Origin: a virus
IMG/VR virus record: IMGVR_UViG_3300035698_010330
Coordinates: 1-26,309 of that record
Length of the DNA: 26,309 nucleotides
Reading direction: 5' to 3' (one strand)
Shown: positions 1 through 26,309 of the stretch, piece after piece
Layout of the letters: every line of letters starts with the position of its first letter
How positions within the stretch are numbered: position 1 is the stretch's first letter
Program-made: the position numbers and the translations under genes
Notes under the pieces: generated by a model
The model's database searches: none
What the model saw: the letters and a program-made list of their open reading frames with translations, nothing else
Told to the model about the DNA's origin: nothing

Positions 1-2
1 CT

Positions 3-155
3 GGCGGAGATTTCAGCATAGGAGAAAATCTTAAAGCAGCGGGTATTCCGGGGACATTTCCGGGGGGGTTAAGTACTGGATATATGGATATAGGCGCAGT
101 CCAGCGTGAAGAATCAGGCGGGGGCGGGCCATGTGTAGGATTAATAGGAGGATAA
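3..155 (+). CDS. C-terminal end of a tail-spike/beta-helix-like protein (partial)
   Basis: The frame is open from the left edge and stops with TAA at 153-155, giving the last 50 residues of a longer protein. It contains GYMDIGAVQREE, followed by a glycine-rich tail ending in a Cys. The (P/M)DIGAVQR motif is commonly seen at the C-terminus of right-handed parallel beta-helix proteins, including phage tail spikes and pectate-lyase-like proteins; that is family knowledge, not a search result. Its stop overlaps the next start (TAATG), so it belongs to the same transcript as the virion genes that follow. A receptor-binding or cell-surface-degrading role is inferred. It could also be another secreted beta-helix protein, because only the end is visible. 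Confidence 0.5.
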   Translation, partial: GGDFSIGENLKAAGIPGTFPGGLSTGYMDIGAVQREESGGGGPCVGLIGG

Positions 156-430
156 TGGAAAACCCACGATGCGATGATCATCAAAGACAGATACACACGA
201 TGGAGATTAAGTTAACAAAGATAGAGACAACAGTAGATCATATTAAGGACAGGATAGATAACGGTTTGAGTGGGACAGTAACAAAGATATGGGATAGGTT
301 AAATGATTTCCGTCCAGCGATTGAGGACAGTAAGTTCTGGGTAGGAAAGATTAAATGGGCTGTGTTCTGGATTGCTATAGTAGCTGTGGGCGGTGGTCTT
401 GCCAGAGTGTTCATGAATATTATTGGATAA
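155..430 (+). CDS. XhlA-like coiled-coil/membrane protein (possible lysis accessory)
   Basis: This 91-residue protein has an N-terminal amphipathic, heptad-like stretch (ITMEIKLTKIETTVDHIKDR-type pattern, about residues 12-45) and one C-terminal membrane segment (about residues 68-88, WAVFWIAIVAVGGGLARVF). Size and layout match the haemolysin XhlA/holin-associated family of phages, which act at the inner membrane in lysis. I chose ATG 155 because AGGAGG at 146-151 lies just upstream and the previous stop overlaps it as TAATG. An in-frame ATG at 131 has no good ribosome site and would read through the preceding gene's end. Its place upstream of virion genes rather than beside the holin is unusual. 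A membrane-anchored virion protein is the alternative. Confidence 0.5.
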   Translation: MENPRCDDHQRQIHTMEIKLTKIETTVDHIKDRIDNGLSGTVTKIWDRLNDFRPAIEDSKFWVGKIKWAVFWIAIVAVGGGLARVFMNIIG

Positions 431-441
431 CAGGAGGAATC

Positions 442-930
442 ATGGGATTTAAGGGCGGGTTAAAAACAAAGATTACGGAAAAGGTTATTGAAAGAGTTGT
501 TGAGGTTCCTAAATTTAAAACTGTAGAAATAGATAGACCTGTTTATGTTGACAAGATATTTGAGAAACCTGTTATTAAAGTGAAGGAATATATTGTTGAT
601 ACCCCTGTCTTTAAGAACAAGAACATTGATACGTATACACTCAAGACTAAAGAAGTAAAGGTTGATGTGCCTGTCTACAAAGATATCTCTGTTGATGTTC
701 CTGTCTATAAGACTAAGGAAGTTATCGTTCCAGTCTTCAAGGAGAATGAAGTGCTGGTTGATAAGGTAACAATCGTTCCTAAAGAAGTGATCAAGGAAAT
801 ACAAAAAGAAATCATAATGCCTAGAATTATTTTTAAGGATGTCATCGTTGATAGGCCAGTTTTTAAAGATCGTATAGTTGAGGTTATTAAACCTAATTAT
901 GTTTGTCCTAAATGTGGGAGCAGAGCGTGA
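442..930 (+). CDS. Decapeptide-repeat (VDVPVYK-type) protein with C-terminal CPKC
   Basis: This 162-residue protein is built almost entirely of degenerate units of about 10 residues with the pattern (I/V)-(V/D)-x-P-V-(Y/F)-K. Copies include VDTPVFKN, VDVPVYKD, VDVPVYKT, VIVPVFKE and VDRPVFKD. Three consecutive copies begin at 661, 691 and 721, exactly 30 nt apart. The pattern recalls alveolin-like charged-repeat proteins, which form filaments or fibres; that is a resemblance only. The C-terminus has a lone CPKCGSRA zinc-knuckle-like pair. I chose ATG 442 (GGAGG at 433-437) over the longer frame from 355, which overlaps the upstream gene. It lies among virion genes, so a fibre or structural role is plausible. 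No function is assigned. Confidence 0.75.
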   Translation: MGFKGGLKTKITEKVIERVVEVPKFKTVEIDRPVYVDKIFEKPVIKVKEYIVDTPVFKNKNIDTYTLKTKEVKVDVPVYKDISVDVPVYKTKEVIVPVFKENEVLVDKVTIVPKEVIKEIQKEIIMPRIIFKDVIVDRPVFKDRIVEVIKPNYVCPKCGSRA

Positions 931-1217
931 CACAGTTTCATAATAATAAGGTTAGACTTACGGGTGGCCCAGCTAAATATTATATGGAGTACACGACAAC
1001 TAATCTATTTGTGGAAAAAACTTTTGGGGCACAGGCAAACACATTATCTATTTCCAACGATAGTGATACGGATGATATCCAGATTTCTTATGATGGTGCA
1101 ACCCTTGAGGCAGATATTAAATCAGGTGAAACTCAAGAGCTTCATATGAAAGGGCAAACAAGAGTTTATATAAAAGCCACAGCAGGCGGAGACAAGGTGA
1201 GGATATGGGCATGGTAA
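927..1217 (+). CDS. Small beta-rich virion protein (hypothetical)
   Basis: This 96-residue protein starts at GTG 927, which overlaps the preceding TGA as GTGA, with GGGAG at 916-920 upstream. An ATG at 912 in the same frame would overlap the upstream gene by 19 nt and is less likely. The body is beta-rich: SNDSDTDDIQISYDGATLE, a GETQEL turn, then VYIKATAGGDKVRIWAW at the C-terminus. This pattern of an offset S/YDG strand and a terminal V-R-(I/V)-W-A-W recurs in small phage head or tail decoration proteins, by my recollection of such families. Context between structural genes supports a virion role. The precise role is unknown. Confidence 0.6.
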   Translation: MTQFHNNKVRLTGGPAKYYMEYTTTNLFVEKTFGAQANTLSISNDSDTDDIQISYDGATLEADIKSGETQELHMKGQTRVYIKATAGGDKVRIWAW

Positions 1218-1984
1218 AAAGAATATTAACTGTTTTGGTTTGTCTTATGCTTTGTGGGCAGGCTGAGGCGTTAGTCCGGAAGGATCGGGTCAGGGCGGTA
1301 CAGAGTGGTACGTGGGATATTGACGACATCACCGGGACTATTTCATTGCCTACCGGGGCGGCTACTTCTGCTAAGCAATTAGCTGACGGACATAGTGTAG
1401 CTCAATCTGGGACATGGACTACGCAATCGGTACAAAGTGGTGATTGGACTACTATAGCTAAACCGTACGGTCCCTACGATTATTTTGCACAGGACGCAAG
1501 CACCGAAGCAACTATTACTATTGATTACGCACATCACGAAGTTCATAGCGGGAGTCATTTTTATTTAGAAGGGTACGCTCTTTTGGGTAATGGAGGGAGT
1601 TTATATATCAAGTTGGTAACTCCAGATAATGCTGAATGGGCTCATTTCACATGGGATATAGCCAGCAATGGAATCTTAATTACAACATTAGTTGAAGCTC
1701 CTACAGGAGGGCTGGCGGATGGATCCCCGGTAACGATACTTAATAATAACCGAAACTCAGACCATGCGAGTGTACTTACAATAACATCTGGGGTGACGGC
1801 ACCTATCGGAGGAACCATTATTGCGCAGGGTAGTTGGGGTTCAAAAGCCGGAGGACAACACTCCAGGGATAATGAGATTATCCTTAAGCAAGGGACTACT
1901 TACGCTAGAACTTTTCTTTCAGGGTCAGCTTCGAATTATGTAAATTTCAAAGCCAGTTGGTACGAACATACAGACAAAAATTAA
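1211..1984 (+). CDS. Putative virion protein with signal-like N-terminus
   Basis: The protein has about 257 residues. The N-terminus MVKRILTVLVCLMLCGQAEA looks like a Sec signal peptide (KR, hydrophobic core, A-E-A cleavage site). This is unusual for a tail protein and may mean export or membrane insertion. The next part carries short repeats of the type AVQSGTWD, AQSGTWTTQ and VQSGDWTT, plus LPTGAATSAKQLADGH, a pattern I associate with phage tail or neck proteins. The rest is beta-rich and glycine-rich. ATG 1211 is preferred over ATG 1205 because the AAGGTGAGG at 1194-1202 is then correctly spaced. The start overlaps the end of the previous gene by 7 nt. Function is unknown. Confidence 0.6.
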   Translation: MVKRILTVLVCLMLCGQAEALVRKDRVRAVQSGTWDIDDITGTISLPTGAATSAKQLADGHSVAQSGTWTTQSVQSGDWTTIAKPYGPYDYFAQDASTEATITIDYAHHEVHSGSHFYLEGYALLGNGGSLYIKLVTPDNAEWAHFTWDIASNGILITTLVEAPTGGLADGSPVTILNNNRNSDHASVLTITSGVTAPIGGTIIAQGSWGSKAGGQHSRDNEIILKQGTTYARTFLSGSASNYVNFKASWYEHTDKN

Positions 1985-1993
1985 GGATTAACT

Positions 1994-2695
1994 ATGGGCA
2001 GAAGACTAAGATCAAAGACTGTTAAGTTTGGAAGAAATGCAGAGATAACATCTTATGGTGATGACAAATATGTCCGGTGTTGGAACTGTAGATTTATCTG
2101 TAATACAGATAGAGATCTTCATGCAAGAAGAGGGGCCAGAAGTGGAGATGGTATTTCTTCTTCCACGAATCTTTTATCAAATGGACATTTCGATGATTGG
2201 TCTGACGGTGTAGCTAAAGCACCTGATGATTGGAGAGCAGCTCTTGGTAATGTTGCCCGGTCATCAGATTATTATTATGACGTGGGTAATACCAGCGAGT
2301 ATAGCGCTCAGCTAACAGCGTGGACGGCACCTTACAACAATGGGGTGTTGGGAAATCAGCTTACTGTTACAACCTACAACGGTAGGGACATAACTTTTAA
2401 ATGCCAGGCTAAGACAAAGTATAAGAACTGCACTCGGCTATATATTTCAGCAGGTGGAGAACAGACGTACTCCAACTTCCATCCGGGTGACGGTAACTGG
2501 CATCCACTAGAAGTCACCGCTACGATTCCGGATGATGCTACCAGTGTGAACCATGTACTACAGGTGATACAGGTGAAGGCTACGGAAGCTTTCACAGCGT
2601 TATTTGACAAGGCTACTTCAGTTATGCTTTCTGAGGTACAATCCGGATGCCCATTGTGTGGATGTTTATTATATCAAGATAGGGGGAAGTCATGA
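1994..2695 (+). CDS. Zinc-ribbon protein interrupted by a jelly-roll-like domain
   Basis: This 233-residue protein begins with a basic segment and a CWNC pair (C29, C32) and ends with CPLCGC (C219, C222, C224). Together these could form one zinc ribbon whose two halves are about 185 residues apart. The insert begins with NLLSNGHFDDWSDG and APDDW, the usual start of CBM4/9-like jelly-roll carbohydrate-binding modules in phage proteins, and runs in beta-rich sequence to about residue 215. A related module lies inside the downstream 942-residue nozzle-like protein (NLISNSHMEHWTNG, APDGW). The gene ends in ATGA overlapping the adaptor gene. I infer a virion or neck protein that may bind surface glycans. 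No specific function is recognised. Confidence 0.65.
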   Translation: MGRRLRSKTVKFGRNAEITSYGDDKYVRCWNCRFICNTDRDLHARRGARSGDGISSSTNLLSNGHFDDWSDGVAKAPDDWRAALGNVARSSDYYYDVGNTSEYSAQLTAWTAPYNNGVLGNQLTVTTYNGRDITFKCQAKTKYKNCTRLYISAGGEQTYSNFHPGDGNWHPLEVTATIPDDATSVNHVLQVIQVKATEAFTALFDKATSVMLSEVQSGCPLCGCLLYQDRGKS

Positions 2696-3360
2696 ATAGA
2701 AGAAGGTTAAGGAACCTTGCACGTAAAAGGCTTGGTGAAAACGTTGCAGCTTTTTGGACAGATGATGAGCTGAATGATTACATAAATGATGCTGGTCATG
2801 ATGTCGTAGAAAAGGCGAAGTGCATTAAAGCTAATGGTTATATCACAACTGTAGCGGATACCGCGGAGTATACGATCTCTTCCAACTTTTCAAACTACCT
2901 TGCTGTCACTGAGGTTTATATGTACCAGGATGCTACGACCTGGAGACGACTGGACCAGACAAACAGGGATAGATTGAAACGGGAACAGCCAGGTTGGAAG
3001 AGTGCAGACAACGGTGTGCCGAATGAATACTATTGGGATAAAGAAGAGGATGTGTTGGGTGTTTTCCCGAAGCCGAACAGTACCAACGCAGGCACGAACT
3101 ATCTTCAGGTTTATTATGCAGATGGTTATACAGACATAACGTCTGATGATGATGAACCCGCAGGTGTTTCCCATATGCTACAGCTTGCGATGGTGGATTA
3201 TGTTGTAGCGTTGGGTTATGAGACGCGGGGCTGGGGTGACAAAGCCAACGATGCTTTTAAGAAATACTATTTTAAGATCAAGGAATATCTTGTTGATCGT
3301 GACACAGAGAAGCAGGAAGATGATGAGGGTATCGTAATGAAAAACTATAGGAATATATAA
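2692..3360 (+). CDS. Head-tail adaptor-like protein
   Basis: This 222-residue protein starts with a basic helix (RRRLRNLARKRLGE) and then FWTDDELNDYINDAGHDVV, the arrangement found at the N-terminus of phage head-to-tail adaptor proteins such as the SU10/P22 gp4-like groups. A beta-rich middle (LGVFPKPN, LQVYYADGY) and a helical end (AFKKYYFKIKEYLVDRD) follow. Adaptors sit between the portal and the nozzle. The next gene encodes a nozzle-like propeller, which supports the call. The start overlaps the previous stop as ATGA and the stop overlaps the next start as TAATG, so the three genes are translationally coupled. The fold assignment is inferred from pattern and position, not from a search. 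Confidence 0.6.
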   Translation: MNRRRLRNLARKRLGENVAAFWTDDELNDYINDAGHDVVEKAKCIKANGYITTVADTAEYTISSNFSNYLAVTEVYMYQDATTWRRLDQTNRDRLKREQPGWKSADNGVPNEYYWDKEEDVLGVFPKPNSTNAGTNYLQVYYADGYTDITSDDDEPAGVSHMLQLAMVDYVVALGYETRGWGDKANDAFKKYYFKIKEYLVDRDTEKQEDDEGIVMKNYRNI

Positions 3361-6188
3361 TGCCGTTAACTACAGAACCTATTAAGCAGTGGCAGATAAA
3401 ACCGATGCCAGGTATGGCACCAAAGCCTGAAGATCTGGAACGTGAAGGGAAGGTTGTTGAGCTGGCTAAGAACTGTAGGTTTGAATCACAGCCGGGATCC
3501 GTTGAGAAGCGTGAGCCGATTACTTATTTCAATCCGCTTACTATGGGTGGGACGAATCCTGTTACTGGTTTGTATAGATTTAATACTACAGGTGGGACAA
3601 ACAAGATCATAGCTGTGCATAACCAGAGTGTCTATGTGGGGAGTGATACCGCAGGTACTTTTACTGCGTTGACTTTGCCTCAGGGTTATACGCTTACAGC
3701 TAATAAGCGGATGGCGTTTTCAATGTATAACGACTTGCTGTTCATGAGTAATGGTAGCGACAATATGCTTGCTTATGATAATGCTAGTGACAATGTTTGC
3801 TGGGAGCTGGGGTCGTGTAAGGCTGTGCTTGCTTCAGGTGGTAGTAACCTTGATGCTGCAGCTATATATTATTACGCTGTTGTTTTTAATACAGCTGCGG
3901 ATGGATCTGGAACGGATTATGTTAATGGTGCTGTAAGTAATCCGGTGACAACTGATGCGGCAAACAGGAAGGTAACGTTGTCTGAGATACCGTTGGGTCC
4001 TTCAAATATTCTTTCACGGGTGATATACCGGGTTGAAGGTGGCGGGTCAACGCTTAGTTTGTTAGCTATCATTGGGAACAATTCAGACACTACATATACT
4101 GATGATATAGCTGATGTAACTTTGGGGGCTGCGATGCCTGCTGTGACTGACGATGTTCCATTAGGCAACATCTTGCAGGTTTACCGTGAGAGGATTTTTC
4201 TTTCAGGTAACTCAACGTACCCGAATAGAATTTGGTATACCAAGCCTTATCTGCCAGGGGTATGGTGGCAGACAACTGATACAGACTACATGGAGATCGC
4301 GCCGGATGACGGTGATGAGATCAGGGGTATCCCTATCTTCATGGGTACGATGTCAGTCATAAAACAGAATACAATACGTAAGGTACACATAGGAGTTTCG
4401 TATGGTGGTAATTCTGCCAGCTTAACTGCTGCTTTGCCTTCGAGTTGGTACGCAGAGGATCCGATAGTTTTTACTGGAAGTCCTGCCCAGTGGTCAATAA
4501 CGATGACTCAGTACGGGATTATCTTCCTGGGGTGGGATCATTGGTACCGTTGGGACAACGCGCGGCTAACGCCAATTATAGATGATTTTGATACTAATGA
4601 GATCTTGCCTGCTACATACAATGATGTCGTTGCTCATTCTGTGAAGAATATTTTGTATTGGGCATATACGAATAATGATGAGGTAAGTAATTTTCACAAC
4701 CGGGTTGGGCGGTTTAATTTCTTGAGAAAGAAACTTGGATTAGATACCTTCACCCGGAATAAGAATAACGCTGGTGATACTGCTGTGGCGAGCATGGGTG
4801 TTAATTGTTTTTGTTCGCTTACCGGACAGGATGAGTCAGCGGATATTTATTATGGTGATAGCCGTAGTGGATTTGTGTATCGAGCTGAGGACAAATTGTT
4901 GTGGGCTAAGTGGAATAAGAAATCACAGATAGATGCGAACTTAGAACGTAACTTGATATCCAATTCTCATATGGAGCATTGGACGAATGGTGCGGCACTT
5001 GCTCCGGATGGGTGGACGTTGGCTGGTGCTTCCGGGACTATTGCAAGAGATAGCACGAACTACGTTGGTTTTACTTATGGTGCAACAATTACGCGTGCGG
5101 GGACCAACGTTACGTTGAGTCATAGCCTGGGTGTCGTTGGTGCGATAGGGACTCATACAGCTTTGCAGGGGGAGACAGTTTATTTTGGTGCGTGGGTGTT
5201 ACTTACCGGATCTGCTGATACTGCCAGGCTTCAAGTCGATGATGGTGTGGGCACAACCGAGACAAGTTATCATACAGGCGGGGGCGCTTGGGAATGGTTA
5301 TCAACTTCTCATGCTGTAGATGCTGCAGCTTCAGAGTTAACTATTAAATGCTTAGTTGATAACAACAATGAAGACCCAACGTTTGATGAAGTGATTTTGA
5401 TTCATGCGGCTGATGATGAGTTTTATTCTTCCGACATCGTTACCGGAGGGACAGAGGACAGCGGATGGGTTGCGGTTGGTAGGGACGAGCAGATAGATGA
5501 GATGAACGATACGATAAACAACCAGGTGGGCACGATTGATATGAATGATACTGACGGAGCGGTAGTGTTTGCTCCTCAGAATATCAGGGCTGGAACACTG
5601 AAGAAAATATATTGGAATATTAATAAGGCTGCTAACGCTGATACTGTTAGCTTCTGGACTCGCACTGGTGCTACGCAGGCTACGTGTGAGGCTGCTGAAT
5701 GGGATGGCCCGTTGATTTATTCTGGGTCTGACATTACTTCAACAGCCAATAAATGGATACAGCTTAAGCTTGAGATGACCGCAGCCAGTACAGCTACAGG
5801 ATCACCTAGGATATTCCATACTGATGGATACATCATTAAGTATTCATACAGGATAGGTGGCGGTATTGCAGAAGAGACCGTGGAGATGGATTACGATACT
5901 GGGGATAGGAATTTTGTACTGCCATTCGTTGACAAGATTCATAAAAAGATTGGGACTGTTCATGAAGGGGAAACTTCTGATGGGACGTTTACGCTGGAGT
6001 GGTTTACAGAAAATGCTGCAGGATCGTTCACTATAGACTTCGCAACTTTCCCAGAGCGTTGGGATAGTTTTTTCCAGGACACTGCGTATGGTAAGAACCT
6101 CCGGGTTCGTATATATAAAAATGATTTATTGAACTGTAGGATCAAAGAGTTGAAGGGGATATTCACCCCTGAACCAATGATACTTTAA
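3360..6188 (+). CDS. Nozzle / tail tubular protein B-like beta-propeller with inserted jelly-roll
   Basis: The protein has 942 residues. The N-terminus lists virion-type statements (ELAKNCRFESQPGSVEKREP), followed by propeller-like blades: TGLYRF, KIIAVHNQSVYVG, LLFMSNGSDNMLAYD, RERIFLSGNSTYPNRIWYT and EIAPDDGDEIRGIPIFMG. These resemble the beta-propeller of podovirus nozzles (T7 gp12/P22 gp10-like), which closes the short tail. From about residue 531 to 690 a jelly-roll-like module (NLISNSHMEHWTNG, APDGW) is inserted, related to that in the gene at 1994. The C-terminal part is beta-rich and ends in RIKELKGIFTPEPMIL. The length exceeds typical nozzles, largely because of the insert. TAATG coupling links it to the adaptor. 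Its neighbours strongly support a short-tail assembly. Confidence 0.65.
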   Translation: MPLTTEPIKQWQIKPMPGMAPKPEDLEREGKVVELAKNCRFESQPGSVEKREPITYFNPLTMGGTNPVTGLYRFNTTGGTNKIIAVHNQSVYVGSDTAGTFTALTLPQGYTLTANKRMAFSMYNDLLFMSNGSDNMLAYDNASDNVCWELGSCKAVLASGGSNLDAAAIYYYAVVFNTAADGSGTDYVNGAVSNPVTTDAANRKVTLSEIPLGPSNILSRVIYRVEGGGSTLSLLAIIGNNSDTTYTDDIADVTLGAAMPAVTDDVPLGNILQVYRERIFLSGNSTYPNRIWYTKPYLPGVWWQTTDTDYMEIAPDDGDEIRGIPIFMGTMSVIKQNTIRKVHIGVSYGGNSASLTAALPSSWYAEDPIVFTGSPAQWSITMTQYGIIFLGWDHWYRWDNARLTPIIDDFDTNEILPATYNDVVAHSVKNILYWAYTNNDEVSNFHNRVGRFNFLRKKLGLDTFTRNKNNAGDTAVASMGVNCFCSLTGQDESADIYYGDSRSGFVYRAEDKLLWAKWNKKSQIDANLERNLISNSHMEHWTNGAALAPDGWTLAGASGTIARDSTNYVGFTYGATITRAGTNVTLSHSLGVVGAIGTHTALQGETVYFGAWVLLTGSADTARLQVDDGVGTTETSYHTGGGAWEWLSTSHAVDAAASELTIKCLVDNNNEDPTFDEVILIHAADDEFYSSDIVTGGTEDSGWVAVGRDEQIDEMNDTINNQVGTIDMNDTDGAVVFAPQNIRAGTLKKIYWNINKAANADTVSFWTRTGATQATCEAAEWDGPLIYSGSDITSTANKWIQLKLEMTAASTATGSPRIFHTDGYIIKYSYRIGGGIAEETVEMDYDTGDRNFVLPFVDKIHKKIGTVHEGETSDGTFTLEWFTENAAGSFTIDFATFPERWDSFFQDTAYGKNLRVRIYKNDLLNCRIKELKGIFTPEPMIL

Positions 6189-6197
6189 GGAGGAGAG

Positions 6198-6953
6198 ATG
6201 GCTGCGATAGACGATTGGATGAAGGGTGATGGGACGGACGCGCTGCAAGGTACTGATAGTGCATCAAGTATAGATGATAACGTTACAACCTATATACAGG
6301 ATCCATTGAATATTTTGAACTATGGGTACAGGAGATTATGTACGGTTACTTATGCTTCAGCTTCTTCTGTTACTGTTAGTGTGGGTGAGATCGTGTGCCG
6401 GAATAATCCGAACACTATATTACGGATGCGTAAGATGACAGCTTCTCAGACGTGTAGTACGCTTGATACAGGTGCGTTGAGTAATGACCAGACGTATTAT
6501 GTATACATTACGGCTGACACAAGCGACACGGTGTTCAGTGCGATTATAACTTTGAGTACTGATTTCCCAGCAGGGATAACATATGCACGGAAGGTAGCAT
6601 CGTTCACGACTGACGCAAGTAATAATATTAATTCTGATTCGTTGGTACAAGAAGATACTGCTACTATTCAATCATCGTTGGGTGATTGGGTTACTACTGG
6701 GTTTGTAGGAGATACTGCGTATCAAGCTGATTCAGATGGGTTCGTTGTAGTTCGATGTAATGGTGGTGCGTCAAAGGTTGTCACTGGTTACACTGACAGC
6801 AACGCTACACCAACGACAGCTGTTCTCGCTGGGAGTAGTGGGACAAGCGCTGGTACCCATCATGGGATTACAATGCCAGTTAAGAAGGGTGATTATTGGT
6901 TAATTGAATCTGAGTTTGATAGTAATTGGATTCGTTGGATACCGTTATCATAA
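6198..6953 (+). CDS. Putative tail-fibre/tail-appendage protein
   Basis: This 251-residue protein is preceded by AAGGAGGAG. It is Ser/Thr/Asp-rich and beta-rich, with TYYVYITADTSDTVFSAI, FPAGITYARKVASF and a C-terminal HHGITMPVKKGDYWLIE segment. The latter resembles fibre heads or the collar domains that end in a G-D-Y-W turn. The arrangement (short N-terminal anchor, strand-rich body, C-terminal head) suits a trimeric appendage attached near the nozzle. No catalytic motif is visible. A receptor-binding function is inferred from composition and position only. Confidence 0.5.
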   Translation: MAAIDDWMKGDGTDALQGTDSASSIDDNVTTYIQDPLNILNYGYRRLCTVTYASASSVTVSVGEIVCRNNPNTILRMRKMTASQTCSTLDTGALSNDQTYYVYITADTSDTVFSAIITLSTDFPAGITYARKVASFTTDASNNINSDSLVQEDTATIQSSLGDWVTTGFVGDTAYQADSDGFVVVRCNGGASKVVTGYTDSNATPTTAVLAGSSGTSAGTHHGITMPVKKGDYWLIESEFDSNWIRWIPLS

Positions 6954-6962
6954 GGAGCTGAG

Positions 6963-7199
6963 ATGGGTATAGAACAGGTAGATAGACTAACAGACATGAG
7001 TGATGAGAGCTTGCCAATGTTGCATAAGATAATGGATGGCATCCATGCAGAAGCGGTGGGGATAATCTATTCTTCTGTGGTGCCCGTAGCGGCTACGACA
7101 CCTACTGGCAAGATGGTGATACATGATGATGGCGCAGGGACTAAGCGTATTTATTTCAAAACTGGAAAAGATAACCTGGGATACATAAGTTTAACATGA
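6963..7199 (+). CDS. Small virion-associated protein (hypothetical)
   Basis: This 78-residue protein begins after AAGGAGCTGAG. A short helical N-terminus (VDRLTDMSDESLPMLHKIMD) is followed by strands, TPTGKMVIHDDGAGTKRIYF and LGYISL. The last segment, a K-(M/V)-V-I-H-D-D-G-A-G-x-R-I-Y-F strand pair, is a pattern seen in small phage tail proteins. It sits between the fibre-like gene and the cupin gene and its stop overlaps the next start as ATGA. No function is recognised. Confidence 0.55.
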   Translation: MGIEQVDRLTDMSDESLPMLHKIMDGIHAEAVGIIYSSVVPVAATTPTGKMVIHDDGAGTKRIYFKTGKDNLGYISLT

Positions 7200-7666
7200 T
7201 GGAAGTAACGGAAAAAATAGATGCTGCGATAATGCGGGACAAGATCATGGAGTTTGAGAAGGGGTTGGCTCAGACTCCGGGGGCTAAGTTTGGTGACGAT
7301 TGTGCACCGCTTAAGCACACGTTTGTTGATGGTGCGTACATCAGGGAGATCACCATGCCTAAGGGCTGGGTGTTTACTTCTAAGATCCATAAGATTGAAC
7401 ATCCGTACTTTGTTATGAAGGGTGATTGCTCAGTGTTGACAGATGAGGGTGTTGTGCGGATTAAGGCTCCTCATTGGGGTGTGACACAGCCGGGGACAAA
7501 ACGGATATTATATATGCATGAAGAAACGGTGTGGGCTACGGTTCATGTGACGGACAGTAAAGATTTGAAGGAAATAGAAAACCAGATTATAGCACCTGAT
7601 TTTGAGAGTGTTATAACGGATGGAGATAAAGAAGAAGGAGGAACACTATGTCATGGGGATCAATAG
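7196..7666 (+). CDS. Cupin-fold phage protein
   Basis: This 156-residue protein has a cupin-like core from about residue 45 to 125: FVDGAYIREITMPKGWVFTS, then HKIEHPYFVMKGDCSVLTDEG and HWGVTQPGTKRILYMHEET. The H-x-x-E-H-P-Y-x-V-(M/L)-x-G pattern with a following P-G-T-K-R is typical of small beta-barrel cupins encoded among phage structural genes. Such proteins may be virion decorations or bind metal or ligand. The visible His and Glu residues (HKIEH) are candidate metal ligands, though I cannot confirm a complete site. The start is ATGATG overlapping the upstream stop, with no clear Shine-Dalgarno, so coupled re-initiation is likely. It overlaps the next gene by 19 nt. Confidence 0.65.
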   Translation: MMEVTEKIDAAIMRDKIMEFEKGLAQTPGAKFGDDCAPLKHTFVDGAYIREITMPKGWVFTSKIHKIEHPYFVMKGDCSVLTDEGVVRIKAPHWGVTQPGTKRILYMHEETVWATVHVTDSKDLKEIENQIIAPDFESVITDGDKEEGGTLCHGDQ

Positions 7667-8553
7667 GATCAGCCGCAATAGGAGCAGGGTCTAGTTATAT
7701 GATGAGTCAGCAGGAAGGCGGCGGGACCTCAGGTGGCGGTGGTGCCTCTGGGCAGTTCGGTCCGTCTGTAATTTCTCCTCCTCAGTATTCTTTTACTGAA
7801 CCAAGGATGAGGTTAACTTCTGATTTTATTTCTGATAATATCGAGCGTATGGGTCGTGGTGAGTATCCGTCATACTATGGAAAGGCGTTGCCACAGCTCA
7901 GGGAGAATCAGTCACGGCAGTTAAGGGATACTTATTTTGGTGGTCAGGGTTTGCGTGGGAATTCGGTCATGAGTCAGATCCGGGCTACGGGAGCAGCGTT
8001 GGGTACCGGACCGAAGGGCGTGATATCGCGAGAGAACAAAGCGTTGGCTGATTACGCTGATAAGGAGACTGCTATTGATGAGTATCTTACAAAGCTAGGC
8101 GTTGATATTATGCAGACGGATGCACAACGGTTCCCTGACTTGGCGATGCGTATGCCTATGGGGCCTGGCATGTCTGTGCAACCAGGTGCCGCTTATCAAG
8201 TTCCGCAGAAGGAGGATTACATGGGGAAAGCAATGGCTTCAATGGCGAAGAGCTGGGCGGATCGGGAGACTCCCGACACTAACGCTCAGACTACTCCGGG
8301 TTATGAAGGGAATTATAACGCACCTGATTATTATTATCAGGGGTATGATTCTCCGGGCAGTTTTGATTGGTATCAACAACAAGGTAACGATATAGTATCA
8401 ACACCGACTTCCGCTAGAGGCTCAACTGGAGGCTCAAGTGGAGGAGCTACAGGTTCATGGTCAAATGACATTGATGGGTTTGGCACTGTACCACGTAATA
8501 CCTCAAGCGGCGCTACTGGGTTATGGGGCAGGGGCGCTACAGGTTCATATTAA
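7648..8553 (+). CDS. Glycine-rich internal virion protein (ejection-protein-like)
   Basis: The protein has 301 residues. The N-terminus is SWGSIGSAAIGAGSSYMMSQ, followed by a Gly/Ser linker. This hydrophobic small-residue start is typical of podovirus DNA-ejection proteins (T7 gp14 / P22 gp7-like in position). The middle is helical (DNIERMGRGEYPSYYGKALP, QSRQLRDTYFGGQGLRGNSV). The C-terminal third is low-complexity Gly/Ser/Tyr with three copies of a GATGSW/GATGLW/GATGSY hexapeptide. It starts after AAGGAGGAAC within the end of the cupin gene. It is the first of three consecutive genes that I infer encode internal virion proteins. The sequence alone cannot assign the particle location. Confidence 0.5.
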   Translation: MSWGSIGSAAIGAGSSYMMSQQEGGGTSGGGGASGQFGPSVISPPQYSFTEPRMRLTSDFISDNIERMGRGEYPSYYGKALPQLRENQSRQLRDTYFGGQGLRGNSVMSQIRATGAALGTGPKGVISRENKALADYADKETAIDEYLTKLGVDIMQTDAQRFPDLAMRMPMGPGMSVQPGAAYQVPQKEDYMGKAMASMAKSWADRETPDTNAQTTPGYEGNYNAPDYYYQGYDSPGSFDWYQQQGNDIVSTPTSARGSTGGSSGGATGSWSNDIDGFGTVPRNTSSGATGLWGRGATGSY

Positions 8554-8567
8554 TAAGGAGGAAAACA

Positions 8568-9542
8568 ATGGCAACATTACCAGCAACAGTACAACAATTA
8601 CCAGGTAACGAGATTCAGTATGATACTCGTCCTTCTCCTTTCGAGACGTTTGCTACAGTTTTAGCTTCGGGTATGCAGGGCAAGGCTGACAGGGCAGAGT
8701 CTGAGAAAAAGAGAACTAGCCAAGAAAAGATTGCGGCTTATCCTAACTTGATAAATAAGGATTATCTACAACCAACGACAGGAGATGGTGATACCTCCTA
8801 TGCCGGGATGGATTTTAATTATAAGGATCCTTCTACGGCAGCAGCTACAACAGGAACAAAAGAATATTATGAAGTAGAAAAACTTAAGGCGCAGATAGAA
8901 GCAATAGAAGGTAAGGACCGTATTTCTGATACGACAGTATTTACTCAAGCTGTGAAATTCGCTGGAGATGTTGAGAAGGATTTACAGTTTATGCATCTTC
9001 AAAAGATGGATAAGGATAATGGAAGTAAAGGTACCCCTACTAATTTAGCCGCGAAATATAAAGCGCAGAAAGTAATGCAAGCTTATGATGAACTTATGAA
9101 ATTGAGAAATGCAATGAACCCTTCTATATTAACAGATCCAGAACAGGATACTTTAAGAAGGACTGATTATGATAAGTTAAACGTTATGATGGCTCAGATA
9201 AAAAAAGATCATCCGAACCCAGAGGCAGCCGCTGCTGTTGTGCGGGCTGAACTTGCTGGGCGTAAGGGTATTACTGAATCTCTTATCCAAACAATACTAC
9301 AAAAGTATGGGCTACCGACTGGGGCTCCGGCTGAAGAAGCTAAGATTCCTGATTCAAGTGGAGCGAAGAAGGTAGGAAGGGCCGCAAAAGGTATGCAAAA
9401 TACTTTTCAGAGATCAGGGCCAATGGGATTATTTCAGGCGCTTAACCCAGAAACAATGAAGTCACAGTGGGAGAACCTGATGGGTTCTTCTCTTGTAGAA
9501 TTTGGTAAAGAATTTACTAACTCATTTAAGGATACTAAATAA
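8568..9542 (+). CDS. Putative internal virion protein (hypothetical)
   Basis: This 324-residue protein starts at ATG 8568 after AAGGAGG at 8555-8561. A longer frame from 8523 would overlap the previous gene and lacks this site. The N-terminus (LPATVQQLPGNEIQYDTR) is followed by helical, charged sequence rich in K, E, Q and A, with a low-complexity TAAATTGT segment near residue 100. It lies between the glycine-rich protein and the 1711-residue protein and its stop overlaps the next ATG (TAATG). By position it fits the middle member of a three-protein ejection set. I recognise no domain. Confidence 0.5.
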   Translation: MATLPATVQQLPGNEIQYDTRPSPFETFATVLASGMQGKADRAESEKKRTSQEKIAAYPNLINKDYLQPTTGDGDTSYAGMDFNYKDPSTAAATTGTKEYYEVEKLKAQIEAIEGKDRISDTTVFTQAVKFAGDVEKDLQFMHLQKMDKDNGSKGTPTNLAAKYKAQKVMQAYDELMKLRNAMNPSILTDPEQDTLRRTDYDKLNVMMAQIKKDHPNPEAAAAVVRAELAGRKGITESLIQTILQKYGLPTGAPAEEAKIPDSSGAKKVGRAAKGMQNTFQRSGPMGLFQALNPETMKSQWENLMGSSLVEFGKEFTNSFKDTK

Positions 9543-12500
9543 TGGCTGAAAAAATTAAAGAGCCGCCTGTTGAAAGTTATGGCTTAGCTGATGTCCTGTC
9601 AGATGTTTCTAACCCGAAACCAATTCCAGATACTCCAGCTCAAAGTGGGTATGGCTTAGCTGATGCGATACGTACTACAGAGTATATAAGACCTGTGTCT
9701 CAGGGAGATTCTCCGGAGGAACTGCAACAGTCGTCTGGTGGGTATGGCTTAGCTGATGCTATTGTTGATGTGCCTACGCAATTTGGGGACAGGGCTGGCA
9801 TCTCACAGCAACCTAACGAAATCAATCCTGAAGAAGTGATTACCAACAAAGCTTCGTATTGGTTACGGCGTGGGGTGATGGGGCCGACAGAACGAAGTGT
9901 GTTTGGGTTGGCGCAGTTGCCGTTTGAAGTTGCTAAGTATTTCACAAAGGATGACGCACGATTAAATGAGATCACTAAGATGTTGGATCCAACGAACCCA
10001 GAATCTAACATTGGGTTCTGGTCTAAGCCGGAGATGGCAACGCGGGCATACCGGGAAGTGGCTGCGTTTGATAGGAGCTATGGTGCAGGGATCGGGAATA
10101 ATATATTAGAAAGTACCGTTGACTTCGGTGCGTTTTTATTACAGCTCGCTCTGGTTAAGAAGATACCATTAAAGGGTGGAAGTGACCTGGGCAAGTGGTC
10201 AAAGCAAACTAAGGCAGCCGCGACTATAGCCCAGAAATTAAAAGCAGGACAGCAAGTAACCTCATCAGCGAGAAATGCTGCTTGGGCTGCGCAGTCTTTA
10301 CGACATGCTGCTTTGTTGGGAGCTCATGGTGCGTTGACTACGTTGGGAACAGGTAGGGAGAGAGGTAAACATGCTGTCATGCGAGCGATGTATGCGGCGA
10401 CACCAGTCTTGAGTGCGTATACCGGAGTAGCTAATTTGCCTGGAGCTGTTGGGAAAATTGCGCCAAGGGTAGTTGACTTTATTATTAACACAGGCATTAC
10501 AACGGCAACGGCTTATAAAGAAATCTATGAAGCCAACGATAAAAAGATTGATGCTAACTTCTGGGCGCAAGCTACGCCTCAGATAGTGATGGATGCGTTG
10601 ATGTCTTTGTCAACTGCTGGGTTTCCTGAACATAATTTGGATCGTCATTTTGGACAGTTGTATAAAGATCATCAAAAGTTGGGGAATCCTACTGTTAAAG
10701 GGAAGACCTCCGAGGAATGGGTAGCGGCACAGAAGAAGATCCATCATACTTATACTGATAAAATAACCATGACGAAGACCACACCTTCAAAGACACAACG
10801 CTTACAGGAAGGTGAGGGTAGCTCTAAGAATATTAAGGGAGAGACTAAACGGTATCCTCTGGAGATAGCAACTGACACAGAGATTGCTGAAGGTAGCATC
10901 AAGTTGGAGAACATGAAGCTATCGTTGGGTGAGAAGGAGGGGGATGAAAGAGAAATATTGACTCCTGCTAAGATCAAGAAATTTCCACGGGAGATACAGG
11001 ATAGGATTTATAAGCTGGCGGCGAACAACGATCCAGAGGGGATATTAAATTTTTTAAAAGAACAGGATAATAAAATATATTGGTTACGCGGTGCCCCTGA
11101 TAGTAAGGATGCTGTTGTATGGTATGGCCCGAAGAAGGAAGCCATGTCTATAACAGAAGCTGTGCGTCATATGGAGAATGATAAGGTTGATATCTTAGAC
11201 ATGGAAGTCCATAAGAGTGTGGTTACGAAAGCGGACTTGGAACAGTATAATAAGTTTACTGTTCTTGATATAGAGAAAGCGTTGTTTCGTGAAGTAGGTA
11301 GTCAGATCAAGACTTCTAAGTTTTTGGAAAGCCGGATAAAAGATTATGTTATGGAAGTGCTGGCTGAAAAGGCGCTTGATGTTACTAAGGAAACTATACT
11401 CAGAGACAGGACAAACCTTTGGAAGGATATCGTTGAGGTGCGTGAGCGGGCAGATAAGGTCAGGCGCTTTCAGGACTTGTTGTATCGTGAGACGGAGAGG
11501 CAGGATGAGGCACGCCTTGAAGGCACGCTTGATAAACATCCACTTGCTCCGAAGAAAACTTATTCTACTTTTGGCTCGCTTGAAAAGAAAGCTAAGGAGT
11601 TTCTTCTGAAACGTGGGTATACTCTCTTTCGGATAGAGGATGAGAGTGGGGTGCACGAAAAGAAGCTGAGCGATATGAGTATGTCTGACTTGCGTTGGGT
11701 TTATGAGAAGCTGCTAAGCACTGGGGAGCAGATGAAGTTTTATGAGTTGGCAAACAAGGAGTCTGCCACTGAAGTAGTCGGTGGTGATTGGGCAAAGTCT
11801 ATAGCACCTAAACCAGCTAAGCTGAGTAAGCCAGAGGCAGATGCTCGGAAGAAAGCGGAGGAGAAGAGAGCTTTGGCAGGGAAGCTTGATAAGCTTCAGA
11901 AGGGAGAGGATTATGTTTCTCCAGGTGCGATGAATGAAAAGGGCAAAGAGTACGGTTCTTTCTTAAGCTTGCTGCTTAAGGGCTCAAAGTTTTTTGGTTA
12001 TAACGAAGACCAGTTTGCAGCCTTTGTCAATAAGCAGGGGTTGGATGGCATTTTTAAAATGCGTGCGCCGGAATTACAAACCAGTTCTGAGATAAAAGAA
12101 AAAACGGTTAACGCTATGATGGCGTTAAAGAGAGTACGTGCACATAACAGGAAGCTGGGTATATCAGTTCAAGATACGCTTGCTCATGCTGTGCAAGAAC
12201 AGGTGCTTAAAGATTTCCCGAAACTTCCGGATGAAGGATCTATCCGCACACCGGAACGATTGGAACGGTTCAAAGTTTATTCTGCTATCATGACGCGGGC
12301 AATAGAGGAGGTTGGGCATAATGACGGGGAGCCTATCACTAAATACTTTTATACTGATAGAGGTGCAGGCGGGGCATGGACGACTCCAAAACAACTGGAT
12401 ATAGTAACCAAAGATTATATTAATTTAAGGACAGCATTAAATCTTGATTCATTATCTAAAGAGGAGTTAGCAGCATTAGTAGCTAAGAAGCCTGAAGGTT

Positions 12501-14677
12501 TGTTTTTTAATCTGTTACCCCCACATGCTAAGAACACTGTACTATGGGCTAAAGCAGACGTTGAGAAACAGTTGCTTAAGTCAATGTTAGAAGCTGGAGT
12601 GTTTGATAACTCTAACTTGTATGAGAATGTAAAGCGTGGGTTTGGTCACAGGGTTTGGGACAAGGAAGAATTCCAACGTGGGGCTGGGGTAAAATCAGAT
12701 TTAACAGATGAGAAATTTCAAGCACAGAAATATGATACTTATTCTGAGTTCCTAGTGGAAGCTGGGAAGACAGACACACGTGGAGCCCGGCTAATTGTTT
12801 CAGAAGATTTCACTTTAAATGTATCTGACTACGTTGCAGATAGTTTGGACAAGGTACAGAATCAACGGACATTAAATATCTTGAAGGAGATTGGAAACCC
12901 TGAACGTCCCGGCAAGTTTCTGGTTGAGTACGCTAAGAACTGGGGGAAGAATCAGGAGAAGGCACAAGGGTTATTGACGGAAGCTGGTTATACAAAGATG
13001 CCAGCAGCGAGTGGACTGGCTAGGAAAACAAAGGGTGGGTTTTCCGTACCGTGGGTTCATAAAAGTATAGAGCAGATCATTTCCCAGATAACAGAAGTTA
13101 GAACTGCTGAAGGGTATGCTAAGGTTTGGTTGAAACTTAATGGGTTAATTAAACGACATGTTATGTTTTCCCCGAATCTATTTGCGTTGCAGATAGCGTC
13201 TACTCCGATGGTTTGGATTGGCCCGGTGAAGGCGTTGAAGCATGGGATAAAACCTATTGCTGCTTTTGATATATTCAGGAAGGGGCCGCAACAGGCGAAG
13301 GCAAGGTTCCGTGGAGATCTGGATGCTTCAGGTGCGTTGAGTCATCTCAAGGGACAGGAATATAACATGGAGGTTTTAAAGCTGGGATTGGAACGTGGGC
13401 TTAGAGGCTTTGATGTAGCGTTTGAGATGGACAGGATCTTTGATAAAACCCAGACCAATACTAAGCATCCTGCGGCTATGAGTAAACTAGAAACGATGTA
13501 CGAATTGATAGGGGATAAGGGTGGCATAAATTCTTATACCTTCAATACATATGTGGGTAAGATGATGTATGAATACTTCGGGCATATGCACAAGAGGTTC
13601 ATGAAGTTGGGTCACAGCAAGGAGAAGGCTGCTGATCTTGCGACTAAGATTTGTAATGACACAACAGGGATGTTGGATTCAAATATCTATGGTGCTGAGG
13701 GCAAGTTCTTACAGGGGTTATTATTCGCCAGGGATTTTACTATGTCGTTTCTCCGGATGGGTACGGGTGCGTTGGGTTCCAAGCTGGGAGGAAAGCAGGA
13801 TTATGCAACTACCGGAACGCGAAAGTATCTTAACTCTTTGTTGCATGGCGAGGTTTCGCGCGCCGATTTTGATGCACTGGTTCCTATATATAGGTTGCAT
13901 TTGGCTAAAGTTTTAATGATGAAGATTTTTTTTATTAATGCAATCCAGTATGGGTTAAGTTTTAGAAATGAGGATCCAGAGAAACGCGGGAAGTTTGCGT
14001 TTCAGAATGAACCGGGGAGTAGATTGAACATTGAGATGCCATGGAACGATCCGGAAGGGAAGTCTATTTATATGGCACCGTTGCTCTTTCGTGAAGCAGA
14101 TCAGATGTGGGATATCTTCAGTTCCCTGCCGGGTTTGAAGGAAACGTTGGGTGGGCGTGGTATTGCAAGGTGGGCAAAGGGTAAGGCGAACTATGGACTC
14201 AGTACAACTATTGCTCTGGCAGCCAACGCTAATTATGCGGGGCGGCCTATTACCAGTAATTCTCAGTATGTTTCTATTCAGAACAGGGTCAGAGATTATG
14301 CGGCGTTTGGATTATGGGCAGCACAGCCAACGTTTGCTCGGACAGATATTAAGAAGCCCGCAGGTTTGTTTGCCAGTCAGGTTCTGGGGATGCCGCTTAA
14401 ACGTGGTTCCTTTTATGATGAACCGGGATACCCGGTAAGCTATCAACAGGAGATGCGGAAGTATGTTGAGCAAGCAAACTATAAGCGCCTTAAGACACAG
14501 AAGGTTTTGTATGCGTCCAATATGGAAGAGGCATGGGATATGTATTTTGACCGGGAGATAGGGGATTCAGCTATGATGGATAAAATGATGCGTGAAGAAT
14601 TTGGTATGGGTGCAAGCTTATACGAAAGGAAACACAGGACGGATATACAGGAAGGTCTTTTCGGCTTAGGAGGGTAG
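9542..14677 (+). CDS. Giant (1711 aa) internal virion / DNA-ejection-like protein
   Basis: This is the largest gene in the window. The first 75 residues carry three YGLAD motifs (residues 13-17, 37-41, 68-72) in a flexible Pro/Ser-rich segment. Around residues 110-330 are Ala/Gly-rich, partly hydrophobic helices (FGAFLLQLALVKKIP, HAALLGAHGALTTLG, AYTGVANLPGAVG) that could contact membrane. The centre is highly charged and helical. The last 500 residues (HVMFSPNLFALQIASTPM, KFLQGLLFARDFTMSFLRMG, NPRW-type interior) resemble the C-terminal parts of giant phage polyvalent/ejection proteins (LPD38-like), by memory only. No lysozyme or transglycosylase motif is evident. Size and position match T7 gp16-type channel proteins, which enter the host envelope with DNA. 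TAATG links it to the gene before. Confidence 0.5.
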   Translation: MAEKIKEPPVESYGLADVLSDVSNPKPIPDTPAQSGYGLADAIRTTEYIRPVSQGDSPEELQQSSGGYGLADAIVDVPTQFGDRAGISQQPNEINPEEVITNKASYWLRRGVMGPTERSVFGLAQLPFEVAKYFTKDDARLNEITKMLDPTNPESNIGFWSKPEMATRAYREVAAFDRSYGAGIGNNILESTVDFGAFLLQLALVKKIPLKGGSDLGKWSKQTKAAATIAQKLKAGQQVTSSARNAAWAAQSLRHAALLGAHGALTTLGTGRERGKHAVMRAMYAATPVLSAYTGVANLPGAVGKIAPRVVDFIINTGITTATAYKEIYEANDKKIDANFWAQATPQIVMDALMSLSTAGFPEHNLDRHFGQLYKDHQKLGNPTVKGKTSEEWVAAQKKIHHTYTDKITMTKTTPSKTQRLQEGEGSSKNIKGETKRYPLEIATDTEIAEGSIKLENMKLSLGEKEGDEREILTPAKIKKFPREIQDRIYKLAANNDPEGILNFLKEQDNKIYWLRGAPDSKDAVVWYGPKKEAMSITEAVRHMENDKVDILDMEVHKSVVTKADLEQYNKFTVLDIEKALFREVGSQIKTSKFLESRIKDYVMEVLAEKALDVTKETILRDRTNLWKDIVEVRERADKVRRFQDLLYRETERQDEARLEGTLDKHPLAPKKTYSTFGSLEKKAKEFLLKRGYTLFRIEDESGVHEKKLSDMSMSDLRWVYEKLLSTGEQMKFYELANKESATEVVGGDWAKSIAPKPAKLSKPEADARKKAEEKRALAGKLDKLQKGEDYVSPGAMNEKGKEYGSFLSLLLKGSKFFGYNEDQFAAFVNKQGLDGIFKMRAPELQTSSEIKEKTVNAMMALKRVRAHNRKLGISVQDTLAHAVQEQVLKDFPKLPDEGSIRTPERLERFKVYSAIMTRAIEEVGHNDGEPITKYFYTDRGAGGAWTTPKQLDIVTKDYINLRTALNLDSLSKEELAALVAKKPEGLFFNLLPPHAKNTVLWAKADVEKQLLKSMLEAGVFDNSNLYENVKRGFGHRVWDKEEFQRGAGVKSDLTDEKFQAQKYDTYSEFLVEAGKTDTRGARLIVSEDFTLNVSDYVADSLDKVQNQRTLNILKEIGNPERPGKFLVEYAKNWGKNQEKAQGLLTEAGYTKMPAASGLARKTKGGFSVPWVHKSIEQIISQITEVRTAEGYAKVWLKLNGLIKRHVMFSPNLFALQIASTPMVWIGPVKALKHGIKPIAAFDIFRKGPQQAKARFRGDLDASGALSHLKGQEYNMEVLKLGLERGLRGFDVAFEMDRIFDKTQTNTKHPAAMSKLETMYELIGDKGGINSYTFNTYVGKMMYEYFGHMHKRFMKLGHSKEKAADLATKICNDTTGMLDSNIYGAEGKFLQGLLFARDFTMSFLRMGTGALGSKLGGKQDYATTGTRKYLNSLLHGEVSRADFDALVPIYRLHLAKVLMMKIFFINAIQYGLSFRNEDPEKRGKFAFQNEPGSRLNIEMPWNDPEGKSIYMAPLLFREADQMWDIFSSLPGLKETLGGRGIARWAKGKANYGLSTTIALAANANYAGRPITSNSQYVSIQNRVRDYAAFGLWAAQPTFARTDIKKPAGLFASQVLGMPLKRGSFYDEPGYPVSYQQEMRKYVEQANYKRLKTQKVLYASNMEEAWDMYFDREIGDSAMMDKMMREEFGMGASLYERKHRTDIQEGLFGLGG
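9578..9758 (+). repeat. Three identical 16-nt repeats encoding YGLAD
   Basis: TATGGCTTAGCTGATG occurs at 9578-9593, 9650-9665 and 9743-9758, all in frame within the N-terminus of the 1711-residue protein and each encoding YGLAD plus the start of the next codon. Spacing is 72 and 93 nt, both multiples of three. Identity at synonymous positions suggests recent duplication or conversion. Confidence 0.85.
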
Positions 14678-14878
14678 ATGGATAATCTATTACATGACCT
14701 GAAGAAGATATCATATGCTATGAAACAGCTTACAGTTGCGTTGGATGAGCTGTATGCACACTTAGCAATAACATCACTTGATAATGAGGTGGTGTATAAA
14801 GAGTCGGAGATTTTGCGGGACTGGAAGATAGACGTGAAGAAACAATGGGACGGAAAAACAAGGAGATATTATGGATAA
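14678..14878 (+). CDS. Small helical protein, hypothetical
   Basis: This 66-residue protein starts directly after the TAG of the giant virion gene, with AGGAGG at 14668-14673. The N-terminal half is an amphipathic helix (LLHDLKKISYAMKQLTVALD) and the C-terminus is basic. It has no membrane segment. It overlaps the holin-like gene by 8 nt, so it belongs to the lysis end of the operon. Function is unknown. Confidence 0.5.
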   Translation: MDNLLHDLKKISYAMKQLTVALDELYAHLAITSLDNEVVYKESEILRDWKIDVKKQWDGKTRRYYG

Positions 14879-15077
14879 GAAACCTTTTTGGAAAAGTAAA
14901 TCGTTGTGGGGTTTTGTCGTGGCGTTGATTAGCCAGGTGGGAATCCTCATGGATCAGCATTTTGGTACAAGCATTGTAGGCAGTCCTGCGTTAGCAGTCG
15001 GGCTTCAGATCCTGACAGTGTTGGGTACTGTGGTCGGTGCGTATGGTCGTGTTGTTGCTAAGGCAGAGATCAAATGA
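14871..15077 (+). CDS. Holin-like small membrane protein
   Basis: This 68-residue protein begins KPFWKSKSLWGFVVALISQV, a basic, aromatic start running into a first membrane helix (about residues 11-28). A second hydrophobic segment follows at about residues 40-60 (LAVGLQILTVLGTVVGAYG), then a short basic tail GRVVAKAEIK. The K-(P/S)-W/F-x-x-S-K-x-x-W-G start and the G-x-Y-G-R-V-x-A ending are characteristic of a common family of small phage holin-like proteins. Holins form lesions in the inner membrane at the end of infection. The gene lies at the 3' end of the virion operon and overlaps the next by ATGA. No endolysin lies beside it, so the call rests on sequence and position. Confidence 0.65.
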   Translation: MDKKPFWKSKSLWGFVVALISQVGILMDQHFGTSIVGSPALAVGLQILTVLGTVVGAYGRVVAKAEIK

Positions 15078-15313
15078 TCGGGGGAATCTTTAGAGCAGTA
15101 GGTGAGGTCTTTGGCTTCATGACTACGCTGAGCGATTCTACCCAACGAAGGGAACGGTTTGAGCTGCTGCTGATTACCAAGGCGAAGAAAGCGTTGGAGG
15201 CAGCAGAGAAACATTTCCATCTGACGGATCAGTTCCTTGCCGGGCAGATCTCAAAGAAGAAATATGAGATGATGAACAAACGGTTTAGGAAGATTTTCTT
15301 TGAGAATGATTAG
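15074..15313 (+). CDS. Small helical protein of the lysis end (hypothetical)
   Basis: This 79-residue protein starts at ATG 15074, overlapping the holin-like gene's TGA as ATGA. The N-terminus MIGGIFRAVGEVFGFMTTL is mildly hydrophobic and the rest is a long charged helix (AKKALEAAEKHFHLTDQFL, KKKYEMMNKRFRKIFFEND). Small helical proteins of this kind often accompany holins and may be spanin-like or packaging-related. No lipobox or clear membrane anchor is seen, so the function is left open. It is the last rightward gene before the converging leftward operon. Confidence 0.55.
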   Translation: MIGGIFRAVGEVFGFMTTLSDSTQRRERFELLLITKAKKALEAAEKHFHLTDQFLAGQISKKKYEMMNKRFRKIFFEND

Positions 15314-15359
15314 GGGCGAGCCGCATATTTCAAAACTCAAGCTAGTTTTGACGGTCTTG

Positions 15360-15393
15360 AAAAAATGATGGCGCACTAAAAGCGCGCCATCAT
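15360..15393 (-). terminator. Intrinsic terminator of the leftward operon
   Basis: A perfect 10-bp stem pairs ATGATGGCGC (15365-15374) with GCGCCATCAT (15384-15393) around a 9-nt loop. Read on the minus strand, it is followed by a run of T's (plus-strand A's at 15360-15364). It sits 7 nt after the stop of the 35-codon gene, so it ends the leftward transcript. A weaker AT-rich hairpin at 15331-15350 lies between it and the rightward genes and might end the virion transcript. Confidence 0.85.
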
Positions 15394-15400
15394 CCCAACT

Positions 15401-15508
15401 TTACTTAGTACGTTTATACAGCAAGTCACGTATTTCTTCTAAGATCATTTCAGTTGATTCCTTTTTGAAATAAATTAAAATCAACAATATAATGATTACA
15501 TATCCCAT
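15401..15508 (-). CDS. 35-residue single-pass membrane microprotein
   Basis: This is a short open frame on the minus strand: ATG at 15508-15506, stop TAA at 15403-15401. The protein begins MGYVIIILLILIYFKKES, a hydrophobic helix of about 12-13 residues bounded by KK, then a charged amphipathic helix (MILEEIRDLLYKRTK). The start overlaps the ParB-like gene's stop as TAATG, the same coupling seen elsewhere in this operon, and the operon's terminator follows 7 nt after the stop. These two facts support it as a real gene despite its length. A type I small membrane effector or regulator is possible. Function is unknown. Confidence 0.6.
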   Translation of the reverse strand: MGYVIIILLILIYFKKESTEMILEEIRDLLYKRTK

Positions 15509-16344
15509 TATAATACCAACTTCTTGCTATCTGAACTCAGGTTCAGTACGCTCTTCAACATCTTCTTAAGGTAAATTATCCCATTAGAACCAGAGAACTT
15601 ACTCATCTCAACGATCTCCGGTAGTTTCGTGGAGTGTTGTATCCTGCCCATGCGTTTGCCTATTTCACTCATCGGGAAATTATCTTTGTTCGTCCAGTAT
15701 ATGATGAAGGCCGTACAGAAAAAGGTCGAGGAATAAGCCCACTTAATCGACTGGGGTTCTCCGAACTGTACCAACATGTCGGTCAGGATAGTGCTGGTTA
15801 ACAGGATATCTTCTTTGCCCCATAGCTTTACATGCTCGATCAAATCCCAACCTTGTATTGTCTGATGTTTTGCCCTGGACAATGCCATGCATATGCCACC
15901 CAACGAGAACTCTCCTTTGCTGTGTGATTTACCATGGCTGATAGTGAGCTGTTCGACATCCATGATTTTTTTTGTGAACACTAGGTCTTCCCGATACAGC
16001 TTGAGCTTATCATGTGAGTCAAACTTCCGTGCGGTGTTAAAGACTTGTATTACTTCCAGTTCTTCTGGCTTGGTCAGCTCGCTGAATATCTGTAGTTTTC
16101 CTGCCACTTCACGTTCTGTCATGATGACAGAAGTGAGGCGGTGCTGTCCGTCCAACACCCAGTAGAATCCATCCTTCCTTAAACTAACTACTATAGGATC
16201 GGGGATATATGTAACTTTACTCAACGACTTCATGACAGATGAGCCTTCTGCTACGTGACGGTTCTCATCAAGGAACCTAAACTTTTCACGGATAAATTTC
16301 TTGGTTAACTTTACTGGTATGATTTTATCTTTGTGCTGTTTCAT
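15508..16344 (-). CDS. ParB/Srx-fold DGQHR-domain protein
   Basis: This 278-residue protein carries, near residues 40-80, PDPIVVSLRKDGFYWVLDGQ followed by HRLTSVIM. DGQHR(L) is the signature of the ParB N-terminal/DGQHR domain, a nucleotide-binding fold used in ParB CTPases, nucleases and modification-associated proteins. Further on, VIQVFNTARKFDSHDKLKLY matches the N-T-x-(R/K)-x-(F/W)-x-x-x-D block seen in phage or plasmid stand-alone ParB-like proteins. The C-terminal 150 residues are helical with no ParB HTH that I can recognise. The gene has AAAGGAG upstream and overlaps the HTH gene by 20 nt, and that HTH protein could supply the DNA-binding function. The catalytic or binding activity is inferred, not shown. 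Confidence 0.65.
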   Translation of the reverse strand: MKQHKDKIIPVKLTKKFIREKFRFLDENRHVAEGSSVMKSLSKVTYIPDPIVVSLRKDGFYWVLDGQHRLTSVIMTEREVAGKLQIFSELTKPEELEVIQVFNTARKFDSHDKLKLYREDLVFTKKIMDVEQLTISHGKSHSKGEFSLGGICMALSRAKHQTIQGWDLIEHVKLWGKEDILLTSTILTDMLVQFGEPQSIKWAYSSTFFCTAFIIYWTNKDNFPMSEIGKRMGRIQHSTKLPEIVEMSKFSGSNGIIYLKKMLKSVLNLSSDSKKLVL

Positions 16345-16828
16345 TTGCGATCTCCTTTTTTGGTCGAGTAACTATAAATAAATACACATCATCTTTTTCT
16401 CCTGCTAGTATTCCGATCTTAATTCCGGGATAGAGCCGCGTTGCTGCTTGCCTGATTGAGGTCTTACGATTCATCAGGCTCGTTGGAGGGGTACACTCAA
16501 GTTGTTCAAGCGTCATTTTGATACAGGGATTGGTGATCTTTTTTGTGGGCTTAAGGCTGAGAAGACAGTCAATGAGATCATCCCACTTTCCTCTTGACCG
16601 ATCATTTAATTCATTAGGTTTTTGTACTATGTTGAAATCAAAAATTGTTTGTTTAATCCGCCGTGGTTTGTCTGGTACCCCTAGCACAGCTTTCTTGTAG
16701 GCATAGAACGTGGAGAAATGGATCCCCAGGCCTTCACAGTATTTCTCAATTGATAGTCCTGATTCTATTTGATCCTTTACGATCTTTTCTTTCGTTTCAA
16801 ACGGTAGTGCTTTCCTGCTGTTTTCCAT
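16325..16828 (-). CDS. Helix-turn-helix DNA-binding protein (transposase/terminase-small-like HTH)
   Basis: In this 167-residue protein, residues 10-50 read FETKEKIVKDQIESGLSIEK, then YCEGLGIHFSTFYAYKKAVLG, a classic HTH of the type found in IS-element OrfA and small-terminase proteins. The central part is basic (KPRRIKQTIF), and the C-terminal region ends in a beta-rich KIGILAGEKDDVYLFIVTRPK. No transposase catalytic domain follows, so it is not an insertion sequence. It starts by TAATG overlap with the upstream gene and runs 20 nt into the ParB-like gene. Operon regulator or DNA-recognition partner of the ParB-like protein are the likely roles (inference). Confidence 0.6.
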   Translation of the reverse strand: MENSRKALPFETKEKIVKDQIESGLSIEKYCEGLGIHFSTFYAYKKAVLGVPDKPRRIKQTIFDFNIVQKPNELNDRSRGKWDDLIDCLLSLKPTKKITNPCIKMTLEQLECTPPTSLMNRKTSIRQAATRLYPGIKIGILAGEKDDVYLFIVTRPKKEIANETAQR

Positions 16829-17058
16829 TACTTCTCCTTTTTTTTGTATATGGTAAGATCATCAAGACACAGTATTGATGACTTAACATAGGTATCGGTT
16901 TGGTATAGTTGGGATAGTTTTTTGATGTTGATAATTGCATGGCGATGTTGGGTGTAACCAATTTCTTGCAAAGATACATTGAAGAGACTGCATGGTTTGA
17001 GTTGTTTCATTTTGTCAACGAGTGTTAGTATAGGTAAATTAACTATATTGAAGCGCAT
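16828..17058 (-). CDS. Small hypothetical protein of the leftward operon
   Basis: This 76-residue protein starts at ATG 17058 with AGGAG upstream inside the end of the previous gene, overlapping it by 20 nt, and ends with TAA sharing an A with the next ATG. It is of mixed composition with several Leu, Ile and Lys; two Cys occur (PCSLFNV, SILCLDDL). It shows no membrane helix or known motif. The coupling on both sides supports expression. Function is unknown. Confidence 0.5.
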   Translation of the reverse strand: MRFNIVNLPILTLVDKMKQLKPCSLFNVSLQEIGYTQHRHAIINIKKLSQLYQTDTYVKSSILCLDDLTIYKKKEK

Positions 17059-17296
17059 CCATAACTCCTGGTTGTAAAGATTGTGTTACGTCTTCTCTTG
17101 TTGAGAACTTTATAATTTTGTAGTCGATACCGGAAAAGGATTTAATGTCTTCAGCTATAGGTATGAGATCTAAAGTTTTTGTGATGTCCGAGTTAATGAG
17201 GGGCATAAATACTTCTCCAATTTGACAAGCAAGAAGACCTTCTCCAAGGTTTTCATTCTGAGTAAGAAACGCATACAGGCATGTAATTTTCTTCAT
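17039..17296 (-). CDS. Small hypothetical protein, first gene of leftward operon
   Basis: This 85-residue protein starts at ATG 17296 with GGAGAG upstream. It begins MKKITCLYAFLTQNENLGEG, then LLACQIGEVFMPLINSD, LIPIAEDI and KIIKFSTREDV. I recall a widespread uncharacterised small family with the same order of blocks (EG-(I/L)-x-A, (W/F)-(M/V)-P-L-(I/V)-x-x-D, L-x-P-I-A-x-x-(I/A), V-x-F-(S/T)-x-R-E-(D/E)), but this is memory and should be searched. It is the promoter-proximal gene of the cassette with the ParB-like and HTH proteins. No catalytic motif is evident. Confidence 0.55.
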   Translation of the reverse strand: MKKITCLYAFLTQNENLGEGLLACQIGEVFMPLINSDITKTLDLIPIAEDIKSFSGIDYKIIKFSTREDVTQSLQPGVMDALQYS

Positions 17297-17320
17297 ATAC
17301 TCTCCTTTGGTTTATATATT

Positions 17321-17348
17321 ATTATAATGTTTAAAGTTAGAAATACAA
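17321..17348 (-). promoter_or_regulatory. Promoter of the leftward operon
   Basis: On the minus strand, TTGTAT (plus 17343-17348) and a perfect TATAAT (plus 17321-17326) are 16 bp apart. The -10 lies about 25 nt upstream of the first start codon of the operon (17296). The flanking DNA is very AT-rich. Confidence 0.6.
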
Positions 17349-17407
17349 GGGTTATATTTTGGTAGGGGGTTGCAATGGGTATTAGTTGTGTGGTATAGTG
17401 TCGCTGT

Positions 17408-17458
17408 GGGAGTAATTTTGGGAGTAATTTGGGAGTAAGGGAGTAATTTTGGGAGTAA
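17408..17458 (+). repeat. Left arm-type repeats: five GGGAGTAA copies
   Basis: Copies lie at 17408-17415, 17420-17427, 17431-17438, 17439-17446 and 17451-17458, all in the same orientation, with start-to-start spacings of 12, 11, 8 and 12 nt. Most are followed by T-rich spacers. They match the two copies right of the tRNA core, so I read them as integrase (or excisionase) arm-binding sites. Confidence 0.75.
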
Positions 17459-17566
17459 AAATAGTAGACGCACAACAACCTCAAGCAAGAGGAAGCAAGA
17501 TAAACAATTCTCTACATCTCTGTGAAACTGTGGTTAGTATCTTGAAGTGCTAAGAAAATAGGAGAA

Positions 17567-17610
17567 GCGCCCGTAGCTCAGATGGATAGAGCGACTGCTT
17601 CCTAAGCAGT
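17567..17610 (+). tRNA. 5' half of tRNA-Arg(CCU): attP core, not a complete tRNA
   Basis: The sequence folds as the first 44 nt of a tRNA: acceptor 5' strand GCGCCCG, TA, D stem GCTC/GAGC with an AGATGGATA loop, then an anticodon stem ACTGC/GCAGT enclosing TTCCTAA (anticodon CCT, Arg). No T arm and no 3' acceptor strand (CGGGCGC) follow; the next bases are TAGTCTTTTT and a hairpin. It is therefore a fragment that would be joined to the host 3' half on integration. Phages usually carry the 3' part of the target tRNA; carrying the 5' part is less common. Confidence 0.8.
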
Positions 17611-17621
17611 TAGTCTTTTTC

Positions 17622-17658
17622 CTACACCCCTTATAAGCGTGGGGTTATAGATTTTTTT
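17622..17658 (+). terminator. Hairpin plus T-run after the tRNA fragment
   Basis: CTACACCCC pairs with GGGGTTATAG (5 bp ACCCC/GGGGT, a small internal loop, then CTA/TAG) around a 10-nt loop. It is followed by seven T's at 17652-17658. It has the form of a rightward intrinsic terminator that would insulate the integrase promoter from transcription across the attachment core. Confidence 0.5.
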
Positions 17659-17668
17659 AATGAGAATT

Positions 17669-17687
17669 GGGAGTAATATGGGAGTAA
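17669..17687 (+). repeat. Right arm-type repeats: two GGGAGTAA copies
   Basis: Copies lie at 17669-17676 and 17680-17687, spaced 11 nt, in the same orientation as the five left copies. The second ends 5 bp before the -35 of the integrase promoter, so protein bound here could also repress that promoter. Confidence 0.75.
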
Positions 17688-17692
17688 ACGTC

Positions 17693-17721
17693 TTGACACT
17701 TACTGCATCTTAAAGTAATCT
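17693..17721 (+). promoter_or_regulatory. Integrase promoter
   Basis: A perfect TTGACA (17693-17698) is followed after 17 bp by TAATCT (17716-17721, a weak -10). Transcription would start about 15 nt before the integrase ribosome site. The adjacent arm repeats suggest autoregulation by integrase. Confidence 0.55.
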
Positions 17722-17744
17722 AGTGATATAAAAAGGAGGTAATG

Positions 17745-18779
17745 ATGGCTTCAGTTCCTTATCAAAAAAAAGAACGTAAAGGTTGGGCAGGTAGAGTTTT
17801 TTACACTACTATACGAACACCTGTCCCTGGCACTAATAAAAAAAGAAATAAGGCTATATGCTTGGGGACTGACAAGAAGAGTGAAGCGTTGATTAAGGTG
17901 GGCGAGTATATTAAATTAGAGAAGACTGGTGCTATTAGCTTTGCTAAGATATCTATTTCTGAATCTTTAAAAGAATATGATAAATATCAAGTTAGAAAAT
18001 GGACTAATAGGTATCGGAATAACCAGGCTAACTTATTGAAGCGCTTTTTTGAAACTACAAATTGTTTTTTTCTTGTTGAGATAAAGGCTAAACATTTTGA
18101 AAGCTATGAAGATTTAAGACGGGAAAAGGGTCTCAGTGAGTGGACTCTTTGGCATGACATAAAAGCTATTAAAACTTTTTTTAACTGGTGTACTGAGGTC
18201 AAGGAATGGTTACCTAAGAACCCTTTAGCAAAAATAAAAAAGAGGAAACCAGAAGGTGGGCGTTTGAATTATTTATCGAAGGAAGAAGTTCAAAGGTTGC
18301 TGTCTACTATGCCAGAAAATGATTTGAAATATATGTTTGCTATAGCTGTCTTTACTGGAATCCGTAGTTCAGAGTTGTTGAAGTTATGCTGGGAAGATTT
18401 TGATTTTGTAAGGAATGAACTTTATGTTCTTAGAGGGAAGAGCGGGCAGCATGATTATGTTCCTTTCAATCCTGTTTTAAAGGATATTTTATCTCCCTTC
18501 ATAAAGAAAAGTGGGAAAGTTTTTAAGTATAAAAATTTTGAACACCGTTGGCTGAAACAGAATTGGGAGAAAGCTTTAATAAAAGTAAATATAAAATTGG
18601 GAAAAGGGGATCGGTGGCATATACTTAGACATACTTATGCCTCGCATCTGGCAATGGAAGGTACTCCTATTGCTGTTATATCAAAATTGTTGGGACATAA
18701 AAACATAGAAACTACAATGATTTATTCACACCTGTCTGATAAGGTTGTTGAGGCGGCGGGCAGATCAGTATCATACTAA
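17745..18779 (+). CDS. int: Tyrosine-family phage integrase
   Basis: This protein of about 344 residues has the tyrosine recombinase layout. A basic N-terminal arm-binding part (KERKGWAGRVFYTTIR) is followed by a core-binding SAM-like domain (about 60-165) and a catalytic domain with R207 (FTGIRSSELLKLCWEDFD), K232 (LRGKSG), H292-x-x-R295 (WHILRHTYASHLA), H318 (LLGHKNIETT) and nucleophile Y327 (MIYSHLS). It catalyses recombination between attP and the host tRNA-Arg gene. ATG 17745 is preferred over 17742 because AAGGAGGT (17733-17740) is too close to the latter. The gene lies beside the putative attP, as expected, with its own promoter. It is complete and all catalytic residues are present. 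Confidence 0.95.
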   Translation: MASVPYQKKERKGWAGRVFYTTIRTPVPGTNKKRNKAICLGTDKKSEALIKVGEYIKLEKTGAISFAKISISESLKEYDKYQVRKWTNRYRNNQANLLKRFFETTNCFFLVEIKAKHFESYEDLRREKGLSEWTLWHDIKAIKTFFNWCTEVKEWLPKNPLAKIKKRKPEGGRLNYLSKEEVQRLLSTMPENDLKYMFAIAVFTGIRSSELLKLCWEDFDFVRNELYVLRGKSGQHDYVPFNPVLKDILSPFIKKSGKVFKYKNFEHRWLKQNWEKALIKVNIKLGKGDRWHILRHTYASHLAMEGTPIAVISKLLGHKNIETTMIYSHLSDKVVEAAGRSVSY

Positions 18780-18792
18780 TCTAGGAGGTATT

Positions 18793-18975
18793 ATGAAAGA
18801 AGAAGAAGATTTAAAAGTTATGACTGAAGAAGATGTATTAAAAGGATACGCAGCTTTGTCCTTCGTGATGGAAGAAATTATTTCTGTTGGGAAATCAGCT
18901 GTACTCTTTGTCCTGAAGAAAGATATGTGGGAAGATTTCATGAAGTTCCATGTGGAAAGAACCTTAAAGGGTTGA
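18793..18975 (+). CDS. Small acidic hypothetical protein
   Basis: This 60-residue protein begins at ATG 18793 (AGGAGG at 18783-18788), 13 nt after the integrase stop, so it is probably co-transcribed with it. The N-terminus is acidic (KEEEDLKVMTEEDVLKG) and the middle is moderately hydrophobic (AALSFVMEEIISVGKSAVLF). The longer frame from 18745 overlaps integrase and is not used. It could be an excision or regulatory factor by position, but no HTH is visible. Confidence 0.5.
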   Translation: MKEEEDLKVMTEEDVLKGYAALSFVMEEIISVGKSAVLFVLKKDMWEDFMKFHVERTLKG

Positions 18976-19009
18976 GGCGGAATTAAAATAAAAAAAGGAC
19001 GGTGCGAAA

Positions 19010-19357
19010 ATGGTGCAGAAAATTACAATGAAAAAAATGGATAAAGAAACAGAAAAAAAATATTTTAAAGATCCGAATAGCTGCCCTTTCTGTTCAGGGA
19101 TTTTAGAAGGGGGATCAATCCTTGACAGAGATAATAAGGCTACAAGAGAAGTCGTCTGTACGGAGTGCGAACAAACTTGGATAGAAACATTTGACTTAAC
19201 TGAGGTGATGGTGACGGAAAAAAAAGAAATGAAAGCTAAGCTTGAAGTGTGGTTTATGGACGATGAAGTTTTAGAAGTATTAAGAACCCGGTATAACGTA
19301 GAAAGAAAAGAAAACCTATTGTATTTAACAGATAAGGAAAGGAGGAGTAGTATATGA
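19010..19357 (+). CDS. Zinc-ribbon protein (CPFC...CTEC)
   Basis: This 115-residue protein has C25-x2-C28 (SCPFCSG) and C50-x2-C53 (VVCTECEQTW), the four ligands of a treble-clef or zinc-ribbon module, then a helical C-terminal half with LRTRYNVERKENLLYL. Such small proteins in phage early regions often bind DNA or host proteins. It starts after AAAAAGGA; an in-frame ATG at 19028 is a possible alternative. It overlaps the next gene by ATGA-type coupling (19354-19357). Confidence 0.6.
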   Translation: MVQKITMKKMDKETEKKYFKDPNSCPFCSGILEGGSILDRDNKATREVVCTECEQTWIETFDLTEVMVTEKKEMKAKLEVWFMDDEVLEVLRTRYNVERKENLLYLTDKERRSSI

Positions 19358-19665
19358 GAAGTCATACACCAGAAGAAGAAAAACAAATAGAAGAACAAGA
19401 AAAGAAAACATTTAAAAGGAGTCCGATGGAAAATAAAGATTATATGAAAGAAGCGGAGAAGCTGTTAAATAATAGTGTTATAAAACCTAAGATAAAAGAC
19501 TATAATAATTTTTACACTGGTGTAAACGCTTCAGCCAAAGTCTTAGCAGAGAAACTTAGGGAGATTGATGAGTTGAAATCCGATCTTAACGTTTCTATCA
19601 ATGAGACCATCTCTGCTGTAAATATAGGATTAAAATGTATGGAGCGATTGTTTAAAGCGGAATAA
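19354..19665 (+). CDS. Charged coiled-coil-type small protein, hypothetical
   Basis: This 103-residue protein starts at ATG 19354 after AGGAGGAG. The N-terminus is Glu/Lys-rich (PEEEKQIEEQEKKTFKR) and the second half is a predicted long helix (SAKVLAEKLREIDELKSDLN, VNIGLKCMERLFKAE) with heptad-like hydrophobic spacing. Its end converges with and overlaps the repressor gene's 3' end by 14 nt, with no terminator visible between them. Function is unknown. Confidence 0.5.
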   Translation: MRSHTPEEEKQIEEQEKKTFKRSPMENKDYMKEAEKLLNNSVIKPKIKDYNNFYTGVNASAKVLAEKLREIDELKSDLNVSINETISAVNIGLKCMERLFKAE

Positions 19666-19972
19666 TCTTAACCTGATACTTACCTTTCAGACCTTTGATA
19701 GTGATCTCATCACTGTCGTAATCTAAAGTAAAGACTGTAGTCCTTGGCAGGGTGCTGATGTCAAGGACTTTACCCCCGGTAAAACCCAAGAGTTCTTTTT
19801 CTGATAGGCCATAGAAGTTACATAGCTTTTCCCTGGCATCTGCCCGTGGTTCTATCATGTCGCGTTCCCATTCTGCCACAGCGCCATAGCTGACGTTGAG
19901 TTGAGTTGCGACCTCCTGTATGGTGAGCTTCTTTTCTTTTCGTTTGGTTCTTAACAGCTGTCCTATTTTCAT
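19652..19972 (-). CDS. XRE-family repressor (CI-like)
   Basis: This 106-residue protein has an N-terminal HTH_3 domain (about residues 1-60): MKIGQLLRTKRKEKKLTIQE, VATQLNVSYGAVAEWERDM and IEPRADAREKLCNFYGLS. The C-terminal 40 residues are short and beta-like (TVFTLDYDSDEITIKGLKGK), too small for a LexA-type peptidase, so induction must differ from lambda CI or use an antirepressor. It is transcribed leftward from a promoter overlapping operator O1 and divergently from the early operon, the standard layout of a lysogeny switch. GGAGAG precedes the start. Confidence 0.85.
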   Translation of the reverse strand: MKIGQLLRTKRKEKKLTIQEVATQLNVSYGAVAEWERDMIEPRADAREKLCNFYGLSEKELLGFTGGKVLDISTLPRTTVFTLDYDSDEITIKGLKGKYQVKIIPL

Positions 19973-19982
19973 ATCTCTCCTG

Positions 19983-20001
19983 TTATCATTTAAAGTGACA
20001 C
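19983..20001 (-). promoter_or_regulatory. Operator O1
   Basis: TTATCATTTAAAGTGACAC is a near-perfect 19-mer dyad that fits the shared form TTATCA-N-TTAAA-N-TGATAA with two other copies. It overlaps the likely start of repressor transcription, so bound repressor would autoregulate. Confidence 0.7.
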
Positions 20002-20002
20002 C

Positions 20003-20031
20003 AGTATATCACAGCAGATATTTCAATGCAA
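20003..20031 (-). promoter_or_regulatory. Leftward repressor promoter
   Basis: On the minus strand, TTGCAT (plus 20026-20031) and TATACT (plus 20003-20008, five of six matches to consensus) are separated by 17 bp. Operator O1 lies just downstream, at the start site. It would drive the XRE repressor. Confidence 0.6.
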
Positions 20032-20076
20032 GGCTTATCTTTCCATGGCTTAGCGTTGTTAAGATTAAAAAGGTTG

Positions 20077-20105
20077 TTGACAATTATCAGTTAAACTGAT
20101 AACAT
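20077..20105 (+). promoter_or_regulatory. Rightward early promoter
   Basis: TTGACA (20077-20082) and TAACAT (20100-20105) are 17 bp apart. The spacer and -10 are covered by the perfect palindrome O2, so repressor binding would block polymerase directly. It drives the excisionase/Cro-like gene and the early recombination operon. Confidence 0.75.
20084..20102 (+). promoter_or_regulatory. Operator O2 (perfect palindrome)
   Basis: TTATCAGTTAAACTGATAA is a perfect 9-bp inverted repeat around a central A. It lies between the -35 and -10 of the rightward promoter. It is the best match to the consensus of the three operators. Confidence 0.8.
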
Positions 20106-20115
20106 GCAAAGCATC

Positions 20116-20134
20116 GTATCACTTTAAATGACAA
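20116..20134 (+). promoter_or_regulatory. Operator O3
   Basis: GTATCACTTTAAATGACAA shares an identical 13-mer, in inverted orientation, with O1 (TCATTTAAAGTGA at 19986-19998; complement at 20119-20131). It lies downstream of the rightward -10, near the transcription start, and completes a three-operator switch. Confidence 0.7.
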
Positions 20135-20149
20135 ACCGGAGGTATGTAT

Positions 20150-20347
20150 ATGGGCTCTCAGCAACTTTATTCATTGATTGAGTTAGCGAAACTGATGGGG
20201 ACAAGCAAGTCTTATGTCTACCATAACTGGAAGGACTGGGTATTAGACCGTGGACTTAAGGTCATGTTCGTTGGGGATCGCCCACGTATATCTGCTACGG
20301 AGGTAGAGAAGTTGTTTAAGAGTTTTGAGGTAAACGTTAACGGATAA
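20150..20347 (+). CDS. Excisionase/Cro-like winged-helix protein
   Basis: This 65-residue protein is the first gene of the early operon. Residues 5-30 (QLYSLIELAKLMGTSKSYVY) are the first helices of an AlpA/MerR-like excisionase HTH, followed by a wing (LKVMFVGDRPRISATEVEKL). ATG 20150 is chosen over 20144 because GGAGG at 20138-20142 is 7 nt away. The position matches both Xis and Cro-type regulators. No separate excisionase is seen elsewhere, so it may promote excision at the attP site. Which of the two roles it fills is not decided by the sequence. Confidence 0.55.
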   Translation: MGSQQLYSLIELAKLMGTSKSYVYHNWKDWVLDRGLKVMFVGDRPRISATEVEKLFKSFEVNVNG

Positions 20348-20356
20348 GGAGGCGGC

Positions 20357-21262
20357 ATGTTGGAGGTATCACATAGCTCCACTAGCCAAGCCCGATCATG
20401 CTGGATGAAATACTACTGGCATTATATTGAAGGGCTAACTCCTAAGAAAAAATCAGCAGCTTTGACGTTGGGTAGTGCAGTGCATACAGCGTTTGAAATG
20501 TTTTACACTGGATCAACAGATTCAGATGTGTTGAATTGGATCAAGAAATCATACGAAGAAGATTCCGGAGAACGGAATTCAGTCGAAGAAGAAGACCACA
20601 GGATCAACATGTTTACCGCGTTGGGAATGTGGGCTTACTATCCTTACAAAAATATTCAAGAGTTTGAAGAGATCATCGTTGAGAAGGAGGGCAAGGTAAC
20701 GTTTGGCAAGATGCGTAACGTTAGGTTGGTGTTCCGGATTGATGGGCTGATCAAAGTTGGTGGCGTGTGGTGGGTACGCGAGGTCAAGACGACTGGCTTA
20801 GCGATGTCTCAGTTTATGGGGCGTTGCACCAAGTCTGTCCAGGCAAGCGTGTATGTGTACTGCGCTCGGAAGCTGGGGTATGACGTGGCTGGCGTGATGT
20901 TCGATGTGATAAAGAAACCATTGCTCAGGAGACGTAAAACGGAGACGTGTGACGACTTTGGGCGGCGTATCATGGCAGACTATGCTGAAGATTCAAAGCG
21001 TCCTGAGGACGAAAGAAAAGCGTTCAAGCGGCACTATGAATATCGGTCAACGGTAGACATGAAACACTTTGATGATGACATGGAAGCGTTGATAAAAGAC
21101 ATCCGGAATAAAAGAAACTATAGTAAAGGTACCGGGGCGTGGTGCAGAAATGCAGACAGTTGCTGGATGTGGAACAGGCTGTGCCCTTACTCTGTTATCT
21201 GCGATATGGAGAAGCCGGATGAGTTAACGTTGGAACATTATTTTGACAGGAGAGAAGTATGA
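20357..21262 (+). CDS. RecB/Cas4-like PD-(D/E)XK nuclease with Fe-S-type cysteines
   Basis: This 301-residue protein shows the RecB/Cas4 exonuclease motifs in order: C15 in SQARSCWMKYYW, GSAVH (H43), FRIDGL (D129), REVKTT (E142, K144) and the QxxxY motif Q162-Y166. A C-terminal cluster has C263, C269, C276 and C282. C15 plus the C-terminal cysteines is the arrangement that holds a 4Fe-4S cluster in AddB/Cas4-type nucleases. It probably resects DNA ends to give single strands for the Sak4-like protein downstream. AAGGAGG precedes the ATG, and its TGA overlaps the next start. No CRISPR array is present, so it is not a Cas4 in context. Confidence 0.85.
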   Translation: MLEVSHSSTSQARSCWMKYYWHYIEGLTPKKKSAALTLGSAVHTAFEMFYTGSTDSDVLNWIKKSYEEDSGERNSVEEEDHRINMFTALGMWAYYPYKNIQEFEEIIVEKEGKVTFGKMRNVRLVFRIDGLIKVGGVWWVREVKTTGLAMSQFMGRCTKSVQASVYVYCARKLGYDVAGVMFDVIKKPLLRRRKTETCDDFGRRIMADYAEDSKRPEDERKAFKRHYEYRSTVDMKHFDDDMEALIKDIRNKRNYSKGTGAWCRNADSCWMWNRLCPYSVICDMEKPDELTLEHYFDRREV

Positions 21263-21426
21263 CCTATTGCATGTACGCGCCATCACATTTTAAGCGATCT
21301 CAGCATCTTTGGAAAATCAAGGGTGAATACCATATAGCGGGAGATGTCATTCTCTGTTGGCGTTGTGGAGAAGAAAGGAAAAGAGAAGTAGAGGAGGAGA
21401 AGAAGTATGTTAGACGCACAAGGTAA
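21259..21426 (+). CDS. 55-residue cysteine-containing small protein
   Basis: This short gene starts at ATG 21259, overlapping the nuclease TGA as ATGA, and stops with TAA at 21424-21426. The protein begins MTYCMYAPSHFKRSQHLW and has a CWRCGEERKREVEEEKK motif, so C4, a His and CWRC could bind zinc. It overlaps the next gene by 20 nt. Coupling and AGGAG at 21248-21252 support translation. Function is unknown. Confidence 0.55.
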   Translation: MTYCMYAPSHFKRSQHLWKIKGEYHIAGDVILCWRCGEERKREVEEEKKYVRRTR

Positions 21427-21613
21427 GCCGTTAAGTGATCTGGGCAGAGACAAGATGGATCACAAGATAACCGTCCTGTTACAGAACCAGATGGTGATGA
21501 ACATGAACCAGAATTTGATACTGGAAAACATTAAACTGATGATGATGAAGATGGATTTGGAGTTCGTGAAACCTGAAAGGAGGGTGGATGATGGTGCAGA
21601 AAAAGAAGCTTGA
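21407..21613 (+). CDS. Small Met/Asn-rich hypothetical protein
   Basis: This 68-residue protein starts at ATG 21407 after GAGGAGGAG. The centre is unusually methionine- and asparagine-rich (QNQMVMNMNQNLILENIKLM, MMKMDLEF), probably a helix with hydrophobic contacts. It overlaps both neighbours by about 20 nt, as is usual in this operon. No family is recognised. Confidence 0.5.
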   Translation: MLDAQGKPLSDLGRDKMDHKITVLLQNQMVMNMNQNLILENIKLMMMKMDLEFVKPERRVDDGAEKEA

Positions 21614-21788
21614 TGTGGGGTTGGATCTACCAACAGAGAAGGCAAAGGTGAAGCTTGCGACAGAGGAGCAGGTGACTGGTCTGAGCGAGCAGGTTACGGC
21701 GCTTAAGGATTCGTTGGTTGACATGGGCAAGAAGCTTGGAGAACTGAAGACGGAGATTCAGTTGAAGCGGAAGGCAGGTAACTTCTAA
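21588..21788 (+). CDS. Small coiled-coil hypothetical protein
   Basis: This 66-residue protein starts at one of two adjacent ATGs (21588 or 21591) after AGGAGGGTGG. Residues 25-60 form a heptad-like helix (EEQVTGLSEQVTALKDSLVD, GKKLGELKTEIQLKRK), a likely coiled coil. It ends one base into the start of the Sak4-like gene (TAATG), so the two are co-translated and may interact. Function is unknown. Confidence 0.5.
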   Translation: MMVQKKKLDVGLDLPTEKAKVKLATEEQVTGLSEQVTALKDSLVDMGKKLGELKTEIQLKRKAGNF

Positions 21789-22537
21789 TGGCGGTTAAAA
21801 AAGAGATAGAGAAACAGATGACGTTTAGCACGGAGATAAGGAAGATGGCGGCAAAGCTTGACCGTGGGGTTAGCTTTTTGATCTATGCTGATCCTGGCGT
21901 TGGTAAGACTACGATGGCGGCGACACTGCCTCCGGATGAGACTATCTTTATAAACTGTGAAGCTGGGATTGGCCCGTTGTTGGGTACAAACCATAATGTT
22001 TTTAATTTAGATTCATCTAACCCGCTTAAGATTGAGAAGTTTTATAAGTTCCTTAGGACAGAGAAGCACCCTTTTAAATACGTTGTGTTGGATAACATCT
22101 CTGAGTTGGAGAAGTTGATTCAGATTTACCTGACTAAGAAACGCGAGAAGGAATTTATCGAGCTGCGGGAGTATGGTGACGCTGCCAATAAGATCCGGGA
22201 GATCATGCGGTTGTTTCGTGATCTGGTTTTTGAAGGTATGTCTGTGGTAGTCAACGCATGGGAAGCACCTATTCCGATTAAGAATTCCAACGGTGAAATT
22301 CTTTCACGGATATTCCCGAAGGTCTCCACTAAGATAGCACCGGAGATGTGTGGCATCTACGATATCGTTGGGCACCTGGAGGTGTCGGAGAAAACCGGGA
22401 AGCGTTGGCTAAGGCTTGGGCCGTCTGAGCTTTATATCACTAAGACACAATTCAAGGGGTTGGATAATGGTGAAGTGGCAGATTTACCTATGCTTTTGGA
22501 GAAACTTTATGACTACTCATACGAGCAGGTTGGTTGA
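21788..22537 (+). CDS. Sak4-like RecA-fold ATPase (recombinase)
   Basis: This 249-residue protein has Walker A ADPGVGKTT at residues 34-42 and Walker B KYVVLDNISE with D102. The family (AAA_24/Sak4-like) is a shortened RecA relative used by phages for single-strand annealing with help from an SSB. The N-terminal basic segment, the ELREYGDAANKIREIMRLFR helix and the SVVVNAWEAPIP strand match that fold. The context is strong: the RecB-like nuclease precedes it, an SSB-like gene follows two genes later, and a resolvase-like gene lies further on. It acts in DNA repair, recombination or genome circularisation in the cytoplasm. I see no lesion in the gene. Confidence 0.8.
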   Translation: MAVKKEIEKQMTFSTEIRKMAAKLDRGVSFLIYADPGVGKTTMAATLPPDETIFINCEAGIGPLLGTNHNVFNLDSSNPLKIEKFYKFLRTEKHPFKYVVLDNISELEKLIQIYLTKKREKEFIELREYGDAANKIREIMRLFRDLVFEGMSVVVNAWEAPIPIKNSNGEILSRIFPKVSTKIAPEMCGIYDIVGHLEVSEKTGKRWLRLGPSELYITKTQFKGLDNGEVADLPMLLEKLYDYSYEQVG

Positions 22538-22574
22538 GTTGTTAGTTGTTAACAGACATTTAAGGAGGTAGGGT

Positions 22575-22769
22575 ATGGCAGTTGCTTTTTATTGTGATCT
22601 ATGTGGTAAGGAAACAAAGACGATGGACTTGAGGTACATCAACATTCATGGGTTTGAGAAGCATGAGAAGAAGGCCTGTGCTACGGAGGTTGAGTGCTGT
22701 ACGGTCTGTATGTTGGAGGCTAAGACAGCGATAGCACGTGTGGGGAAATCAAATGAAGGGGGAAAGTAA
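22575..22769 (+). CDS. Small zinc-finger protein
   Basis: This 64-residue protein has C7-x2-C10 (CDLCGKET), C35 and a C41/C42-C45 cluster (CCTVC), enough for at least one zinc site. It starts after AAGGAGGTAGGG. Its TAA overlaps the SSB-like gene's ATG as TAATG, so it is co-expressed with the recombination genes. Function is unknown; DNA or protein binding is inferred. Confidence 0.55.
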   Translation: MAVAFYCDLCGKETKTMDLRYINIHGFEKHEKKACATEVECCTVCMLEAKTAIARVGKSNEGGK

Positions 22770-23221
22770 TGGTGAACTGGAGCGAAGCAGTAAGTGGCAG
22801 TGATTATGAAGTGTTCCCAACGGCGACATACAAAGTCGAAGTAACCGGGTGGGATAGGACTAAGGCTTCAACAGGGACACCACAGATCAGGTGGTTCTCT
22901 AAGATACTTGATCCTGAGGAGTACAAGGGCAAGGCGTTGTGTCAGCATACACCGTTGACTGAGAAGGCGTTCTTTAAAACAGCGGGCTTGGTGCAGGCGT
23001 GCGGGGTTAACCTGGATGAGCTGCCGGAGATGGACTTTGATAGCTCTGCTTTCAACGCGGTATTGAACGCGTGCGTTGGTAGGACTACGTTCTGGAGTAT
23101 CGTTGAGAACGAGCAGTACGGAAACAATAAATTCTCAGATAAGGATTCGTTTTGTTTGGACGTGAATCAGGAAATGATAACACCGGACACAAGCATTGAT
23201 GATAAAGATTGTCCTTTCTAA
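22769..23221 (+). CDS. SSB-like (DUF669-type) single-stranded-DNA-binding protein
   Basis: This 150-residue protein is beta-rich (YEVFPTATYKVEVTGWDRTK, TPQIRWFSKIL, CVGRTTFWSIVEN), like the phage DUF669/OB-fold family coupled to Sak4-type recombinases. Its last residues are acidic with a terminal aromatic: DTSIDDKDCPF. This resembles the D-D-D-I-P-F tip of bacterial SSB, which recruits repair proteins. The gene sits next to the Sak4-like ATPase. Fold and DNA binding are inferred. The C-terminal tip is the strongest visible evidence. Confidence 0.65.
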   Translation: MVNWSEAVSGSDYEVFPTATYKVEVTGWDRTKASTGTPQIRWFSKILDPEEYKGKALCQHTPLTEKAFFKTAGLVQACGVNLDELPEMDFDSSAFNAVLNACVGRTTFWSIVENEQYGNNKFSDKDSFCLDVNQEMITPDTSIDDKDCPF

Positions 23222-23238
23222 AAACTAAGGGGGAAACC

Positions 23239-23430
23239 ATGAAAGATGTGTGTAGTATTACGTACTCAGGGTGTGAGTTAACCGGGCCTGGGCGGAAGAT
23301 TAAGGAGTTAGTTGATATACACAAGCAGGGGAAGAGAGCAATCAGAATAGAAAAAGCTAATCAGTTAGCTGAATTCTTAGAGGAAAGGGAGACTCAATGC
23401 CAAGCCGAAACTGTAACACGAGGCCAGTAA
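23239..23430 (+). CDS. Small hypothetical protein
   Basis: This 63-residue protein starts at ATG 23239 after AGGGGG. A longer frame from 23209 would run into the SSB-like stop and is less likely. It has two Cys near the N-terminus (VCSITYSGCEL) and a helical, charged second half (KAIRIEKANQLAEFLEERET-type). It overlaps the replication gene by 34 nt. Function is unknown. Confidence 0.5.
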   Translation: MKDVCSITYSGCELTGPGRKIKELVDIHKQGKRAIRIEKANQLAEFLEERETQCQAETVTRGQ

Positions 23431-24200
23431 GCTGGAGGATAGCCTCCTCACCACAGATCAGTGAAGCCGTACAGAAGTGGGGTGACTGGGCAGTGGCGTG
23501 GGTCTTTGTAAACATCATAGCAAGTGTTGATAACGTTGGCAGGATGGAGGGAGGGAAGTATCAATTACGCGATTGGTTCTTCCCTCTTTCTGACGATATG
23601 TTTCCTGACAAAGTAGAAGGAATGTTATCAATCTTACATGATGTTGGATTGATCATTCGATACAAGCACCGTGGTGTGTTTTACATGCAGTTACCGAAGA
23701 TCGGTGAGTGGTCAATGATCAAAGGCAATATGACTGCGGTGTCTGATTTTCCTGAGCCAGAGAAGAAAGAGGTTTCAGAATGGGAGTCAAGATTCAATGA
23801 AGTATATACGCCGTGTGTACAGCGTTCATACAACGTACTCGCTGAAGGTAAAGATAAAGGTAAAGGTAAAGGTAAAGATAAAGGTAAAGGTCAAGCAGAA
23901 GTAGAAGCGTACCAACGAGTCGTAACCTGTTGGAACAAAACCACCCTGCCTGTCGTTATCAAACTGAGTCAAGCAAGGATGGATAAGCTGAGAGCCAGGT
24001 GGATAAGTATTCACTTCAGAGAGAACTATGCTGAAGCGATACTGAAGCTGTCAGCTTCCAGCTTTGCTAAAGGGGAAAAACAAGATTGGAAGGCTACGAT
24101 AGATTGGTTCATAGCCAACGATAATAATTATATCAAAGCGCTGGAGGGGAAATATGATGATAAAGTTAAGTCAAGCCGATTTAAATATCTTGAAAAATAA
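23397..24200 (+). CDS. Replication initiator/replisome-organiser-like protein
   Basis: In this 267-residue protein, the N-terminal part (about 1-110) resembles the winged-helix domain of phage replication proteins: VQKWGDWAVAWVFVNIIASV, DNVGRMEGG, DWFFPL and MLSILHDVGLIIRY, then a strand FYMQLPKIGEW. A lysine-glycine linker (about 151-166) of repeated KGKDKG follows, then a helical C-terminal domain (CWNKTTLPVVIKLSQARMDK, ILKLSASSFAKGE). This two-domain layout with a variable linker fits DnaD/O-like initiators, which load the host helicase at the phage origin. No helicase gene is in the window. The start is preceded by GGGAGA, and it overlaps the zinc-ribbon gene by 47 nt. Confidence 0.6.
   Translation: MPSRNCNTRPVSWRIASSPQISEAVQKWGDWAVAWVFVNIIASVDNVGRMEGGKYQLRDWFFPLSDDMFPDKVEGMLSILHDVGLIIRYKHRGVFYMQLPKIGEWSMIKGNMTAVSDFPEPEKKEVSEWESRFNEVYTPCVQRSYNVLAEGKDKGKGKGKDKGKGQAEVEAYQRVVTCWNKTTLPVVIKLSQARMDKLRARWISIHFRENYAEAILKLSASSFAKGEKQDWKATIDWFIANDNNYIKALEGKYDDKVKSSRFKYLEK
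23847..23892 (+). repeat. In-frame hexamer repeat in the replication gene linker
   Basis: Tandem GGTAAA/GATAAA hexamers (about eight) encode the KGKDKGKGKGKDKGKG linker between the two domains of the replication protein. The repeat unit is a multiple of three, so slippage would change linker length without a frameshift. Confidence 0.8.
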
Positions 24201-24534
24201 AAACCGTTGTGTTAAATGCGGGCGTAAGTTCTATCTGAGACATGAGATTTCCTGTTGGGTTAAAACGTTGGACGGGAAACCTAAGGGGATCATCTGTCAA
24301 AAATGTGAGGAAGGTAAGCGTTGTGTTAAGGCTAAGACTAAGAACCGTTGGACGCAGGATGGGCTGGTGCAAAGGAAGAAGCGGATAGATCTTATCTCCC
24401 GGCTAGAGGATCTTGGTGTTGACATTGAGTTGATCCCGTTGGAGAAGTTCACAACAACAAAGTTGGAAGGTTTAGTTGTCAAAATGGAGGATACAATTTA
24501 TGGGAAAAGTGAACTTCAAGAAAGTGTTGCCTGA
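24154..24534 (+). CDS. Zinc-ribbon protein (CVKC...CQKC)
   Basis: This 126-residue protein has C19-x2-C22 (RCVKCGRKF), C34 and C48-x2-C51 (ICQKCEEG), giving a clear zinc ribbon. The C-terminal half is basic, then helical (RKKRIDLISRLEDLGVDIEL). It starts at ATG 24154 (or 24157) after GGAGG inside the replication gene's end. It overlaps the next gene by 35 nt. A nucleic-acid-binding role is likely, but no family is recognised. Confidence 0.6.
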   Translation: MMIKLSQADLNILKNKNRCVKCGRKFYLRHEISCWVKTLDGKPKGIICQKCEEGKRCVKAKTKNRWTQDGLVQRKKRIDLISRLEDLGVDIELIPLEKFTTTKLEGLVVKMEDTIYGKSELQESVA

Positions 24535-24973
24535 TACAGACTTAGCTGCTGCTTGTATGGCAGCGTTCCGCGGCCCCGGCACCCAGGGAGATCAAGCCTT
24601 GGCTGAGATAGCGTTGGGTTCATTAGCTGAGTTGGCGTTCCAGAAGGAGCCGTCAAAGCCCTTGAAGTTGACACGGTTTCAGACTGACGTGAAACATCCT
24701 GAATGGGATACGTTATCGCCTGACCAACGGAAGGTATGTGTACGGAATTTACATAGTGATGAAGGAGTCGATACTTACTTGAAGCAGGTTAATCGAATAG
24801 CAGGTGAGAACGCATCCAACGCTACAGCATTAGAAGATTATATCCGCACATGGAAGAAGGTTGGAGATGCGGATAAGGAGGAGCTATGCATGGAGATATA
24901 CGAGATGTATCCGGATCAGATATTGTACGGAAAGGCCGTCATCTGGAGAAAGAAACGTTCACTGAGGAGGTAA
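24500..24973 (+). CDS. Hypothetical protein of the early operon
   Basis: This 157-residue protein starts at ATG 24500 with GGAGG at 24486-24490; the longer frame from 24476 is not favoured. It is largely helical (LAAACMAAFRGPGTQGDQAL, AEIALGSLAELAF, EDYIRTWKKVG) and ends in a basic RKKRSLRR. A PGTQGDQALAEIALGSLAE stretch looks like an Ala-rich helix. It overlaps the HNH gene by 88 nt. I recognise no function. Confidence 0.5.
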   Translation: MGKVNFKKVLPDTDLAAACMAAFRGPGTQGDQALAEIALGSLAELAFQKEPSKPLKLTRFQTDVKHPEWDTLSPDQRKVCVRNLHSDEGVDTYLKQVNRIAGENASNATALEDYIRTWKKVGDADKEELCMEIYEMYPDQILYGKAVIWRKKRSLRR

Positions 24974-25260
24974 GACGTGGGGTTTATGAAGCTCAAAATG
25001 GTCGCTGTAAGGTGTGTACTCATCGTATTGATGATTTCCATCATCGGCTTTCTAACAGTAGAACTAATAGAAAACTTTTCCCTAATTTTTTACAGTCTCC
25101 TTTTAATTGTGTTGGGTTGTGCCGTGGTTGTCACGATTCTTCTGCTATCTGCAATTTTAAGATTACATATGGAGAAGCGGCGATGTATGAAAGTTACCTT
25201 GAAGGACTGGGTAGAGTGGCAGATGAAAAAGAAATAGCAAATTTAAAGAGAAAGATATGA
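24886..25260 (+). CDS. HNH-type endonuclease
   Basis: This 124-residue protein has C41-x2-C44 (RCKVCTHR), then DDFHHRLSN (H52/H53), N74 in SPFNCVGLC and C79-x2-C82-H83 (LCRGCHDSS). This is a complete HNH core: the CxxC pairs bind zinc, HH and N/H form the beta-beta-alpha-metal site. Phage HNH proteins nick or cut DNA in packaging, homing or recombination. AAGGAGGAG at 24875-24883 precedes the ATG, which supports this start even though it lies within the previous gene. Its stop overlaps the next start. A homing role is possible but no intron is seen. Confidence 0.75.
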   Translation: MHGDIRDVSGSDIVRKGRHLEKETFTEEVRRGVYEAQNGRCKVCTHRIDDFHHRLSNSRTNRKLFPNFLQSPFNCVGLCRGCHDSSAICNFKITYGEAAMYESYLEGLGRVADEKEIANLKRKI

Positions 25261-25664
25261 GATGGAAAGCCTTTGAAAAAGAAGTAGCAGAGTACTTTGG
25301 TGGGTTGAGACGGGTGCGCGTAAGCTACAATGAAAGCGTTGGGGACATCATCCATCCTAACTATTCAATAGAGTGCAAGTACGGGGGACAGGTTCCTGAT
25401 TACCTGACTCCTCGCGTGCCAACTCAGCTCACCGTTGGTAAGCAGGTTTATCTACTGATACCTTCAAGATTTCTTCAGGTGTATAAGAACAATATGACCT
25501 GGAATATAATAGCGTGGGTACATAAGAAGCGGAATCTTGCGGTGTTCTTAGTCCGGGGGATGAGGCAGGCAAAGAAGTATAACCCGATGTTATCGCCAGT
25601 GGTTTGTGTTAAATCAACGGGGCGGCATGGGTTTGTAATCGTATTTAAAAGGGGGTTAAGATGA
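25257..25664 (+). CDS. PD-(D/E)XK Holliday-junction-resolvase-like nuclease
   Basis: In this 135-residue protein, KAFEKEVAEYFGG (E9 region) is followed by SVGDIIHPNYSIECKYGG, giving the D30-x8-E39-C-K41 restriction-fold motif. The length and motif order match archaeal Hjc/phage resolvase-like nucleases. Later strands QVYLLIPSRFLQVY and LAVFLVRGMRQ fit the fold. With the nuclease, Sak4-like ATPase and SSB-like protein it would complete a recombination pathway. It starts at ATG 25257, overlapping the HNH stop. A nicking or Vsr-like nuclease is the alternative. Confidence 0.65.
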   Translation: MRWKAFEKEVAEYFGGLRRVRVSYNESVGDIIHPNYSIECKYGGQVPDYLTPRVPTQLTVGKQVYLLIPSRFLQVYKNNMTWNIIAWVHKKRNLAVFLVRGMRQAKKYNPMLSPVVCVKSTGRHGFVIVFKRGLR

Positions 25665-25960
25665 GCAGAGTGGACAGAGTAACTGAACTTGAAACGGAAC
25701 TAGAAGAGATGAAACTTAAAAGCCGTATGAAGGATAGGGAGTTTGAACATTCGTTTAAGCTTGCTAGAGCGGAGATTCAATTAGAATTTAAAAAGGTGAA
25801 GATGGATCTGGAGCAACACTACCAGGATAAGCTTAGCAAACTAAGGACTGAACATCATACTAAGATAGTTGAATCTATCAATAGATCTAAAGACGAGATG
25901 AAAGAGTTGTGTATGGATATAATCAGCAGGACAAAACTAACAGATGACTTTAACGATTAA
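25661..25960 (+). CDS. Coiled-coil small protein
   Basis: This 99-residue protein is almost wholly charged helix: VTELETELEEMKLKSRMKDR, LEFKKVKMDLEQHYQDKLSK and ESINRSKDEMKELCMDIISR. Heptads are evident, predicting a coiled coil. It starts by ATGA overlap with the nuclease. It may scaffold the DNA-processing proteins, but no function is recognised. Confidence 0.55.
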   Translation: MSRVDRVTELETELEEMKLKSRMKDREFEHSFKLARAEIQLEFKKVKMDLEQHYQDKLSKLRTEHHTKIVESINRSKDEMKELCMDIISRTKLTDDFND

Positions 25961-25970
25961 GGGAGATCTA

Positions 25971-26159
25971 ATGGACAAGAAAAGCGACGATGGTTGGTAT
26001 CAAATCTTGAAACATAATGACAGAATATTTGTGAATGGGAGACGAGCCGACACCGTGACTATTGGTGGTGTGGAGTTGGAGATTGGTAAGTTCCCCCGGA
26101 AGACACACATATGGCTCCGAGAGATACCCAGGAAGAAGATCTGGGAGGATCCTTCTTAG
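25971..26159 (+). CDS. Small hypothetical protein, last gene of window
   Basis: This 62-residue protein begins at ATG 25971 after AAGGGAGA. The sequence is WYQILKHNDRIFVNGRRADT, then VTIGGVELEIGKFPRKTH and a basic-aromatic tail WLREIPRKKIWEDPS. It is beta-rich, possibly a small SH3- or OB-like domain. The ORF ends with TAG at 26157-26159. The remaining 150 bases show no supported gene, and only a T-rich stretch near 26188-26199. Confidence 0.5.
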   Translation: MDKKSDDGWYQILKHNDRIFVNGRRADTVTIGGVELEIGKFPRKTHIWLREIPRKKIWEDPS

Positions 26160-26309
26160 TACCCAACTCCACGCCAGTATTCCATTTTTGTTTTTTCTGG
26201 GAGCCGAATTGTTACTGTTTGGTCTTTTTTCTGGTAACTCATTAAATATGCTCCTTAAACTAGGTTAAAATATGTTAAAATCCTTTAAATACGACCCCTA
26301 CGTTGCGAC

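Follow-up and report, generated by a model that had tools for sequence, protein, structure and literature searches.

A probable phage attP site carrying the 5′ half of a tRNA-Arg(CCU) gene between putative integrase arm repeats

Nearly all elements that integrate into tRNA genes supply the 3′ half of the gene, which leaves the host promoter and the 5′ half in place. Among the 3,919 Islander islands, 3,760 carry a 3′ tDNA fragment and 159 a 5′ fragment, with 2,083 located at the anticodon subsite (PMC4383910), and mycobacteriophage attP cores typically contain the tRNA 3′ half (PMC10865867). An attP with the 5′ half is a different matter: the phage must also supply the signals driving the host tRNA, and the host tRNA promoter ends up facing int. 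According to a review, expression of a restored tRNA from an element promoter is rarely met in bacteria; it is described for the archaeal pTN3-like integrases of Thermococcales, where the att site is a tRNA 5′ half and the restored tRNA is expressed from element DNA (PMC8371274). A further solution is used by phages with tRNA-dependent lysogeny, in which integration splits the tRNA gene and phage sequence must provide the tRNA function (PMC10865867).

Here we analysed positions 17408-17687 of IMGVR_UViG_3300035698_010330, an IMG/VR virus record classed as linear; the window is its whole 26,309-bp stretch. We conclude that this region is very probably the attP of a temperate phage with an integrase directed at the anticodon loop of a host tRNA-Arg(CCU), and we regard it as a good attP of an uncommon, already described type (PMC4383910, PMC8371274). 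Like the Islander 5′-fragment class at the anticodon subsite (A), it would involve a tyrosine-integrase split at the anticodon loop, with the 5′ part on the element and the host 5′ fragment displaced; whereas the Islander entries are integrated islands with both ends, the present site is seen as attP alone (PMC4383910). It shares the tRNA 5′ half with the pTN3-like systems, but those archaeal integrases are suicidal, their own gene being split by integration, while int in the window lies outside the core and would stay intact (PMC8371274). The preliminary description had stated that most tRNA-integrating phages carry the 3′ part; among Islander islands, too, the 3′ fragment predominates.

The 5′ half of the tRNA-Arg(CCU) gene, from the acceptor 5′ strand to the end of the anticodon stem, lies at 17567-17610 on the plus strand and was recognized by sequence inspection, blastn, Rfam and alignment. 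It comprises the acceptor 5′ strand GCGCCCG, U8, a D arm (GCTC..GAGC), G26 and the anticodon arm ACTGC-TTCCTAA-GCAGT, with CCT at 17601-17603. The residues fixed in tRNAs that we read from the sequence (T8, A14, G18, G19, A21, T33 and A37) are all kept, as are the Arg identity bases A20 and C35. Over 40-44 nt the fragment matches five tRNA-Arg(CCU) genes of other records at 86-93%, with BLAST E values against the window of 4e-9 to 5e-10, and its best blastn matches include phage tRNA-Arg genes. The Rfam tRNA score of 21.4 bits falls below the gathering score of 29 bits, as expected because only half a tRNA is present. The identity of the fragment as first proposed thus stands, but its end needs correction. 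It had been said to run exactly to the end of the anticodon stem, which is about 5 nt short: in alignment with the tRNA-Arg(CCU) of L010 and L033, the similarity continues through the variable-loop bases TAGTC (17611-17615, plus strand), covering G46-T47-C48, and ends where the T stem should begin, giving a fragment of about 49 nt. T-arm and acceptor 3′ sequences are absent after 17615, ARAGORN detected no complete tRNA gene in the 26-kb window, and the fragment is single-copy in the record.

On either side of this fragment stand direct repeats of GGGAGTAA. Seven exact copies, all on the plus strand, fall within 17408-17687 and none elsewhere in the window, against a chance expectation of 0.92; seven were reached in 0 of 100 shuffles. 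Five of them, putative left (P) arm-type integrase sites, occupy 17408-17458 (starts 17408, 17420, 17431, 17439 and 17451), and two, putative right (P′) arm sites, occupy 17669-17687 (starts 17669 and 17680), just as had been counted before. Measured from the core centre, taken as the centre of the anticodon loop, the left repeats lie at -194 to -144 and the right ones at +67 to +85. Such distances resemble those of the arms of phage lambda attP. The earlier suggestion that the repeats are integrase arm sites draws its support from motif and position, namely the arm-core-arm spacing and the recurrence of the motif next to tRNA 3′ ends and to integrases of other elements, rather than from close homology, and judged from sequence we consider them likely arm sites. 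A literature search found no description of GGGAGTA as an arm motif.

An intact tyrosine integrase gene of 345 aa (17742-18779, plus strand; PF00589 E 2.4e-27, phrog_1 E 2.7e-56) begins 55 bp downstream of the site on the same strand. In alignment the protein keeps the catalytic R208, H293, R296 and H319 together with a Tyr in the expected C-terminal motif. At 20-26% identity, none of the integrases with which it was aligned is a close relative, and a structure predicted from the single sequence (pLDDT 34) was too poor to confirm an arm-binding domain. The probable core, at 17594-17610, consists of the 7-nt anticodon loop TTCCTAA, the likely crossover, between the 5-bp inverted arms ACTGC and GCAGT. 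Of the preliminary claim that this loop is the crossover core, the loop and its inverted arms are plain to see; the crossover itself was seen only in L023/L025, described below, and is extrapolated to the window. The site therefore shows what is found at the attP of a tyrosine integrase: an adjacent integrase with its catalytic residues, inverted half-sites round a 6-8 nt overlap, and direct repeats on both sides. As in 5′-type sites, the tRNA 5′ part (17567-17615) is on the phage and ends near the crossover.

The gene order around the site is the usual one for an attP in a temperate phage. Rightward late genes occupy the window left of 15.4 kb, with matches to a structural protein (phrog_399, E 3e-16), a short tail fibre (phrog_12032, E 3.5e-34) and a holin (E 6e-4), which mark the left flank as phage. 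To the right lie genes for the integrase, a repressor, a candidate excisionase or small HTH protein (20144-20347, plus strand; phrog_66, E 0.03 only), an exonuclease and a Sak4-like annealase. Neither a terminase nor a capsid gene could be recognized in the 26,309-bp window, so much of the phage genome is probably missing and the record is probably a fragment.

To ask whether the repeats are integrase arms, we searched 2.9 million viral contigs of IMG/VR for paired TGGGAGTAA, with the same letters reversed as the control. The search returned 20 loci and the control 34. A tRNA arm was scored within 400 bp at 6 of the 20 loci, the corresponding counts being 1 of 34 for the control and 73 for 3,000 positions drawn at random, and inspection left genuine tRNA pieces at five (L016, L018, L021, L023 and L025), of which L023 and L025 have a common flank. 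The T arm first scored as tRNA at L019 was rejected, since the match falls inside the integrase gene of that element. A three-arm pattern gave 59 IMG/VR loci that were not counted as arm sites, nearly all being in-frame coding repeats or unrelated G-rich repeats.

Among the sites with paired GGGAGTAA arms, L018 carries a tRNA-Thr 3′ half and L021, L023 and L025 carry tRNA-Pro 3′ halves, with the motif as in the window and its copies in one orientation. L023 and L025 have 127 bp at 100% in common, from GCATGGGGTG (anticodon loop) through two arms; upstream of GCATGGGGTG, L025 completes a tRNA-Pro, whereas L023 has the 3′ half only. This comparison indicates that recombination of an element with such arms takes place in the anticodon loop and leaves the tRNA-Pro restored; crossover in that loop is likewise proposed for the window. 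The arms of L021 lie just upstream of int, again like the window, and the motif stands within about 60 bp of the integrase-gene start in L011/L047, L019 and L021/L057, as it does here. In contrast to the window, all four sites carry the 3′ half, and they either have a different integrase or lack one on the contig. A 5′ half alone was seen in none of the other arm-motif sites compared.

Several of these loci have features of their own. L019 (minus strand 7039-7322) has two direct arms at left and one direct plus three inverted arms at right, with an integrase gene directly after; the core resembles a short stretch of tRNA 3′ end. In L011, three arms at the start of int and a fourth arm enclose the 20-nt GATTCCCCTCAGCTCCACCA, which by eye we read as a tRNA or tmRNA 3′ end. 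At L021/L057 (1776-4668), one tRNA-Pro(GGG) 3′ half is flanked by two different integrase genes, which looks like the junction of two elements in tandem. L016 (830-906 and 1147-1165, minus strand; 2-829, plus strand), or G010 (51437-53160), has a complete tRNA-Met(CAT) between phage-type late genes; two GGGAGTAA arms lie on the 5′ side of this tRNA, and at its 3′ end an integrase gene terminates. The 70.7-kb record has no further fragment of tRNA-Met, and the site could be a second example of the 5′ type or else an attP that contains the entire tRNA.

If the attP reading is correct, the N-terminal domain of the integrase would hold the five left and two right GGGAGTAA arms, its catalytic domains would sit on the inverted anticodon-stem arms, and strands would be exchanged within the TTCCTAA of attP and of the host tRNA-Arg(CCU). 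Since it is the 5′ half that the phage carries, the int-distal junction would be the one to regain an intact tRNA, made of the phage left flank, the phage tRNA 5′ half and the host tRNA 3′ half, and would then have phage DNA upstream. The other junction would join the host promoter and the host 5′ half to the P′ arms and int, so that the host promoter would face P′ and int; in the common 3′ class these roles are reversed. Binding, crossover, restoration of the tRNA and its expression from phage DNA are all inferred steps.

We then looked for transcription signals. The preliminary description had supposed that the phage supplies the 5′ half and hence a promoter, while finding no clear signal upstream. 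The 5′ half is plain from the sequence; the promoter scan agreed that no site is significant, with 9 promoter-like sites in 2 kb against 6.9 expected. The best-placed upstream match, TTGCAA-N18-TATAGT with an extended -10 (17370-17399), is not above chance in this count, and we rejected it as a phage promoter for the tRNA half. On the other side, a possible int promoter, TTGACA-N17-TAATCT (17693-17721, plus strand), was read from the sequence 5 bp past the last arm repeat; its -10 is weak and it is absent from the promoter-scan list. A similar position of the int promoter, near the right arms and downstream of a tRNA-associated core, is known from the IntS att site of KplE1/HK620, which, unlike the window, uses the 3′ end of argW (PMC2951348). 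By analogy, Int may possibly autoregulate its gene in the window.

Between the core and int, the terminator scan and hairpin folding (17593-17658, plus strand) showed that the anticodon arm followed by TTTTT is terminator-like, the sole such site against 1.4 expected, and that a weaker hairpin, CACCCC/GTGGGG (z -1.0), comes next before TTTTTTT. One might speculate that the two hairpins insulate int from the host tRNA promoter. The fuller idea of a promoter swap is doubtful in our view: the phage left flank would drive a host tRNA that is essential or reads a rare codon, which would make the cell dependent on the prophage, and the host tRNA promoter would be aimed at int, with both hairpins acting as terminators to keep int silent in the lysogen.

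The alternatives to this attP differ in what they make of the tRNA half and of the left flank. It is unlikely that the site is an attP with a short working core, where integration in the anticodon loop leaves a tRNA half that is no longer a good tRNA and the host either tolerates the loss of tRNA-Arg(CCU) or depends on a tRNA brought by the phage. AGG codons are also readable by tRNA-Arg(UCU), which counts in favour. So does the host search: the exact 44-mer of the tRNA half has no match in 84,980 species genomes (GTDB), and the only hit to a 23-nt core was a tRNA-Arg(CCU) of Bombilactobacillus with a D arm unlike that of the phage half. A search of 398 genomes of the Bombilactobacillus phylum yielded no paired arms. 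The host is probably unsequenced or its attB differs from attP. Phages with tRNA-dependent lysogeny do exist, but they combine cores of about 10 bp with a full-length tRNA of matching isotype (PMC10865867). The window keeps 44-49 nt, a whole 5′ half to base 1 with all the tRNA-conserved bases, and has no tRNA gene in its 26 kb, although the record is only part of a genome.

We consider it very improbable that the region is an attL, an attR or a tandem-prophage junction with host DNA or another element left of the core. Such junctions occur in IMG/VR, as L021 suggests, and the leftward gene group at 15.5-17.3 kb, with a ParB-like/GmrSD_N-like and a small HTH protein, would suit one. At an attL or attR, however, a single phage arm would face host DNA, so the two-sided arms of the window point to attP; since arms of the same motif flank both sides, both flanks are phage, with late genes at left, and the single-copy tRNA fragment has no second partner, the site is taken as attP and not a junction. 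That the tRNA half is a relic, a tRNA-fragment decoy or a terminator, with the repeats serving as operators for int or a repressor, seems more improbable still. The terminator-like score of the anticodon arm with TTTTT and the right-hand repeats adjoining the TTGACA box speak for it, yet five of the repeats are distant from int, unrelated elements have such repeats next to integrases and tRNA 3′ ends, and the spacing fits an arm-core-arm site. The attP reading, with arms left and right of a palindromic core centred on the anticodon loop, the integrase directly downstream and phage genes on both flanks, is well supported on sequence grounds. Against it count the search for a host attB, which found none, the search for a related phage or prophage, which yielded none whose attL and attR could be compared, the scan upstream of the tRNA half, which gave no clear promoter, the distance of the aligned integrases and the poor structure model.

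Comparison with the 3′-half sites of the same arm motif suggests a simple route from such an attP to the 5′ class. Combining L021 with L023/L025, the 3′-type layout would read arms, tRNA 3′ half on the opposite strand, arms and int, and that of the window arms, tRNA 5′ half on the same strand as int, arms and int; the tRNA part would be on the int-distal side in both. The window may thus represent the 3′-type layout after a reversal of the tRNA about its anticodon arm, itself close to a palindrome, which is the simplest account, although it joins different records and L021 may be a two-element junction. Such a near-palindrome would allow the reversal, since direction is fixed by the 7-nt overlap only.

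The phage as a whole appears isolated. No close IMG/VR relatives of the integrase, the exonuclease or a 1711-aa protein were found, DNA and protein searches of GenBank phages gave no close match, and no related phage or prophage was found. The 1711-aa protein (9542-14677, plus strand) had no relative in Pfam, PHROGs, GenBank phages or IMG/VR. An ORF at 355-930 (plus strand) encodes repeated V-D-x-P-V-Y/F-K motifs, a repeat protein without an assigned role. Between the lysis genes and attP, a leftward pair (15508-16828, minus strand) encodes the ParB-like/GmrSD_N-like protein (phrog_1033, E 6.5e-7) and an HTH_Tnp_1-like protein, possibly cargo or defence genes.
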